NCBI GenBank assembly: GCA_913061415.1
Contig: CAJXUD010000013.1
Span: forward strand, 31,442-95,441
DNA: 64,000 nt
DNA from: an uncultured Oleispira sp.
GTDB taxonomy: Bacteria > Pseudomonadota > Gammaproteobacteria > Pseudomonadales > Oceanobacteraceae
Direction of reading: 5' to 3'
In this document: piece by piece, positions 1 to 64,000 of the stretch
Layout of the letters: each line of letters starts with the position of its first letter
Numbering within the stretch: position 1 is the stretch's first letter
Position numbers and translations under genes: made by a program
Notes under the pieces: model-generated
The model's input: only the letters and a program-made list of their open reading frames with translations
The model's database searches: none
Told to the model about the DNA's origin: nothing

Positions 1-420
1 CATGTCGTCGGTTAGAATGGTGCGGATATCGTGGTTTTTATGACCACTGCTTAATAACTCCATACCGTGAGCTAAAAAGGGATCCTTACGTTCTTTATCG
101 GTCAGTGAACTTTCTAGACCCGCAATGCCTTGTTGGCGATAAATCTGTGCCCATTCAATAAAACGCTCAACATGCTTGCGTAAATGTTTTGTATCAGTGG
201 GCGCATGAAACAAGGTTTCGAATATGGCTTTAACCGCCCTCAATACATCTGCGGTGGTATAACTGATCAACGACGCTGCAAACGTACTGCCCGCAACCAA
301 GGCAAAGCTCGATAGACTAACGAACATTAAATAATTATCAGTGCTTGAGACAATTGCAAATATAAACAGACTGATCGCAACCGTAATCCCAAATAACGTA
401 CTAAATGAAAATCGATTCAT
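1..420 (-). CDS. MotA/PomA-type stator subunit, 3' end beyond window
   Basis: Partial gene: the first 140 residues are read on the minus strand from ATG at 420, with AAGGA six bases upstream, and the frame is open to the window edge. Two hydrophobic helices (about 9-25 and 30-54) are followed by a cytoplasmic stretch typical of MotA. The motif KDPFLAHGMELLSSGH (112-127) matches the MotA 'PFL..GL.L...GH' signature, and DIRTIL follows. MotA/PomA subunits surround a MotB/PomB dimer and convert ion flow into torque on FliG. By hand alignment with E. coli MotA, Arg95 and Glu103 fall on Arg90 and Glu98, the FliG-contacting charges, with identical eight-residue spacing. The gene starts 9 bases after the FliF-FliG chimera ends, so it is the fourth gene of that operon. 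A motB would be expected further left, outside the window. Confidence 0.8.
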   Translation of the reverse strand, partial: MNRFSFSTLFGITVAISLFIFAIVSSTDNYLMFVSLSSFALVAGSTFAASLISYTTADVLRAVKAIFETLFHAPTDTKHLRKHVERFIEWAQIYRQQGIAGLESSLTDKERKDPFLAHGMELLSSGHKNHDIRTILTDDM

Positions 421-429
421 ACTTGATCC

Positions 430-2364
430 TTAATTTGGATTCGCAACAGCGATCAATTCTTCCATAGAGAAACGACCCGCTTTTAATACTTCTCGCATTT
501 TAGCCACGACTTGATTTCTCGCTTGCTCGGTCTGCTCTTGTGCTGCTTGGCCTTCTTGAACTTTTAATTCAGCAATAACCGCTGAGCGCAGTTTTACTGG
601 CAGGCCGGTTAATACATGTCGCTTAAATTCAATCGGGGTATTGCATAAAGACAGTGCCATTATGCTGCGATCAATCTCTCTGAGTTCATTCGCGATAACT
701 CGCTCTGGCGTTCTCATAAGATCGGCGTAGGTATAATAAACTTGGCGTAAACGATAATAAGTTTCTGGCTTATCAGATTTCAACGTTTTGAGTAAGCGAG
801 CCTCTTCTCCACTACTCATGGTATCGAGCATATTAATCAACACCGATAGACCATTGGCAGACACATTTTCGAAACTCGGAACATTCAATGATTTCTTAGC
901 TAAGCGGTCCGCAACATCTTTGAAGGTTGAAATCGGTAAGGTTTCAAATTCGCCTAATTCATAAGCCACTGCTGATTGCTCTCGCCCTTCTAAACGCTGT
1001 ACCAAACTGGCGGCGCGTTTAGCAGGTAGCTGAGAGAACACTAATGCTTTTATTCGTGTTTCTTCATCTTTAATGAGGTACAAGACTTGTGAATCATTTA
1101 ACTTATCTAAGAAAGCAAAAGGCGCGTTACCGGTTTCATCATCACCCAACGCTTTTAACATCTCATGTCGAAGGTTGTTCAGATAAGTGATTCGCTGTTC
1201 GTTATCCAACGGCTCTCTTGCTGCTTGTTCCGCAAAGGCCTCGGCATCTTCATTCGATATTTTGGGATATAAACTGCGAAACAGCCCTTTTCCTAATACT
1301 TCATGCAGCGCAGCCACATTTTGATTGTTGCCACTGTTTAGCTGCTCATTAATTCTCTGCTGAAATAACTGTGGCTGGCCTAGACCAATAGTCACCAATT
1401 CTTGGCGTAATTCGTTCAACTGTCGGCGCTTATCTCGATAATCATTATTAGCCGGTTCTTCAGCGGAAACATCTGGTGCAATAGTCGGCGTCGAGCTTGG
1501 CATATCATGACTATTTCTAGACTTGTCTTGCAGAGTAGCGCCTAAGCGCTTATTAAATAAATACAACGCCAGTAGCAATAGCAGCATCATAAAACCAAAG
1601 CAGCCCAACATGATCCAGCCTTGGTACTTCTGCCAACCTGCTAATGCGTCATTAGGATTTTCGACCTTTTTAAATGTTGTTCTAACAATGCTAAATGAAT
1701 CGCCACGCAGCTCATCTAAACGAGCTTTACGGGTAATTAAGTTACGAATAAATTCAACTTGATCATCTTTCAGCTCTTTATCTAAAACTAACGTAATCGT
1801 CAGTTTGTTAATCGTATTTCGATAGCCTAAGGTTTTATTTTTTATTTCTTCTATTTGCTTTTCTGCTTCTTGGCGTAAGGTTTCGGCATAATTTAATGCT
1901 TGCTGCCTTTCACTCTCAAGCTGCTGAATGCGAAGTTTAAGTGTATTAAGCTCGGCGCTATTATCTTCAAAAACCGGAAGATCACTCGTCGGCAATCCAG
2001 GCAAAGTCTCTTCAACTTCTCTTGGTTTATTGGTAATGGTAAAAGGCAGAGGCTTTGAGCTAAATACTGGACGTTCAGGAATATTTTTTGATCCTGTGCT
2101 AGACCTTTCTTTCACAATGGTTCGCGTCTTCTTCAGTTCAGCTTCAACATGAATAATAAAGCGGTTATTGCCAAGGTAGGCTTGAAGGTCACGATTTAAA
2201 CGCGCCTCCATCTCATCTTTAAAACGAACCTCTTCAACCTCGTCCCTTTTAGCGGGTACTTCAAAGGTTTTTCCCGTTTCGGCGTAAGCATTCACCGCGG
2301 GATATATCACTGAAATAATCAGGCATAATTTGATGGCAGTTTTTAACACTCTATTCATCATCAT
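430..2364 (-). CDS. FliF-FliG chimera (MS-ring periplasmic/TM part fused to FliG)
   Basis: 644 residues with a signal peptide (1-28, cleavage near AYA). Residues 50-84 and 178-233 resemble the two halves of the ring-building domain of FliF just before its second membrane helix. The first half contains 'LG..RFIIHVEAEL'; the second contains 'INKLTITLVLD' and 'LDELRGDSFSIV'. A proline-rich insert and a coiled coil (134-178) lie between them. One membrane helix (249-270) is followed by a cytoplasmic linker and then a FliG-like part. That part has PFAFLDKL (415-422), the degenerate EHPQ site as EETR (434-437), an armadillo-like middle (to about 490) and a torque-helix domain (500-640). By ungapped hand alignment Lys591 and Glu599 sit on E. 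coli FliG Arg281 and Asp289; Lys264 and Asp288 are not conserved. Canonical FliF (about 550) and FliG (about 330) are separate proteins. The start is the first of three ATGs, after GAGG. Confidence 0.82.
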   Translation of the reverse strand: MMMNRVLKTAIKLCLIISVIYPAVNAYAETGKTFEVPAKRDEVEEVRFKDEMEARLNRDLQAYLGNNRFIIHVEAELKKTRTIVKERSSTGSKNIPERPVFSSKPLPFTITNKPREVEETLPGLPTSDLPVFEDNSAELNTLKLRIQQLESERQQALNYAETLRQEAEKQIEEIKNKTLGYRNTINKLTITLVLDKELKDDQVEFIRNLITRKARLDELRGDSFSIVRTTFKKVENPNDALAGWQKYQGWIMLGCFGFMMLLLLLALYLFNKRLGATLQDKSRNSHDMPSSTPTIAPDVSAEEPANNDYRDKRRQLNELRQELVTIGLGQPQLFQQRINEQLNSGNNQNVAALHEVLGKGLFRSLYPKISNEDAEAFAEQAAREPLDNEQRITYLNNLRHEMLKALGDDETGNAPFAFLDKLNDSQVLYLIKDEETRIKALVFSQLPAKRAASLVQRLEGREQSAVAYELGEFETLPISTFKDVADRLAKKSLNVPSFENVSANGLSVLINMLDTMSSGEEARLLKTLKSDKPETYYRLRQVYYTYADLMRTPERVIANELREIDRSIMALSLCNTPIEFKRHVLTGLPVKLRSAVIAELKVQEGQAAQEQTEQARNQVVAKMREVLKAGRFSMEELIAVANPN

Positions 2365-2368
2365 TCCC

Positions 2369-3091
2369 CTACCTCAAGCGTGCCAAACTGGATTTAACTT
2401 GCTCCATATTCGGATCAATTTCTAACGCTTGCTGCCAGCTCGCTTTGGCTTCTGGTATCAACCCCATCTTGTAATAGATACTGCCTTTTAAAGCATGAGC
2501 TTGCGCAGAATCAGGAACCAGCTCTAGCGCTTTATTCGTTTCATCCAATGATTGCCAATACTGTTTTTTGTAGAAGAGCGATTGCGCACTGAATATATGC
2601 TTAGTAGATGCTTTAAAATCTTGAATTTTCTTTTGTTCAACCAGATCGTTGCGCTGCTCAAATTCTTCATGGTGCGCTTCCGCTTTTTCATCATTTAAGC
2701 TGGCAAGAACTTGCTTATTCTTTTCTGCAATTTCCTCAGCTGTTTTTTGTAAATCACCGTTACTAGAATCTTCCATCGCTCCCGCCGATTTTGGTAGCTT
2801 CATGCTGAAGCTCACATCACTATCACCGGCATCAAGGGTCATTAATACATCAAAGCCTGGCCCGTAACGGTGAATGTGCATCAAGCCATGATTCTTTTTG
2901 GCTAGATCTGCGACTTGCTTGCGCTTCTCAATGGTTTCTAATGAGATCTCTGCGGTAGCTTCTGTGCTTTGCTCTCCAATCCCCTTTAACTCAGGCTGAT
3001 AAGTCCCATACTTAGTCAGAGTTCGATTGGTTCTTTCATGCGTACAGGCACTGATTAATACTACTAATAATACGATCGCTAACTGTTTCAT
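2369..3091 (-). CDS. TPR lipoprotein of the motor-like operon
   Basis: 240 residues with a type II signal peptide; the lipobox is LISAC, with the lipidated cysteine at 16. A middle segment is rich in Glu and Lys (about 115-165) and likely coiled. The C-terminus (about 165-240) has two TPR units, including a typical 'SAQAHALKGSIYYKMGLI' helix pair. It is probably attached to the outer membrane facing the periplasm. AAGGA lies seven bases before the ATG. It is 9 bases downstream of the outer-membrane protein and 4 bases upstream of the FliF-FliG chimera, so co-translation is likely. By position it could be a scaffold, as PilF/PilW is for type IV pili or FlgP for sheathed flagella. That analogy is inference; no family was recognised. 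Confidence 0.7.
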   Translation of the reverse strand: MKQLAIVLLVVLISACTHERTNRTLTKYGTYQPELKGIGEQSTEATAEISLETIEKRKQVADLAKKNHGLMHIHRYGPGFDVLMTLDAGDSDVSFSMKLPKSAGAMEDSSNGDLQKTAEEIAEKNKQVLASLNDEKAEAHHEEFEQRNDLVEQKKIQDFKASTKHIFSAQSLFYKKQYWQSLDETNKALELVPDSAQAHALKGSIYYKMGLIPEAKASWQQALEIDPNMEQVKSSLARLR

Positions 3092-3100
3092 AATGTGTCC

Positions 3101-4162
3101 TTAAAAGCGCATGCCCAGTGTTAAGTCATAACTTGCACCGCCAAATGTGCCAGTCTCTTCATACGCAGTATCTTTTTTCCACTTAACGACGGTGTCTTGC
3201 ATATAGATCACGCCAAAGTCCATGAAGCCGTCTTTGAAAAAGGGAAACTCAAAGCCAAACCGAAAAACCAAGCTATTCGCATCATTAAAAAATGATTGCC
3301 CAATACCTAAATACACCTTGGTTTCTAAGACATCATCCAATGAAGAGACATCGGCAATGATTCGTCCTTCTAGGTTGTAACCACTTAGGTCAAAAATATC
3401 TCCAGATGAGTAGTTAGCAAAGTATTCAAGGCCTAAAGTGTATTCAACATTTTCGTTTAGCCCAGTGCTTTCTCTACGTCGAATACCCAATACGGTTGCG
3501 CCATTTAGCTCAACATCGTCAGCGGCAACAAGGCCTTTCCGTTCTCCTTTAATGCCCCAAGCGCCAACAATGACTTCATACTGAACCTTGTCAAAATCTT
3601 CTAGCTCAGCTTCTTTTGTTGTTTTTTTAGAATATTCTTTCAGCCATAGCAGTTCATTATTGCCACCATCCACTAAACGCAAATTAATGGTGAATTTATC
3701 CTGATGTACCGAAGCACTCCAAAACATAAAGGCATCCGCTCGTACTTTCTTTGATAAGACTCGTAACTCTTGGTTAGTTTCGGCGGCTTGCGATATTTTA
3801 AGCTCGTCTTCTGCCATCATTACTTTGGTGGTTCTACATTCAATACATTGAATCACCTCAAAGCGACCACTTTCCATTAAGCGCCCCATCAGTTTGTTTT
3901 CAATCATTTGATGAACTTGCTTAGGAATTAAGCGATGTAAGCGATCGCCATTATGGTAAAGCGCGATGCGTTTAACCTCTTGGTCTAAGTCGATCAGTTC
4001 TTCTAAGACTAGGGTCTTATCATCATCCAATAATTGCCCAAAGCCGGTATAAAGCGTTGCCGGGGGCTCGGCTATCAGTGGCAGTTCAGACTCCGCCGCA
4101 TAAGCATAATTGATCGATAGCAGCAGACCGATACACAGTAGTTTTATATTTCGCACAAGCAT
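3101..4162 (-). CDS. FlgO/CsgG-like outer-membrane protein with C-terminal barrel
   Basis: 353 residues from the chosen start. An ATG two codons upstream (4168) directly abuts AAGGA, whereas the ATG at 4162 has proper six-base spacing. The signal peptide ends near AYA. The N-terminal half looks like the alpha/beta fold of FlgO, CsgG and LpoB: a helix 'QMIENKLMGRLMESGRFEV', then 'ADAFMFWSASV' and 'FTINLRLVDGGNNELLW'. The C-terminal half (about 220-353) is made of alternating amphipathic strands and ends in YDLTLGMRF, the terminal phenylalanine typical of outer-membrane barrels. It is the first gene of the motor-like operon. In vibrios FlgO, FlgP and FlgT build outer-membrane rings around the flagellar motor, so an outer-membrane anchor or exit ring is a reasonable guess. 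The barrel extension is unusual for FlgO. Confidence 0.65.
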   Translation of the reverse strand: MLVRNIKLLCIGLLLSINYAYAAESELPLIAEPPATLYTGFGQLLDDDKTLVLEELIDLDQEVKRIALYHNGDRLHRLIPKQVHQMIENKLMGRLMESGRFEVIQCIECRTTKVMMAEDELKISQAAETNQELRVLSKKVRADAFMFWSASVHQDKFTINLRLVDGGNNELLWLKEYSKKTTKEAELEDFDKVQYEVIVGAWGIKGERKGLVAADDVELNGATVLGIRRRESTGLNENVEYTLGLEYFANYSSGDIFDLSGYNLEGRIIADVSSLDDVLETKVYLGIGQSFFNDANSLVFRFGFEFPFFKDGFMDFGVIYMQDTVVKWKKDTAYEETGTFGGASYDLTLGMRF

Positions 4163-4278
4163 CAACATTCCTTAACCCTGATGTTTTTTTCAGATTTCTA
4201 ATGTCAGCATAGTTCAGATATTTAGCTTCGAGGACAAATTCGAACAATTTGCTATACTTTTAATCTAACGGAGGATTT

Positions 4279-4644
4279 ATGAAGTCATTGATTCAGATAG
4301 CTTTTTTAATTTTATTCAGTCTGGCTAATTCCCATGCGGCATTCGCTGACAGTAATAAGATAAAGAACAATTTAAACGTTATTTCTATTTATCAAATTGA
4401 AGATGATACCAAGGCGGGCTTTGACTTTTTTACGTCAGTTAAATCACATAAGTGTGGTGGCAAATTATCGAATAGATTTCGATCGTATAGCGATCATGAC
4501 GCGGTGGCTGATAGGAAGTTTCAGTTGATTCTTTCGGCAATAAATTTTAAACACTCGATCAGTATTAAACCGCTTGAGTGTGAAGGGTCTGCGATGTTAG
4601 TTGACTATATTGGGCTTAGCGCTGGACGCAGCGGAAAAAGATAA
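4279..4644 (+). CDS. small exported protein, unrecognised
   Basis: 121 residues with a clear Sec signal peptide (hydrophobic 'IAFLILFSLANSHAAFA', cleavage around 23). A strong GGAGG lies five bases before the ATG, and a TATACT -10-like box is at about 4252. The mature protein has two cysteines (in HKCGG and LECEG) that could form one disulfide, and no membrane segment. It is divergent from the motor-like operon, 116 bases from its first start, so the two promoters face away from a shared control region. I do not recognise a family; it may simply be a neighbour or a secreted partner of the motor. Confidence 0.6.
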   Translation: MKSLIQIAFLILFSLANSHAAFADSNKIKNNLNVISIYQIEDDTKAGFDFFTSVKSHKCGGKLSNRFRSYSDHDAVADRKFQLILSAINFKHSISIKPLECEGSAMLVDYIGLSAGRSGKR

Positions 4645-4704
4645 TACAAAGACTGTGATAGTAAAGGCTTGAATAATAAAGATTGGAAATAGTTAAAACG
4701 CCCA

Positions 4705-4743
4705 ACAAAAAAGCCGACCTAAGTTATCAACTCAGGCCGGCTT
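4705..4743 (-). terminator. rho-independent terminator of the fumarase gene
   Basis: A 15-bp stem (AAGCCGGCCTGAGTT read on the minus strand) with a short loop pairs fully if G-U pairs are allowed. It is followed by a run of T on the minus strand. Mismatches would be A-C on the plus-strand RNA, so it works for the minus strand. It sits 45 bases after the fumarase stop. Confidence 0.8.
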
Positions 4744-4787
4744 CTTTATAGCGAGCAATTAATACGACAGACTAGGGTCTGCCAATA

Positions 4788-6314
4788 TTAATCAATTTGC
4801 TTTGCAGCAATCTTCGCTTTCCATTCTTGCGGGCCGGTAATGTGAACCGACGAACCACGAGAATCAACCGCGACGGTTACTGGCATATCAACAACGTCGA
4901 ATTCGTAGATGGCTTCCATACCTAAGTCAGCGAAACCAACGACTTCAGCGCCTTTAATCGCTTGCGATACAAGGTAAGCAGCACCACCGACAGCCATTAA
5001 GTACACCGCTTCATTATCACGAATCGCTTCAATCGCCATTGGGCCACGTTCTGCTTTACCGATCATGCCGAGTAAGCCAGTTTCTTCTAAAACAGTACGA
5101 GTGAACTTATCCATACGCGTTGCCGTCGTTGGACCTGCAGGGCCAACCACTTCTTCACGAACGGGATCAACAGGGCCAACGTAGTAGATGAAACGACCTT
5201 TCAGATCAACAGGAAGCTCTTCGCCTTTGTTAATCATATCAACCATGCGTTTATGCGCGGCATCACGGCCTGTTAGCATCTTGCCAGACAACAATACGGT
5301 TTCACCTGGCTGCCAGTCTTTCACCATTTCTGGAGTGATGTCGTTCATATTCACGCGACGAACGCCGTCACCAACTTCCCAAGTGATTTCTGGCCAGTCT
5401 TCAAGCTTAGGCGCAGGCAATGCAGCCGGGCCACTTCCGTCTAATACGAAGTGTGCGTGACGAGTCGCTGCACAGTTTGGAATAATCGCAACTGGCTTGT
5501 TAGCCGCGTGCGTTGGGAAATCCGCTACTTTAATATCAACAACTGTTGTTAAGCCGCCAAGACCTTGCGCACCAATACCTAGTTTGTTCACTTTATCGAA
5601 CAATTCTAAACGTATTTCTTCAGCACGGGTTTCAGCGCCACGAGCTTGAAGCTCTTGAATGTTTACTGGCTCTAATAACGCTTCTTTAGCAATCATCATG
5701 GCTTTTTCAGCGGTACCGCCGATGCCTATGCCGAGCATACCTGGTGGACACCAACCGGCACCCATTTTTGGAATTTGTTCTAGTACCCAATCAACCACAG
5801 AATCCGATGGATTCAACATAGCAAACTTAGACTTAGCTTCAGAGCCGCCGCCTTTTGCTGCAACGTGAACGTCTACCGTATTGCCAGGAACAAGCTTAAC
5901 GTGGATAACCGCAGGGGTATTATCTTTGGTATTACGACGTGCACCATCAGGGTCTGCAAGCACAGAAGCACGTAATACGTTATCTGGGTGCAAGTAAGCG
6001 CGACGAACGCCTTCGTTGGCGATGTCTTCGATGCCCATAGTGGCATCTTCAAAACGCACATCCATACCAATTTCTAAGAACACAGTAACAATACCGGTAT
6101 CTTGGCAAATTGGACGGTGGCCTTGGGCACACATACGGGAGTTGATCAGAATCTGAGCCATGGCATCTTTAGCCGCTTTTGATTCTTCTTTTAGGTACGC
6201 TTCATGAACCGCGTCGATGAAATCTTTTGGGTGGTAATACGAAATATATTGCAGTGCGTCCGCGATGCTCTCAATCAGATCATCTTGGCGAACAACTGTG
6301 ACGGCATTTGCCAT
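4788..6314 (-). CDS. fumA: class I fumarate hydratase (iron-sulfur)
   Basis: 508 residues. It interconverts fumarate and malate in the TCA cycle in the cytoplasm, using an oxygen-sensitive 4Fe-4S cluster. Fused alpha (about 1-280) and beta (about 290-508) parts are present, as in E. coli FumA/FumB (548 residues). The three cluster cysteines are Cys70 (in ICQDTG), Cys189 (in GWCPPG) and Cys281 (in PNCAATRHAH); their spacings of 119 and 92 closely match FumA. The start ATG at 6314 follows GAGGACGTGACCC. It is monocistronic, with its own terminator. The symbol is by family; a separate class II fumC may exist elsewhere. Confidence 0.93.
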   Translation of the reverse strand: MANAVTVVRQDDLIESIADALQYISYYHPKDFIDAVHEAYLKEESKAAKDAMAQILINSRMCAQGHRPICQDTGIVTVFLEIGMDVRFEDATMGIEDIANEGVRRAYLHPDNVLRASVLADPDGARRNTKDNTPAVIHVKLVPGNTVDVHVAAKGGGSEAKSKFAMLNPSDSVVDWVLEQIPKMGAGWCPPGMLGIGIGGTAEKAMMIAKEALLEPVNIQELQARGAETRAEEIRLELFDKVNKLGIGAQGLGGLTTVVDIKVADFPTHAANKPVAIIPNCAATRHAHFVLDGSGPAALPAPKLEDWPEITWEVGDGVRRVNMNDITPEMVKDWQPGETVLLSGKMLTGRDAAHKRMVDMINKGEELPVDLKGRFIYYVGPVDPVREEVVGPAGPTTATRMDKFTRTVLEETGLLGMIGKAERGPMAIEAIRDNEAVYLMAVGGAAYLVSQAIKGAEVVGFADLGMEAIYEFDVVDMPVTVAVDSRGSSVHITGPQEWKAKIAAKQID

Positions 6315-6387
6315 GGGTCACGTCCTCATCAAGTTATTAGCGCTATTCTATCAATAGTAAAAGTAGCTCGGTACTTTTCAGCACTGT

Positions 6388-6418
6388 AAAAAATAATACC
6401 CACTGGGAGGTGGGTATT
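6388..6418 (-). terminator. terminator after the DUF2846-like lipoprotein gene
   Basis: A perfect 9-bp stem (AATACCCAC / GTGGGTATT) with a 6-base loop is followed on the minus strand by ATTTTTTA. It lies about 70 bases downstream of the lipoprotein stop. Confidence 0.75.
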
Positions 6419-6487
6419 AAGTTATAGCTTATTGTAACTCAATTAAAACGGAGCGTCAGGCAAATGCTGCCTTTGCTTGCCTGATTA

Positions 6488-7165
6488 TTAGAAAGGATTC
6501 CAGCTCTTAAGAGCGCTATCTTCCTCTTCTTCGGCTGCGCTTGTTTCTTCAACAGCGTCTTCTGTAAATACGACTTCTTTTGTTTTAGCTTCATCAATGC
6601 TTGCGATCAAACCACGACCGGAATCCAACATGTTGGTTTCCTGGATTTCAGCCATTGCGACTTCTGGAGTAACAACCTGCAAAGGATTTTGATGGAATGT
6701 CATATCTTTGAACTTAGCAGCGTCTTTGTCCACTTCAGAATAACGGAGGTAATAGACCGTACCCGCTTTTGCGTTCAAGTCCAATTCCGTCACCATCTTT
6801 AAGGTGAAGTCGATAACATTGGTGATATCTATTCCTTCCAGCCCCATTAGAGGTCGGCGAATTTTAACTTCATGCCTACCCGGCTTTAATTCGTACCAAG
6901 TATAGCTACCCCCTTTAATGTTGAATAAACGGTCGTCATTCAAATAAAAGCTTGGCGCTTCAAGTTCATCATTCGCCCACGTCGAACCTGGGCGATATAC
7001 ATAAACTAAAGCAGTATGTTCATAGTCCCAGCGGTAGCCGACGGGTTGAAAATCTTGTCCATTAGGAGCAGCGACAAAACTTCCAAAGTTATGGCCAATA
7101 GACTGGTAAATTGTGCAGCTCGGTAACAAGAATACCGACAGCAGCAATAATCCGATTTTTATCAT
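6488..7165 (-). CDS. lipoprotein of the DUF2846 type
   Basis: 225 residues. The type II signal peptide has lipobox LLPSC (Cys17). The segment 'ALVYVYRPG' followed by a short beta-rich domain ('YTWYELKPGRHEVKIRR') is the usual look of DUF2846 lipoproteins, whose function is unknown. The C-terminal 40 residues are acidic (EETSAAEEEED) and probably disordered, and the protein ends in WNPF. It is monocistronic and divergent from the tandem exported pair that starts at 7284, sharing a 118-bp A-rich intergenic region with it. Confidence 0.7.
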   Translation of the reverse strand: MIKIGLLLLSVFLLPSCTIYQSIGHNFGSFVAAPNGQDFQPVGYRWDYEHTALVYVYRPGSTWANDELEAPSFYLNDDRLFNIKGGSYTWYELKPGRHEVKIRRPLMGLEGIDITNVIDFTLKMVTELDLNAKAGTVYYLRYSEVDKDAAKFKDMTFHQNPLQVVTPEVAMAEIQETNMLDSGRGLIASIDEAKTKEVVFTEDAVEETSAAEEEEDSALKSWNPF

Positions 7166-7283
7166 TATTATGTCCTATCCACACAGGGATCATTTGCATC
7201 ATTTTGTTCTCACTTGTATGATGCCATGCATAACAAAAAATAACAAAAAACAAAAAACAACAAGAGAACAGGGAGTTTGAACA

Positions 7284-7826
7284 ATGAAAACCCCACTCAT
7301 TATCGCCTCATTTTTATGCGTTAGTGGCGGCATCATGCTGGCCAATGCACAAACGAGCGAAAACCCTTACTATTCAAGTGACATTGATGCGGCCGTTCAA
7401 GAAGCGGAAAATAGCCCTGCCGACGAGACTTACGTTGGTAATCGCTGGTATAACCGCAGCACATCAAAAAGCTTTGATTTTCCTAAATTGATGAATACAG
7501 AAATGTCTTCTGAAATCGTCGACGGGGCGTTAGATGCTACTGCAGCGGGCCCTGCAGACGTTGCACCCGTTCGAACATCGCCATTAGAGCTCAGTGCTGA
7601 GAATATCATTATCAACAAGCAGAGTGACGCTGAATTAGAATTTTTAGCCGATACTAAAACGCTCAGTATCGATACAGCGATACAACCATCTTCTAAAAAA
7701 GAAGATATTACGCCAGTATCCTTTGAAATTGATAAGATTGAATATACTTCTGGCGCATTCTCTGGAAGTGCCAAAGATATTCGCTCTACGTCACGCTCAA
7801 GAGCTTATTACACCCCAGAACCTTAA
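7284..7826 (+). CDS. exported protein, paralogue 1 of a tandem pair
   Basis: 180 residues with a Sec signal peptide (cleavage near ANA, residue 22). After it comes 'NPYYSSDIDAAVQEAE' and then 'YNRSTSKSFDFPKLMNTEMS', both shared with the next gene. The C-terminal half is low in hydrophobics and likely flexible. No cysteines or known domain were seen after the signal peptide. GGGAG lies about eight bases before the ATG. It is 15 bases from the next gene, so the two are probably co-transcribed. I do not recognise the family. Confidence 0.65.
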   Translation: MKTPLIIASFLCVSGGIMLANAQTSENPYYSSDIDAAVQEAENSPADETYVGNRWYNRSTSKSFDFPKLMNTEMSSEIVDGALDATAAGPADVAPVRTSPLELSAENIIINKQSDAELEFLADTKTLSIDTAIQPSSKKEDITPVSFEIDKIEYTSGAFSGSAKDIRSTSRSRAYYTPEP

Positions 7827-7841
7827 GTCAGGTAATGCTGT

Positions 7842-8270
7842 ATGAAGACGAATAATAAACACATAATCGCCTTAATAATCATGAGCTTAACTCCAGTACT
7901 AAGCTGGGGGGTGAACCCTCATGACGAATACTATGCAGATGATATTTTTACTGCGATTAATGAAGCGAAAAAAAGACCGCATCATTACGACTACAGTACG
8001 GCCAAACGCTACAACCGCTCTACGACGCAAAGCCTTGATATTCCTAGACTTTTAAATAAAGAGATGAGTATTACCAGCATTGATAGTAAGGATGAAAATT
8101 TGGTTACCGCCGCCGATACTCCGATCAGTAATCAGCACCAAGAGGCCTATGAAGTTAATGATGATGGGGTAACAGAAGTGAGAGCTTTGCCGATTAATAC
8201 AGTGTCACCACTGATTAGTAATCCGAACGTTATTTCACCCAATGTTAGAACAAATATCATCGCCCGCTGA
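7842..8270 (+). CDS. exported protein, paralogue 2 of a tandem pair
   Basis: 142 residues with a signal peptide ending near residue 23. It shares with its upstream neighbour an N-terminal block 'YYADDIFTAINEAKKRP' and the motif YNRSTTQSLDIPRLLNKEMS. The remaining C-terminal part is short and unlike the neighbour. AGGTAA precedes the start. The shared blocks point to tandem duplication followed by divergence outside the two motifs. Function unknown; the mature protein is probably periplasmic. Confidence 0.62.
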   Translation: MKTNNKHIIALIIMSLTPVLSWGVNPHDEYYADDIFTAINEAKKRPHHYDYSTAKRYNRSTTQSLDIPRLLNKEMSITSIDSKDENLVTAADTPISNQHQEAYEVNDDGVTEVRALPINTVSPLISNPNVISPNVRTNIIAR

Positions 8271-8309
8271 TATTTACAAATGTTTTACACAGCCTCATAA
8301 AAAGAAAGC

Positions 8310-9209
8310 TTAGCGGGTTAATTTTGCGCGCACTAGGTGGCGTATCTTTTGCCCCATCTGCAATAACAACCTGTCTTTCATCCACAGTTTTTGAGCACTT
8401 TCAGACACATTTTTAGAGCCAACATCCATCATTTCATGGCACTGATCTAATAACGCAATACTGCCGAGTGTGTAATAATCTGGCGACTCTTCAAAGCTCT
8501 CATTTAACTGTTCAATCATCTGTATATCACCGCTTAATTCTTGCAATGATTTGCCGCTCTCAATCTGCTCTCGCAGTACCCAGCCCAACATAGCCAGAGC
8601 AACGTGCACATCTTCCCAATAACGAAAGGGTTTATTGGCCTGTTGATGTCCATCGATATCCAATAGCTTCTCAGGTGAGATCTCTACTTGATCAAAGCTC
8701 ACACCACTATGAGGAATATCTTCTACGAAAGGCGCCTTTAATGGCTCTGTTGCCGAGACACCGAGGCTATTGCTGGGTAAATAAACGCAGCAAAGTTGGC
8801 CCTCTTCGTTTTTTGCCACCACATACAAGCGGTCTAATTCATTCGGCATAAGCATCACATAGCCCTTTTGTCCATCAAGAACCTTGTGCGCACCTTGCGA
8901 AGAAAGCTGCGTCGCCATATCCCAAGGTTTCTTAACCCCTTTTTCTGAGACACAAAATGCAGCAAGTTCATCACTAGGGCAATTCACATCCAAACAACGA
9001 ATAGCATTTTGATAGCCCGCTAAAAAAGCCATACCCGGAGTTGCAGACTGCGCACCCAAATATACGGCATTGACGGCGTTAGAGTAGTGCTGAGAACCCA
9101 GCATGAATTGCTGACGAAAGGTCTGTATATCTGAGAAGTGAAGCTGAGGAGATAACAAAGCATGCTGCAAGACTGCAAGCATGCTTTGTTTATTGAATGA
9201 ATCTAACAA
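8310..9209 (-). CDS. acyl-CoA dehydrogenase-like protein, shortened
   Basis: 299 residues. The central part looks like the beta domain of acyl-CoA dehydrogenases: 'AFCVSEKGVKKPWDMATQL', 'HKVLDGQKGYVMLM', then 'VSFDQVEISPEKLLD'. A helical C-terminal part (about 195-299) follows. Family members normally have 380-600 residues with FAD-binding N- and C-terminal helical domains. This one has a reduced N-terminus, and I could not find an obvious catalytic glutamate. It starts 4 bases downstream of the coiled-coil membrane protein stop, forming a two-gene operon. It may be a non-catalytic relative; confidence in the family is moderate. Confidence 0.5.
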   Translation of the reverse strand: MLDSFNKQSMLAVLQHALLSPQLHFSDIQTFRQQFMLGSQHYSNAVNAVYLGAQSATPGMAFLAGYQNAIRCLDVNCPSDELAAFCVSEKGVKKPWDMATQLSSQGAHKVLDGQKGYVMLMPNELDRLYVVAKNEEGQLCCVYLPSNSLGVSATEPLKAPFVEDIPHSGVSFDQVEISPEKLLDIDGHQQANKPFRYWEDVHVALAMLGWVLREQIESGKSLQELSGDIQMIEQLNESFEESPDYYTLGSIALLDQCHEMMDVGSKNVSESAQKLWMKDRLLLQMGQKIRHLVRAKLTR

Positions 9210-9213
9210 AGGA

Positions 9214-10080
9214 CTAAAGCGTGCCCGTCATCGCATTTTGCATGCGATCTAAGCGAATTTGAATATCTTCAATCTCAAGCTTCATTTCATTAAATTGTGA
9301 TTCAACTTCAGACATAGAGCTGTTGAGCTTTTTACGCGTCGCATCAATAGAGCGAATAGACTGCTCGTTATCACCAATACGTTTCTCGGTCGCTTCAGGT
9401 AATCCCGTTACCGATGTTTTTAAAGCCGCAATTTTAGCTTCTAAAGCTTGCTGATTATTTGCCAAGCTGGTTTTTAAAGCAGTAATGCTGGTTTTAGTCC
9501 CGCTGATTTCGCCATTCGCTGAAACGATTTTCTTCTCTAGTCCGGCCGTGGTTTTTTCAAGACCCGCGGCTTTCTTTTCAATACCTGCTGCTTTTTTATT
9601 TACTTGAGCAACCGACGCTTTAACGCCTGAAATCGCTTTAGTATTTTTAGCAATGTTAGGTTTGTTGGTTTTATTTGTTAGATCCCAAAGCTTACGAATC
9701 TCTGTCGCATTATCTTTTAATAATACTTTTAAAGCGCCCAGTGATAACGTTGAGTTTTCATCAGAAGCCGACAATTTATCATTTAAAACTCCTAAGTTCG
9801 TCGCATGGCCATTCAAGATGCCTTCTGCTTTAGCCAACTGAGCATTCGCTTCTTGCAGCTGCATAAATAAGAAGCCCGCAAAGCCACCCATTGCCAAACT
9901 TAATATCAACGCAATAATCGCAATCGTTTGCTTGGGTGCAGGAACTGAAATTGCAGCGGCAGGAGCAGATTCTGCGGCACGCTGTGCAGCTAGGCGACGT
10001 TGCTGAAGCTGTTTTTTGCGCATTGCCATGTCTTCTTGTGATGCTTGCATCTTTGGTATGGAATCTTGTTCGTTTGACAT
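9214..10080 (-). CDS. single-pass membrane protein with long coiled coil
   Basis: 288 residues. A charged cytoplasmic N-terminus rich in Gln, Arg and Ala (1-48) is followed by one membrane helix (about 52-73) and a long periplasmic coiled coil to the end. The coiled coil includes Lys/Ala-rich near-repeats of about seven residues (KKAAGIE, KKAAGLE, KTTAGLE, KKIVSAN; about 162-190). It has no catalytic motif. It is transcribed with the acyl-CoA-dehydrogenase-like gene and divergent from sodB. It may be a structural or envelope-spanning protein; no family was recognised. Confidence 0.6.
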   Translation of the reverse strand: MSNEQDSIPKMQASQEDMAMRKKQLQQRRLAAQRAAESAPAAAISVPAPKQTIAIIALILSLAMGGFAGFLFMQLQEANAQLAKAEGILNGHATNLGVLNDKLSASDENSTLSLGALKVLLKDNATEIRKLWDLTNKTNKPNIAKNTKAISGVKASVAQVNKKAAGIEKKAAGLEKTTAGLEKKIVSANGEISGTKTSITALKTSLANNQQALEAKIAALKTSVTGLPEATEKRIGDNEQSIRSIDATRKKLNSSMSEVESQFNEMKLEIEDIQIRLDRMQNAMTGTL

Positions 10081-10260
10081 AGTGCCCCCAGGGTCTTATT
10101 TATTTATTCATTATTATGATTATTAATACACCGAACTGGCGACTTAACGCTTACTCAGTTGAATATTTGAGCGTTTTCGGACATATTTTTGTTGCGCTAG
10201 TATAACGGATAAGCGGATCAAACTAAAACCACACTTTTGCATACCTAGAAGATAACGTAA

Positions 10261-10280
10261 GGTGTGCTATTATTCACACC
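10261..10280. promoter_or_regulatory. inverted repeat in the sodB upstream region
   Basis: A perfect 6-bp inverted repeat, GGTGTG and CACACC, is separated by 8 bases and lies 80 bases before the sodB start. It could be an operator or the start of the leader; no factor is assigned. Confidence 0.35.
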
Positions 10281-10359
10281 AGATTGTGGTTGTAAGGCTC
10301 GCATCATAATAGAAGTCTGCAATTTCACCACATCACTTAGCTAATAACGGAGAGACAAC

Positions 10360-10941
10360 ATGGCGTTTGAATTACCAGCATTGCCTTATGCACAAGATGC
10401 ATTAGAGCCACACATTTCTGCAGAAACTTTGTCATTTCACTATGGCAAGCACCACAATACTTACGTTGTTAAGTTGAATGGTCTAATTGGTGGTACTGCT
10501 GATGAAAACAAATCTCTAGAAGAAATCGTTAAGACTTCTACAGGTCCTGTTTTCAATAACGCAGCACAAATCTGGAACCATACGTTCTACTGGAACAGCA
10601 TGAGCCCTAACGGCGGCGGCGAACCTACTGGCGCTATCGCTGATGCGATCAACGCTTCTTTCGGTTCTTTCGAAGCTATGAAAGAAAAATTGAACGACAA
10701 AGCGGTTAACAACTTCGGTTCTAGCTGGACTTGGTTGGTTCAACTAGCTGACGGTTCTTTAGACATCGTTAACACGTCTAACGCTGGCACGCCAATCACA
10801 GAAGAAGGCGTTACTCCGCTAATCACTGTTGATTTGTGGGAACACGCTTATTACATTGATTACCGCAATGTACGTCCTGATTACCTTAAAGGTTTCTGGG
10901 CGCTAGTTAACTGGGAATTCGCTAACGCTAACCTAGCGTAA
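10360..10941 (+). CDS. sodB: iron superoxide dismutase
   Basis: 193 residues. It converts superoxide to hydrogen peroxide and oxygen in the cytoplasm. The metal ligands are His27, His74 (in WNHTFYW), Asp158 and His162 (in [11 protein letters not shown]). Gln70 in AAQIWNH is the iron-type second-sphere glutamine; manganese enzymes carry it elsewhere. Length and motifs match E. coli SodB (193). GGAG lies eight bases before the start. It is monocistronic with a strong terminator. Codon use is highly optimised, consistent with strong expression. Confidence 0.96.
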
Positions 10942-10981
10942 GTGATCAGTTACTATCTTCACTGGTGCAAACCCGTGATAT

Positions 10982-11010
10982 AAAAAAGGAGCTTCGGCTC
11001 CTTTTTTTTG
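10982..11010 (+). terminator. sodB terminator
   Basis: AAAAAGGAGC, a TTCG tetraloop, and GCTCCTTTTTTTT: a textbook rho-independent terminator 42 bases after the sodB stop. Confidence 0.93.
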
Positions 11011-11072
11011 CTCTGTTTTTTGCTCTTTTTTTGTTTATTTCATAGACGATTTATTAATAAGGCTTTCTCCCA

Positions 11073-11666
11073 ATGTCTTTACCGCTTTTACTCGCATCAA
11101 GCTCGGCTTATCGCAAACAGCTATTAGAGAAATTACAGCTGCCCTTTACCTGCGCAAGCCCAGATATAGACGAATCGATATTGCCCAGCGAAGATGCCAG
11201 CGCTTACGTAGAGCGCTTAGCGATAGAAAAAGCCAAAGCGCTTCAAGGCGACTTTTCTAAGCATATTATTATCGGTAGTGATCAATGCGCTGTGTTAGAT
11301 ATTAATGGTCAACAGCACGTTCTAGGCAAGCCACACACTCTTGAAAATGCGGTTCAGCAGCTAAGTGATTGCAGTGGTAGAAAAGTAACGTTTTTAACAG
11401 GCTTATGCTGCTTTAACAGTCACTCCAAAAAGACTTTATCGATTGTAGAACCTTTTACCGTTCATTTTCGTGAATTAACCGATGCCCAAATCCGTCGCTA
11501 TATCGAACAAGAAATGCCGCTAGATTGTGCGGGTAGCTTTAAGTCAGAGGGCATGGGCATTCGCTTATTCAGCGCTTTAGAGGGACGAGACCCCAATAGC
11601 TTGGTCGGCTTACCCTTAATTGCCCTAGTTGATCTTCTGGAGCAGCATGGTATTCAAGTACTTTAA
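11073..11666 (+). CDS. yceF: Maf-family nucleotide pyrophosphatase, YceF type
   Basis: 197 residues. Members of the YceF branch hydrolyse 7-methyl-GTP and related modified nucleoside triphosphates. Diagnostic segments: LLASSSAYRKQLLEKL at the N-terminus, IIGSDQCAVLD, GKPHTLENA, the branch-typical DCAGSFKSEGMGI, and LEGRDPNSLVGLPL near the end. These match E. coli YceF closely. In many gammaproteobacteria yceF precedes yceD-rpmF; here it stands alone, facing gspD across a shared terminator. Confidence 0.9.
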   Translation: MSLPLLLASSSAYRKQLLEKLQLPFTCASPDIDESILPSEDASAYVERLAIEKAKALQGDFSKHIIIGSDQCAVLDINGQQHVLGKPHTLENAVQQLSDCSGRKVTFLTGLCCFNSHSKKTLSIVEPFTVHFRELTDAQIRRYIEQEMPLDCAGSFKSEGMGIRLFSALEGRDPNSLVGLPLIALVDLLEQHGIQVL

Positions 11667-11735
11667 TCGGGCCCCATTAGATTTGGTATTGGTTAATTGC
11701 GCCGTGATTACTTTATATCAAATTTTCTACGGGCA

Positions 11736-11768
11736 TAAAAAAAGACCAGTCTGGACTGGTCTTTTTTT
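11736..11768. terminator. bidirectional terminator between yceF and gspD
   Basis: An 11-bp perfect stem (AAAAGACCAGT / ACTGGTCTTTT) with a CTGG loop has A and T runs on both sides. It serves the two convergent genes. Confidence 0.9.
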
Positions 11769-11793
11769 ATTTTCGTTTATAGTCTAGAAGCAA

Positions 11794-13698
11794 TTAATTA
11801 TCTAATTGAACACCTTGAAATAAACGATTCATTCGTTTGTCAACAGCATCAACTTCAACATCACCTGACAATTCAAATTCCCAGATGCCATTGTATTTAT
11901 CATGGGTTAACGTTGTCGCTTTTTGCTTATCTAATACAATTGTTGGTCTTAAGAAAACCATCAAGTTACGCTTAACGTGCTGCGTACTTTTACTCTTAAA
12001 TAACCAACCAAGAAGTGGGATATCACCTAAGATTGGCACCTTACTTTCCGTTTCGGTAATGTCGTCGCTGATCAATCCACCCAATACGATGGTTTCTTCA
12101 TCAGCCGCTAAAATCATTGTTTTTAACTTACGCTTATTAGTAATTAAATCGGCCTGGCCTTGAACGGTAGTATTAGCAACCGATTCAGCACTAACCTCAA
12201 CCTCTAGACGCAACTCATTGCCTTCGTGAATATGCGGCTTAATTTTTAGCGTTACACCAATGTCTTCACGTGAAATCGTCGTAAATGGATTGCTGTTTGA
12301 GCTAGAGGAAGTCGACCCTGTTAAGAAAGGAACGTTCTGACCCACAACAATTTCCGCTTCTTGGTTATCCAGTGTCATGATGCTTGGCGTCGATAGTAAG
12401 TTAGTATTACTCTGGCTCTCAAGCGCCTGGATAATCACACCAAAATCGATCTGGCCATTCGATTCTTTAAAGCCACCCACGGTTAAACCATTACTCAATG
12501 TTGGAGCACCTGTTGCAACGCCAGTGGCAATCGATGAAAGCGACTGCCCTGCATTACCAAAGTTAGTACCTGCAACTGGATTGTCTGTATCACCCACGGC
12601 CCACTGAAAGCCTAAAGAATCGGTCACATCACCGGTTACTTCAACAATCGCCGATTCGATCAGTACCTGAGCACGACGTACATCTAGCTCATGAATAATT
12701 TCATCAATTTCTTTTAAGACCGAAGGCTCGGCACGAACCACCAGCGCGTTTAATTCTTCATCCGCGTGGATGCTCGCCTTACCTTTTGCTTTGTTAGCAT
12801 CTTTATTACCGGAATCGGAATCAGACATAACATTCTTTAAAAGCTCGGCCAGTTTTTTAGAGTCGGCATACTTTAAGCGGATAACCTTAGTACTACCGGA
12901 GAAATAAGAAGGCTTATCAAGCTGCTGAATCAAGGTACGAATACGTTCACGCGACGTTTTCTCACCTTTAATAATAAGGCGATTACTACGTTCATCGGCA
13001 ACGACTCGAATACTACCCGCACCGCCACTCTTAGCACCCTTACCTTGAGCAACTTTATCAGGGTCAAGACTTTGCAACATGGTTACCACGTTTCCGACCC
13101 ATGCTTCTTTTAACTGAATAACTTCCAACTCTTCAGAGCCAGACTTATCAAGACGATCAATAATCTGTTCGATACGATTAATATTTGAAGCGTGGTCAGA
13201 AATGATCAAAGCGTTAGCAGACTTAACCCCAGCCAGATGTCCATATTTTGCAACCAGTGGGCGTAAGATAGGCACTAAGTCCAAAGCCGGCGTATTTTTA
13301 ATCGTGATCACTTTCGTAACCATTTCTTGGCTTTGTTTTTTATACTTATCTTCTAAATCACGGCCTTGCTGCTTAACTGAGTTTTGCTGCACAACCATGA
13401 TCACATCGCCTGCAGGAACGGCAGCATAACCATGCACTTGCAAGACTGATAAGAACAGCTCGTAAACGGCCTCGGTATTCATAGTTTCTGTAGAAACTAC
13501 TGTGACCTTACCTTTGACTCTAGGGTCTATGACAAAGCTTTTGCCGGTAATATCAGCAATCTGTCCAATGAACGCTGAGATGTCAGCATCATTAAGATTC
13601 ACTTGCCAATTTTGATCTTCTGCATGAACAGTCATTACAGGAGTGCTGATGGCAATCGTCATAGCCAACAGTGCAATTTTACAAAAACGCTTGAGCAC
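11794..13698 (-). CDS. gspD: type II secretion outer-membrane secretin
   Basis: 634 residues with signal peptide 1-26. Periplasmic domains N0 (about 30-105), N1 (128-190), N2 and N3 (192-345) are followed by the secretin barrel domain (about 350-600), with VPFLTGS near the gate and 'ETIVLGGLISDD' and 'VPILGDIPLLGWLF' at the core. The Ser-, Gly- and Asp-rich insert in N3 (SDSDSGNKDANKAKGKA) is common in GspD. The protein forms the pore through which folded exoproteins leave. It is the last gene of gspN-gspC-gspD; the other gsp genes are not in this window. Confidence 0.95.
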   Translation of the reverse strand: MLKRFCKIALLAMTIAISTPVMTVHAEDQNWQVNLNDADISAFIGQIADITGKSFVIDPRVKGKVTVVSTETMNTEAVYELFLSVLQVHGYAAVPAGDVIMVVQQNSVKQQGRDLEDKYKKQSQEMVTKVITIKNTPALDLVPILRPLVAKYGHLAGVKSANALIISDHASNINRIEQIIDRLDKSGSEELEVIQLKEAWVGNVVTMLQSLDPDKVAQGKGAKSGGAGSIRVVADERSNRLIIKGEKTSRERIRTLIQQLDKPSYFSGSTKVIRLKYADSKKLAELLKNVMSDSDSGNKDANKAKGKASIHADEELNALVVRAEPSVLKEIDEIIHELDVRRAQVLIESAIVEVTGDVTDSLGFQWAVGDTDNPVAGTNFGNAGQSLSSIATGVATGAPTLSNGLTVGGFKESNGQIDFGVIIQALESQSNTNLLSTPSIMTLDNQEAEIVVGQNVPFLTGSTSSSSNSNPFTTISREDIGVTLKIKPHIHEGNELRLEVEVSAESVANTTVQGQADLITNKRKLKTMILAADEETIVLGGLISDDITETESKVPILGDIPLLGWLFKSKSTQHVKRNLMVFLRPTIVLDKQKATTLTHDKYNGIWEFELSGDVEVDAVDKRMNRLFQGVQLDN

Positions 13699-13709
13699 CG
13701 ATTAAGTCC

Positions 13710-14579
13710 TTATTTAATGGTATGATTAACAACAAAACGACCATTGCCACGCTGAATTTCCAAGCGCGCTTGTCCACTATTAGTAACCTCTTCTAATAGC
13801 ACCTGATCATCTTCTAAATTGCCCAATGCCTGCCCGTTAACAGACAATATTATATCGCCAGGCCTTAGACCTAACTGAGTTAGCATTGAGCCGGAACTTG
13901 AAACTTTATAACCTGATCCATTGCCAGAAGTTTCTAGCCCCATCTTTCTTAATGCGCCCGCAGGATCATTACTGACTTCATCTTTTAATAACTGCACCGC
14001 ATCTGCTGGGGTCCGAATACCGCTAAATCTTTCTTTAAAAGTACCACGGGTTTGAGCCCGTTTTTGTGCGGGTGTCGGCTTACTGGATTGCTGAATACCC
14101 TGCTTACCTGCGAGCTCAAATTTTAGCGCTTCTAACTTACCGTTGCTATCAAGAATCACCTGATCTTGCTGCACGGCGGCTAACTTTGTTCGCCCCTGCA
14201 CCACATCACCGATACGATAATTTTTACCCGCACCGCCCTTAGGAGCAATAATTGCACTGGAATTTTCCGCAATACTCGCGGCCATAACGCCTAATAACGC
14301 TAACCGTAAACGCGTCGTTGGCGCATCTAATTCTTTTGGTACTTCAACAACAGCGACCGTCGCATCACCAAAGATATGCATGTCTGCAATACTGTCGTTT
14401 TGAGCGACGACCGCTGCGCCTTTAGCACGCGTAGGCTCAGACAATACTACGGTGCTAGGGGCTAAAAACATCCAAGTGAATACAGCCAACTGGCTAGAGA
14501 TTAACACGGTGAAAGTTAACTTACCTAAAATTAAAGCCAGTCGCTGCCAAGGCAAAATTATGATTGTTTGCTCAGTCAC
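13710..14579 (-). CDS. gspC: type II secretion inner-membrane clamp protein
   Basis: 289 residues. A short cytoplasmic N-terminus and one membrane helix (about 17-40) precede the homology region (about 90-155), which contacts GspD N0. A C-terminal PDZ domain (about 205-289) contains 'LGLRPGDIILSVNGQAL'. GspC links the inner-membrane platform to the secretin and takes part in substrate recognition. It is 11 bases upstream of gspD and 76 bases downstream of gspN. Confidence 0.92.
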   Translation of the reverse strand: MTEQTIIILPWQRLALILGKLTFTVLISSQLAVFTWMFLAPSTVVLSEPTRAKGAAVVAQNDSIADMHIFGDATVAVVEVPKELDAPTTRLRLALLGVMAASIAENSSAIIAPKGGAGKNYRIGDVVQGRTKLAAVQQDQVILDSNGKLEALKFELAGKQGIQQSSKPTPAQKRAQTRGTFKERFSGIRTPADAVQLLKDEVSNDPAGALRKMGLETSGNGSGYKVSSSGSMLTQLGLRPGDIILSVNGQALGNLEDDQVLLEEVTNSGQARLEIQRGNGRFVVNHTIK

Positions 14580-14655
14580 TCTGCACTCCTGGCTGCCAAC
14601 TGTTTAATGATTCTATCCATAGTATTTGTATCGTCTTATATATTTCTTATTAAGG

Positions 14656-15423
14656 TCATAGCAGTTTTTGTGACGCTTCAAATATGACTTTCTCTGCGGG
14701 GACTTCTGCTGGCCATTGAAGCCCTAAAATATCTAAGAATCGGCGACGAATGCCAATGCCGGCCCAGCCATCTGGCTGAATATACCCCTTTCCAATATCT
14801 TGACCATCGGTATTGGTAATCTCTAGCTCAACATTATCAGCAGGTTTCTGAATAACACCCACTAAAATAGGTAAGGTAGCATTAATCGTCTTTCCTTCTA
14901 AAGGAAAACTCACATCGCCTCCACTAAACAGCAATCGGCCGTCGGCAGCGAGTACTTGCTTATCATGAATGGAGAAGATCGCATTAAATTTATTCAGTTC
15001 AAAGTTGCCCACCAATGATGAGCGCCCTTGTCGTAATACCGGAGCAAGATAACGCGAAGACATAAAGGCTTCACTTTGGCTTACTTCAATGTGATCAGCA
15101 TTACCGCGCACGAGTCCTTTAAATTTGAGCTCATCGCCTGAGACTTTGACATTGGCGGCAAGCTGCCCAGTGATCAGTTCACTTAATTGAATATCCCACT
15201 GGCCGGTGACCTTGCCAACATTAGGAATATTGATCCGCGCTTGGCCCTGCCAGAGAGTGCCTGTAACCAACTCAACTTTCACAGGCAAGTTTCCTACATG
15301 CGGCTGAACTTTAGGCCAAACATATTCCAAGGGCGCAGTGAGCCCCAAGAACATAACAAAACTGAATAGCCCGATTAACAAATACCATTTAACGGACCAT
15401 ATGGCAGACAAGAGTACCTTCAA
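14656..15423 (-). CDS. gspN: type II secretion protein N
   Basis: 255 residues. One N-terminal membrane helix (about 13-32) is followed by a periplasmic beta-rich domain typical of GspN ('VTGTLWQGQARINIPNVG', 'LEYVWPKVQPHV'). GspN is an optional type II secretion component related to the AsmA-like/lipid-transfer fold; its exact role is unsettled. It is the first gene of the gspN-C-D unit. The roughly 200-bp upstream region carries a Fur-box-like palindrome at 15531-15545. Confidence 0.88.
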   Translation of the reverse strand: MKVLLSAIWSVKWYLLIGLFSFVMFLGLTAPLEYVWPKVQPHVGNLPVKVELVTGTLWQGQARINIPNVGKVTGQWDIQLSELITGQLAANVKVSGDELKFKGLVRGNADHIEVSQSEAFMSSRYLAPVLRQGRSSLVGNFELNKFNAIFSIHDKQVLAADGRLLFSGGDVSFPLEGKTINATLPILVGVIQKPADNVELEITNTDGQDIGKGYIQPDGWAGIGIRRRFLDILGLQWPAEVPAEKVIFEASQKLL

Positions 15424-15528
15424 AATTATCTCTTTTAATTATTTTTGCATATTAACCAGCATTCTACTGAATGCGAGCCGTAGTGTAATGGAGTTTTATG
15501 CCATATTGTGAAAACAAAGACACATTTT

Positions 15529-15547
15529 AGTAATGATTTTCATTATA
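15529..15547. promoter_or_regulatory. Fur-box-like palindrome upstream of gspN
   Basis: TAATGA TTT TCATTA is a perfect palindrome. The surrounding 19 bases match the classical 19-bp Fur consensus at 14 positions by hand count. It lies about 110 bases before gspN, in a 204-bp gap with no gene, and suggests iron control of gspNCD. The site is inferred only from sequence. Confidence 0.45.
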
Positions 15548-15627
15548 CCGCCGATACAAATGCCTTTCTGGCCATCAGCTGTTTGTTTTTTAAACAATAA
15601 TATCCCATCTAACCATTAATTCGTGGA

Positions 15628-17043
15628 TCACGCTTGCTGCAGAATCGCTTGCTCAATCAATCCTACTCTATCTTGCCCCCACAGGACCAAATCACCGTAT
15701 TGGTAAGTTGGCACTCCCCACGAACCCAATGCCAGCATCTGCTGGCGATTGCCTTCTGCCCAGCCTTGCCACTGTTTATCACGATCGCTTTGCTTGAGCA
15801 GCGTTTGCGCATAAGCCCAATCGAGCCCCGTACGCTCAACTATTAATTTTAAGCCCTCATCGGTATCAGAGTGAACGCCTTGGGCATTGACGGCTTGTGC
15901 ATAGTTCAATAGATATTCAATTTCCACACCTTGTGATTGCGCATACTTAAACAGCGAGTAACAACGATTAACGCCCTCGCCTAAAGGATCTGCCACCCAG
16001 CCATAATCAATTCCCAATTTCTGCGCTTCTCGCTTGGTATCGTGAAGGATATACATCTTTTTTGTATTAGGCACAGATAAGCCGCGCATAATCATTGGTA
16101 ATATAGGCTTAACGTCTAGGCTTAATTGATAGTGCTGTGCCAATGTCACCGCTTGCTGTAAACCAAGGTGAGAATAAGGGCTGCGAATAGAGAAATAGAG
16201 GATTAGTTTTTTATGTTTTGGATCAGGCTGAGTTAAAGGTTTAGTTTGGCAAAACTGGGCATAGGTTTTATCGAAGAAAACTTCTGTCGCCTCACCCTGG
16301 CCAAGGGCTAATAAGCGTCGTTCTAAATGGTCTAGTCGGTCGAGCCCCCAATACCATTCGCCACCATAATGCAGCATCGCGCTCATATAATGACCATTCT
16401 TAGCCAAGCACAGCTCATTTGCTCGAAGTAGATCCTTCCAAGAATGCACAATCGACTCAGAATCGTTTGGATCAGAGTCGTTTGAATCACCTAAGCTATC
16501 GAGAGCCTGCTGAAACCAATAATTTTTAAAGACGCTTTCGATAGCAGCCCAATCACAATACTGATTTTTAAGGCTTTGTGCCTCTTGCTGTAATAATAAC
16601 TGGCTAGCCTGTTCTGCCCGAATTCGTTCATCTTGCGGAGCTTCCTCAGGCCAATCGAGCTGATATAACCTAGCGAGATGAGTCGCATCAATAAACGCAT
16701 TATGGTGCCAAAGCTGCTCTTCTGGATACATATCTTGCTGAAGATTTAAGATGGTTTTAAATTGTAGGCGCACATCAAAGCGCCGCTCAACGTCGGCTAA
16801 TACTTGCACCAATAAATAACTGTAGGGATCGTTAATTCTAAGGTAGACATCAACCTGATGCTCGCGTTTTAAAAGCTTACGCCAGCTCTCATACCACTGA
16901 CGCTTCATGACCAGCAGTGCATTACTCGATATTAAACGGGCCGCATAAGGCTGTAGATGTTTTTTAAAACCAAAGGTCATAGTGAGTCTTTTAATCTTTT
17001 TTGTGATTGCTTGGTGTTTGGTGCCCGGCCTCGATACCTGCAT
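15628..17043 (-). CDS. tandem DsbA/HCCA-isomerase-like thioredoxin-fold protein
   Basis: 471 residues from the furthest start; a second candidate ATG at 16980 (residue 22, MTFGFK) would give 450. Neither has a good ribosome site. Two similar thioredoxin-fold units are present: one starts at 'DVYLRINDPYSYLLVQ' (about 65-265), the other at 'LILYFSIRSPYSHLGL' (about 280-470). Both carry a 'D/S-PYS' motif instead of a CxxC pair, as in 2-hydroxychromene-2-carboxylate isomerases and kappa-class glutathione transferases. The second unit keeps 'GSWGVPTYQYGDLVLWGQDR', the typical cis-proline/FWGQDR end. It is probably a glutathione-linked isomerase or transferase. A 15-bp tandem duplication (16457-16486) encodes an Asp/Ser-rich linker. 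It starts 7 bases after the small lipoprotein gene. Confidence 0.7.
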   Translation of the reverse strand: MQVSRPGTKHQAITKKIKRLTMTFGFKKHLQPYAARLISSNALLVMKRQWYESWRKLLKREHQVDVYLRINDPYSYLLVQVLADVERRFDVRLQFKTILNLQQDMYPEEQLWHHNAFIDATHLARLYQLDWPEEAPQDERIRAEQASQLLLQQEAQSLKNQYCDWAAIESVFKNYWFQQALDSLGDSNDSDPNDSESIVHSWKDLLRANELCLAKNGHYMSAMLHYGGEWYWGLDRLDHLERRLLALGQGEATEVFFDKTYAQFCQTKPLTQPDPKHKKLILYFSIRSPYSHLGLQQAVTLAQHYQLSLDVKPILPMIMRGLSVPNTKKMYILHDTKREAQKLGIDYGWVADPLGEGVNRCYSLFKYAQSQGVEIEYLLNYAQAVNAQGVHSDTDEGLKLIVERTGLDWAYAQTLLKQSDRDKQWQGWAEGNRQQMLALGSWGVPTYQYGDLVLWGQDRVGLIEQAILQQA

Positions 17044-17049
17044 CGGCGG

Positions 17050-17367
17050 CTATTTGATCTCTTCTATCAAGGTTCGTTCAATCGGTAGCTGAACATAACC
17101 CGTTTCAAGGCTCCAAAAATAGTAATAACCAATCGCTCGCCCTTGATCATCACGCCCTGTGGTAATTTTTCCATCTTTTACGGTCCATGATTTAACCACT
17201 TTACCGCCATCAACATACGATACTCTTAAATCTTCACCTAAAAAGTTGTCCGCCTGACGAGACCATTTGTTCATTGTTTCTTCTGTACAGGCCGTCATCA
17301 TCAATGTGGCAACTAAAATTAGGCTCGTTTTACGGGCAATACTCAACAGCAAGCGGTCAGCTTTCAT
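17050..17367 (-). CDS. small lipoprotein
   Basis: 105 residues with a type II signal peptide; the lipobox is MMTAC (Cys27). The mature part has short strands ('LRVSYVDGGKVVKSWTV', 'YYYFWSLETGYVQLP') and no known catalytic motif. It is followed 6 bases later by the double thioredoxin-fold gene. Family not recognised. Confidence 0.6.
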   Translation of the reverse strand: MKADRLLLSIARKTSLILVATLMMTACTEETMNKWSRQADNFLGEDLRVSYVDGGKVVKSWTVKDGKITTGRDDQGRAIGYYYFWSLETGYVQLPIERTLIEEIK

Positions 17368-17508
17368 CGTCGTTTCTCATAATATATGAATGGATTAATA
17401 TACGTTAAACTAACAAGATTAAGCATCAAGTGGTAGAGTGAGTTTTGACATCTATACTTTCACTATCAATAATTAAAAGCTAACAGCCACCCCTTATGAT
17501 AACTATCC

Positions 17509-17823
17509 ATGAATAAACGCCCAACTAAACGTGAGATACGCCAACAAATGGACAACGAGGTTGATCAATACCTCAACAAAGGCGGAGAAGTGCGTGAATT
17601 TCAGCGTGGAGAAAGTGGTTTAGTAAATGGTAAGCTTAATGACCGCAGTAGCGGTTTTGAACAACGGAAGCAAAAAAGAACACCCCTAATAGATGAATTA
17701 AAAGCGGTAGACGAGCGTAAGAAACCTGCAGGTTCAGCAATGCCAGTAAAGAGTAGCCGTCCGAAGAAAAAAATTATTTATGACGATTTTGGTGAGCCAA
17801 TTCGCGAAGTATGGATTGAATAG
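17509..17823 (+). CDS. small basic protein with SutA-like motif
   Basis: 104 residues, hydrophilic, with no signal peptide. Residues 12-38 ('NEVDQYLNKGGEVREFQRGESG') resemble the RNA-polymerase-binding stretch of SutA-type small regulators ('FLxRGGKVQEI'). The rest is Lys/Arg-rich, and the end is acidic and aromatic ('IYDDFGEPIREVWIE'). A role in transcription is a guess from that one motif. It stands alone, divergent from the lipoprotein gene. Confidence 0.5.
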   Translation: MNKRPTKREIRQQMDNEVDQYLNKGGEVREFQRGESGLVNGKLNDRSSGFEQRKQKRTPLIDELKAVDERKKPAGSAMPVKSSRPKKKIIYDDFGEPIREVWIE

Positions 17824-17887
17824 TTCTTTATCAACCCCACACTCCGCTTTCTATTAGCAATGCTCATTCAAACACGCATGAGAAAAC

Positions 17888-18367
17888 CTATTTTATTCGT
17901 TTAAGATTTTTCTCTCGCTGCTTACTCGCATTTAAGCCATCATCGACTTTATCATTGTAAACATCCAGCCAAGTACGCGACCCTTGTATCATTTTGGCTA
18001 GGTCATACATACCTAACTTCAACGTTTTCAAAAACTCTTGATAGCTTTGCTCTTGCTCTATCATGGTTTGCTGGAAAACAAATACTTCACTCTGTTTATA
18101 GTTTAACGATAACGTTCCTAACTGGCTGCGCTGCTTTTCTAGCTCTGCACTGAGTGACGCTATGATGACCTTTTGTTCTTCGAAAGCCGCTTGAGTCGCA
18201 TAGTTTTTATCCCCACCCAATGCATTCAGCAATGTCAGGGTTAAAGAAACCGATAAAATAACCACTACCGCAATTGAAATCACAATAATAACGGTTCTAT
18301 TTTTACCGACTTTTCCTTCTAAAATACTAAGGCGCTGCTCATCAGTTAACTCTTCGGTTTCAGACAT
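17888..18367 (-). CDS. small membrane-anchored coiled-coil protein
   Basis: 159 residues. A short cytoplasmic N-terminus (1-22) is followed by one membrane helix (about 24-48), then a periplasmic coiled coil ('AAFEEQKVIIASLSAELEKQRSQL' region) and a Lys-rich end. It has no recognised domain. Architecture resembles small envelope spacers such as the coiled-coil protein at 9214, without clear sequence similarity. Confidence 0.5.
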   Translation of the reverse strand: MSETEELTDEQRLSILEGKVGKNRTVIIVISIAVVVILSVSLTLTLLNALGGDKNYATQAAFEEQKVIIASLSAELEKQRSQLGTLSLNYKQSEVFVFQQTMIEQEQSYQEFLKTLKLGMYDLAKMIQGSRTWLDVYNDKVDDGLNASKQREKNLKRIK

Positions 18368-18441
18368 AATCTACTCTTCATCTAATTATCGACATTAATT
18401 AGGCTATTAACGACGACATCAACTATTGGATTAACCACGCG

Positions 18442-18480
18442 AATAAACTCTAAGAATAAACTCTAAGAATAAACACTAAA
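18442..18480. repeat. three tandem 13-bp repeats
   Basis: AATAAACTCTAAG occurs twice exactly, then once as AATAAACACTAAA, in the 202-bp gap between the coiled-coil gene and cmoB. No other feature is seen in that gap. Confidence 0.85.
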
Positions 18481-18569
18481 GTGATTAGGTATTCATTTAG
18501 TATAGTCAGTAAAGTCAGATCCGAACAATTTGACAGTGATTTAGTCCACAAAATAGAAAATTATAACGA

Positions 18570-19589
18570 TTACGCCTCGGCAATTAATGTTGCACGCAAA
18601 GGTGCCGGGTAACCCTCTAGCGTTTTACTCTTATCTTCAGCATCTAAAAAATCAGTTAAAGACTGATACTGCATCCAATCGGTCGAGCGCTGCTCTTCTA
18701 GGCTAGTGATATTCTTTTCCACAATTCTAGGGTTTTTAAAACCCGCACGTCGCGCCCACAATAAAAGCGTATCGCAGTTTGGTAAAAACCACACATTACG
18801 CATTTGTGCATAGCGGTCTTCCGGCATTAATACTTCACCCAGTTCGCCTTCTATGACTAAGGTTTCGAGTACCAATTGTCCACCCGGTTTCAGGGTATCT
18901 TTCAATTCTGCCAAATGATCGATCGGAGATTTTCTATGGTACAGAACCCCCATCGAAAAAGTCGTATCGAAGGCTTTCAGTGGACGCGGTACGTCTTCCA
19001 TTTTTAACGGTAATAAATCGATATTTAACGGTTCGTCTTGCCCTGATTGAGCATATTGCTTGAAAGCCTGAAATTGCGCCAAAAATAAACGCGACGGATC
19101 AACCCCAACCACTCGATATGCACCCGCGCCCAGCATGCGCCACATGTGATAACCCGAACCACAGCCCACATCTAAAATAGTGCGACCTTCTAAGGGGGCA
19201 AGATGAGATGCAATGCGCTGCCACTTCCAATCACTGCGCCACTCGGTATCGATATGAGTATCAAAAAATTGAAACGGGCCTTTGCGCCACGGGCTTAATT
19301 GCTGCAGCCCTGATTTAATGTCTGCATTAACGGCTGCTGTATTTTCTGCTTCATTGAGCACCGCACTGGCTAGCTGAATACGATCTTGCTGCAAATCTGC
19401 AACGACATTATCAACTGCAGGTAAGCTTTCTAACGCATCCAACCAACGCTGCTGATCGCCATGTACTTTCTCGTTAAAAATAGCATGCAGCTGTTGTGGT
19501 AAAATATTCGCCCAAGGCTTTAATAAACTGCCTTCTTGCTCCATGGCTGCTTGAATATTGTCAAACCAAGAAAATACATCTACGTTCAT
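18570..19589 (-). CDS. cmoB: tRNA U34 carboxymethyltransferase
   Basis: 339 residues. It transfers the carboxymethyl group of carboxy-SAM to 5-hydroxyuridine at position 34 of tRNAs, giving cmo5U. The SAM-binding motif ILDVGCGSGYHMWRML is at about 135-150, with 'VVGVDPSRLFLAQF' next and 'TTFSMGVLYHRKSP' later. The N-terminal domain carries 'LSPWRKGPFQFFDTHIDTEW', characteristic of CmoB. It is the last gene of the hemA-prfA-rmuC-cmoA-cmoB run; an array of 16-bp repeats separates it from cmoA. Confidence 0.93.
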   Translation of the reverse strand: MNVDVFSWFDNIQAAMEQEGSLLKPWANILPQQLHAIFNEKVHGDQQRWLDALESLPAVDNVVADLQQDRIQLASAVLNEAENTAAVNADIKSGLQQLSPWRKGPFQFFDTHIDTEWRSDWKWQRIASHLAPLEGRTILDVGCGSGYHMWRMLGAGAYRVVGVDPSRLFLAQFQAFKQYAQSGQDEPLNIDLLPLKMEDVPRPLKAFDTTFSMGVLYHRKSPIDHLAELKDTLKPGGQLVLETLVIEGELGEVLMPEDRYAQMRNVWFLPNCDTLLLWARRAGFKNPRIVEKNITSLEEQRSTDWMQYQSLTDFLDAEDKSKTLEGYPAPLRATLIAEA

Positions 19590-19601
19590 AAGGAAATTCT
19601 A

Positions 19602-19681
19602 TTTGTTAAGTTTTGGGTTCGTTAGAAATTGGAGTTGTTAAACATTAGGCTTGTTAAGCACCGGGATTGTTAACCATTAGA
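19602..19681. repeat. five tandem 16-bp repeats between cmoA and cmoB
   Basis: Five units of exactly 16 bp share the core TTGTTAA (or TCGTTAG) followed by a G-ended segment. The array fills almost the whole 95-bp gap, running from just upstream of cmoB to three bases from the cmoA stop. Confidence 0.85.
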
Positions 19682-19684
19682 GAC

Positions 19685-20497
19685 TTATTTAATCGCAAGG
19701 TAAGAAACAAAATTGAAGCATTGATACCAGCGAATGACTTGGCTGAAACCTGCCTGTTTTAAACGGGCAATATGAGCACTTTCTGTTTCTGGGATCAGTA
19801 CGTTTTCGATGGCGCTGCGCTTTTGTGCGATTTCTAATTCGCTATAGCCATTCGCGCGTTTAAAATCGAGATGTAACTTATCCTGTAAAGGCTGCTCATC
19901 TTCGTCAAAGCAGATTTTCTCGGATAAGATCAAAGCGCCGCCTGGATTCAGGCCTTGAGCAATCTGACTTAATAAACCTAAGCGTTGCTCTTTCGCGATA
20001 AACTGCAACACATAATTCAGCGCAACCACAGACGCATTATCGATATTTTGCGCCGTAATATCCGCACACAATAACTCGACGTCTACATCGCCATCATCAA
20101 GCGCTAAATAGTGTCCCGCTTGCTCGATCATCGCCGTTGAATTATCAATACCCAATATTTTGCAGTTCTGCGCTTTCACGCCATGGCGCATCGCCAAAGT
20201 AACCGCGCCCAACGAGCAGCCTAAATCGTATAAATTAGTATCGTCTCTAGCATACTCGCCGGCAATAACCCCTGACATAGCCACGGTTTCGGCATAGCCC
20301 GGAACCGAGCGTTTAATCATATCGGGAAATACACGGGCAACCGCACCATCAAAGGTAAACTGTCCAGACAGTTCAATGCCCTCACTGTTGGCAAATATAT
20401 CGTCCGCGGCGTTTAATCCACCTACGCTTCCATCCAAGTTTCCATCCACATTATTGGTTGCAAGAGTATTTGGATGAGTCGATTTATGTGATGTCAT
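19685..20497 (-). CDS. cmoA: carboxy-SAM synthase
   Basis: 270 residues from ATG 20497 (MTSHKS); an upstream start at 20530 would lie deep inside rmuC. It makes carboxy-S-adenosyl-methionine from SAM and prephenate for CmoB. 'FTFDGAVARVFPDMIKRSVPGY' is the family hallmark, followed by the SAM site 'LYDLGCSLGAVTLAM' and 'ILGIDNSTAMIEQA'. The N-terminus is about 20 residues longer than E. coli CmoA (247) and low in complexity. It overlaps the rmuC stop by 14 bases, pointing to translational coupling. Confidence 0.92.
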   Translation of the reverse strand: MTSHKSTHPNTLATNNVDGNLDGSVGGLNAADDIFANSEGIELSGQFTFDGAVARVFPDMIKRSVPGYAETVAMSGVIAGEYARDDTNLYDLGCSLGAVTLAMRHGVKAQNCKILGIDNSTAMIEQAGHYLALDDGDVDVELLCADITAQNIDNASVVALNYVLQFIAKEQRLGLLSQIAQGLNPGGALILSEKICFDEDEQPLQDKLHLDFKRANGYSELEIAQKRSAIENVLIPETESAHIARLKQAGFSQVIRWYQCFNFVSYLAIK

Positions 20498-21770
20498 CAG
20501 AGACTTCCTTCTGCCCAGATTTTTCAGCAATAGGCTGGGATATTTTTTTCTTAATTCTTACACCAAGCTCAACAAATTGATTGGCGGTATTCACTAGGTT
20601 GCCACGACCTTGCGCTAACGAACTGTAAGTTTCGTCATAGGTTTTCTGGGCGCTGTTTAATTGGTTGCCCAACTTGTCCATTTTTTCTACGACGATGCGT
20701 AAACGGTCATAGACTTTTCCTGCTTGCTGGCTTAATTCATCGGCACTACGGCCTCGGCGCTCTATGGCCCATAAACTTTCGATGGTACGCAAGCTGGCTA
20801 ATAATGTCGTAGGCGTCACCACTACAACTCGCTGATCAAAGGCATCCATAAATAACTGTTCATCATGCTGAAATGCTGCAACAAACGCGGGCTCGATTGG
20901 CATAAACATAAATACAAAATCAGGCGAATGCAGCCCTGGTAATTGCTGATAAGCTTTGGCAGATAGCGCCTTAATATGATTCCGAATGGCGTCGATATGC
21001 TGTTTCAAAAACTGGCTTTTTAGCGCATCGTCTTCTGAATTCACATAATCGTTATAAGCATTCAAAGAAACCTTGGCATCGACAATAATATGTTTATTTT
21101 CAGGCAGATTAATAATCACATCAGGACGATAGTTTTGACCATTATCGGCTTTATGATTTTGCTCGCGCACGTACTCTTCACCTAGGCGTAAACCCGAGCG
21201 TTCTAATACGGTTTCTAATACTAATTCGCCCCAATTACCTTGGGCTTTTTTATCACCCCGCAACGCTTTACTTAACGCACTGGCTTCAGCCGTCATGGTT
21301 TGATTTAGATGGTAAAGGTCGCTGATTTGACTCTTTAATACCGCACGATCTTTTGTATCGTGTAGATAAACGTCTTCAACTTTTTTCCGTAGCCCTTCTA
21401 ATTGATCTTTAAAAGGATGCAAAATAGCATCTAAGCCTTGTTTATTTTGCTGCTGTTTTTCGTTGAATATTTTATGCGAGAGGTTTTCAAAGGTTTGCTG
21501 TTGCTGTTGCTGCAAATCTTGATTGTACTTGTGCTGTTGCGCGTGCTGTTGCTGTTGATTTTGAACTTGCTGCTTTAATAGTGCATTTTCAACCTTAAGC
21601 GGTTGCTGACCCGATTCAAAACCCGCGCTAAAGCCGGCATCAAAACCTAGAGTATGACCTGATTTTTTGCCGATCTGTTTTCCTATCGTTAGGCAGCCCA
21701 AACAGCTGACTAACAATAGCAAAGAGAAGAACAATAGAATCATCCACGGCTCTAGTATTAAAGCGTCCAT
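20484..21770 (-). CDS. rmuC: DNA recombination protein RmuC
   Basis: 428 residues. An N-terminal membrane helix (about 9-30) is followed by a very Gln-rich coiled coil (about 60-135), then the RmuC nuclease-like core. The core includes 'GNWGELVLETVLERSGL', 'YRPDVIINLPENKHIIVDAKVS' and 'FVFMFMPIEPAF'. RmuC limits inversions at short repeats. It sits between prfA (3 bases away) and cmoA (14-base overlap), an uncommon position: prmC usually follows prfA. Confidence 0.92.
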   Translation of the reverse strand: MDALILEPWMILLFFSLLLLVSCLGCLTIGKQIGKKSGHTLGFDAGFSAGFESGQQPLKVENALLKQQVQNQQQQHAQQHKYNQDLQQQQQQTFENLSHKIFNEKQQQNKQGLDAILHPFKDQLEGLRKKVEDVYLHDTKDRAVLKSQISDLYHLNQTMTAEASALSKALRGDKKAQGNWGELVLETVLERSGLRLGEEYVREQNHKADNGQNYRPDVIINLPENKHIIVDAKVSLNAYNDYVNSEDDALKSQFLKQHIDAIRNHIKALSAKAYQQLPGLHSPDFVFMFMPIEPAFVAAFQHDEQLFMDAFDQRVVVVTPTTLLASLRTIESLWAIERRGRSADELSQQAGKVYDRLRIVVEKMDKLGNQLNSAQKTYDETYSSLAQGRGNLVNTANQFVELGVRIKKKISQPIAEKSGQKEVSDDIT

Positions 21771-21773
21771 AAA

Positions 21774-22865
21774 CTATTGTTCTTGGCTGCCTAAAGCGGT
21801 TAACTGCTCAGTTTGATGCTCGGTAATTAAAGGTTTCAAAACGGCACCCAGATCTCCCTGCATCACTTCATCCAGCTTGTATAAGGTTAAGTTGATTCTG
21901 TGATCGGTAACACGACCTTGTGGATAATTATAAGTACGAATACGTTCCGAACGGTCTCCACTACCTACCAAGCTCTTTCGCTCTGCCGCTTGTTCGGCTT
22001 GCTGCTTTTGCAATACGGCATCATTAATTCGGCTAGCAAGAACCGTCATCGCTTTCGCACGGTTTTTATGCTGAGAACGTTCGTCTTGGCATTCAACCAC
22101 AAACCCTGTTGGTAAGTGCGTTAAACGAATGGCTGAATCCGTTTTGTTAACGTGCTGACCACCCGAACCCGAAGCACGGAACGTATCAACGCGTAAATCA
22201 GCCTTCTTAATTTCAATCTCACCTTCGCCTTCAACTTCAGGCATGATTACAACGGTACACGCCGATGTATGAACACGACCTTGAGATTCGGTTTCAGGAA
22301 CACGCTGTACTCGGTGCGCACCCGACTCAAATTTCAGCTGAGAATAAACATCAGAACCCGAAATACGAGCGATTATTTCTTTATAGCCGCCGTGATCGCC
22401 ATCGTTGGTGGTTAATATTTCAACTCGAAATCCCTGTGTTTCAGCATAACGGGAATACATACGATAAAGATCGCCCGAGAAAATCGCGGCTTCATCACCA
22501 CCGGTCCCCGCACGAATTTCTAGAATAACGTTACGACCATCGTTCGGATCTTTTGGCAGTAACAAGACCTGCAAATCAGCTTCTAATGTTTCTAGTGTCG
22601 CTTTTGCTGATTTATATTCTTCTTGACCCATTTCACGCATTTCTGGGTCTTCATCTTTTAATAACAATTCAGCTTCAGCAAAATCTTCTTCTGCTTGAGT
22701 GAAAGCTTCATAGGCCTGCACAACAGGTTCTAATTCGGCATACTCTTTTGACAGACCACGAAACTTATCTTGATTAGAGATAATTTCATTATCACTTAAT
22801 AGATGACCAATTTCTTCGTAGCGCTCACATAAATGCTGCAACTTATGAACTAATGATTCTTTCAT
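21774..22865 (-). CDS. prfA: peptide chain release factor 1
   Basis: 363 residues. It recognises UAA and UAG and releases the finished peptide. The codon-recognition tripeptide of the PxT type is PET at 190-192, and the catalytic GGQ is at 235-237 within [15 protein letters not shown]. Length matches the family (360). The start codon overlaps the hemA stop in an ATGA tetranucleotide, a conserved coupling. Confidence 0.97.
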
Positions 22866-24187
22866 TCTGATGTATTCTTCTCTTTGTTCTCAGTCATACT
22901 GTTATTAGTATCATCCGAGAGCTGAAATAATTCTTGAACCCAATCCATAATCTCAAGCTGGCCTTCGGCCCCTGCTTTACGCATTTGCTTGGTAGGAGTG
23001 TGTAATATTTTATTGGTATACGTATGAGCAAACTGCTGCAAAACTTTCGCAGGGTCATCACCATTCGCGAGCTGCCTGCGAGCTTTCGAAAGACACTCAT
23101 CTTTCAGACTTTCAATCTGAGTGCGTAATGACGTCACCGTTGAAACCACATCTAATGAGCGTAATTCTCGCATAAAACGCTCTACACCTGAAATAATCAG
23201 CTGCTCAGCTTGAACCGCAGCGTCTTGGCGCGACTTTACATTTTCTTCAATGATGTCTTTTAAATCGTCCACCGTATACAAAAAGACGTCATTTAAATCG
23301 CCAACTTCTTCTTCGATATCTCGTGGCACTGCGATATCGACCATAAACATCGGTGAATGGCGACGTTTCTTCATCGCTCGCTCGACCGTGCCTTTGCCTA
23401 ATATAGGTAGCGGACTGGCCGTCGATGAAATAACAATGTCAGCACGGGGTAACTCTTGTGCGATATCTTCTAATAAAACCGCCTCTGCATGAAATTGCTC
23501 CGCCAGTTTTTGTGCTCTTGCCAACGTTCGGTTTGCTACAATAATTTGCTTAATACCCGCATCCTTCAGATGCTTAGCAACGAGGTCAATGGTCTCTCCT
23601 GCACCAATAAGTAACGCAGTACTGCGACTCAAATCAGAAAAGATGTGTTTAGCCATGCTAACCGCGGCAAACGCGACCGAGACTGGATTTTGTCCAATCG
23701 CGGTATTCGTTCTAACTTCTTTTGCGACGGTAAAGGTTTGTCGAAATAAACGGCCAAGGTCACTGCCCGTTGTACCCGCTTGCTGAGAAACAGCATAAGC
23801 CGATTTAAACTGACCTAAAATTTGAGGCTCGCCAAGTACCAACGAGTCTAGTCCGCAGGCAACACGCATCATATGTTGAACAGCATCATTATTATGATGA
23901 ATATACGACGAGTCTAATAATGTTTTCTCGTCAACATCGTGATGCTGACTTAACCATGTCAGTAAGGCTTGCCCCGCCTGCACATCAACCTCTTCGCCTC
24001 CATCTGTATAAGAACAATAGATTTCAGTTCGATTGCAGGTTGATAGAATCGAGACTTCTGTAACGGGCGTCAGCGTTTGCAGCAGCTGCTGAAGAACATC
24101 CGGCATAGTTGCTGGATCAAACGATACCCTCTCACGTACGGCCACAGGGGCTGTTTTGTGATTAATGCCAAGCGCTATGATTCCCAT
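22862..24187 (-). CDS. hemA: glutamyl-tRNA reductase
   Basis: 441 residues. First committed step of the C5 route to tetrapyrroles, reducing glutamyl-tRNA to glutamate-1-semialdehyde. The active-site cysteine is Cys51 in [13 protein letters not shown]; the N-terminus [20 protein letters not shown] is typical. The NADPH domain shows '[17 protein letters not shown]'. The C-terminal dimerisation domain is followed by a polar Asn/Glu/Lys tail. It is the first gene of the operon and diverges from the TPR lipoprotein gene. Confidence 0.96.
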
Positions 24188-24376
24188 CTGAGATTAAATC
24201 TGACCTTTTAATAAATGACACATCGACGAAAGCGGCACAGTATAACGGGAAATAATCATGAAATCTTTTCCACATTACCTTGTCTACTATAAATTCACCC
24301 ACAATGAAGACTTAACGCTGACTTTTAGTTAAATTTCAGAGTATGCTGTTGACAGAATAAATGGATATAGGTCGTT

Positions 24377-26158
24377 ATGTTGTTTCGGATTGTTACCTTA
24401 TTAATCGCCAATGGCCTGATTGCAGGCTGTTCACTTCTTCCAATGAACAGCGATACCACCTCGTTAGAAAAAGCGGCTGATCATGAAACTGCCATTTATG
24501 AGGCAGATAATAATACGATTCAAGCCCCTTTCAGCCCAAATTATGACAAACCGTTTGAAGCCGCGACGCTGTATTCATTATTAGTCGCAGAAGTCGCAGG
24601 GCAGCGCCAGCAATTCGATATTTCTTTAGCAAACTATTTAGATCAAGCACAACAAACTCAAGATCCAGACATTGCTGAACGTGCAACACGCATAGCGCAA
24701 TACTTAGGTATTAACGAATACATTTTAGAATCCGCAATACTTTGGGTCAAAATCGCCCCAGAAGAAGCTCAAGCACATCAAACCTTAGCGCTTGCTTATA
24801 TGAAAATAGGGAAATTCTCTTCAGCACTGACTCACCTAGAGGCCGTTTTTAATCTAGTAGGAGCCAGTCAATTTGATTTCCTTGCCTTAAACGCTCAATC
24901 ACTAGGCAACCATGAAACACTTGATCTTCTGCATCAAATTGAAGAATTAACGCAAAAGCACAATGATTACGCACCTCTTTGGATGGCCCAAGGCGCATTA
25001 TTATTACAGCTAGAAGATTATTCAGCAGCGCTCACCGCCTTAAACCAAGCACTGTCATTAAGAGAGGGCTATGTTGCCGCAGCGATCAGTAAAGCCAGGG
25101 TACTACACAAGTTAGAGCAGCACGAAGAAGCCCTTGCCTTACTTGACGAACTACACGAACAACTGCCAAAAAATAAAGGCATCGGCGTATTGCGCGCTCG
25201 TATATTAATCGACCTAAAGCGTTTTAGTGAAGCCCGCGCGGCATTTCAATACCTAGCACAACAGTTTCCCAATGATCATTCAATACAACTATCACTAGGA
25301 TTACTGCACATAGAGCTAACAGAGTACGATCAAGCAATCGCCGCCCTGAGTCCATTAACCTTACAAAGAAACATGGCCGACGAAGCCTACTTTTATCTTG
25401 CTCGTATTGCCGAAAGCCAAGAAGACCTCCCTCGTGCCATTCGTAACTATCAGTCAGTTCAAAAAGGTCGTCAATTTTTACCTGCGCAATATAAAGCGGC
25501 TCAGTTATTAATTGAACTGGAGGACATTAACGCCGCTCGGGATTATTTAACTCATCGCCGCAGTGAGTTCCCAGAGAGCAACATTGAACTCGTCCAGTTA
25601 GAAGTAGAATTATTGATTCAGCGCGAACTCACTCTTGAAGCCTTCCAGCTTGTTGATACGGCCCTAATTGACTCACCGGATAGCACCAAGCTGCTTTATA
25701 GCCGCGGGCTATTAGCGGAAAAACTAGGCGATTTAGAGCAGCTCGAAAGAGATTTGCGCCACATAATCAAACTCATGCCTGAAAACGCAGAAGCGATTAA
25801 TGCCCTAGGATATACCTTGGCCAATAAAACCGATCGTATTGACGAAGCGATGGTATTAATCCAGCAAGCCATCGAGCTATCACCTAATAATCCCGCCATA
25901 ATCGATAGCTTAGGCTGGGCTTATTTCAGATTGGGCGACTTAGAAAAATCTGCCGAGTTACTGCAGCAAGCGTATAATGACTTTCCTGACCACGAGGTCG
26001 CCGCACACCTCGGCGAAGTGCTTTGGCAGCTGCAGCGTGATGATGAAGCAAAGAGTATTTGGCAGCAGGGCTTGGAACAAAATCCTGATAGCCCTATTAT
26101 AAAAGAAACCTTACACCGCCTTAATTTAGATTCTGATTTCCAATCAATACCAAAGTGA
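24377..26158 (+). CDS. TPR-rich lipoprotein upstream of lolB
   Basis: 593 residues with a type II signal peptide and lipobox LIAGC (Cys18). Nearly the whole mature protein is TPR helices; clear units lie at the C-terminus ('AEAINALGYTLANKTDRIDEA', then 'PAIIDSLGWAYFRLGDLEKSA', each a helix pair). Orthologues occupy the same site before lolB in pseudomonads; function is not established, but it is probably an outer-membrane periplasmic scaffold. Its stop overlaps a GTG that may start lolB. Confidence 0.8.
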   Translation: MLFRIVTLLIANGLIAGCSLLPMNSDTTSLEKAADHETAIYEADNNTIQAPFSPNYDKPFEAATLYSLLVAEVAGQRQQFDISLANYLDQAQQTQDPDIAERATRIAQYLGINEYILESAILWVKIAPEEAQAHQTLALAYMKIGKFSSALTHLEAVFNLVGASQFDFLALNAQSLGNHETLDLLHQIEELTQKHNDYAPLWMAQGALLLQLEDYSAALTALNQALSLREGYVAAAISKARVLHKLEQHEEALALLDELHEQLPKNKGIGVLRARILIDLKRFSEARAAFQYLAQQFPNDHSIQLSLGLLHIELTEYDQAIAALSPLTLQRNMADEAYFYLARIAESQEDLPRAIRNYQSVQKGRQFLPAQYKAAQLLIELEDINAARDYLTHRRSEFPESNIELVQLEVELLIQRELTLEAFQLVDTALIDSPDSTKLLYSRGLLAEKLGDLEQLERDLRHIIKLMPENAEAINALGYTLANKTDRIDEAMVLIQQAIELSPNNPAIIDSLGWAYFRLGDLEKSAELLQQAYNDFPDHEVAAHLGEVLWQLQRDDEAKSIWQQGLEQNPDSPIIKETLHRLNLDSDFQSIPK

Positions 26159-26754
26159 CCCTCAGCCCCATGAAAGCTTCCTATTTTAGGCTCATACTCT
26201 TTATCAGTATGGGTCTATCTGGCTGCAGCGTATTTAACCTGCAGCAAGATGATCAAGAACTAGAATACCAACTGAATCAAATTCAACAATGGCAGGTACG
26301 CGGCAAACTCTCTGTTATCAGCCCAGAAGACGCTGTTACCGGCTATTTAACCTGGCAGCAAGATAATGAAGATTTTGATTTATTCTTATCAGGCCCCTTT
26401 GGCCAAGGCTCAAGCCGCCTTGAAGGAAATAGCAGCCACGCAACATTAACATTGCCAAGCAAAGAACCGGTACACGCCCCGTCAGCAGAATATCTAGTCG
26501 CCGCCTATTTAGGCTGGGAATTTCCTGTACTGGATTTGCGCTACTGGGTGAAAGGACAACCGAGCCCCAATTCAAACTTCACCCAAGTTCGCAATAGCTT
26601 AGGGCTATTAGAAAACCTAAAACAGCATGATTGGCAGGTTGAATTTTCTCGCTACCAGCCGCAAGGAGATACTTGGTTACCTGGCCGCATCAAGATCATC
26701 GGCCACGGTTTCAAATTTATTCTCGCTATTAAAGAATGGTCTATTTATGAATAA
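26155..26754 (+). CDS. lolB: outer-membrane lipoprotein receptor LolB
   Basis: 199 residues from GTG 26155, which overlaps the previous stop (GTGA). ATG 26170 (MKASYF) is equally possible and gives 194. The lipobox is LSGC. LolB accepts lipoproteins from LolA and inserts them in the outer membrane. The family motif 'QIQQWQVRGKLSVISPEDAVTGYLTWQQ' region is present, as is 'DLFLSGPFGQGS', the segment with the protruding loop. It is followed with an 8-base overlap by ispE, the conserved gammaproteobacterial order. Confidence 0.9.
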   Translation: MTLSPMKASYFRLILFISMGLSGCSVFNLQQDDQELEYQLNQIQQWQVRGKLSVISPEDAVTGYLTWQQDNEDFDLFLSGPFGQGSSRLEGNSSHATLTLPSKEPVHAPSAEYLVAAYLGWEFPVLDLRYWVKGQPSPNSNFTQVRNSLGLLENLKQHDWQVEFSRYQPQGDTWLPGRIKIIGHGFKFILAIKEWSIYE

Positions 26755-27646
26755 CTCTGCCCCTAATAACCCCAAGCCTCAATGGTTAACGGTTCCTGCT
26801 CCAGCAAAGTTAAACCTAATGCTGCACATCACAGGCCAGCGCGCTGATGGTTATCATGAATTACAAACCATCTTCCAATTTTTAGAGTATGGCGACCAGC
26901 TCAGCTTTCAGTCGCGTAACGATAACGAATTAACCCTGACTCCAGAAATAGTCGGCGTAAATTTTGAAGATAATCTGATTATTAAGGCCGCTCGTAGCTT
27001 ACAAAATCACCCCAGCGCCAGTAATAAACAGTGCGGTGCGAATATTCGCTTAGAAAAAATATTACCGATGGGGGGAGGTTTGGGTGGTGGCAGTTCAGAT
27101 GCTGCAACAACAATTCTTGCCTTAAATTCTTTATGGGAACTCGGTTTAACATTAGAAGAATTAGCCGACTTAGGCATTAAACTAGGCGCCGACGTGCCAG
27201 TATTCATCAAGGGTCAAGCCTGCTGGGCAGAAGGCATAGGGGAAAAGATCACTCCGCTACCAGATCTAGTTGAAAACTGGTTCTTAGTAGCCTGTCCAAA
27301 CGCTCATTCAAATACCAAAGAAATTTTTTCGCATAAAGAGTTGACAAGGGACAGTGAGATCCTTAATATGCGCCACGCACTTGAGGGACAAGCAGCAAAC
27401 ACAGTTAGAAATGACTGTCAGTTAGTTGCAACGAAACTCAACCCTGAAATTGGTAAGACATTGAATTTGCTAAACAAATTCGGCTCTGCTAAGATGACGG
27501 GAACTGGAGCTTGTGTTTTCTTAAGCCTAGCTTCAGAGGACAAAGCAACGCAAGTTGCAAGTAAGCTTCCGGCTGAATTAGATATTTTTATTGCGAAAGG
27601 TACTAACCTTTCTTCTGCACATAAGGTATTATTCGGCTCCGTTTGA
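26747..27646 (+). CDS. ispE: 4-diphosphocytidyl-2-C-methyl-D-erythritol kinase
   Basis: 299 residues from ATG 26747. The frame is open further upstream but that would run through lolB. GHMP kinase of the MEP isoprenoid pathway. 'VPAPAKLNLMLHITGQRADGYHEL' region at the N-terminus (catalytic Lys in PAKLNL) and the ATP loop LPMGGGLGGGSSDAA are clear, then 'KLGADVPVFIKG' with the catalytic Asp. The end 'AKMTGTGACVF' is typical. It overlaps the lolB end by 8 bases. Confidence 0.95.
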   Translation: MNNSAPNNPKPQWLTVPAPAKLNLMLHITGQRADGYHELQTIFQFLEYGDQLSFQSRNDNELTLTPEIVGVNFEDNLIIKAARSLQNHPSASNKQCGANIRLEKILPMGGGLGGGSSDAATTILALNSLWELGLTLEELADLGIKLGADVPVFIKGQACWAEGIGEKITPLPDLVENWFLVACPNAHSNTKEIFSHKELTRDSEILNMRHALEGQAANTVRNDCQLVATKLNPEIGKTLNLLNKFGSAKMTGTGACVFLSLASEDKATQVASKLPAELDIFIAKGTNLSSAHKVLFGSV

Positions 27647-27667
27647 AAAAACGGTTTTAAAAAAAGT

Positions 27668-27742
27668 TGGGGTGTCGCCAAGCGGTAAGGCAACGGGTTT
27701 TGATCCCGTCATGCGCAGGTTCAAATCCTGCCACCTCAGCCA
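27668..27742 (+). tRNA. tRNA-Gln (anticodon TTG)
   Basis: 75 bases, starting TGGGGTG and ending with encoded GCCA. The acceptor stem pairs with CACCTCA (one G-U). The anticodon stem ACGGG/CCCGT holds loop TTTTGAT, giving anticodon TTG (reads CAA). The T arm contains GGTTCAAATCC. It closely resembles E. coli tRNA-Gln. It sits between ispE and prs, as in pseudomonads. Confidence 0.96.
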
Positions 27743-27787
27743 ACTTCTTTCTTATCCATTATTGAAAAAATCTAAAGGTGACCCATA

Positions 27788-28729
27788 GTGTCCAAACTGA
27801 TGGTATTTACCGGCAACGCCAATCCAAAATTAGCCAAGCTAGTCGTTGAACGTTTAGATATTCCAATGGGCGAAATGTCCGTAGGTAAATTCAGTGATGG
27901 TGAAATCACCGTTGAAATTGATGAAAATGTGCGTGGTAAAGACGTTTTTATTATTCAGCCAACCTGTACCCCAACCAACGATAACTTGATGGAACTTCTG
28001 CTAATGGCAGATGGTTTACGTCGTGCTTCTGCAGCTCGTATCACCGCTGTTGTTCCTTATTTCGGCTATGCACGCCAAGATCGTCGTCCTCGTAGTGCTC
28101 GTGTGCCAATTAGTGCCCGCGCAGTTGCTGACATGATGGTAGGTTCAGGTATCGATCGTGTACTAACGGTTGATTTACACGCCGACCAAATCCAGGGCTT
28201 TTTCAGTGTCCCTGTTGATAACGTATACGGTTCTCCAATTTTATTAGATGACATCGCTCGTCAGAAATACGAAGATTTAATCGTAGTTTCTCCAGACGTG
28301 GGGGGTGTTGTTCGCGCACGTGCTATCGCTAAACAGTTAAATGTTGATCTAGCGATTATTGATAAGCGTCGCCCAGAAGCCAACGTTGCCGAAATAATGA
28401 ACATTATCGGTGATGTTGAAGGTCGTACTTGTGTCTTAGTTGATGACATGGTCGATACTGCAGGCACTTTATGCCACGCAGCTACCGCATTAAAAGAACG
28501 TGGTGCTAAAAGCGTTGTTGCTTATTGTACTCACCCTGTTCTATCTGGCCCAGCCATTGATCGTTTGAAAGCTTCTGCTCTTGATGAGTTAGTCGTAACC
28601 GATACGATTCCATTGTCTGCCGCCGCACAAAAATCTGGCCGCGTTCGTCAACTGACAATCGCTGGTCTATTAGCTGAATCGATTCGCCGTGTTAATAACG
28701 AAGAATCAATCAGCGCAATGTTTAGATAA
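27788..28729 (+). CDS. prs: ribose-phosphate pyrophosphokinase
   Basis: 313 residues from a GTG start with AAAGGTG ten bases upstream. It makes PRPP from ribose-5-phosphate and ATP. Motifs: '[20 protein letters not shown]', '[18 protein letters not shown]' (ATP loop), '[12 protein letters not shown]', and the PRPP site '[13 protein letters not shown]'. Length and end (NEESISAMF) match E. coli Prs. A hairpin with T-run follows at 28839. Confidence 0.97.
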
Positions 28730-28798
28730 GTCCAACTTAGATAAACATACTTTAGATAAGCAAACGTCGTTAAGACATTTGTTATCGACAGTTTCACG

Positions 28799-28827
28799 TT
28801 GAAGAGTTTGGTCGCAAAACTCTTCAA
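28799..28827 (+). promoter_or_regulatory. strong hairpin in the prs-rplY intergenic region
   Basis: A perfect 11-bp stem (TTGAAGAGTTT / AAACTCTTCAA) with a 7-base loop GGTCGCA and no T-run. It is upstream of rplY and could be part of an L25 leader, a processing site, or a 3' stabiliser of prs mRNA. Its role is unresolved. Confidence 0.45.
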
Positions 28828-28838
28828 CATATAGAGAA

Positions 28839-28867
28839 CCTCAAGGGTATTTTGCCCTTGGGGTTTT
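28839..28867 (+). terminator. terminator or attenuator between prs and rplY
   Basis: A 9-bp stem CCTCAAGGG / CCCTTGGGG (one G-T pair) with a 7-base loop, then TTTT. It is 110 bases after prs and 78 bases before rplY. Confidence 0.7.
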
Positions 28868-28944
28868 CTGCACTTAGTCGCACATAGCTTTAACAATCAT
28901 GTTAAGCATGCAAGCGGCTTTATATATAAAGAAAGGTAGTTACC

Positions 28945-29583
28945 ATGTCTGATTTAACATTGAACGCAGAACTTCGCGAAGTAGTAGGGAAAGGTGCGAG
29001 CCGCCGCCTACGTCGTTTAGAAGGTCTAGTTCCAGCAATTATTTATGGCGGAAAAACTGGCGGCAACGCTCGTAAGCCAACCAACATCACGTTGAAAGAT
29101 AATGAGTTGAAGAAAGCTTTAGAAAACGAAGCTTACTACAGCAGCATCATCACTTTGAACATTGGTGATAAGACTGAGCAAGTTGTATTGAAAGATATGC
29201 AGCGTCACCCTGCTCGTAACGACGTTATGCACGCTGATTTCCTTCGCGTAAGCAAAGCGACTATCATTAAGTCTTCTCTTCCAATTCACTTCATCAATGA
29301 AGATGTTTGCCCAGCCGTTAAAACTGGCGGTGCTAAGATCAACCACCAGATGACTAGTATTGACGTTATCTGTGCAGCGGGCGATCTTCCTGAGTTCATC
29401 GAAATCGATCTTGCTGAAACAGTTGCGGGTGAAGTAATTCACTTGTCTGACATCAAGTTCCCTAAAGGCGTTGAGTCTTTAGCATTGTCTCATGGTGAAG
29501 ATCACGATACAGCGGTTGTTTCTTTGTTTACTCCTAAAGGTGTAGCTGAAGACGACGCTGAAGATGCAGCTGGCGAAGAGTAA
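28945..29583 (+). CDS. rplY: 50S ribosomal protein L25, long CTC form
   Basis: 212 residues. The N-terminal L25 domain (about 1-95) binds 5S rRNA; the C-terminal CTC domain (about 100-190) is absent from E. coli L25 (94) but usual in pseudomonads. 'LNAELREVVGKGASRRLRR' and 'VPAIIYGG' are the family start. The acidic Glu/Asp/Ala tail (EDDAEDAAGEE) is typical. AAAGGTAG precedes the ATG. It is followed by a strong terminator. Confidence 0.96.
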   Translation: MSDLTLNAELREVVGKGASRRLRRLEGLVPAIIYGGKTGGNARKPTNITLKDNELKKALENEAYYSSIITLNIGDKTEQVVLKDMQRHPARNDVMHADFLRVSKATIIKSSLPIHFINEDVCPAVKTGGAKINHQMTSIDVICAAGDLPEFIEIDLAETVAGEVIHLSDIKFPKGVESLALSHGEDHDTAVVSLFTPKGVAEDDAEDAAGEE

Positions 29584-29635
29584 TCTTCTTTCTCTAAAGC
29601 ACAGCCACTAGGTTGTTAGCCCACAGAGAAAACAG

Positions 29636-29667
29636 TAAAAAGGGCTCATTTATGAGCCCTTTTTTGT
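29636..29667 (+). terminator. rplY terminator
   Basis: AAAAAGGGCTCA, a TTTA loop, TGAGCCCTTTTTT: a perfect stem with a T-run 50 bases after rplY. Confidence 0.93.
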
Positions 29668-29745
29668 ATCAACGCTTTTATCTTATTAAAGCGCATACAA
29701 ATAAACATACTCGATCATGCTAAAGACTAAACTGAAGACAATACG

Positions 29746-30330
29746 ATGAGCAAAATTAAACTCATAGTCGGTCTGGGTAACCCAGGTTCTGAATACGAAG
29801 CGACTCGCCACAATGCTGGTGCTTGGTTTATTTCAGAGATTGCTCGCGCTTATAATATCTCCTTAAAAGCCGATAAGAAATTTTATGGTATCAGCGGCCA
29901 GGGACGTATTGACGGTCATGATGTCTGGTTATTATTTCCAACAACCTACATGAATGACAGCGGTAAAGCAGTACAAGCATTAGCTAATTTTTACAAAATT
30001 AACGCCGAAGAAATTTTAGTCGCCCACGATGAGTTAGACTTACCGTCTGGCGTCGCGAAATTAAAAACCGGTGGTGGTCACGGTGGCCAGAATGGCTTAC
30101 GTGATATCATTGCTTGCTTAGGCAATAATAAAGACTTTCATCGTCTGCGTATTGGCATTGGCCATCCAGGTGATAAAAGCCAAGTGACTGGGCACGTACT
30201 AGGTCGACCCAGCGCTACAGAAAAAACACAAATGGACGCGACCATTGATGAAGCCAGTCGCGTACTGCCCGATGCCATAAAAGGTGATTGGGGCAAAGCC
30301 ATGAATAGACTTCATACTTTTAAAGCATAA
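29746..30330 (+). CDS. pth: peptidyl-tRNA hydrolase
   Basis: 194 residues. It recycles peptidyl-tRNAs that drop off ribosomes. '[20 protein letters not shown]' carries Asn12 and the catalytic His22; '[11 protein letters not shown]' holds the conserved Asp, and '[13 protein letters not shown]' the tRNA-contact loop. Length matches E. coli Pth (194). It is separated from rplY by a terminator, so it has its own promoter, and precedes ychF by 58 bases. Confidence 0.96.
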
Positions 30331-30388
30331 TAATCGCTCACCGATTATTTATTGCGAACAAATAGCTAAACAAATATAGGACATCACG

Positions 30389-31480
30389 ATGGGTTTTAAA
30401 TGCGGAATCGTTGGTCTACCCAACGTAGGTAAATCGACTCTTTTTAACGCACTGACAAAAGCCGGCATTGGCGCAGAAAACTTCCCTTTCTGCACCATCG
30501 AGCCTAACTCAGGCATGGTGCCTATGCCAGACGCACGTCTTGATGCACTAGCAGAAATCGTTAAGCCAGAACGTGTATTAGCAACCACGATGGAATTTGT
30601 TGATATTGCTGGTTTAGTTGAAGGCGCATCAAAAGGTGAGGGCCTAGGTAACCAGTTCTTAGCCAACATTCGTGAAACCGATGCCATCGCTCACGTTGTA
30701 CGCTGCTTTGAAGATGAAAACGTTATTCACGTAGCCAACAAAATCTCTCCTGCTGACGATGTTGATATCATCAATACTGAATTAATCTTGGCTGACCTTG
30801 AGTCTTGCGAAAAGCAATTACAGCGCGTTACTCGCGTTGCTAAAGGCGGCGCTAAAGATGCGGTACAGCAAAAAGGCTTATTAGAAAAATTGGTAGCTCA
30901 TTTAAGCGACGGTTTACCGGCTCGCACATTGGTTAAAGAAGATGGCGACTACGCTCTTTTTGACCAGTTCCACCTGATAACACTGAAGCCAGTAATGTAC
31001 ATCGCGAACGTCAGTGAAGATGGTTTTGAGAACAACCCTCATCTTGATACCGTACGCGAAATTGCCGCATCTGATCAAGCAGTAGTCGTTGCTGTATGTA
31101 ACCAGATTGAAGCTGAAATTTCTGAACTTGATGACGATGAGAAAAAAGAATTTTTAGACGACATGGGTATGGAAGAAGCCGGTCTTGATCGTGTAATTCG
31201 TGCAGGTTACGAACTATTAGGTTTACAGACGTATTTCACTGCAGGCGTTAAAGAAGTGCGTGCATGGACAGTACCAGTAGGCGCTACGGCTCCTAATGGC
31301 GCTGGCGTCATTCACACCGATTTCGAAAAAGGTTTTATTCGCGCAGAAGTAATCGCCTATGAAGATTTCATTCAATACAAGGGTGAAGCCGGCGCAAAAG
31401 ATGCGGGAAAATGGCGCTTAGAAGGTAAAGAATATTTGATTAAAGACGGCGATGTGATGCATTACCGTTTTAACGTTTAA
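30389..31480 (+). CDS. ychF: ribosome-binding ATPase YchF
   Basis: 363 residues, an Obg-family protein. The P-loop is GLPNVGKST (9-17) and switch II is '[19 protein letters not shown]'. The usual NKxD is replaced by NVSE (207-210), which explains ATP rather than GTP preference. A TGS-like C-terminal end is present ('[17 protein letters not shown]'). The pth-ychF order is widely conserved. Confidence 0.96.
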
Positions 31481-31501
31481 TCTATTTTTCTTGCATAAAT
31501 G

Positions 31502-31536
31502 AAGGCCGCTTTATTTTAAATCAAGCGGCCTTTTTT
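31502..31536 (+). terminator. ychF terminator
   Basis: AAGGCCGCTT pairs perfectly with AAGCGGCCTT across an 11-base loop, followed by TTTTTT, 22 bases after the ychF stop. Confidence 0.9.
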
Positions 31537-31544
31537 GGTTTTGA

Positions 31545-32786
31545 CTAGATCTTTTTATTCGCTTTAAAGCGCTCAAGCTCTGCATCTTCAATGGCTTTTT
31601 TCTCATCAGCCAACATTTCTTCAGCCGTTTTCTCTAACGACAAGCCTTCAAAGCCAGACGGTTCTTTGGAGCTCGATTTATCCGGTTGATGACTGGGTGA
31701 CTCACCAGCCTCTTCTCTTTCTGCTAGTTTGATACGTAAGCGTAAGTTGTTGGCCGAGTCTGCATTTTTTAGGGCTTCTTCCAAGCTCACCTTTCCACTT
31801 TGATGCAATTTAAAGAGTGCAGCATCAAAGGTTTGCATACCCAAAGTTTCCGATTTCGCCATAATTTCTTTAATCGAATCTATATCACCTTTATAGATGA
31901 GGTCCTGAATCGTTTTTGTTCCAAGCAATACCTCAACCGCAGCAACCCGCTTATTATCGATCGTGGGCACGAGTCGCTGAGAGACAATGGCCTGCACATT
32001 CAAACCAAGGTCTTGCAAAATTTGAGCATGGCGCTCAGAAGGGAAGAAGTTAATGATACGATCTAATGCTTGGTTGGCGTTATTAGCATGCAAAGTAGAG
32101 ATGGCTAAGTGCCCTGTTTCAGCGAAAGCCAAAGCATGCTCCATCGTTTCAGCATCTCGAATCTCACCAATCAAAATCACATCAGGGGCTTGGCGCAAGG
32201 TATTTTTCAACGCAGCATGGAACGACTTAGTATCAACGCCCACTTCACGCTGATTGATAATCGATTTTTTATGGTTATGAACAAATTCTACAGGGTCTTC
32301 AATAGTGATGATATGACCTGCAGACGTCGCATTACGGTGATCAATTAATGATGCGAGCGAGGTCGATTTACCGGACCCCGTCCCCCCGACAAACAAAATC
32401 AGCCCTCGCTTAGAGGTAATCACCTGTTTCAATACTTCGGGCAAGCCTAAATCATCAAATTTAGGGATATCCGTCACGATATTACGAGCAACTACCGAAA
32501 CTTCATTGCGCTGGCGAAACATATTCAAACGAAAGCGCCCTACTCCAGGTAGGCTAATCGCCATATTGAGCTCTAATTCTTGTTCAAACTCTTTTTTCTG
32601 ATCGGCATCCATGACCCCACTAATCATCTCTGAGATCTGCCCTGGCTTGAGCGGCTCCTTACTCAGCGGCTTAAGAACCCCTTGGAATTTACCACTAGGT
32701 GGCGCCCCCGTGCTGAGATACAGGTCTGAGCCATCGTGTTTAGCAAGAATTTCCAGATATTTTTTAATAGGCATAACAGGGTCCAC
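31545..32786 (-). CDS. pilU: PilT/PilU-type pilus retraction ATPase
   Basis: 413 residues from GTG 32786; ATG 32774 (MPIKKYL) is an alternative giving 409. Neither has a clear ribosome site. Walker A is GGTGSGKST, with 'DPVEFVHNHKKSIINQREVG' and 'RQAPDVILIGEIRD' (Walker B) next and 'AISTLHANNA' (His box). The C-terminal extension of about 50 residues rich in Glu, Ser and Lys, and the start 'LEILAKHDGSDLYLSTGAPP', fit PilU better than PilT. It stands alone here; PilT is not in the window. Confidence 0.82.
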   Translation of the reverse strand: MDPVMPIKKYLEILAKHDGSDLYLSTGAPPSGKFQGVLKPLSKEPLKPGQISEMISGVMDADQKKEFEQELELNMAISLPGVGRFRLNMFRQRNEVSVVARNIVTDIPKFDDLGLPEVLKQVITSKRGLILFVGGTGSGKSTSLASLIDHRNATSAGHIITIEDPVEFVHNHKKSIINQREVGVDTKSFHAALKNTLRQAPDVILIGEIRDAETMEHALAFAETGHLAISTLHANNANQALDRIINFFPSERHAQILQDLGLNVQAIVSQRLVPTIDNKRVAAVEVLLGTKTIQDLIYKGDIDSIKEIMAKSETLGMQTFDAALFKLHQSGKVSLEEALKNADSANNLRLRIKLAEREEAGESPSHQPDKSSSKEPSGFEGLSLEKTAEEMLADEKKAIEDAELERFKANKKI

Positions 32787-32906
32787 TTTTTCTAGCCAGT
32801 CGCGTCAGAAATGACGAGGTCTAAAAAAAGCTTAGCAGGCCCTGCTTATTTAGCCGCTTAATTCCTCATCCGATTTGTTGAGAAATGTAGCCTTATACTT
32901 GCTAGA

Positions 32907-33671
32907 TTATGCTGGGTTATCAATATCTATAAAGCACACTTCAACATCAAACTTCGCTGCCAAGTGCTCACCCAATGCTTTTGCACCATAACGCTCGGTC
33001 GCGTGATGCCCTGCGGCAAAAAAGTGCGTTCCTGTTTCAACGGCAAGGTGATGACTTGGCTCTGAAACTTCCCCGGTTAAATATGCATCCACACCTGCAT
33101 CAACCGCATATTGCATATAGCCCTGCGCGCCGCCAGTACACCATGCAATGCTTTCAATCATCTGCTCGTTATCTAGCCCAAGATGTAAGGGTTCACGCTG
33201 CAAACACTGTTCTAGCCACGCAGAAAAATCACGAGCAGTCATAGGCTTCGGCAAACGTCCAATGAGCCCTGGAACAGAAGGATCCGTCGGGCTAAGTCCT
33301 GATTCAATCGTCAAACCCAATACTTTGGCCAGCTGAGCGTTATTGCCCAATTCAGAATGATTATCTAACGGCAGGTGATAGGCAATGAGACTAATATCAT
33401 GCGCTAACAGTGTCTGAATACGCTTCTTTTTAATGCCCGTCAGGCATTCGTTCTCACCCCGCCAAAAGTAGCCATGATGTACCAATATCGCGTCAGCTTT
33501 CTCAGCAATGGCGGCATCGATTAACGCTTGGCTTGCAGTCACACCGGTAACGATCTTGTTAATCTCTGACGCACCTTCAATCTGCAGGCCATTAGGGCAA
33601 TAATCTTTGCACTTTTCTGGCTGCAATACACTATTAAGGTACTGCATTAAATCGATACGTTTTATACTCAT
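32907..33671 (-). CDS. ybgI: Nif3-like dinuclear metal centre protein
   Basis: 254 residues from ATG 33671 (MSIKRI), which has TAGGA at good spacing; the longer frame to 33695 would overlap the protease gene on the other strand. 'DYCPNGLQIEG', 'ILVHHGYFWRGE' (metal His pair), 'YHLPLDNH' and the C-terminal 'FFAAGHHATERYGAKALG' (metal His) define the YbgI/NIF3 family, which forms hexameric rings. Its biochemical role remains unclear. Confidence 0.9.
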   Translation of the reverse strand: MSIKRIDLMQYLNSVLQPEKCKDYCPNGLQIEGASEINKIVTGVTASQALIDAAIAEKADAILVHHGYFWRGENECLTGIKKKRIQTLLAHDISLIAYHLPLDNHSELGNNAQLAKVLGLTIESGLSPTDPSVPGLIGRLPKPMTARDFSAWLEQCLQREPLHLGLDNEQMIESIAWCTGGAQGYMQYAVDAGVDAYLTGEVSEPSHHLAVETGTHFFAAGHHATERYGAKALGEHLAAKFDVEVCFIDIDNPA

Positions 33672-33781
33672 AAAAAATCCTAGTCGGTATGGCAAGCATA
33701 AATAAAGTACACTCTTTAAATACAGAATACGCTCTAAATAATGTACACCTTAAAAAAGCACCCCTAAGCGGTAGAGATGCA

Positions 33782-34951
33782 ATGCAACAATCACAAAATT
33801 GGTTAACTGTTTATTTAATTCCGGTCTTACTCGGGCTAATTATTGCCTTATTAATAATATTGATCAAACCTGATTGGTTTCCACAGATTCGCCCTACTTT
33901 GCAATACGCGACAAACCTTGCTCCAACCAGCGTCATACCCGCACCACACACAACCGATCGCACAGGCCCTGTGAGTTACTCTGGCGCAGTAAAAATAGCA
34001 GCTCCTGCCGTTGTTAACGTTTTCACTCAACGCATCATCAAGCAGCAACAGCACCCGCTGTTAAATAATTCTTTTTTACGCCGTTTTTTTGATACCGAAC
34101 CCACTGAGCGTATGCAATCAAGCCTCGGGTCAGGGGTAATTATGAACCCTGATGGCTATATTTTAACCAATCATCACGTTATCGAGGGTGCCTCTGAAAT
34201 TAAAATATCAATGCACGATGGCCGTGAAATTCCAGCAACCTTGATTGGCAGCGATGCAGAAGTCGATTTAGCCGTATTAAAAATTAACCTAAGTGATTTA
34301 CCGTATATTCGAATCGCCGAGCAAGCCCCACTCAGCATCGGCGATGTGGTATTAGCCATCGGCAATCCTTTTGGCGTTGGTCAAACGGTCACCATGGGCA
34401 TTGTCAGCGCAATGGGGCGCAATCAGCTGGGATTAAATACCTACGAAGATTATATTCAAACAGATGCTGCGATTAACCCAGGAAATTCTGGCGGTGCACT
34501 GATCAATCCATTTGGAGAGTTAGTGGGTATTAACTCCGCAATTTATTCTAAATCGGGAGGGTCGCAAGGTATTGGGTTTGCCATTCCCGCCAACAGTGCA
34601 GCACAAGTATTGGCCGACATCACACAATTTGGCCAGACCATACGCGGTTGGATGGGCATCGAAGTTCAAGAAGCCAGCCCAGCACTGTTAACCAGCCTCG
34701 AACTACCCACCGCACTAGAAGGTTTAATCGTTACGGGTTTGGCGTTAAACGGCCCTGCACAGCAGTCTGGTTTAATGATTGGAGATATCATTACCTCGCT
34801 TAATGACTTACCCAGCGAAAATGCTAAATCGGCGATGAATCAAATAGCAGCCTTACGCCCTGGTGAAAATATAAGCATAGAATTTATACGCTCAGGTCGT
34901 TTACAAAGCACCGTTGCGATCGCAGGAAAAAGAGAAAAACCGAGCAAATAA
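33782..34951 (+). CDS. algW: DegS/AlgW-type periplasmic serine protease
   Basis: 389 residues from ATG 33782 (MQQSQNW). The frame is open back to 33689, but those 31 residues are polar and unlike the family. One N-terminal membrane anchor (about 8-29), then a trypsin-like domain with His132 (NHHVI), Asp162 (DLAVLK) and Ser236 (GNSGGAL), then one PDZ domain (about 285-385). A single PDZ plus membrane anchor is the DegS/AlgW pattern, an inner-membrane stress sensor that cuts the anti-sigma factor RseA/MucA. It is divergent from the Nif3-like gene. Confidence 0.88.
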   Translation: MQQSQNWLTVYLIPVLLGLIIALLIILIKPDWFPQIRPTLQYATNLAPTSVIPAPHTTDRTGPVSYSGAVKIAAPAVVNVFTQRIIKQQQHPLLNNSFLRRFFDTEPTERMQSSLGSGVIMNPDGYILTNHHVIEGASEIKISMHDGREIPATLIGSDAEVDLAVLKINLSDLPYIRIAEQAPLSIGDVVLAIGNPFGVGQTVTMGIVSAMGRNQLGLNTYEDYIQTDAAINPGNSGGALINPFGELVGINSAIYSKSGGSQGIGFAIPANSAAQVLADITQFGQTIRGWMGIEVQEASPALLTSLELPTALEGLIVTGLALNGPAQQSGLMIGDIITSLNDLPSENAKSAMNQIAALRPGENISIEFIRSGRLQSTVAIAGKREKPSK

Positions 34952-35110
34952 ACACTTGCAAATTTTCAAACTAGACAATCAAACGTAATAATATTTTTTT
35001 TGCAAAAAAAGTCCGGATATTCGCTAGAAATTACAATATTGGCCTAGTCTTTTTCGTTCGGTCGATTAGAATGCTCAACCTTTTTTCCTATCCAAGATTT
35101 GAGAAGTATT

Positions 35111-35668
35111 TTGATTGTTTTTACTATTACCAATGATGTAACCGACGAAGTCTATGTTGGAACGACCAAAGATAGCGTTGAAGAGCGCTGGAAACAATAC
35201 CAAGAAGCCGCACAATTAGATCATACCGCTGCTCGCTTATTTAAAGATATACGCGACTTTGGGGCCAAAAGTTTCACCGCCTCTGAATATGCCGTTGCTT
35301 TTGATAGAGAAGACTTAAAAGATTTATTCGAAGAAGCCATGGACGAGCACCAAGGCACTAGCTTAGTCGGCGTTAAAACGACCAAGCCAAAACCGATCAA
35401 GGTAGCTGCACCTAAAAAGGCCGTGGCTAAAAAACCAACCGCCTCAAAAACAAGTGGCGGCCCAGTAACGACTAAATTAGTTAAACCAAAGGTTTCCTCG
35501 GGTCGCACAAACTCCGCCGCAAAAGAACGCGCTATCAAAGAAGCCATCGCTGAAGAAAAAGCAGAGCGCGAAGCGATAAAACTCGCCAAAGCCGCTGCAG
35601 AAGCAAAAGAGATGCGCGAGATTATGGCCCGACTAGATAACCGAGGCTCAACGCTTAAAAAGCGATAG
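35111..35668 (+). CDS. GIY-YIG-like protein with Lys/Ala-rich tail
   Basis: 185 residues from TTG 35111; a TTG at 35099 is in the same frame, and GAGAAG lies before the chosen one. The first 90 residues look like a divergent GIY-YIG nuclease fold: 'DEVYVGTTKDSVEERWKQYQEAA', 'LFKDIRDFGAKSF', then an acidic helix. The C-terminal half is basic and Ala-rich (PKKAVAKKPTASK), like a nucleic-acid-binding tail, and ends in a helical Glu/Lys/Ala stretch. It resembles phage-type GIY-YIG proteins. Catalytic competence is uncertain. Confidence 0.6.
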   Translation: MIVFTITNDVTDEVYVGTTKDSVEERWKQYQEAAQLDHTAARLFKDIRDFGAKSFTASEYAVAFDREDLKDLFEEAMDEHQGTSLVGVKTTKPKPIKVAAPKKAVAKKPTASKTSGGPVTTKLVKPKVSSGRTNSAAKERAIKEAIAEEKAEREAIKLAKAAAEAKEMREIMARLDNRGSTLKKR

Positions 35669-35683
35669 GCCTTAGCGTTAAAT

Positions 35684-35731
35684 CTACAGAATATAAACAG
35701 CTGTTTTGTTAACGGCTTTTATATTCTGTAG
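35684..35731. terminator. long perfect hairpin after the GIY-YIG-like gene
   Basis: CTACAGAATATAAA pairs over 14 bp with TTTATATTCTGTAG across a 20-base loop that itself can pair weakly. It starts 16 bases after the stop codon and has no T-run on either side. It may act as a terminator or mRNA stabiliser for both convergent genes. Confidence 0.5.
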
Positions 35732-35762
35732 CTTCACATATTCCAAGAATGAGTTAATCAGC

Positions 35763-36158
35763 CTAATACTGAAGCGTACTGACATTCTCTCGGAAATAGT
35801 CAATCTGCCCCCCTAGTTCATGAGAAACAATATAAGTTCGGCTCTGTACATCTTTTTTAGCCAAACCATACCAAAAGGACTGGTCAAATGTGGTGATGTA
35901 CCACCCCTCTCCTAATGGCTCAGAGCTCAGGGTATTAATAACCGTTCCTCTCGGAAATATTTCCTCACCGAGTCGTGTTAATACCGCTATAAAATCACTT
36001 TTATTCGTACATTGCTGCCAGTCAGTATTGGCATCATCTTTGTAGTGGTCAATCCGTAAATCAATATCATCGGCGACCAAATCAAGTAATGACATATCCC
36101 CTTGCTCAAACCGATTCAGTAATTGATGAATTGCGATATCACCCTGTCGTTCAATCAT
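35763..36158 (-). CDS. NTF2-like (SnoaL-type) protein
   Basis: 131 residues. N-terminal helices followed by a curved sheet ('GTVINTLSSEPLGEGWYITTFDQSFWYG') suggest the cone-shaped NTF2-like fold used by small isomerases, hydrolases and binding proteins. It has no signal peptide. It is divergent from the LysR-type regulator starting at 36301, which may control it. The substrate is unknown. Confidence 0.55.
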   Translation of the reverse strand: MIERQGDIAIHQLLNRFEQGDMSLLDLVADDIDLRIDHYKDDANTDWQQCTNKSDFIAVLTRLGEEIFPRGTVINTLSSEPLGEGWYITTFDQSFWYGLAKKDVQSRTYIVSHELGGQIDYFRENVSTLQY

Positions 36159-36300
36159 TTTTATCTATCCCTTGCTTTTCAAAAATCAACTCGATAAAAC
36201 AGCTTGATAAACCAATGTCTTTATCGATAAGACATCAGACTAGCAATAGAGAAAGTATAGATATAATATTGTTTATATTATTCATGCATAGGTATTTTAT

Positions 36301-37140
36301 ATGATAGAAGTAAAGCCACTTCGTTATTTTTTAGCGGCCTATGAAGAAGGCTCTATCACAGCAGCTGCATCCCGATGCTTCATTGCGCAGCCCTCAATAA
36401 CCCATGCGATTAAATCGCTAGAAGCCAGTTTAGAGGTGACTTTATTTGAGCGCAGTAAACAGGGAATAAAACCAACACGCGATGGGAATAAACTCTACAA
36501 GCTTGCAAGTGATTTCCTATTACAAAATCAACACTTAGAAGAAGCGTTCATCCCGAGTAGTAAAATAAAGATTCCTATCTATATTCAGCCGGATATTAAT
36601 ATCGAACATTATTCAAATGTAATTGAATCGATTAAAAGCATATCTGATGATATTGATATCTTAATCGCAGATTCAATCGAGCAAGCACAAATCGCTATTA
36701 TTGACGAAGAGAGATTACCTTCACAATTTGAATTCAGAATCATAAATAAAGAAGACTATAAGCTTCTAGTTCGTAACGATCATATTCTCGCGCAGAAAAA
36801 ACATATTGATTTTCAAAGTTTTGAAGGACTAACTTTTATCGAAAGGCCTTATTGTACAAATCGTAAAGCCTTTAATCGACTAATTAGCGAGAACAATATT
36901 TCTATCACTTACCAAGGTAAGGCCGTTCATGATTTACAGCTACAAGGTTTAGTAAAACTAAACTTAGGGGTAGCGGTTATCCCCGAATCCTATATAAAAC
37001 ATGATGACAAATTAACCTATATTCCTATCACTCTAGATCCTCCAATAACGAGATCAATCGCATTAGCTTATCGCAAGTTACCCAGCACATTTATGCTAGC
37101 ACTTAAAAACATGAATATTTTTATCGAGGACCCATCATGA
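36301..37140 (+). CDS. LysR-type transcriptional regulator
   Basis: 279 residues. The N-terminal winged helix-turn-helix is 'RYFLAAYEEGSITAAASRCF' to 'SLEVTLFERSKQGIKPT' (about 7-60). The effector-binding domain follows, including 'GLVKLNLGVAVIPESYI'. It is slightly shorter than the usual 290-310. Being divergent from the NTF2-like gene across 142 bp, it likely regulates that gene and itself; the ligand is unknown. Confidence 0.85.
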   Translation: MIEVKPLRYFLAAYEEGSITAAASRCFIAQPSITHAIKSLEASLEVTLFERSKQGIKPTRDGNKLYKLASDFLLQNQHLEEAFIPSSKIKIPIYIQPDINIEHYSNVIESIKSISDDIDILIADSIEQAQIAIIDEERLPSQFEFRIINKEDYKLLVRNDHILAQKKHIDFQSFEGLTFIERPYCTNRKAFNRLISENNISITYQGKAVHDLQLQGLVKLNLGVAVIPESYIKHDDKLTYIPITLDPPITRSIALAYRKLPSTFMLALKNMNIFIEDPS

Positions 37141-37185
37141 AATAGCATATTTTAATTCGCCTGCTGGAAAGCATTCATAACAGTC

Positions 37186-37437
37186 CTAATCAGACTTAAC
37201 TTTGCGCAACAACTTAATCACTCGATACTCTAGATCTTTAGGGGAAAATGGCTTAGATAAAAAGTCACTCACTCCCGCTACAACAGCATTCATCACTTTT
37301 GATTTTTCGGTACTGCCCGTCAACATAAGAAAGGGAATATGATTATACTTTTCAGATTTTCTGACAAGTTCTAGCAACTCTAAACCAGAGACCTGTGGCA
37401 TATCCCAGTCACATACAATCATATCGACCGGCGCCCC
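37186..37437 (-). pseudogene. CheY-like response regulator, 3' fragment
   Basis: C-terminal two thirds of a receiver domain: DMIVCDWDMPQVSG (second Asp being the phosphoacceptor), 'FLMLTGS', 'VAGVSDFLSKPFSP' (conserved Lys). It was cut off from its start by the IS256-type insertion at 37447. Removing the element and one 9-bp duplicate rejoins it in frame with the fragment at 38807-38971, giving about 131 residues. An internal ATG exists, but a receiver lacking its acidic pocket would not fold normally. Confidence 0.9.
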
Positions 37438-37446
37438 TTGAATATG

Positions 37447-38815
37447 GAGGTATGATCATTTCTGGTGTATCGGGTAAATAAGTAGCAGCGTATCCTGTTG
37501 ATTGATCTTGGCGGATCAACAACCAAAAGGAGTACACTGCATGAATGATAATAATATTTCTCAGCTACATAAACCAGAGCCAACTGACTTATTACAACAA
37601 GTTTTAAAGAAAGGCGCGCAGCAGTTATTGGCCCAAGCGATTGAAGCCGAAGTCCAACAGCTTTTAGCCGATCATAAAGGGTTGCTAACAGAAGATGGAA
37701 AGACGGGCCTGGTACGTAATGGCTACTTGCCTGAGCGAACAATACAAACAGGTCTAGGAGATATTGATGTCAAAGTTCCCAAGGTACGTGACCGTACTGA
37801 TAATGGCATAAAATTCAACAGCTCACTTGTGCCGCCTTATCTAAAACGCAGCCAAAGTGTTGAAGAGTTTTTACCCTGGCTGTATTTGCGTGGTATCTCA
37901 ACGGGTGACTTCAGCGAGTCACTAAAGCACCTGTTAGGTGAAGAAGCGAAAGGGCTATCGGCCGCTACAATCAGTCGATTGAAAGCAAGTTGGGAAGCCG
38001 ATTTTACGCAGTGGCAGAAAAGAGATTTGACTAAGAAACGCTATGTTTACGTTTGGGCTGACGGTGTTTATTGCAATGTAAGAATGGGTGATAAGGTCTG
38101 CTTATTGGTCATCATCGGATCAGATGAACTGGGCAATAAAGAGCTTATTGCCGTAAGCGACGGCTATCGAGAATCAGAAGAAAGCTGGTCGGAAGTGTTA
38201 CTCGGATTGAAACAGAGAGGCCTAAGTACCGAGCCTAAAGTTGCTATCGGAGACGGAGCGTTAGGGTTTTGGAAAGCGCTCGCTAGGTGCTGGCCAACGA
38301 CACAAGGGCAGCGTTGCTGGGTTCATAAAACAGCGAATGTGTTAGCCAAGCTTCCTAAGTCGATGCAGCCAAAAGTAAAAAGCGCTTTGCATGAAATTTG
38401 GCAATCGGAAACAAAAGAGCAAGCTAATAAAAACCTGGATAATTGCATTGAGTTATTTGAAGCGAAATATCCAAAAGCGATGAAGTGTCTTGTAAAAGAC
38501 AGAGAGGCGCTGCTGGTATTTTATGATTTCCCCGCCGAGCACTGGGGACACTTACGCACGTCGAATCCAATAGAATCTGTGTTTGCGACAGTGCGATTAA
38601 GAACAACCAAAAGTAAAAACTGTGGCAGTCGAGCAACAACGTTAGCGATGGTCTTAAAGCTAATGGAAACAGCTCAGAAACGATGGCACAGGTTACGAGG
38701 TTATAATTTATTAGCAGATGTAATTACGGGCGTGAAGTTTCGTGATGGCATCAAACTAGAGCAACAGGGTCAAGATGCTGCTTGATACTCTGTACACCAG
38801 ATTTGACTATAGCTC
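37447..38815 (+). mobile_element. IS256-family insertion sequence, 1369 bp
   Basis: Imperfect terminal inverted repeats are read inward from both ends: GAGGTATGATCA on the left and GAGCTATAGTCA on the right, both continuing to TCTGGTGTA. 22 of the first 30 positions match by hand count. A 9-bp target duplication TTGAATATG lies at 37438-37446 and 38816-38824. One transposase gene fills the element. Intact ends, duplications and transposase suggest recent insertion. Confidence 0.93.
37541..38785 (+). CDS. IS256-family transposase
   Basis: 414 residues from ATG 37541, which has AAGGAG about nine bases upstream. The frame is open a further 13 codons but without a ribosome site. The DDE triad is Asp174 (VWADGVY), Asp238 (IGDGALGFW) and Glu345 (NPIESVFATVR). 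'RCWVHKTANVLAKLPKSMQP' is the mutator-type signature (C/D-2-H). Full length and uninterrupted, so probably active. Confidence 0.95.
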   Translation: MNDNNISQLHKPEPTDLLQQVLKKGAQQLLAQAIEAEVQQLLADHKGLLTEDGKTGLVRNGYLPERTIQTGLGDIDVKVPKVRDRTDNGIKFNSSLVPPYLKRSQSVEEFLPWLYLRGISTGDFSESLKHLLGEEAKGLSAATISRLKASWEADFTQWQKRDLTKKRYVYVWADGVYCNVRMGDKVCLLVIIGSDELGNKELIAVSDGYRESEESWSEVLLGLKQRGLSTEPKVAIGDGALGFWKALARCWPTTQGQRCWVHKTANVLAKLPKSMQPKVKSALHEIWQSETKEQANKNLDNCIELFEAKYPKAMKCLVKDREALLVFYDFPAEHWGHLRTSNPIESVFATVRLRTTKSKNCGSRATTLAMVLKLMETAQKRWHRLRGYNLLADVITGVKFRDGIKLEQQGQDAA

Positions 38816-38971
38816 TTGAATATGAGACCAAGCAACACTGCCATTAGGCGCCTGTAAAATAGTGCGTACACCGAGTTCTTTGAGTGTAGAGCTCACCAAA
38901 TTCCTAATAGCGTCCATATCGTCAACCACCAATACTTTTAACGCAGAAAATTGCTTCTCAAGATTATCCAT
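38807..38971 (-). pseudogene. CheY-like response regulator, 5' fragment
   Basis: The first 51 codons of the receiver (MDNLEKQFSALKVLVVDDMD, the Asp pair at 17-18 being the acidic pocket), then two codons and a TAG supplied by the IS end. Joining to the 3' fragment gives AWSHIQGAPVDMIV without a gap. The intact ancestor was a stand-alone CheY-like protein with no output domain. Confidence 0.9.
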
Positions 38972-39181
38972 ATTTACCCTTTAAGCGCTAACATAAAGAC
39001 ATCAAAAGCTTAATATTAACGTAAACCAAATTCGCACTCAGGCCGCTCATTCAAAGAGCAGCTATTAAATTTAAGTGTAATAAGTGGGAAATATCAATTA
39101 TGCCCAGAATAGCTCTTTTAGCTTAAAGAGCGGTGCTGTCGTTCATGCAACGGCTCTCACCTCACAAATATTCTCCTATCG

Positions 39182-39985
39182 CTATTTTTTAGAAGGCGCC
39201 GCAGAGCTGCCTGCTAAGATACCGCCATCGATATTCAACTCAATGCCAGTGACATACTTAGATTCGTCTGAAGCAAGATACAAAGCAGCATAGGCAACAT
39301 CACTTGGCTCCCCCATTCTGCCCATCGGAACTCCTAATGAAACCTCTTTCAATACTGTTTCTCTCTGCTCGCCCTCACCTAACATGGCATCCCACATTGG
39401 CGTATAAATCGCACCTGGATGAATAGAGTTACAGCGCACAGAATAACCTTGATCGGCACAATATAAAGCCACCGACTTAGTATGATTTCGTACGGCCGCT
39501 TTGCTGGAAGCATAGGCTACTGCCCCAGGAATACCAACGATCCCAGAACGCGATGAAATATTCACAATGCTGGTATTTTCAGAATGCTTCATTAGCTTAA
39601 TGCCATATTTACAGCCTAAGGCCACACCGTCGAGATTCGTTTTATGCACCGCATGCCAGCTGTCGAGATCTAAGTTTTCTGGATCATGAGGCCCAGTAGA
39701 TTCTAAGAACCCCGTAATGCCAGCATTGTTAACCAAGATATCTAGCTTTCCATACGTGGTTTCAATTAGCGCAAACGCATTTTCCCACTCAGACTCTTTC
39801 GATACATCCAAATGAATGTAGCGCGCAGCATCACCCATGCTATGGGCAACATGCTCTCCTGCGGCGTCATTAATATCAGAGACAATAACAAGCGCGCCCT
39901 CAAGCGCAAATAACTCTGCAATGGCCTGTCCAATACCGCGCGCAGCCCCTGTAATGAGGGCCACTTTTCCTTTAAGTCTTGCCAT
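39182..39985 (-). CDS. short-chain dehydrogenase/reductase
   Basis: 267 residues, classical SDR. Cofactor site 'ALITGAARGIGQAIAELF' with an Asp at the end of the second strand (VSDIND), favouring NAD. NNAG motif 'LDILVNNAGITG', catalytic Ser in 'IVNISSRSGIVG', Tyr and Lys in 'AYASSKAA'. It resembles cyclopentanol or hydroxysteroid dehydrogenases, but the substrate is not predictable. Upstream (38972-39181) no gene is seen. Confidence 0.85.
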   Translation of the reverse strand: MARLKGKVALITGAARGIGQAIAELFALEGALVIVSDINDAAGEHVAHSMGDAARYIHLDVSKESEWENAFALIETTYGKLDILVNNAGITGFLESTGPHDPENLDLDSWHAVHKTNLDGVALGCKYGIKLMKHSENTSIVNISSRSGIVGIPGAVAYASSKAAVRNHTKSVALYCADQGYSVRCNSIHPGAIYTPMWDAMLGEGEQRETVLKEVSLGVPMGRMGEPSDVAYAALYLASDESKYVTGIELNIDGGILAGSSAAPSKK

Positions 39986-40024
39986 TAATCTACCTCCTAA
40001 CCATTCCTATTGATTTGTTGTTCT

Positions 40025-41503
40025 TCAATGTGCCACCTCAAGAGATCGCTCAAAATAATCTGAATCTCCTGATTGATCTTCTACCGTTAAACGAATCGTA
40101 TAAGTGCCCGCTTGCGTATAAACATGCTGTGGCGATGTCAGGTTCGATTCTTCACCATCACCAAAATCCCAGTGCCAATCACTCACTTGGTTAGTACTTT
40201 GGCTATTATCGATAAACTTAAAACTAAGGCTATTGGTTTCGATACTAGCATTTGTATTATCAACTGCATTAGTCTCTACACTAGCTTCTACACTAGTTTC
40301 TACATTTGGCTCGACATAAAAATGACTCAAAACTCCGTCATCGAATAATTTAATTTTTACCGTTTTAAATGCAGTGGTAACAATCTCTTTGGATAATCCC
40401 TTTTCTTCTGCCGCAAGCTGAATACATGCAGCCGCCTGAGTTAAATCCGTCATCGGCGACCAACAGTTTTTAGCCGCGCTGACATATACATCGTAAGCCG
40501 TTTCAATGCCCCATTCGTTTGTTAGTACATAAAAAGGATAGGTCATCATGCCAATACGTAAATAATAATTACTTCCTGCATCGTCATAATCCAATAAACT
40601 TTCAATGGCACCACTTTCAGTTTGGATTTTATTTAAGTGACGTGAAAACCCATAAATTTTCTCACCATGAATCCAATTATCGGTATGACCAGTAAATTCA
40701 TACTTAGCCATCAAACCTGAAATATCACCAAACGCTTCATGCAACGTTCTAGCGTCGGTGCTGATTTCTCGTTCAAATGAATTAAGTGTTGAAATTCGAT
40801 TTAACACACCGTGCCCAACCTCATGAGCCACAGAATCCAGCGACAACATTGAATAATAGAAAGGAAAAGCATCTGAAAAGTTAGCGTAAGCACCGTCCCA
40901 AAACGCATAGTCTCTAGAGCGACCCGCATAATGAACCCGTAAACGAATTTTATGATCAAGCCCAGGCTCACCTAAATATTTTTTAAACGTATCGTAAACA
41001 ATATTGCCGTAAAACATTGCATCGTTCACGTTTGAATAAGTCCAAACGTATTCGCCGTCCATCACCTTACGGTAATCACTAAAGGGCTGCTTATCACATA
41101 AAAATGAATAAGGAGGAAACGTTACCTCATCAGGTTGATTAGCGGGCCTAGGGTATTGCAGACTATGCCACGCCTCATCTCGCTCATTTTGCATATCCGT
41201 TACACTGACGAGTCCATTGTCGAAAGTACATAAACCTTCTATCCGCTTAATCGAAATAAAAGGACGATCAATACCGTCATAATTCCATTGCTCTTCTTCA
41301 TCACCACCGGGGCCAGATAGCCAAGCATTACCGGTAAATAATGGGTTTTCATCAGGAATGTCAATTGGAATGTCTTTTGGGACATCCTTCCTAACAACGT
41401 CTTTAGAGTTTGAATCACCGCCACAGCCTGATAAGCCAAGCAACACACAGACTAACAAGAGTAATAGTTGTGACAATAATCTTTTTTGTTTCAATACTTT
41501 CAT
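40025..41503 (-). CDS. M4-type metallopeptidase lipoprotein with PKD domain
   Basis: 492 residues from ATG 41503, which has AAGGAA upstream. Lipobox LSGC at about residue 26. The peptidase core shows HEVGH (227-231), the zinc-binding motif, and HEAFGD (from 255) with the probable third ligand Glu256. 'YAFWDGAYANFSDAFPFYYSM' is the calcium-side segment of the thermolysin family. A short repeat-rich linker (VETSVEASVETN) leads to a C-terminal PKD domain ('SDWHWDFGDGEESN'). It is probably outer-membrane anchored or surface exposed. It follows the small membrane protein and hydrolase genes in one operon. Confidence 0.8.
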   Translation of the reverse strand: MKVLKQKRLLSQLLLLLVCVLLGLSGCGGDSNSKDVVRKDVPKDIPIDIPDENPLFTGNAWLSGPGGDEEEQWNYDGIDRPFISIKRIEGLCTFDNGLVSVTDMQNERDEAWHSLQYPRPANQPDEVTFPPYSFLCDKQPFSDYRKVMDGEYVWTYSNVNDAMFYGNIVYDTFKKYLGEPGLDHKIRLRVHYAGRSRDYAFWDGAYANFSDAFPFYYSMLSLDSVAHEVGHGVLNRISTLNSFEREISTDARTLHEAFGDISGLMAKYEFTGHTDNWIHGEKIYGFSRHLNKIQTESGAIESLLDYDDAGSNYYLRIGMMTYPFYVLTNEWGIETAYDVYVSAAKNCWSPMTDLTQAAACIQLAAEEKGLSKEIVTTAFKTVKIKLFDDGVLSHFYVEPNVETSVEASVETNAVDNTNASIETNSLSFKFIDNSQSTNQVSDWHWDFGDGEESNLTSPQHVYTQAGTYTIRLTVEDQSGDSDYFERSLEVAH

Positions 41504-41525
41504 AATGTTAATTCCTTTTAACCGC

Positions 41526-41750
41526 TTATTTTCTTTTTGCCACAAAGCCAAAAACACCTGAAACTAGTATCATAAAACTGAACCAAGTAATTCCAAAATA
41601 AAACCTCACAGGATGAGACTGAGCAGAAACAAACCGTTCATGCCCCATGGAGTAATAGGAATACTCACCAATAAATATCATCTGAAATAGCATGATCGAA
41701 AAAGCCATAAAGAATAACCTAGAAATCCACTGCATTTTCGTATCAATCAC
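41526..41750 (-). CDS. small two-helix membrane protein
   Basis: 74 residues from GTG 41750; ATG 41735 is the alternative. Two hydrophobic helices (about 9-28 and 50-69) are separated by a polar loop with 'YSMGHERFVSAQSHP', and the protein ends in KRK. It lies 7 bases after the hydrolase stop and 22 bases before the peptidase start, so it is the middle gene of the operon. No family was recognised. Confidence 0.6.
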   Translation of the reverse strand: MIDTKMQWISRLFFMAFSIMLFQMIFIGEYSYYSMGHERFVSAQSHPVRFYFGITWFSFMILVSGVFGFVAKRK

Positions 41751-41757
41751 GGGGATT

Positions 41758-42705
41758 TTAATAGGCAGGCTCCCCCGCTGTAATAAACGAAAGAAAATGA
41801 TTTAAAGAAACCTCCGGCACCTCTTCCATAGGTAAATGCCCAACATTCGAATAGGTATGAATCTGCGAGTTTTTAATATCAGTTTTAAATCGCTGCGCAT
41901 TACGTACCGGAAAATAAATATCATTATCCCCCCAAAGCACTAACGTGGGTACACTAATTCCAGCAATTAGATAGCTGTCTTTATCTAAACGCGCCTTTAC
42001 TCGCTTCAAAAACGCATCAGAATTACCAGGGTATTGTGACAATTCAAAATATCGATCAACTAATTCATCATCAATTAGCGCCTTCGAAAAATACACATCC
42101 TCTAAACCATACTGATACATAACCTTAGACGAAAAATGTGTAACTAATTTATCGACAACAGGCCACTGCCCCACCTCAATTCCAGGTGGCCAAGAATCTT
42201 GGGGATAGCCTAATGCATTGATAAGCGTTAGCGATGAGACTTGATTAGGAAAATCCAATGCGTACTGCCAAGCAATACGCCCACCTAAAGAACTGCCTAC
42301 AATATGGGCATTCTGAATATTTAAGTGCTGCAAGAGCCTTGAAATAAACACCACATCATCCTTCACCTCATAACGATCCTTCTTATCAGGCCCCGTAAGC
42401 CCAGACCCAGCTAGATCCATACGCACAATACGATATTGTTTTACTAACCCAGCAGTCCACTTGTCCCAGGTTTGCAAAGATGAAGAGGTTCCATGAATCA
42501 AAACGATAACATCTCGCTGATCACACTCATTCTCATCATTGTTTTCGCACTCATCACGGTAATGAATACGGTTACCGTCGATGGTTACAAAATTTGATGT
42601 TTTATCGCTATACTTAGCTTCAAGCCAAGCAGCGCTATACTCTTCACCACATGCGCTCAGCAGAGTCGCGATGATAAGGATGAATGCTGTTTTTAAAATA
42701 TTCAC
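41758..42705 (-). CDS. alpha/beta hydrolase lipoprotein
   Basis: 315 residues from GTG 42705, which has AAGGAAAG upstream. Lipobox LLSAC at about residue 19. Oxyanion motif LIHGTSSSLQTW; nucleophile Ser in GSSLGGRIAW; Asp in 'LWGDNDIYFP'; His in 'NVGHLPMEE'. It is closest in this window to the hydrolase at 57907-58860, with many shared stretches. First gene of the hydrolase - membrane protein - peptidase operon, divergent from an AraC-type regulator that probably controls it. Likely an envelope esterase or lipase. Confidence 0.8.
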   Translation of the reverse strand: MNILKTAFILIIATLLSACGEEYSAAWLEAKYSDKTSNFVTIDGNRIHYRDECENNDENECDQRDVIVLIHGTSSSLQTWDKWTAGLVKQYRIVRMDLAGSGLTGPDKKDRYEVKDDVVFISRLLQHLNIQNAHIVGSSLGGRIAWQYALDFPNQVSSLTLINALGYPQDSWPPGIEVGQWPVVDKLVTHFSSKVMYQYGLEDVYFSKALIDDELVDRYFELSQYPGNSDAFLKRVKARLDKDSYLIAGISVPTLVLWGDNDIYFPVRNAQRFKTDIKNSQIHTYSNVGHLPMEEVPEVSLNHFLSFITAGEPAY

Positions 42706-42804
42706 TTTCTTTCCTTCAATAAAAGCCCAGGTGTGTATATTAAAAAGGCTAAACACTTCTATCCACGTTCAGCCGTAACAATTAACTGTCCATTGGTAAC
42801 ATGC

Positions 42805-43845
42805 ATGACACAACAAAAAGGCACTGACTCCGTTTCAATCGCAGCCGCCATCGACTTAATCCAACTATGTCTTGCAGACAACATCCTTACGCACCAAGAT
42901 CTTGAGCAGTTAAACATCTCTCTCGGCAGGCTTACAGAATTAACAGATCGCATACCTGAAGCTGACTTTATCGCCTTATGGCAAAAAGTCGCTCAACATA
43001 AAAAGAGTCACGACATCGGCTTAAGAGTCGGGAGAGTCATCAACCCAAACGCTAAAGGACTGCTAGCCAGTTGGATAAGCCAAGCCAGTTCACTAAAAGA
43101 AGCCCTCAATATTTTTATTGAACACATTCCACTAATGAATGCCTCTGAACACTGGCTATTATCTGAATCTGAAAACACATGCGCTTTAACGTTTTCATTC
43201 ACCCAAGATAAAGGTTACCCAAACCTCGCTATAGAGCGAAGCATGAGCTCTATTATTGCTTGGGCAGAACTATTAAGTGGAAAAAAAATAGAAATACTCA
43301 AGGCCGAATTTACATTTCCTCAACCGCAATCCCTTGAAATATTTCACAGCACATTTGGAAGAAATATCTCTTTTAATTGTCATAAAAACTGTTTGATTTT
43401 CAATAATAAGGCATTAGCGATGCCTATTATGAGTAGCAACCATTTATTAAAAGACATCATTAAAAGCAAAGCCAAATTGGCACTTCAGGATTTAAACTCT
43501 GCTACTTCTATTGACCAAAAAGTATCTCTTTTACTTAAAGAATTAATCAATAATCAGCAGCCTATCAGCGTTACCATTATCAGTGACCGCCTAAACATGA
43601 GCCGCCAAACACTCTATAGAGAACTGAAAGAACACAATACCGATTTCAAATCGTTATTTGATTCAATTAGAAAAGAGCAAGCTGCCATGTTGCTGCGCTC
43701 ACAAAATGAATCAATCGATACCATCAGCATTAAGCTAGGATATAAAGACAATAGTAGTTTCTACAAAGCATTTAAACGCTGGTATGGTCAGCCACCAGCA
43801 CTGCATCGACGAAAATTTAATAACAACGATTCAATATCGACCTAA
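42805..43845 (+). CDS. AraC-family transcriptional regulator
   Basis: 346 residues from ATG 42805 (MTQQKG); the frame is open to 42733 but would overlap the hydrolase 5' end. The N-terminal sensing domain (about 1-210) resembles the family related to OruR/VirF-type regulators. The C-terminal double helix-turn-helix contains 'VTIISDRLNMSRQTLYRELKE' and 'IDTISIKLGYKDNSSFYKAFKR' (about 255-340). Divergent from the hydrolase operon; its 3' end overlaps the convergent LysR gene by 15 bases. Confidence 0.85.
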   Translation: MTQQKGTDSVSIAAAIDLIQLCLADNILTHQDLEQLNISLGRLTELTDRIPEADFIALWQKVAQHKKSHDIGLRVGRVINPNAKGLLASWISQASSLKEALNIFIEHIPLMNASEHWLLSESENTCALTFSFTQDKGYPNLAIERSMSSIIAWAELLSGKKIEILKAEFTFPQPQSLEIFHSTFGRNISFNCHKNCLIFNNKALAMPIMSSNHLLKDIIKSKAKLALQDLNSATSIDQKVSLLLKELINNQQPISVTIISDRLNMSRQTLYRELKEHNTDFKSLFDSIRKEQAAMLLRSQNESIDTISIKLGYKDNSSFYKAFKRWYGQPPALHRRKFNNNDSIST

Positions 43846-44724
43846 CTGCTCACTTAAAAAATCAAATACCAATCTCACCTTTTTACTGGTGTGTAATTCT
43901 CTATGACATACCAGCCACATCTGCAACTCAATCGGGACAAAATGCTGACTAAATGCCTGCTCTAATTCAGGAAAGCGTGATGCAATATGATCCGGTAAAA
44001 ATGCTAGCGCGCCACCTTGTAAAATCATTTGCAGTTGTACTAACTGATTTTTACAGATCACGGTAAATTGATCCTTACTCGCCGGAAACCCCATATTTAA
44101 TAAATAATCTTTCATTTGATCGCTATGATCAAAACCGATTAATTGTAAATTACTCACATCTTTTGGGGCTTTATTACCAAAGTGCTTTATATAATCTTTA
44201 TGGCCATATAAAAACGCTTTTTCGGTGCCTATTTTTTTAGCAATTAAATCGGGATCCGTTGGTCTTTTGTAGCGAATGGCAATATCAGCTTCGCGTCGTT
44301 TTAAATCACTAATATCATTCGATACTTGCAGCTCTAACTGAATATTGGGTGCATATTCTTTAAATTTTGCAATTAAAGGGGCAAAGCTAAAATATGCATC
44401 GAGTTCGGTTAGCGATATACACACCTCACCACTCACGTCATTACTTTGCCCCTGGGCAACTAAAGAGAACTGATTCGCAGCCTCAGCCATTTGCTTTACG
44501 TATTCGTATAAGCGCACACCACTTTGTGTAAGCGACAACCCCTTACCGACTCGCTCAAATAGCGTCACTTTAAGCTGCTCTTCCAAGGCCGTAATTTGCC
44601 GCCCTAACGTTGGCTGACTAATGCCCAATGCTCGGCCTGCGGCTGATAAAGAACCTTCATCAGCCACCACTAAAAAAGCCCGAGCATGATTCCAATCAAA
44701 CTGAATGTGCTTCCAATCCATCAA
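43831..44724 (-). CDS. LysR-type transcriptional regulator
   Basis: 297 residues. The winged helix-turn-helix 'NHARAFLVVADEGSLSAAGRAL' to 'LTQSGVRLYEYV' is followed by the effector domain. It resembles the subgroup that regulates a divergent oxidoreductase. The next gene, 44892, starts 167 bp away on the other strand and is the likely target. Its end overlaps the AraC gene by 15 bases (convergent). Confidence 0.85.
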   Translation of the reverse strand: MMDWKHIQFDWNHARAFLVVADEGSLSAAGRALGISQPTLGRQITALEEQLKVTLFERVGKGLSLTQSGVRLYEYVKQMAEAANQFSLVAQGQSNDVSGEVCISLTELDAYFSFAPLIAKFKEYAPNIQLELQVSNDISDLKRREADIAIRYKRPTDPDLIAKKIGTEKAFLYGHKDYIKHFGNKAPKDVSNLQLIGFDHSDQMKDYLLNMGFPASKDQFTVICKNQLVQLQMILQGGALAFLPDHIASRFPELEQAFSQHFVPIELQMWLVCHRELHTSKKVRLVFDFLSEQLGRY

Positions 44725-44891
44725 ACCACCCCTAATCTATTTACGATAATAGCTCACCAGCATAATCAGACAACAACAAAATCCATTCAAATATGAATAG
44801 ATACAATGCAATTAGCAGTAGTATCTAAACACTTATGAATCAATATACTCATTAAAACATCCGCCCACAAATCATGAGTTAGGGAAGCAAT

Positions 44892-45644
44892 ATGAAAGTA
44901 ATAGTACTAGGAGCAACAGGAGCGACTGGCCGACTCGTGGTAAAAGAATTATTAAAACAGCAGCACCAAGTAATCGCATTAGTAAGAAGCTCTGGTCGAG
45001 AAAACACTCTTGAAAAAATTAATGAAGGTCTAGGGAATGAAGAACTAAGAGAAGAAGAACAGCTCACTCTGATCAATGGCACTGCATTAACTTTAGAAGA
45101 TGCCCACTTATCTAAACTCATTGATAAGGCTGACGGAGTCATATCTTGTCTGGGCCATAACTTAACTTGGAGGGGAATCTATGGCGCCCCCCAGATGATG
45201 GTTCGTGACAGCATTAAACGAATACTCACCTTAGCTTGCCCCCAGCGTAAGGCTCCTCTAAAACTCGTACTAATGAATTCTAGCGGTGTGCGAAATAAAG
45301 ACCAGCACGAACCCATTTCGTTAATGCAGCGCATTGTACTGACCATTCTAAGGCTATTACTACCACCTCATAAAGATAATGAACAGGCAGCCAATTATTT
45401 GCGCACACTTGATGCCAGTAAACACACAACTCAGTGGGTTGTTGTTCGCCCTGATGCATTGATCGACCATTGCAATGCAACTCCATACTCACTTCACCCA
45501 GCGCCCATTCGTAGTGCTATATTTGACGCAGGTAAAGTCAGCCGAATAAACGTAGCAGTCGCCATGACCCGTTTATTATCGGATTCGCATCTATGGGAAA
45601 AGTGGCAAGGAAAAATGCCTTTGATTTATAACTCAGAAGAATAA
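44892..45644 (+). CDS. NAD(P)-binding oxidoreductase, atypical SDR
   Basis: 250 residues. The dinucleotide loop is VIVLGATGATGRLVVKEL at the very N-terminus. 'DGVISCLGHNL' and 'LVLMNSSGV' follow, as in NmrA-like or YwnB-type atypical SDRs, which lack the YxxxK pair. A sensor or flavin/NADPH-related role is possible. AGGGAAGC precedes the start. Probably regulated by the divergent LysR protein. Confidence 0.78.
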   Translation: MKVIVLGATGATGRLVVKELLKQQHQVIALVRSSGRENTLEKINEGLGNEELREEEQLTLINGTALTLEDAHLSKLIDKADGVISCLGHNLTWRGIYGAPQMMVRDSIKRILTLACPQRKAPLKLVLMNSSGVRNKDQHEPISLMQRIVLTILRLLLPPHKDNEQAANYLRTLDASKHTTQWVVVRPDALIDHCNATPYSLHPAPIRSAIFDAGKVSRINVAVAMTRLLSDSHLWEKWQGKMPLIYNSEE

Positions 45645-45755
45645 AGTGATTGGATGAATACAAGGGGAATATCAAATAATTTAAAAAATAATAGCTCTAT
45701 TTGTTAACACCATCACGACACATAGGAGAGTGTTAACAAATAAACAAGAATACTC

Positions 45756-48386
45756 TTAATCAAAAATATTTAGCGTGAAAGTAAACTCTAAGAATTGCAC
45801 ATCTCCAGAGATTCGGCGCCAACCTAAATCAACTCGGCCTTCTTTCGTATTGCTAAGATTGATACCAATACCATAATCTATCTGAGCATTATGTTTCACA
45901 TTAATCAAATCAGAATCTCCACTAATAACGGGGTCTAAATAGCTCGCACCTACAATTAAAAACGGAGCATACTTACTTCCCCATAGCTGATTGATTCGGT
46001 ACTTACCACTCGCACTAAACATATGATAATGAATAACAGTATCACCATAGTTTACATCGTCTGATTTTAGTTTTGCGTGATTTAACCAATGATATTTTAA
46101 ATCAGCTGACCACTGATCATCAAACTGATAACCAATTCCAAAACCGAATGCAGGTTGAATGTCTTCATCTTGTTGCCATTCAGTACTACCCAAATCCGGA
46201 GTAAGATAAGAAAGACCTAACCCAGTATCAAGATACAATCCTTTATTCCGAAGATCATTTTCTTCATTAGCGTACAGGTTTGTAGATACCGATAAAGTGA
46301 ACATTGAAATCATTAGCAATACAAACTTCATTCGTCTTAAACGAAGCATGACAAGACCGAACAAACCCAATACGACCCCGAAAGATATAGCACCACCACT
46401 TGTGCCCACATCTGCTTTACCCAGAACGGTTCCAGGTACATCACCTGGCTTAACAGTAATCCCCACCGTTTGCGGAACACTATGGCTGAATCCGGCATCT
46501 TGTACATCATAGCTAAAGGTATCTCGCCCAACATAGCCAGCCTCTGGCGTATAAGTGAAGCTGCCATCGCCGTTAATAACAACACGTCCATGAGTGGGGG
46601 CTTGGTGTAATCGTGCCGTTAAGCCAGCATAGTAAGGCTCCGTGGTATTTTGATCATCGGTATCATTTACTAGTAACCCTGGAGCTGGAACACTTAACAC
46701 ACCAGTGGTATATACAATGTAGCTGTCCGCCGTAGCAATAGGCTTTAAATTGTTAACCACCGGAACCCAGCCAGTTGATTGCACCTCAATAGTAACGGCT
46801 GCCTGCTTGCCTGCCAAATCGTACTCAAATTCATCCTGCCCGTAGTAATCCGCATTAGGTACATAGTCGAAAGACCCATCAGCATTCAGTGTCACCGTAC
46901 CGTGAAGCGCTTGCTTGCTCAATACAGCATCTAGTCCACCTGGCGTTGTATCGTTAGCAAGAACACCATTCGCTGCCACTACACTAAGGTTAACGTCTTG
47001 ATCTGTTTGATAATGGTCTGCATGAGGTACTAAAGTTTCATGCTTCTCATAAGCACCAATATCAATGGCAAGACCTTGTGGGCGCGCTTCTTTTAAATAA
47101 TCTGCAATAATGGGCGCACCATTACCATAAAGTGCTGCGGCATTATTACCTTGGTCAACCAAAGGGGCTGATAAAGCATTTGGAATAAAACACCGGCGAT
47201 TATTACAAACTGACGGGGTCATATTCAGTGCAGAGTCATCACCGCCAACCGTCGAGATATAATTATTCTGATTGATGGCTCTAGGGTATGTAGCAACGTC
47301 ATCCCAATTTGCAGGAAATATCAGAGGTTTAGTATTTATTGCTGGGTTGGTGGACAATATTAAATTATTAGAAGCAATTAACTGTGCCGTTCCTGCTAAC
47401 TCAATGTGTGTGCCTTGATAGAGCGTATCAAAACCATTAGCCGTTTTTGATCGATAATATAGTGTGCTGTTTGTGAGTGTTAAATCACCATCGATGACTT
47501 TAATACCACGAGCAACCCTAGGGCTACGGCCATCCAATAAGGTATTGGATATTTCAACATCAAACCCGGTTATTAATATAGCCGACTGATCTAAATTATC
47601 GAAGTAAGAATCACGGATTAGCACGTTACCACCCGTAGTTGTAAGCATGTCCAAAAATCGACTCGCGCTATTCTCGACCAAGCCGCCTAAATTAGCAGAG
47701 AAAGCTGAATTTATAATGGTGAGATCATTCAGTAGAGTAAATAGAGCTGTTGAGTTCGCAGCCCTATTCTCGAAAAACAAACTGTCTTTTATTGTTAAGC
47801 TGCCACCATTACCATGAGTTACAAGGCTTCTTCCTGATTTGTTCGCAACAATATTGTTAACCAATACATTGTCTAGAGTGACATTGGCATTATCTGTTTG
47901 TAAAAGACCACCTAAGCCACTCATTGCGATATTCTCAATCGTTACATCAATCGTGCGGCCAGCGGTATTATTATGATTAATCTTGAAGAGGCGCCCAGAT
48001 GGTCTAATCACCGTCGAGCTATCATCAAATGGATAGCCATCAACTTGGCCGCTATTGGTAATCCAGTACTGATGATCATCAATGACTGAACGATCACTTC
48101 CTTTTCCTCTAATCATTACATCATCAGTTATTTCAATGGAATTTTCAGACGATTGCCCAGAGACTCCAAAGCCTGCATCAACACGAATCGGGTTTTGATC
48201 GTCGAAAGTGGCTGATATTTCAATGATATCAGCACCAGTATTAGCATTAGCTTCTGAAATTGCCCAACGAAGAGTGCCGCTTCCTGAGGCTGCATTGTTA
48301 GTGACCTCATAAGTTGCAGCCTGAACCAGCCCTGCCATTGAAAAAGCAAAGCAAGAAAATGCAGTAAGTATCTTTTTATTTTTCAT
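45756..48386 (-). CDS. beta-helix/Ig-like GlyGly-CTERM protein fused to an outer-membrane barrel
   Basis: 876 residues. Signal peptide 1-23. A right-handed beta-helix (about 30-460) contains the CSLREA-like start 'ASGSGTLRWAISEANANTG'. Two Ig/cadherin-like repeats follow, each with a 'GVLANDT'-type motif (about 480-640). Residues 660-685 look like a GlyGly-CTERM sorting tail: Gly/Ser stretch, hydrophobic helix, then RLRR. Such tails normally end the protein. Here the frame continues with Met686 and a second signal-peptide-like stretch ending in LYA, then a barrel of about 165 residues with a final aromatic (NIFD). It may be one gene, or two translated separately with an internal start at 46331; no strong ribosome site is seen there. 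Confidence 0.75.
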   Translation of the reverse strand: MKNKKILTAFSCFAFSMAGLVQAATYEVTNNAASGSGTLRWAISEANANTGADIIEISATFDDQNPIRVDAGFGVSGQSSENSIEITDDVMIRGKGSDRSVIDDHQYWITNSGQVDGYPFDDSSTVIRPSGRLFKINHNNTAGRTIDVTIENIAMSGLGGLLQTDNANVTLDNVLVNNIVANKSGRSLVTHGNGGSLTIKDSLFFENRAANSTALFTLLNDLTIINSAFSANLGGLVENSASRFLDMLTTTGGNVLIRDSYFDNLDQSAILITGFDVEISNTLLDGRSPRVARGIKVIDGDLTLTNSTLYYRSKTANGFDTLYQGTHIELAGTAQLIASNNLILSTNPAINTKPLIFPANWDDVATYPRAINQNNYISTVGGDDSALNMTPSVCNNRRCFIPNALSAPLVDQGNNAAALYGNGAPIIADYLKEARPQGLAIDIGAYEKHETLVPHADHYQTDQDVNLSVVAANGVLANDTTPGGLDAVLSKQALHGTVTLNADGSFDYVPNADYYGQDEFEYDLAGKQAAVTIEVQSTGWVPVVNNLKPIATADSYIVYTTGVLSVPAPGLLVNDTDDQNTTEPYYAGLTARLHQAPTHGRVVINGDGSFTYTPEAGYVGRDTFSYDVQDAGFSHSVPQTVGITVKPGDVPGTVLGKADVGTSGGAISFGVVLGLFGLVMLRLRRMKFVLLMISMFTLSVSTNLYANEENDLRNKGLYLDTGLGLSYLTPDLGSTEWQQDEDIQPAFGFGIGYQFDDQWSADLKYHWLNHAKLKSDDVNYGDTVIHYHMFSASGKYRINQLWGSKYAPFLIVGASYLDPVISGDSDLINVKHNAQIDYGIGINLSNTKEGRVDLGWRRISGDVQFLEFTFTLNIFD

Positions 48387-48669
48387 AATAAATAGTTGCT
48401 TGTTTTAATTGGACGAATATAAGCTCATAGAAACAACGCAAATAGACTGATGCGTAATGCTTAATAATGATCTTACCTAGATAGTTTACGATTTAACTTA
48501 AATTTTAGACCACTTACACTAAAGATTCATCTTAACAGCCAAGTAAAAAATCTTTCATTGCTGACAAACTCGCCAAGCAGACATAAGACGCCACCCTACT
48601 TAAGTCACATCATTTTATGGTTTACTATAAACTATCTTCAAATATCATTTTAAGCACAAAGGTTAATGG

Positions 48670-49494
48670 ATGCATACAACCCGACACCTCGTATTTATTC
48701 TCTGCACAATCTACACTACCAGTGTAATTGCATCAGACAATGATGTACGTGGACTATCTTGTGACGAAGTTCTGGAGGTTGTGAAGCAATCTGATTGTGC
48801 CGAATTAGCAAAACCATTTTTAGTGGGATCTCATGTAGTAGCAGGAGTCTCATTCAACAGTCTTAGTGTCACCATCTTTAATAATAATAATGATGAGTTA
48901 GCCACTATCAGCGACAGAACTCTGCCATCTCCGTTTATATCACTAAATTTGAAACCTAGTTTCTTCGGTCATTCAAACTGGGGGTGGGGTATAGGCTTTA
49001 ACTACAGCAATACATATGCGTTAGAGCAAAAAATCAAACGCTCTAATAAAAGCAAGAATGTAGATCTAGGAACCTATATAACAACGACTATGCTGGCACT
49101 AACACCAAATACTTTTTACCAATTTGGAGGTCAGCATAGTGAGCGATATTTTCGTATTGGAGTCGGTGCAGCTCTCGGCTATGCCCACCTTAGAGGGACT
49201 GCGTACCTAACGGGTGATAAATCCAATACCGCATGCTATGAATCTGGAAACAATTTAGTGAAAAATTCGGGACCAGAAAGCACAAGTCAGAAAATAGAGG
49301 CCATTAAAACTAATTGCCATCAAGACAGTTACAACCAAGGTGGGTTAGGGTTAGGTGCGAATATTTTTATGCAAGGACAATATCAAAATTGGCAAGTAAG
49401 CCTCGATGCTTCCAATCTATTATTAACTCGAAATAAACAAAAATTCCAGCCCTCGACGCTAAGTGTTCAAATAGCCTATGTTATTCCCTTATAG
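48670..49494 (+). CDS. exported protein, probable outer-membrane barrel
   Basis: 274 residues. Signal peptide to about residue 21 (VIA). A Cys pair in the 'LSCDEVLEVVKQSDCAE' segment is followed by alternating strands rich in Gly and aromatics ('GWGIGFNYSNTY', 'FRIGVGAALGYAHL'). The end 'TLSVQIAYVIPL' is strand-like but lacks the usual aromatic last residue. It is divergent from the 876-residue protein across 283 bp, in which no gene is seen. Family not recognised. Confidence 0.6.
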   Translation: MHTTRHLVFILCTIYTTSVIASDNDVRGLSCDEVLEVVKQSDCAELAKPFLVGSHVVAGVSFNSLSVTIFNNNNDELATISDRTLPSPFISLNLKPSFFGHSNWGWGIGFNYSNTYALEQKIKRSNKSKNVDLGTYITTTMLALTPNTFYQFGGQHSERYFRIGVGAALGYAHLRGTAYLTGDKSNTACYESGNNLVKNSGPESTSQKIEAIKTNCHQDSYNQGGLGLGANIFMQGQYQNWQVSLDASNLLLTRNKQKFQPSTLSVQIAYVIPL

Positions 49495-49662
49495 CTTGAA
49501 GGGGGACAGCATAGTAATACTTCAACTATCTATTCTTCAAGCATAGGGCCATACTGATGCAGCTGCGTATTACTTAGCACAAGCACTGACTCTACAAGCA
49601 GCCAGACCTTAGGCCAGTTCCACTGGTTTTAAGTTTAAGAAGCACCTAAATAGGAATGCATC

Positions 49663-49779
49663 ATGAGTAAAGGTCAAGATAGTAAGAAAAACACCAAGAA
49701 AAAGCCGCTTTTAACGCCAAAAGAAAAGAAAGCTGCCAAAGCCGAAAAGAAAACTTCAAATAATGTTTTTGGTGTCTAA
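49663..49779 (+). CDS. small Lys-rich protein, 38 residues
   Basis: ATG with AGGAA seven bases upstream and a clean stop at 49777. The sequence begins MSKGQDSKKNTKKKP and contains LTPKEKKAAKAEKK. Very similar small Lys-rich proteins with the 'KGQDSKK...KEKKA' pattern are common in gammaproteobacteria but uncharacterised; this is from memory, not a search. It may bind nucleic acid because of its charge. Confidence 0.65.
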   Translation: MSKGQDSKKNTKKKPLLTPKEKKAAKAEKKTSNNVFGV

Positions 49780-49862
49780 AGTGAAATGGCCATCGAGATA
49801 CCTAGGTGGCCATCTAGCGTTTAAATCAATAACCCGCCATTTAAATTCAGCCAACTTACGTA

Positions 49863-50885
49863 TTAGCACTTCTTTTTCGAATCATAAATTCTACGTTTTT
49901 TAGACGCTAAAAGAACAATTCCAAGTGTCATTAGAAATAACCAGTGCACGGAACCCGCACTACTTGAAGACTTCTTTTTAGCCATAATATTTGGATCAAT
50001 CGGGGCTGGAGTATAAAGCTCAGTCACTGATGTATAATAAAATCCTACTAACGGCTCTGTCACCACACCACTGAAGGCCTCAAATGCAAAAGGATACGAT
50101 TTCATTTCAGAACCGCTCACAGGCGACGTAATTGAAAAATGTAAATGGGGCCCAGATGAGAATCCAGTATTACCTGATAACCCAATTTTTTGCCCTACCT
50201 CAACCAAATCCCCCACTTCGACCAATGCACCATATTGCTTAAGATGGAAATATTCTGCATGCGTGCCATCGCTTTGTTCAATAACGACAAAATTAGCTTT
50301 CCCATAATAATAACTCGATGTTCCACCCAGACTAGAAGACTCTGCTACTTTAACGACCTTACCGGCCCTAGCAGCAAGAATAGGCGTACCTGCGTCCATC
50401 ACAAAGTCTACGCTATATTGATTTGCTCCTTCGCTATGGCTGTATGCTCCATTAAAACCTTGGCTAACTAAATATTCTTCACCTGCCTGATAAGGCAGTG
50501 TATAAATATAATCATCATCGTGAGTGGCCTCAAAATCCCCATGTTCATAGGTTGAATTCCAAGTAAGCTCGCTATATGCATTCACATCATTAACATACGT
50601 TTCGAAAACAGGAACTGTTTCTGCTGGTGCGATCGTAAAGGTCTGCGTTAATGCATGAGCAACATCATAATTTAAAGCGGTATAACTAAAATCGACAGTT
50701 AAAACATGCGCAGTATTATTGTAGAAACTTAGTTCATATGAATTTTCATGCTGTATGCTTTTTGAGCATAATTCACTGTCATTCACGCACTCAGTTTTAA
50801 CCTTAGGGAATTCAGTGGCCAACGCTTTACTTGAGCTTAAGGTGATAAAGGCAAAGTTAATGAGTAATACTGTTAGTGTTTTAAT
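49863..50885 (-). CDS. M23 metallopeptidase with GlyGly-CTERM-like tail, non-AUG start
   Basis: 341 codons if started at ATT 50885; the first ATG (50822) would remove the signal peptide. From ATT the protein begins with a perfect signal peptide (KTLTVLLINFAF, then SKALA cleavage), and AGG sits eight bases upstream. An in-frame stop lies two codons before ATT. The M23 core has 'QYSVDFVMDAGTPILAARAGKV' (metal His replaced here by Gln), 'GTHAEYFHL' and 'SSGPHLHFSI' (HLH). The tail 'SSSSAGSVHWLFLMTLGIVL' followed by a Lys/Arg cluster resembles a GlyGly-CTERM signal. Either AUU is used as a start, or the original ATG was mutated and the gene is failing. Confidence 0.68.
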   Translation of the reverse strand: MKTLTVLLINFAFITLSSSKALATEFPKVKTECVNDSELCSKSIQHENSYELSFYNNTAHVLTVDFSYTALNYDVAHALTQTFTIAPAETVPVFETYVNDVNAYSELTWNSTYEHGDFEATHDDDYIYTLPYQAGEEYLVSQGFNGAYSHSEGANQYSVDFVMDAGTPILAARAGKVVKVAESSSLGGTSSYYYGKANFVVIEQSDGTHAEYFHLKQYGALVEVGDLVEVGQKIGLSGNTGFSSGPHLHFSITSPVSGSEMKSYPFAFEAFSGVVTEPLVGFYYTSVTELYTPAPIDPNIMAKKKSSSSAGSVHWLFLMTLGIVLLASKKRRIYDSKKKC

Positions 50886-50964
50886 TTTTTATACCTAAAC
50901 GAATTATAATAATTATGTAACTGCATAGTAAGTTGCTTTAGGATAAATGTAAAAGATATCGGAA

Positions 50965-51540
50965 CTACTTAGGCTTAACTTCATTACTCAGCATGTCCAT
51001 ATACTTTTCAAATCGTTTCTGTCTTGTCTCTGCTTTCTTCGCGCTCAATAAACCATAAGCAATAACAAAACGACTCGACTTCGTAAGGGTTTCAAAAAAA
51101 CATTTCGCCCTAGGGTTATCATCTAAAGCGACTAAGAAATCCGTTGGCACCTTCATTTCACTTGCCGTATAGGCATTATCCCAGCGGCCATCCGCTTTGG
51201 CAGCTCGAACATGCTCAAGTCCTGATTCCATCATTCGATTTTCAACGATCAAGCGCTCAACATGCTCCCTATTCCTTTTCGACCAATTACTACGTGCTGT
51301 TCTTGGTGTTACCCTCTGTAGATAGGCTTGATCATCAAGTGACTTCTTTACACCATCAATCCATCCCCAGCATAGCGACTCGATAACGACATCGTCCCAA
51401 GTCACACTGAGCATACCCGTTTTGATCTTGAATATTTTTATCCACAACTCGCTCTCTTTGGTGTGATTTTCTTTGAGCCAAAGTGAATAATCCTGAGCGG
51501 ATGTAAAGGTTAATATTTTTTCTGAATCAGGCTCTGGCAT
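50965..51540 (-). CDS. YdeI/OmpD-associated family protein
   Basis: 191 residues. The family hallmark is 'WDDVVIESLCWGWIDGVKK' followed by 'RVTPRTARSNWSKRNREH', then a C-terminal helix region 'SRFVIAYGLLSAKKAETRQKR'. Members are cytosolic and poorly understood; some have been linked to bacteriocin or peptide resistance. It is monocistronic. Confidence 0.82.
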   Translation of the reverse strand: MPEPDSEKILTFTSAQDYSLWLKENHTKESELWIKIFKIKTGMLSVTWDDVVIESLCWGWIDGVKKSLDDQAYLQRVTPRTARSNWSKRNREHVERLIVENRMMESGLEHVRAAKADGRWDNAYTASEMKVPTDFLVALDDNPRAKCFFETLTKSSRFVIAYGLLSAKKAETRQKRFEKYMDMLSNEVKPK

Positions 51541-51674
51541 AGAATAAATCCTCTATTTATAAACACGAAGTATTAAATAAACCGATAAAGTAATAAAACA
51601 AAAAAATGATCCAAAATCGATTTTTATCAGTAAGTCTTATATAGAGCAGCAACAAACCAGCAGGCTTACTGATA

Positions 51675-51959
51675 ATGACACAAATCACAAAATCCGACTT
51701 ATCGACCGTATTAACGACTGAAGAGACATCAAGAGTGATAGAAATGGCCTGGGAAGACAGGACACCCTTTGAAGCCATTAAGCTGCAATTTGGCTTATCA
51801 GAGCCCCACGTTATTTCGTTAATGCGCGCTAGATTAAAACAAAAGACCTTCAAAAACTGGCGTCAGCGTGTGAGCGGCCGCAAGACCAAGCATCTCGCCT
51901 TAAGGTCTTTCACCGCAGGTAGAGCGTACTGCCCGACTCAATATAAGAACAAGAATTAG
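51675..51959 (+). CDS. DUF2805/TIGR03643-type small protein
   Basis: 94 residues. 'VIEMAWEDRTPFEAIKLQFGL' and 'FKNWRQRVSGRKTKHL' are the family signature; it looks like a helix-turn-helix-type small protein. It is 1 base from the photolyase gene. This pairing is frequent in proteobacteria, suggesting a role with the photolyase, but the function is unknown. Confidence 0.82.
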   Translation: MTQITKSDLSTVLTTEETSRVIEMAWEDRTPFEAIKLQFGLSEPHVISLMRARLKQKTFKNWRQRVSGRKTKHLALRSFTAGRAYCPTQYKNKN

Positions 51960-51960
51960 C

Positions 51961-53538
51961 ATGCACACACATAATGAAAGCTATCATACCCTACGACTCA
52001 TCTTAGGCGACCAGTTAAACGCCGACCACTCTTGGTTTAAAACAAAAGATCCCGGGGTTTTGTATGTCATTGCCGAACTACACCAAGAACAACATTACGT
52101 AAAACATCACATACAGAAAACCTGCGCGTTTTTTAAATCCATGGAAAATTTCGCACAAGCCCTACAAAAAGCCGGCCATCATGTTCTGCATCTCACCCTC
52201 GATGATACGGCCGATCATTCGACGTTAAGTGATTTACTTATCGCACTATCTAGACAGTATGAAAGCACAGAAATTCATTATCAGCGCCCTGACGAATATC
52301 GGTTAAAGCAACAGCTCGATGAATTAACACACACTATAAAAGCAGATCACAAGCTCGAACTAAAGCGTTTCGATAGCGAACACTTTATCTTACCCGCAGA
52401 AGACATCCCCCAATATTTTAAAAAAGATAAACATGTGCGCATGGAAAACTTTTATCGTGCCATGCGAAAACGCTTTAATATTTTAATGGAAGATGGGCAG
52501 CCCTTAGGTGGACAATGGAACTTTGATGCCGATAATCGCAACAGCTTTAAAAAAGACGACCTCGCGGCCATCCCAAAACCCCTTGTATTTGCAAACGATG
52601 TCACCGCAATCATTGAACGTTTGAAGCGCCATAACATACCCGTTATGGGAAAAGTAGAAACCGCTTTGCTATGGCCATGCAGCCGAGCCCAGTCTAAACA
52701 AATACTGCACTTCTTTTGCACAACCTGCCTGCCCAATTTTGGCCACTTTCAAGATGCGATGACACAACAGTCAAACCATGCTTGGAGTCTTTACCACTCG
52801 CGTTTAAGTTTTTCTCTCAACGCTAAAATGCTTCACCCGCTCGATGTAATTAATGCGGCAATAACGGCATTTGAACAATCTGAAGACACGATCACCCTGT
52901 CACAAGTGGAAGGCTTTATTCGCCAAATTTTAGGCTGGCGCGAGTACGTTCGTGGCATGTACTGGATTAACATGCCCGACATTTCTAAACTCAATGCACT
53001 GCAAGCAAACCGCCCCATTCCTAAATGGTTTTGGGATGGCAAGACACACATGAACTGCCTTAACAAAGCGGTTACTCAATCGCTGGATTATGCATACGCC
53101 CACCACATACAGCGTTTAATGATTACCGGAAACTTTGCCCTACTAACAGGACTCGACCCCGATCAAGTCGACGCTTGGTATCTGGGCATTTATATTGATG
53201 CGATCGAATGGGTTGAATTACCCAATACCCGAGGAATGGCACTTTCAGCTGATGGCGGTTTAATTGCGACAAAGCCGTATGCTGCCAGCGGAAACTACAT
53301 TAATAAGATGAGTGATCATTGCAAGAATTGCCACTACTCAGTGAAAGCCAAAACAGGCGCTAAAGCGTGTCCTTTTAATAGCCTCTATTGGCATTTTTTA
53401 GATACTCATAAAGAAACGTTTAAGAAAAACCCTAGAATGGCCTTCCCCTATAAAACATGGCAACGTATTGATGAAACCCAACAATCTGAAATTTTGCAGC
53501 ACGCTAAAAAACTGCTGGATAACCTAGACAGCCTATAG
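51961..53538 (+). CDS. cryptochrome/photolyase family protein, FeS type (PhrB-like)
   Basis: 525 residues. 'LRLILGDQLNADHSW' at the N-terminus and the segment 'QILGWREYVRGMYW' identify the FeS-BCP group of bacterial (6-4) photolyases. Four cysteines for the 4Fe-4S cluster probably come from 'CKNCHY' and 'KACPFNSLYW' near the C-terminus plus one upstream ('HMNCLNKAV'). The FAD domain shows 'TGLDPDQVDAWYLGIYIDA'. It repairs UV photoproducts using light. It follows the DUF2805 gene directly. Confidence 0.9.
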   Translation: MHTHNESYHTLRLILGDQLNADHSWFKTKDPGVLYVIAELHQEQHYVKHHIQKTCAFFKSMENFAQALQKAGHHVLHLTLDDTADHSTLSDLLIALSRQYESTEIHYQRPDEYRLKQQLDELTHTIKADHKLELKRFDSEHFILPAEDIPQYFKKDKHVRMENFYRAMRKRFNILMEDGQPLGGQWNFDADNRNSFKKDDLAAIPKPLVFANDVTAIIERLKRHNIPVMGKVETALLWPCSRAQSKQILHFFCTTCLPNFGHFQDAMTQQSNHAWSLYHSRLSFSLNAKMLHPLDVINAAITAFEQSEDTITLSQVEGFIRQILGWREYVRGMYWINMPDISKLNALQANRPIPKWFWDGKTHMNCLNKAVTQSLDYAYAHHIQRLMITGNFALLTGLDPDQVDAWYLGIYIDAIEWVELPNTRGMALSADGGLIATKPYAASGNYINKMSDHCKNCHYSVKAKTGAKACPFNSLYWHFLDTHKETFKKNPRMAFPYKTWQRIDETQQSEILQHAKKLLDNLDSL

Positions 53539-53612
53539 CGCTGCAACGGTGATCTACTTTAAGACAATGCTCGTAATACTTAAATCAATGTAGAAAAACA
53601 GGAACAACCACC

Positions 53613-54239
53613 ATGAACTCGATTTTTTCGAAAAACCTAGGTCAAAACAGCTTAATATTAGCGAGCTTTCTAGTAGTACTCTTCACCAGTTTCTCAAGCT
53701 CTGCCGATTCAAGCTCTGCCGATTCAAGCGCTGAGCATTCAAGCCCTGAGCACTCAAGCTGCGATCCAATACTTGAGTTTGAAACCACCAAACTGCATTC
53801 AAAAAAGACCGTCAACTTTTGCGAAAAATTTAATGACAAGGTATTACTGGTCGTCAATACGGCAAGCCACTGCGGATTTACCCCTCAATTCAAAAAACTG
53901 GAAAGCCTTTATCAAAAATACAAAGATCAGGGCCTTGAAATTGTCGGCTTCCCATCGAATGATTTTAACCAAGAATCCAAGTCCGAAGAGCAAACGGCTA
54001 GCGTATGCTTTATAAACTTCGGAGTTACCTTTACCATGGTTTCAACAAGCGCAGTAACCGGTGAAAACAAAAATGCATTTTTCCAAGACTTAACGGAAAA
54101 AACAGGCAAAGAGCCTAGCTGGAACTTCAATAAATACCTTATTAGCAAAGACATGAAAGAGTTTAAACACTTTGAATCATCGGTAGAGCCGCTAAACAGC
54201 CACTTAGAAGATATGATCGTAAAGCATCTTAAGTACTAA
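53613..54239 (+). CDS. glutathione peroxidase, exported form
   Basis: 208 residues. N-terminal hydrophobic segment (about 12-31), then a Ser/Ala/Asp-rich linker made of 15-bp repeats (53694-53765). The peroxidase core has '[13 protein letters not shown]' with the peroxidatic Cys (not selenocysteine) and 'WNFNKYL' with conserved Trp and Asn. FPSNDF replaces the usual FPCNQF, so a common second cysteine is missing there, though a Cys in 'TASVCFINF' remains. Probably periplasmic or membrane anchored. Confidence 0.85.
53694..53765 (+). repeat. 15-bp tandem repeats inside the peroxidase gene
   Basis: TCAAGCTCTGCCGAT twice exactly, then two variants (TCAAGCGCTGAGCAT, TCAAGCCCTGAGCAC) and a partial fifth. 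They encode the five-residue units [10 protein letters not shown] of the linker. Confidence 0.9.
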
Positions 54240-54311
54240 ATAACGAGCCTAATTAACTAGGCTCGAAGAGTTATAGAAATAGATAAGTAAACTGATTAGC
54301 ACGAGCTGTCT

Positions 54312-54767
54312 TTATTCAACAGACTTTGAAGAGCGTTTATATTTTAATAAGAAATACGTCACACCTAAAGCAATAGTTACCAAAGCTAGACCTGCCACAT
54401 GTTCTGCAGAAACAATTTTAAGGTCTAGTACAATAATTTTTCGTGCGACAGCCATAAGAGCCGTCGCAACAACCAACTCAACGGGAATAACGTGAGAGCC
54501 AAGATATAATCGAATATTAATAAATATTTCAACCGCAATTAGCACTACCATGAAAGCACCAAAAGTTTGTAGGATATCCTCTACATCCAACAAAAAATAA
54601 GGCGGAGAAGAAAGCCTCATATAAAGAACATAAACAACATCTGCAATGCTCCAATAAATAACCACAACCATTAATACGGCAAGAATTTTAATCGCAAACC
54701 TAATACTAGAGTGCAGCACATTCAATAGTGGATCAGAAGTATTCTCGGGCAACTCTTCGTGTTTCAT
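54312..54767 (-). CDS. PsiE-family membrane protein
   Basis: 151 residues from ATG 54767 (MKHEEL, after GATGGAAAAATT); the frame is open to 54824. Four membrane helices. 'FGAFMVVLIAVEIFINIRLYL', 'PVELVVATALMAVARKIIVLD' and 'LALVTIALGVTYFLLKYKR' match the PsiE (phosphate-starvation-inducible) family, which is of unknown function. It lies 13 bases or more downstream of hflX on the same strand. Confidence 0.8.
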   Translation of the reverse strand: MKHEELPENTSDPLLNVLHSSIRFAIKILAVLMVVVIYWSIADVVYVLYMRLSSPPYFLLDVEDILQTFGAFMVVLIAVEIFINIRLYLGSHVIPVELVVATALMAVARKIIVLDLKIVSAEHVAGLALVTIALGVTYFLLKYKRSSKSVE

Positions 54768-54837
54768 AATTTTTCCATCAGTAAACGAATCTGTACGTTC
54801 AACGAGGATAGGCATCCTCGTCATTTCTAGCTATTTT

Positions 54838-56232
54838 CTAAACATCAGCATCATCCGCACGATCACCGACCAATTTATTCAACCGGGCAATCACATCTTC
54901 CGTGGCACGAAAGCGGAAGAATGCCCCTTCTTCATCGGCGCGTTCTTCAAGTACTTCACAAGAGGTAAAAATTTCGCCGCGCAATCCCTGAGATGACCAA
55001 GGTAAAAAGAGTTCGGATTCAATTAAATTCTTCTGAAAAAACTGCACAATCGACCGATGCAAATTCTTTATATCGTCATCACGGCGCGCACTGAGCACAA
55101 TACAACCTGGGTATTTTTCTTGCAACTCTGCGGTACGTTCTTCCTCTTCAGTAGCATCGGCTAGATAATCAATTTTATTAAATACACGAATGCGCGGAAC
55201 ACTGTCGGCGCCAATTTCGGCCAATACCTTATCGGTTACTTCAAGCTGCGCTTCAAACCCGGGATCGCCAGCGTCAATAACGTGCAGTAATAACGATGCA
55301 CTAAGCGCTTCGTCCAGCGTTGATTTAAACGAGGCCACCAAACCATGCGGTAAGTTTTTAATAAAACCTACCGTATCACTCATCAATACCTTTGGCACAC
55401 TGGCTGGCTGCAGCGTACGCACCTTGGTATCCAAGGTAGCAAACAACTTATTAGCCACTAGAATTTCTTTACCCGTTAACGCACGCATTAACGTCGATTT
55501 ACCCGCGTTGGTATAACCGACCAGCGCCACCTGTGAAACTCCCGTTTGCCCTAAACGAAGTGCTCGCTGAGTATCACGGCCGGCTTCCATGGCATCAATT
55601 TCTTTTTGCAATTCAGCAATGCGATCGCGAACCTTTTGGCTATCGGTCTGGGCTCGAGACTGACCCGTACCACGTCCGCCAGTACCACTACGCTGTCTTC
55701 CAGACGGCCCCTCACGTTTCGCTGCTTCACGCAGGCGCGGCGCCATATACGTTAAGCGTGCAATCTCAACTTGCACCTTGGCGGCGTGTGAGCTGGCGTT
55801 ACGATGGAAGATCTCAAGAATAACCACCGTGCGATCCATCACTTCACAATCAACTTCATTTTCTAAATTAAGTGACTGCGACGGTGAAATTTCATGGTCG
55901 ACTAAAATAAACTCAATGGGGTCGTGCGCCGACTGCGGATCAAGCCTCGACAGCCTATCTGAATCAGCCTTATCACTTTCTAAAAACTGTCGTATTTCTT
56001 CCCGCTTGCCTACGCCCATATACGCCGTCGAATCGAACGCCGAACGTTTCTGGGTAAACTGCCCCACCACCTCTAACCCTAAGGTCTTTGCCAGATCCGC
56101 TAATTCGGCCAACGATGATTCGAATTCAACATCACTAACATTATCTAATTGCACAGCAACGATCAACGCGCGCGGAATATGCTGCTTCTCTTTACTTGAC
56201 ATAGGGGGATTTGACATAGGGAGGCTTCTCAA
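54838..56232 (-). CDS. hflX: ribosome-associated GTPase HflX
   Basis: 464 residues from TTG 56232; ATG 56217 and ATG 56202 are in frame, and no strong ribosome site decides. The N-terminal HflX domain (about 20-200) ends in a Gly/Arg-rich turn ('GRQRSGTGGRGTG'). The GTPase shows G1 'ALVGYTNAGKSTLM', G3 DTVGF, and G4 NKID. HflX splits stalled ribosomes in heat or antibiotic stress. It is not next to hfq here, unlike the common hfq-hflX-hflKC order, so a second copy may exist elsewhere. Confidence 0.9.
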   Translation of the reverse strand: MRSLPMSNPPMSSKEKQHIPRALIVAVQLDNVSDVEFESSLAELADLAKTLGLEVVGQFTQKRSAFDSTAYMGVGKREEIRQFLESDKADSDRLSRLDPQSAHDPIEFILVDHEISPSQSLNLENEVDCEVMDRTVVILEIFHRNASSHAAKVQVEIARLTYMAPRLREAAKREGPSGRQRSGTGGRGTGQSRAQTDSQKVRDRIAELQKEIDAMEAGRDTQRALRLGQTGVSQVALVGYTNAGKSTLMRALTGKEILVANKLFATLDTKVRTLQPASVPKVLMSDTVGFIKNLPHGLVASFKSTLDEALSASLLLHVIDAGDPGFEAQLEVTDKVLAEIGADSVPRIRVFNKIDYLADATEEEERTAELQEKYPGCIVLSARRDDDIKNLHRSIVQFFQKNLIESELFLPWSSQGLRGEIFTSCEVLEERADEEGAFFRFRATEDVIARLNKLVGDRADDADV

Positions 56233-56432
56233 TAGGGAGGGGCAAAAGGGACAACAAAATGGACGAACAATATGAAGAGTTCAGACGTTTAAAATACGTC
56301 ATACACCTCCAGTGTACACGGCATCGAAGGTAAGCACCTGCTAAATTAAATATGCCTCTTCGATAAACCATGTTGCATACTTTTTACGTATAACTTCTAT
56401 ACTCATTATTACTCAAAAAAATCAGTGACATC

Positions 56433-57851
56433 ATGAAGCTAAAACACCACGACATATCTGTATTAGAAGACCATGAACGAGTTTTTTTCATCAATTCGCT
56501 GTCAGGATTCAAAAGCGCGAATCTGGTCGGTACAACCGATACCACGCAACACAGCAACTTAGCGATAGTATCGTCAGTGGTTCACCTAGGCTCAAACCCA
56601 CCACTACTGGGCATGATGATGCGACCAAGCAGCGCGGTGAAAGGAACCTTAAAAAATATTCTCGAGACCGGTGTATACACACTCAATCATGTTAATAGCG
56701 ATATTTACAAACAAGCCCATCAAGCGTCTGCACGTTATGATGAAGAGGTATCAGAATTCGAAGAAGTAGGATTATCAGAACAATGGCAAGACGGATTTAA
56801 CGCGCCTTTTGTACAAGAAAGCCACATTAAAATGGGCATGAAATTTCGCGAGCGCCACAGCTTAGATATAAATGGCACCGAATTTATTATCGGTGAAATT
56901 GTAAGTATTGAAATACCCGACGACGTTATCGCAGAAGATGGTTTTGTCTCATTAGAAAAAGCCGGCACGCTGGCCATAAGCAGCTTAGATACCTACCACT
57001 CGACCAATACTATCGCGAGTCTAAGCTATGCCAAGCCCGATAAAGAAATCTCAACCATAAATCGAAAAACCTCTAACTTATCGATTATTAGTACTCGCAA
57101 TACCCCTGTTGAAAAACCACAATCTATATTAGTACTAGCAGCCAGCGGAGGAATAGGACAAGCCTACTGCGAGAGTATCATGGCCGAATATCCCGATATT
57201 CAATTAATAAGAATGGCTCGAGATATTAATAAACTACTGCCCTTAAAAGGTAATATTGTCGATATAGAAATCGACCTTTGTGACGACGATAGTATTGAAA
57301 AAAGTATCGACCTTGCGATGTCGGCTTTAGTCGACGCCAAGAAAATTGATTGGGTGTTTATTGCATCTGGCTGGTTGCATGACGAATCAACCAAGCCTGA
57401 AAAGACCTACCGCAGTTTAGAGCGTGAACATCTATTACGATCTTACAATATCAACGCGGTAGGGCCTGCTCTATTTGTCAGCCGCCTCCTGAACAAAGTA
57501 GAAAAGACACACCCGATTAAAATAGGCATTTTATCCGCCAGAGTAGGAAGCATCAGCGATAACCGCTTAGGAGGATGGCACTCTTACCGCGCCAGTAAAT
57601 CAGCCTTGCATATGTTAATTAAAAACATTGCGATTGAAGGTAAAAATTCTCGCAAACCCATGACCATTGTTGGACTACAACCAGGCACTACCGACACCCC
57701 GCTATCGGCACCTTTTCAAAGAGGCTTAACCGAAGCACAACTACAAACACCCGACTTCACCGCTAAGCACCTTATAAAAGTGATGAGTGTTTTAGAACTG
57801 CAAGATTCAGGAAAATTGTTCGATCTAAAAGGGGTTCCGTTTGAGCCTTAA
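56433..57851 (+). CDS. flavin reductase-like domain fused to an SDR
   Basis: 472 residues. Residues about 1-205 form an FMN-binding split barrel: 'NLAIVSSVVHLGSNPPLLGMMM' and 'YTLNHVNSD' (flavin reductase/DIM6 type). A linker (about 205-230) joins a C-terminal SDR: 'ILVLAASGGIGQAYCESIM' cofactor loop, 'WVFIASGWLH', 'IGILSARVGSISDN' (Ser), 'YRASKSAL' (Tyr and Lys), resembling CsgA/C-factor-like SDRs. The two activities could pass reducing equivalents or act on one substrate. It stands alone, divergent from hflX. Confidence 0.82.
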   Translation: MKLKHHDISVLEDHERVFFINSLSGFKSANLVGTTDTTQHSNLAIVSSVVHLGSNPPLLGMMMRPSSAVKGTLKNILETGVYTLNHVNSDIYKQAHQASARYDEEVSEFEEVGLSEQWQDGFNAPFVQESHIKMGMKFRERHSLDINGTEFIIGEIVSIEIPDDVIAEDGFVSLEKAGTLAISSLDTYHSTNTIASLSYAKPDKEISTINRKTSNLSIISTRNTPVEKPQSILVLAASGGIGQAYCESIMAEYPDIQLIRMARDINKLLPLKGNIVDIEIDLCDDDSIEKSIDLAMSALVDAKKIDWVFIASGWLHDESTKPEKTYRSLEREHLLRSYNINAVGPALFVSRLLNKVEKTHPIKIGILSARVGSISDNRLGGWHSYRASKSALHMLIKNIAIEGKNSRKPMTIVGLQPGTTDTPLSAPFQRGLTEAQLQTPDFTAKHLIKVMSVLELQDSGKLFDLKGVPFEP

Positions 57852-57906
57852 TCGCCAGTTTATTTGGGAGGGGAACGTCACACTGAGTGAACGGAATTTT
57901 GTATCA

Positions 57907-58860
57907 TTAATTCGAGATGCCAAGAAAGGTCTTAACCACCGCTACCGTTTGCAGCGGACCTTCCTCCTGCGGTACGTGACCCAGTTCAGGAAATACCACT
58001 AACTGGCTACCCGCAATTTCCCTGTTGAAGCGCTTACCCTGTTCCAGAGGAATAAGGTAATCCTTACCTCCCCAAATGATCAGCGTTGGCATTTTTAATT
58101 CGACCACTCGATCCGCAAGCGGACCAGGCTGTGTTTGGTTGAAACGCTGCACCAGAGCCTGTCGATTACCGACTCTCGTAGCCAAATCGTAATAACGATC
58201 TACCAACTCTGGCGTCACCTTTGTAGGATCACCATAGACATTCGCCACGCTATTTTCCACAATACTGCGAGGCAATACAGGGCCAAGCAACGAGCCCAAT
58301 ACAGGCGTGCGGGCTATACGAAAGGCAAGAGGGACCGATGAGGATTTATAAGGATATCCGCTAGCATCCACCAAGATAAGACGGCTCACGCGCTCTGGAT
58401 GCTCCAAGGCAGTCGCCCAAGCAATATAACCGCCCAATGAATTACCCGCTATAGCAAAACTTTGCACATCTAATTGGTCAAGCACTGCGGTTACAAACGC
58501 CACATAACTTTCGATGCTGTAATCGCCATCAGGGTCTGGCCCTGTAAGACCAAAAGCAGGCATGTCGAAACGTATAATACGCTTTTGCCCTTTCAATACT
58601 TGCGTCCACCCTTCCCAAGTATGCAAAGAGGAGGACGTACCGTGCAGTAAAACGAGAGGAGTCTGATCATCGCGCGGGCCTTCATCACGCAGATGAACTT
58701 GCATGCCAGCCACAGCAATAAATTCTGACGGTGACGACGCCCAACGCACCGAGAGCGATTCAACTGAACGATCAGGAGCCCAATAAGCCGTCACAGCAAT
58801 ACCAATACTTGCAATAATTACAGTAAAAAGGAGTACAAGTATCTTCAAGGGGGCTGGCAT
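57907..58860 (-). CDS. membrane-anchored alpha/beta hydrolase
   Basis: 317 residues from ATG 58860 (MPAPLK, with AAAGG upstream); the frame is open to 58923. An N-terminal membrane anchor (about 7-28) precedes the hydrolase fold: LLHGTSSSLHTWEGWT, nucleophile Ser in GNSLGGYIAW, Asp in 'IWGGKDYLIP', His in 'ELGHVPQEE'. It is a clear paralogue of the lipoprotein hydrolase at 41758 (shared HGTSSSL.TW, GLTGPD, SLGG.IAW). Substrate unknown. Confidence 0.85.
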   Translation of the reverse strand: MPAPLKILVLLFTVIIASIGIAVTAYWAPDRSVESLSVRWASSPSEFIAVAGMQVHLRDEGPRDDQTPLVLLHGTSSSLHTWEGWTQVLKGQKRIIRFDMPAFGLTGPDPDGDYSIESYVAFVTAVLDQLDVQSFAIAGNSLGGYIAWATALEHPERVSRLILVDASGYPYKSSSVPLAFRIARTPVLGSLLGPVLPRSIVENSVANVYGDPTKVTPELVDRYYDLATRVGNRQALVQRFNQTQPGPLADRVVELKMPTLIIWGGKDYLIPLEQGKRFNREIAGSQLVVFPELGHVPQEEGPLQTVAVVKTFLGISN

Positions 58861-59035
58861 GATCGGAACCTTTGGATAATAAAAATAATTGAAAAAAAAC
58901 GACTCAAACTGTAATGAATGCAATTACATAATGCAATTGCACCGGCACTGTCTTAAGTGATTTGTATAAGTGAGTGGAAATTAGCCGACCTATTTCTAAT
59001 GTATAACGCTCGACTAAAGCCTAAGCGCGGTAACA

Positions 59036-59226
59036 TATTCGCCTCATGCATACCGCTTCATTTAAGATACTCATAAATAAATAATCTTGCAGGGGTAAGC
59101 GGCGCTCATCATTCTGACCTGTCAGTGTATCGACACCACATGAAAAGACTTTGCGTACACACCGCGCAACGCATTGGTAGTAAGGTGAGCTTTTGAGTGA
59201 AATGAGGGTTTATTAGGTTTAGGCAT
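59036..59226 (-). pseudogene. RAYT transposase remnant (deleted, frameshifted)
   Basis: Read on the minus strand from 59226 it starts MPKP and, after one frameshift, gives 'YYQCVARCVRK' and 'CGVDTLTGQN', the N-terminus of a REP-associated tyrosine transposase. It then jumps to 'FMSILNEAVCMR', which matches a segment over 80 residues further along in the copy at 60696. An internal deletion and a frameshift make it dead. It lies in the 449-bp gene-free stretch between the hydrolase and the next small gene. Confidence 0.8.
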
Positions 59227-59288
59227 CATGATCATCCGCTAAATAGAAAGGCTTAATCTGCCTGTGGGTCATGTTTTTTTATCTGCCG

Positions 59289-59308
59289 CTAAGGTGGGTA
59301 TCTACTTA
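59289..59308. repeat. single REP-like unit
   Basis: CTAAGGTGGGTATCTACTTA, a relative of the tandem units at 60475 and 61758, just upstream of the RAYT remnant's start. Confidence 0.55.
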
Positions 59309-59340
59309 TCCCTGATGATCGTACAAGAACCAAACTACCC

Positions 59341-59446
59341 ACTGAATATAATCATAAAACCCATCAAACTCACTACGGCAAAGCTGACCCACCACTGAAT
59401 ATAATCATAAAACCAATCAAACCCACTACGACACAACTAACCCACG
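59341..59446. repeat. 53-bp direct duplication at the end of a small membrane gene
   Basis: Two adjacent 53-bp copies (59341-59393 and 59394-59446), both beginning ACTGAATATAATCATAAAAC, differ at a few positions. The downstream copy shifts the frame of the gene and sets its present C-terminus. Confidence 0.85.
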
Positions 59447-59657
59447 ATAATACCGCGAGTCCCGCTGCATAAGATAGTCGTACCAAGATAAAAATATTGT
59501 TCTCTGTGGGAATAATTATATTCTTTAAATAATAAAATACTGACAAAAACACCAGAGGTACAACTTGAACTAATATTAGATTTAACTCTAAAAACTTCAA
59601 CATTCCTAATACTACAAAAGCATAAGCTACGGTAGATATGATCCATATTCGCAACAT
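59373..59657 (-). CDS. small membrane protein, unrecognised
   Basis: 94 residues with three hydrophobic helices (about 4-20, 25-45, 62-87). The end GGSALP is produced by the 53-bp duplication, since 53 is not a multiple of three. No family recognised. It may be an orphan immunity-type protein, judging by its position downstream of an effector-like fragment; that is speculation. Codon use is AT-rich like the rest of this region. Confidence 0.45.
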   Translation of the reverse strand: MLRIWIISTVAYAFVVLGMLKFLELNLILVQVVPLVFLSVFYYLKNIIIPTENNIFILVRLSYAAGLAVLSWVSCVVVGLIGFMIIFSGGSALP

Positions 59658-59779
59658 CGGGATTCGGCCCTTACGTCTAGCATCGACGAATTTTTCTTAC
59701 GTTTAATGCGGTTTATAGCGGCTACGGGCTACCTATTCTTATTCGTTATCGAATTCCTAATTAGACAATCCCTATATAT

Positions 59780-59809
59780 GTCCTAGTTATTCCCGTCCTA
59801 GTTATTCCC
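59780..59809. repeat. two tandem 15-bp REP-like units
   Basis: GTCCTAGTTATTCCC occurs twice in a row in the 259-bp gap between the two small membrane genes; GTCCTAATTATCC at 62008 is the same family. Confidence 0.7.
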
Positions 59810-59916
59810 TTTTTTTGCTTCCAGCTAGAAGACAACGAATGGTTTTGATTTTTCATTAAGATAAGTAATGCAGAGCTCAGCACTCTGCTCACTTAATACC
59901 TCTCCAGATAGATGGC

Positions 59917-60228
59917 TTAAAAACCATCTATCTGAGTAGAAAATACATAACCATAGATAACGCAGAGGTACACAACCGCACCTAAAAGCATGAACAGTAG
60001 ACTGCTGAGTATCTTTTTACTGACGGACAGAGTTTTAATATTCTTTGTAAAAACAAAAAGTGAAACTACCATGATAATAATTTGAAGAGAAAACCATACC
60101 ACCTCAGACATACCGAGATTATTCAATGAGCCTGAGAACTGCCGCATCGAATAATCAACTACTACTAACGACAATAAACCAAACACAAAAATGAATAATG
60201 ATTGTCCGTAGTCTTTCTTAACATCCAT
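59917..60228 (-). CDS. small membrane protein, unrecognised
   Basis: 103 residues with three hydrophobic helices (about 9-25, 44-62, 72-95). It starts 14 bases downstream of an effector-like C-terminal fragment on the same strand. Small multi-helix proteins in that position are often immunity proteins; the sequence itself gives no family. Confidence 0.5.
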   Translation of the reverse strand: MDVKKDYGQSLFIFVFGLLSLVVVDYSMRQFSGSLNNLGMSEVVWFSLQIIIMVVSLFVFTKNIKTLSVSKKILSSLLFMLLGAVVYLCVIYGYVFSTQIDGF

Positions 60229-60242
60229 ATCCAGAGTTCCTA

Positions 60243-60473
60243 TTAATTTAGCTTCACTCGAGGTTCAGAAGGGCAAACCGGAGTAAAGTATGTTTTAGGG
60301 ATTCGGCGATTATGAAAAATATCCAAACCTTTCATATTTTCTTTTACCTTACCACCTGCGTGTTGAATTAACGACTGAACCCAACTATTACTATTAAACC
60401 CAGCCCCAGCAGTTGGATAGCTGATTGGATCTAAGGACTGATTGATCAAGTAGGCATCAACTAAAGATATAAG
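60243..60473 (-). pseudogene. C-terminal fragment of an effector-like protein
   Basis: The open frame runs from a stop next to the REP-like repeats and has no Met start; TTG 60449 is the only candidate. 'GAGFNSNSWVQSLIQHAGGK' resembles the NSNS-type end found in some Rhs-like or peptidase-like toxin C-termini. The 5' part is missing, and its boundary coincides with the tandem repeats at 60475. It is probably a remnant left after a repeat-associated deletion. Confidence 0.5.
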
Positions 60474-60474
60474 C

Positions 60475-60530
60475 TAACCCCTAATTAGACACCCACCTTA
60501 AGTAACCCCTAATTAGACACACACCTTAAG
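60475..60530. repeat. two tandem 28-bp REP-like units
   Basis: The unit starts TAACCCCTAATTAGACAC and ends CACCTTAAG; the two copies (60475-60502, 60503-60530) differ at one base. Confidence 0.88.
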
Positions 60531-60695
60531 AAAATCTTATTATAAAAAATCAAGCCAGCCTAATAGCTCAATATTATCATTTTTTATTTTAATTATCCTT
60601 ATAAGCTAAGCTTCTAGCGCGATAGTGTACTTTTCACGCATAGCTATTTATCTAAAGGCATCTGATAGTTAATTTATAGTTTTTATTATTAGGAA

Positions 60696-61693
60696 CTAAT
60701 GAAACATCAATTTGCAAGTCGCTAAGCCTGGCGGCCGCTGGTAGTTCATATTCTCGCAGGCCATACGCAAACTACTCTCACCACCCACAAATGAGCTGAA
60801 ACATTCTTCAAAGTTAGAAGTCATTTCCAACCACTGATCTTCATCCACATCCAATCTATTTAGAATTCGTTCGGCACCAGTACTGATCGCACCTCGTTTA
60901 TCTTTTCTTAACACTCGGCCAGTACTATCAACCAATTCAAGATAATCACTCAGCCTCATTTGAATACCTTCGGGCTGGCCCTGTTTTGGATTGCCGACAA
61001 AAGGATAAAGCAATTTTTCTTGCTGCTTTATATGATTGGGATTTGAACTTTCTATCGCTTTCTCACAGCGTTTCTTTATTGAAGTATGCTCAGACTTTTC
61101 AGGAGTCGTTGCCATCTTTGCGCGAATTGGATTTAAATCAACATATGCCATGCACGCCATTAAAGCGGCTTCATCTAACAATGCTTGAGACTTAAACCTT
61201 CCTTCCCAGAACCTTCCCGTACAACCATCTTCGGCATTCGCCTCACGTGCAACGGCTTCATTCAAGATACGCATAAACCAACTAATATCTAGAAGACGCG
61301 AACGCCATTCATCGATTATTTCCTGAAACACCATCATTTCAACCTTGGACAGCTCACCCTCATTTTTGAGATACTTTTGCGAAAACACTGTGCCATTGAA
61401 AAGCTGATGCCAGCGCTCCACAACTTCATAGTCAGACCAACTCTTGGCTCTTTCAGTATTGATATGAAGGATCACATGATAGTGGTTGCTCATGATGGCA
61501 TAAGCGGCAATGTCGATAGCAAAGACCTTTGGCAATTCTAGCAAGCGATCTTCTAGCCAAGCGCGACGATGCTCGTAATTCTGGCCTGTAAGCGTATCAA
61601 CGCCACAAAGAAAGGCTCTTCGTACACAACGTGCACACAGTGGTAGTAAGGCGTGGATTCGACGGCAATGAGGGTTTTACGAGGTTTAGGCAT
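60696..61693 (-). pseudogene. REP-associated tyrosine transposase (RAYT), frameshifted
   Basis: About 331 codons from ATG 61693 (MPKPRK). The N-terminus reads 'YYHCV' and then loses one base at 61632-61633 relative to the remnant copy at 59036 (which reads CVARCV). The other frame resumes with 'RCVRRAFLCGVDTLTGQN' and runs to the end. The Y1 transposase HUH motif is in 'MSNHYHVIL', and 'NAEDGCTGRFWEGRFKSQALL' and 'YVDLNPIRAKMA' are typical of RAYTs. It would act on REP hairpins of the kind seen nearby. The long frame from 61544 lacks the N-terminal strand and is unlikely to work unless frameshifting restores it. Confidence 0.88.
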
Positions 61694-61757
61694 CATGGTC
61701 ACCGAGTTAAATTAAAAGACTTAATTTAACTTTAGATCATGAATTTTAGTTTTCAAC

Positions 61758-61812
61758 TAGGATGGGTGTCCTATTTGTTTCTATTTGTTTAGGATGGGTG
61801 TCCTATTTGTTT
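61758..61812. repeat. two REP-like hairpin units
   Basis: TAGGATGGGTGTCCTATTTG occurs at 61758 and again from 61790, 32 bases apart. Each forms a short hairpin (AGGA/TCCT). They lie just upstream of the RAYT start. Confidence 0.85.
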
Positions 61813-61886
61813 TACTATTTGTTTTAAGTAAAGGTGACTGATTTGAGGGCTGCATCTTCAGGGACTGAAGAAAGTGCTCATATAAA

Positions 61887-61927
61887 GCCGCTCTCAGATT
61901 GCTTATTAAATGGCATCTGAAAGCGGC
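61887..61927. repeat. imperfect long hairpin
   Basis: GCCGCTCTCAGATTGC pairs with GCATCTGAAAGCGGC (one mismatch, one bulge). It lies in the 399-bp gene-free stretch between the RAYT and the 333-residue protein gene. The words GGCATCTGA(T/A)A recur after both RAYT 3' ends (60658, 63207). Confidence 0.6.
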
Positions 61928-61979
61928 GTTAATTATTTATTACAGCTGCTTTGCTTTTTCTGTTAACTGAACACTTAAC

Positions 61980-62020
61980 TAGGATGGGTATCCTAATTAT
62001 CCTTGGTGTCCTAATTATCC
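61980..62020. repeat. two REP-like units
   Basis: TAGGATGGGTATCCTAATTA (hairpin TAGGAT/ATCCTA) followed by TTGGTGTCCTAATTATCC, the right-hand part of a second unit. Confidence 0.75.
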
Positions 62021-62092
62021 TTGAGTTATGATTTGGTTTCATGATGTTACATTAAAGACGATAAAGTTTATTATTTAATAAAAGGGATTTAT

Positions 62093-63094
62093 ATGTGGTG
62101 GGATAAGTATGTAAGGGCAGCGAATGTACTCGATGAAATTCTAGTTGAAATGGACCCTGTTACAGAATTTTCTGATGCCCAGAAAATCATTAGTCCCTAC
62201 AAAGAGCGCGCTGATTTAAATTTTGATTTCTATCGTGCTAGTAACTTCTTATTCTTAATATTTTTAATATCAGTTTTTATTTTGGGTGTTACTCTACTTT
62301 CATTAACTCTTATATTTTTGGTAGATGGCTTGGCTCTTGTTTTCTGTATACCTACTGCTATTAGTTTTATCCTTGTATTTTATTGTTGCAGTGTGATTAG
62401 TAAAAAGGCCAAGGCTTTTCGATCTATGGAAAAAAAGATTTATTCACTGGCCTTTAAATCGCAGATGAAAGGAAAGAAAGTAGCTAATCTGAAGGAATAT
62501 ATTGCTGAGTATGTTATTTGGCCGAGTCATAAAGTTAAGCTTTCAGACTTCTTAGTTCGAACTTCATATGAAGGAGCGTATACACAATTTAATTATGATT
62601 ATATTCATACTTTAATATCATATAATTTACAAGGTAATAATGGAATGTATCTCGATTATAGAGCTATCGATTTTTTAGCCTTAGATTTTCATTTTGATGC
62701 TGAGGTTTATGTTGCTAAAGGTAGGGGCTGGGACCGATCTTTTTATAAGAGACCACTAGGGATCGATAGATATAAGACGACTTCGAATACACTCAATAAG
62801 TCTCATACTATCCTTGCTACCATGGAGGATGGCGCTAGATTTTTTACACCAGCAGTGACTATTTTGTTCGAAGATAATTTTGAGTTTTTAGGTATAGAAT
62901 CTGTAGAGGTGGTTAAAGGCGGGATTATATTTGTCATTGAAGAAAGTCCTATGAAAAACCTATTAACCAAACATAGTCTTAATTTATCTGGAATAGAAGA
63001 TAACGTAGAAACAACAGAAATTAAGAATAATGATAAGATTATAAAATTTTCTGATGATCTATGTCGGTTGCTGGATGTAAACCTTAGAACATAA
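62093..63094 (+). CDS. membrane protein, 333 residues, unrecognised
   Basis: A polar N-terminus (1-48), two membrane helices (about 50-72 and 77-104), then a long soluble domain (110-333) containing 'YEGAYTQFNYDYIHTLIS' and 'FLALDFHFDAEVYVAKGRGW'. AAAGGGA lies eight bases before the ATG. Codon use is AT-rich compared with the housekeeping genes. It sits between two RAYT copies with REP-like repeats on the left, so it may be recently acquired cargo. I do not recognise the family. Confidence 0.65.
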   Translation: MWWDKYVRAANVLDEILVEMDPVTEFSDAQKIISPYKERADLNFDFYRASNFLFLIFLISVFILGVTLLSLTLIFLVDGLALVFCIPTAISFILVFYCCSVISKKAKAFRSMEKKIYSLAFKSQMKGKKVANLKEYIAEYVIWPSHKVKLSDFLVRTSYEGAYTQFNYDYIHTLISYNLQGNNGMYLDYRAIDFLALDFHFDAEVYVAKGRGWDRSFYKRPLGIDRYKTTSNTLNKSHTILATMEDGARFFTPAVTILFEDNFEFLGIESVEVVKGGIIFVIEESPMKNLLTKHSLNLSGIEDNVETTEIKNNDKIIKFSDDLCRLLDVNLRT

Positions 63095-63112
63095 TTATTA
63101 AAAGGAAAAGCT

Positions 63113-63187
63113 ATGGAAGCATGGATGGTAGTACTTCTTACCGTAGTCACTCTTATTGTATGGCACTTATCATGGGTAAGTGCCTAA
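63113..63187 (+). CDS. 24-residue hydrophobic peptide
   Basis: ATG with AAAGGAAAAG upstream and a TAA at 63185. Mostly hydrophobic (VVLLTVVTLIVWHL), one membrane helix. It starts 18 bases after the 333-residue membrane protein and could be a small partner subunit. Too short to be sure it is translated. Confidence 0.4.
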   Translation: MEAWMVVLLTVVTLIVWHLSWVSA

Positions 63188-63252
63188 ACATCAGACACAG
63201 AAATTCCTCAGAGGGCATCTGATAATTGATTTACAACCTTGATTATTAAAAG

Positions 63253-64000
63253 TTAATGAAACATCAGTTTACAAGTCGCTAAGCCTGGAGGCCTTTGGTA
63301 GTGAAGATTTTCACAAGCCATGCGTAAACTACGCTCGCCACCCACAAATGAGCTAAAGCATCCTTCAAAGTTGGAAGTCATTTCTAACCACTGGTCTTCA
63401 TCAACATCCAACCTATCTAGAATTTTTTCAGCACTCGCACTGATCGCACCGCGCTTATCCTTTCTTAAAACTCTTCCGGTACTATCAACCAATTCAAGAT
63501 AATCACTCAGCTTCATTTGAATACCTTCAGGCTGGCCCTGCTTTGGATTGCCGACAAAAGGATAAAGAGATTTTTCTTGCTGATTTATATGATTGGGATT
63601 TGAACTTTCTTCCGCTTTTTCACAGCGTTTTTTAATCGAGGTATGATCAGATTTTTCCGGAGTAGCCGCCATCTTTGCACGAATAGGATTTAAATCGACA
63701 TACGCCATACACGCCATCAATGCAGCTTCATCTAGCAGCGCTTGTGATTTGAAACGACCTTCCCAGAAACGACCGGTACAGCCATCTTCAGCATTCGCTT
63801 CGCGCGCCACGGCTTCATTTAGAATGCGCATAAACCAACTAATATCTAGAAGACGCGAACGCCATTCATCAATGGTTTCCTGAAATACCAGCATCTCAAC
63901 TTTCGACAACTCACCCTCATTTTTAAGATACTTTTGCGAAAATATTGTGCCATTGAAAAGCTGATGCCAGCGCTCCACAACTTCATAGTCAGACCAACTC
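63253..64000 (-). CDS. RAYT transposase, second large copy, 5' end beyond window
   Basis: At least 241 residues visible on the minus strand, with its start past the right edge. Very similar to the copy at 60696 (for example 'RWHQLFNGTIFSQKYLKNEG', NAEDGCTGRFWEGRF, YVDLNPIRAKMA). The catalytic HUH part lies outside, so whether it is intact cannot be seen. The 3' flank 'GGCATCTGATAA' also matches the other copy, so the duplicated segment extends beyond the gene. Confidence 0.85.
   Translation of the reverse strand, partial: SWSDYEVVERWHQLFNGTIFSQKYLKNEGELSKVEMLVFQETIDEWRSRLLDISWFMRILNEAVAREANAEDGCTGRFWEGRFKSQALLDEAALMACMAYVDLNPIRAKMAATPEKSDHTSIKKRCEKAEESSNPNHINQQEKSLYPFVGNPKQGQPEGIQMKLSDYLELVDSTGRVLRKDKRGAISASAEKILDRLDVDEDQWLEMTSNFEGCFSSFVGGERSLRMACENLHYQRPPGLATCKLMFH

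What the first reader, a model, noticed from the sequence alone, without database searches (positions are those of the whole stretch)
1..4162. A flagellar-motor-derived operon without a flagellum
Four genes are packed in one operon (gaps 9, 4 and 9 bases): FlgO/CsgG-like outer-membrane protein, TPR lipoprotein, FliF-FliG chimera, and MotA. No other flagellar gene (export apparatus, rod, hook, C-ring FliM/FliN) is visible in the 60 kb to the right. The parts are exactly those needed for a stator, an inner-membrane ring/rotor and an outer-membrane contact. I infer an ion-driven envelope-spanning motor that does something other than turn a flagellar filament, for example transport, surface movement or force transfer to the outer membrane. 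I know of no described system with this composition.
Basis: partly seen in the sequence, partly recalled or inferred. Interest (0 to 1): 0.93.

Follow-up and report, generated by a model that had tools for sequence, protein, structure and literature searches.

The report
Flagellar motor without export or filament
A five-gene operon in relatives of marine oil-degrading bacteria encodes the rotor and stator of a flagellar motor plus two predicted outer-membrane-side proteins, but no export machinery, rod or filament; since the whole set also occurs in a draft genome in which two flagellar export genes were sought and not found, it is likely a separate ion-driven motor, predicted to push on the outer membrane.

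Summary
The operon is longer than the window showed: outer-membrane protein, TPR lipoprotein, FliF-FliG chimera, MotA and, just left of the window, MotB. The chimera is real: its profile matches solved FliG (E 2e-27) and FliF (9e-10), but only FliF's RBM3/collar part. Stator key residues are kept, and so is the rotor's charge pair in most members; the FliM-binding motif is changed in 48 of 48. The outer-membrane protein is modelled as an LpoB/CsgG-like domain plus an 8-strand barrel. The five genes keep one order in 18 of 18 loci from named records and are together, though reshuffled, in a distant genome. The title's 'without a flagellum' is wrong for this genome, which has a normal fli/flh/mot cluster on another contig; but two distant members (93% and 98% complete) show no FlhA, FliP or ordinary FliG, and one of them (93%) carries the whole cassette with its only MotB match. 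The chimera's FliG part forms its own branch apart from flagellar FliG (100/100). I read it as an independent rotary motor, the mirror image of the injectisome: motor kept, export lost. What it turns is unknown; force on the outer membrane is my best guess. I found no description in print.

The parts
1..420 (-). MotA-type stator gene, 5' part; whole protein 267 aa at L009:17059-17862; MotB follows outside the window at L009:16379-17059
   Evidence: Pfam MotA_ExbB 92 bits, MotB OmpA 63 and MotB_plug 54 bits; 10 of 10 PDB matches of MotA are flagellar MotA/PomA
430..2364 (-). FliF-FliG chimera (rotor), 644 aa
   Evidence: Pfam; PDB profile; AF2 model pLDDT 76.7, pTM 0.32; Foldseek FliG 3hjl 7e-11, FliF S-ring matches only 3e-3 and weaker
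1672..2187 (-). FliF RBM3/collar region, residues 60-231, periplasmic by prediction; holds an invariant LPG motif
   Evidence: YscJ_FliF_C; 6scn residues 234-534; LPG 121-123 invariant in three alignments
1846..1959 (-). predicted long helix inserted in the ring domain, residues 136-173
   Evidence: AF2 secondary structure
1558..1614 (-). predicted trans-membrane helix, residues 251-269
   Evidence: hydropathy scan; helix 237-284 in AF2
880..1092 (-). FliG middle domain, residues 425-495; the place of the FliM-binding EHPQ motif (motif recalled) reads EETR
   Evidence: Pfam; alignments
466..786 (-). FliG C-terminal torque domain, residues 527-633; K591 and E599 stand at E. coli R281 and D289
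   Evidence: Pfam; alignments
2369..3091 (-). TPR lipoprotein (predicted), 240 aa, Cys16 invariant in 16 of 16
   Evidence: TPR Pfam matches; alignment
3101..4168 (-). predicted outer-membrane protein, 355 aa
   Evidence: AF2 pLDDT 71.7, pTM 0.48; fold searches; C-terminal Arg-Phe in 17 of 17
3620..4036 (-). LpoB/CsgG-like domain, residues 45-183
3104..3592 (-). OmpA-type beta-barrel, residues 193-355

Best explanation
A five-gene operon encodes a flagellar-type rotor (one protein joining a FliF ring domain to FliG), its own MotA/MotB stator, a predicted TPR lipoprotein and a predicted outer-membrane beta-barrel protein, with no export, rod, hook or filament gene among the five, and it likely works as a self-contained ion-driven rotary motor whose torque would be passed to the outer membrane rather than to a flagellum. 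Shown: gene content, order and conservation; FliF and FliG homology; kept stator residues; the whole cassette in one draft genome, and the chimera in a second, in which no FlhA, FliP or ordinary FliG was found. Predicted: the chimera would sit with its RBM3/collar part in the periplasm, one membrane helix, and FliG in the cytoplasm, forming an S-ring-like ring. Inferred: MotA units anchored to peptidoglycan by MotB would turn this ring through FliG; the helices inserted in the ring domain would reach the TPR lipoprotein and the LpoB/CsgG-like domain of the barrel protein, so that ring rotation pulls or turns outer-membrane parts against the cell wall. The changed FliM-binding motif suggests a motor without a FliM/FliN switch, so it probably turns one way.
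For: Homology of the chimera. Stator: MotA residues at the places of E. coli R90, P173 and P222 kept in 22 of 22, of E98 in 20 of 22; MotB membrane Asp in 22 of 22 (placing by alignment and recalled motifs). Rotor partner residues: K/R at 591 in 48 of 48 and D/E at 599 in 47 of 48 chimeras of A3; the contacts R90/D288-D289 and E98/R281 are as printed in PMC12505986 (passages). FliM motif: the Gln of EHPQ is K/R in 48 of 48. Operon: 18 of 18 loci in one order, G125 and G345 in the same order, G377 all five but reshuffled. Independence: FlhA in 26 of 28 chimera genomes, not in G345 and G422, which also show no FliP and no FliG_C but the chimera's; G345's only MotB_plug match is the cassette's. 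One origin: 17 chimeras against 16 flagellar FliGs, split 100/100. Outer-membrane protein fold. An engineered Salmonella FliF-G fusion-deletion mutant rotates (PMC9389320, passage).
Against: No experiment; contact between the parts is inferred from gene clustering. In the window's family 24 of 24 chimera genomes also have an ordinary FliG and FlhA, so a role beside the flagellum is not excluded there. Far members weaken the torque reading: in the wider alignment A6, D/E at 599 stands in 9 of 13 and K/R at 591 in 12 of 13; the acids at 598/599 are S/T in G377 and Y/T in G422, and G422 also lacks the basic residue; the E98 place is Ser in G125 and Asp in G377. G422 has no MotB_plug match anywhere and no MotA, MotB or recognisable outer-membrane gene beside its chimera (MotA was not sought elsewhere in it), so it is not a full cassette. 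The flagellum-free full cassette thus rests on one draft, G345, 93% complete in 810 contigs. No N-terminal hydrophobic stretch passed my cut-off in the G345 and G422 chimeras. AF2 pTM is low (0.32 and 0.48).
Confidence: 0.55

Rival explanations
1. It is an accessory module of the normal polar flagellum, for example an extra rotor or stator tier or an outer-membrane collar akin to the FlgO/FlgP/FlgT rings.
For: 24 of 24 chimera genomes of the window's family also have an ordinary FliG and FlhA, as do G125 and G377; the outer-membrane protein has FlgT_M/FlgO similarity, below cut-off; genera of the cassette make giant flagellins (PMC6248924, passages).
Against: The cassette is complete in G345, where no FlhA, FliP, ordinary FliG or second MotB_plug match was found; 17 of 20 family genomes without the chimera have an ordinary FliG (some of these drafts are incomplete), so flagella here seem not to need it; it lies on another contig than the flagellar cluster; no sigma-28 or sigma-54 site stands out upstream.
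Confidence: 0.2
2. It is a rotary or linear force generator for surface gliding, where the turning ring drags outer-membrane adhesins.
For: Composition from inner to outer membrane with a barrel protein; a proton channel homologous to flagellar stators powers gliding of Myxococcus (abstract of PMC9120999 in the listing); an inverse-autotransporter-like gene lies near the cassette in G345.
Against: No adhesin is among the five genes, and conserved neighbours other than the window's were not looked for in the related loci (one search compared 12 window-side genes only). The stator is of flagellar MotA type, not of the AglRS group, which PMC12505986 puts with the generic transporters (passage).
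Confidence: 0.15
3. It is an envelope-maintenance or division motor of the Tol-Pal or Lpo kind: the force acts on peptidoglycan synthesis or outer-membrane constriction.
For: LpoB-like domain of the barrel protein; a Sel1 protein beside the cassette in G377 with a SPOR domain, 22.4 bits against a cut-off of 21; OmpA-type, probably peptidoglycan-binding domain of MotB.
Against: The LpoB fold is shared with CsgG, TolB-N and flagellar FlgO/FlgT (recalled; LpoB, TolB and PelBC are among the matches), so it tells no function; none of the window's five genes has Sel1 or SPOR domains, and the related Sel1 protein of G422 has no SPOR match.
Confidence: 0.15
4. It is an anti-phage system like Zorya.
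For: MotB matches ZorB models (best 1.5e-19).
Against: MotA matches ZorA only at 3e-3 and the other three proteins match no Zorya gene; in the related loci it sits beside the fumarase gene (16 of 18; the other two contigs end too soon), unlike a mobile defence gene.
Confidence: 0.03

Closest known systems
Bacterial flagellar motor (MS-ring FliF, FliG, MotA/MotB stator)
   Same: FliF RBM3/collar homology, FliG M and C domains, MotAB with the membrane Asp, plug and OmpA domains
   Different: FliF and FliG are one protein; RBM1, RBM2 and FliF's first membrane helix are not matched; FliM motif changed; no export, rod, hook or filament gene among the five, and no FlhA or FliP found in two genomes
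Type III secretion injectisome
   Same: Derived from the flagellar line and reduced (recalled)
   Different: The injectisome keeps the export apparatus and lacks the MotAB-FliG motor (recalled); this keeps the motor and lacks export
Agl-Glt gliding machinery of Myxococcus, and GldLM
   Same: Ion-driven channel unit working with envelope-spanning parts (recalled)
   Different: Those have no FliF or FliG rotor (recalled); AglRS belongs to the generic transporters (passage), whereas this MotA is flagellar in type
FlgO/FlgP/FlgT and LpoB
   Same: LpoB-like fold of the outer-membrane protein's first domain; FlgT_M and FlgO similarity below cut-off
   Different: Here it is joined to a C-terminal 8-strand barrel and encoded with rotor and stator

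Membership tests
bacterial flagellum | MotAB stator with plug, membrane Asp and OmpA-type domain | tested here: met
bacterial flagellum | FliG M and C domains | tested here: met
bacterial flagellum | full FliF with RBM1, RBM2 and a membrane helix before them | tested here: not met
   only FliF residues 234-534 matched; in the window's chimera a hydrophobic stretch at 6-24, signal-like by eye (no signal predictor run), and one at 251-269, close to the ring domain on both sides, against 44-62 and 470-488 in the cell's own FliF
bacterial flagellum | type III export gate (FlhA, FliP) with the system | tested here: not met
   matches in this genome lie only on C6; none in G345 and G422
bacterial flagellum | FliM-binding EHPQ motif of FliG (motif recalled) | tested here: not met
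   48 of 48 chimeras have K/R at the Gln; three hold an E-T-P-Q string elsewhere (near 409 or 606); E-x-PQ present in 11 of 12 flagellar FliGs examined
bacterial flagellum | rod, hook and filament | not tested
   none among the five genes; no model search for them was run in any genome
5:2 ion-driven rotary channel units (MotAB/ExbBD class) | MotA-type A subunit with a MotB-type B subunit encoded together | tested here: met
5:2 ion-driven rotary channel units (MotAB/ExbBD class) | five A around two B subunits, rotation | not testable with these tools
   needs cryo-EM
Zorya anti-phage system | ZorA, plus ZorC/D or ZorE | tested here: not met
   PADLOC on the five proteins: ZorB-like MotB; MotA to ZorA only 3e-3; for the other three nothing but HEC-07 at 4e-3 on the chimera
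Agl/TolQR/ExbBD transporters | TolQ/ExbB-type channel subunit | tested here: not met
   10 of 10 PDB matches flagellar; NCBIfam TolQ 19 bits against MotP 165, itself below its cut-off of 394
injectisome | type III export gate | tested here: not met
   FlhA and FliP families match only the flagellar cluster on C6; a secretin was not sought

The most novel reading that the evidence does not exclude
A third machine of the flagellar family: besides the flagellum (motor plus export) and the injectisome (export without motor) there is a motor without export, a free-standing rotary engine that turns a reduced FliF-FliG ring to do mechanical work on the outer membrane, and that lives on in gammaproteobacteria that have no flagellum.
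Probability: 0.5. Interest if true: 0.95.

Novelty: categorically new. Interest (0 to 1): 0.88.

Why it matters
If true, the flagellar rotor-stator engine is a separable module that evolution has used for something other than filaments. That would bear on how the flagellum came together (motor and export as separate parts), give a small rotary motor (one rotor protein, one stator) for torque studies without the many-protein basal body, and add a new way for bacteria to move force across the envelope.

Tried and rejected
Plasmid carriage: tblastn of the chimera in 72,556 plasmid records gave one match, an ordinary FliG of Arthrobacter; phage records were not searched. Flagellar regulation: best sigma-28 and sigma-54 matches upstream of the operon in the window and 16 of 18 loci (two too short) were about as good as in shuffles; L015 (sigma-28) and L029 (sigma-54) reached the shuffle minimum; both consensus patterns are recalled. 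Anti-phage reading. The class-wide search with the broader profile A6 gave the same four genomes and 4 further matches, all frames of 336-353 residues matched only over the FliG part, so taken as ordinary FliG and not counted. A search for paralogues of the C6 flagellar genes on C13 by blastp found only the cassette MotA and MotB and one other pair, and missed the chimera, so it is too weak to count. Fold-search rows for the outer-membrane protein are dominated by the barrel. The part of the chimera before FliG_M (residues about 306-410) stayed undecided: helical in AF2, with FliG_N matches in some members that lie over the FliG_M region or below cut-off. A profile search with distant members added few chimeras, the rest being ordinary FliG (15 matches). 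G012's stretch (L044) has the contig length and gene lay-out of L027 and was not counted again.

Literature: no description found in eight searches of the held library, of which searches showed 20 of 47, 37, 105 and 24 papers; most subscription papers are not held. Papers were seen as listings or passages only, none in full.
Full report
What is there. The window is G000:C13:31442-95441 of a 3.65-Mb, 99.5% complete draft genome. The four genes lie as described. Taking the DNA left of the window shows that MotA is 267 residues and is followed, with a one-base overlap (TAATG), by a MotB of 226 residues. Downstream follow a PhoX-like phosphatase (71 bits) and a protein with only weak P460 similarity; upstream lie a divergent 121-residue gene, secreted by eye, and a fumarase gene, named by eye. 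The closest named relatives of the chimera are Oleispira sequences, 79-80% identical; unnamed ones reach 96%.

The chimera. Pfam finds YscJ_FliF_C, FliG_M and FliG_C above their cut-offs. A profile of 48 members (window, 44 proteins, 3) finds FliG structures (3hjl, 2e-27) and FliF (6scn, 9e-10, profile 39-322 on FliF 234-534). AlphaFold2 gives mean pLDDT 76.7 with low pTM 0.32; Foldseek ranks full-length FliG first (7e-11) and FliF S-ring structures only at about 3e-3 to 1e-2. Only the RBM3/collar section of FliF is matched. The window's chimera has hydrophobic stretches at 6-24 (signal-like by eye; no signal predictor was run) and 251-269; with eight other members scanned, the N-terminal stretch passed my cut-off in 7 of 9 and failed in the G345 and G422 forms, the inner one in 9 of 9. 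The cell's own flagellar FliF has its helices at 44-62 and 470-488. An LPG motif in the collar insertion is invariant in three alignments, followed in the window's protein by a predicted 38-residue helix.

Is it still a motor? PMC12505986 (passages) gives the stator-rotor contacts as R90 with D288-D289 and E98 with R281 in E. coli. Among 22 cassette MotAs (window, 18 loci, G125, G377, G345) the R90 place is Arg in 22, the E98 place Glu in 20 (Ser in G125, Asp in G377), two channel prolines are kept in 22; the MotB membrane Asp is kept in 22 (E. coli numbers are placed by alignment and recalled motifs). In the 48 chimeras of A3, position 591 (R281) is K/R in 48 and 599 (D289) D/E in 47; in the wider 13-row A6 it is 12 and 9 of 13. 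Singly, G125 has K with D,Q; G345 R with E,E; G377 K with S,T; G422 T with Y,T. So the torque interface is kept in the main family and in G345, and partly or wholly lost in the far members G377 and G422. The FliM-binding EHPQ motif (recalled) has K/R for Gln in 48 of 48; three rows have an ETPQ string at other places. An E-x-PQ motif stands in 11 of 12 flagellar FliGs examined.

Conservation and reach. A scan of genome contigs gave 19 relatives in 18 loci, with record titles naming Oleispira, Thalassolituus, Thalassobium, Oleibacter, Oceanobacter, Bermanella, Saccharospirillaceae, Oceanospirillaceae and an unnamed gammaproteobacterium; 18 of 18 carry all five genes in one order on one strand (two are cut at the contig end, one chimera frame ends early), 16 of 18 with fumarase on the same side. 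These samples overlap with each other and probably with the named records. Protein searches found 198 relatives of the window's chimera (120 listed, only the best candidates scored) and 15 for the G377 form, itself included. A tree of 17 chimeras and 16 flagellar FliGs puts all chimeras on one side of a branch with 100/100 support (midpoint root, and the program warns of long branches, mostly among the flagellar rows and in the G422 form). So one origin is likely, and it is not a recent copy of the host's own FliG.

Independence from the flagellum. The window's genome has a normal cluster on C6 (FliF, FliG, FliM/N, FliPQR, FlhBA, FlhF, MotCD; named by eye, with FlhA, FliG and FliP also by model). 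It has four MotB_plug matches, the cassette's among them. All 24 family genomes with the chimera have an ordinary FliG and FlhA. But of 28 chimera genomes tested, 26 have FlhA and two have not: G345 (93% complete) and G422 (98%). Neither shows FliP; in both the only FliG_C match is the chimera's. G345 carries the five genes in the standard order and its only MotB_plug match is the cassette's. G422 is different: TPR lipoprotein, a FliF-like protein without FliG, the chimera and a Sel1-repeat protein, with no MotB_plug match in the genome. G377, which has FlhA, carries MotA, MotB, outer-membrane protein, TPR and chimera in that order, preceded by a Sel1 protein with a SPOR domain just above its cut-off; this Sel1 protein is 34% identical to that of G422.

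Reading. Genes that stay together through a reshuffled order, and in a genome without the flagellar markers sought, argue for a working unit that does not need a flagellum. The kept stator residues argue for an ion-driven stator; the kept FliG charges argue that it acts on the chimera. PMC9389320 (passage) notes a Salmonella FliF-G fusion-deletion mutant that rotates, so a fused ring can turn. What the ring drives is inferred: with no rod or export channel encoded, the parts placed to receive torque are the collar insertion, the TPR lipoprotein and the barrel protein. I therefore favour force on the outer membrane, with surface movement or envelope maintenance as possible ends.

Limits. No experiment, no complex prediction, low pTM, drafts rather than closed genomes, one phylum sampled, three to four flagellar markers sought rather than all, and far members with lost torque residues. 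The claim 'motor-derived cassette not tied to a flagellum' is stronger than the claim 'motor acting on the outer membrane'.

Noticed in passing
window:4279-4644 (+): Small gene of 121 aa, secreted by eye, divergent from the operon, found beside it in 8 of 18 related loci; no Pfam family above cut-off.
   Followed up: partly
window:7284-7826 and 7842-8270 (+): Two tandem proteins that look secreted and share a YNRST-like motif by eye; no Pfam match.
   Followed up: no
L050:2660-3952 (+), G422: A FliF-like protein without a FliG part beside the chimera (blastp to the chimera's ring part 1e-5); perhaps a second ring protein in that lineage.
   Followed up: partly
L048:12974-14545 (-) and L050:6331-7827 (+): Related Sel1-repeat proteins beside the chimera in G377 and G422, the first with a marginal SPOR domain; possible sixth part in the far branch.
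   Followed up: partly
L049:6486-7988 (-), G345: Protein with an inverse-autotransporter beta-domain match near the cassette.
   Followed up: no
genera of the cassette: Several (Oleispira, Thalassolituus, Oleibacter, Bermanella) are the ones reported to have large or giant flagellins (PMC6248924, passages); whether cassette and giant flagellin go together was not tested.
   Followed up: no
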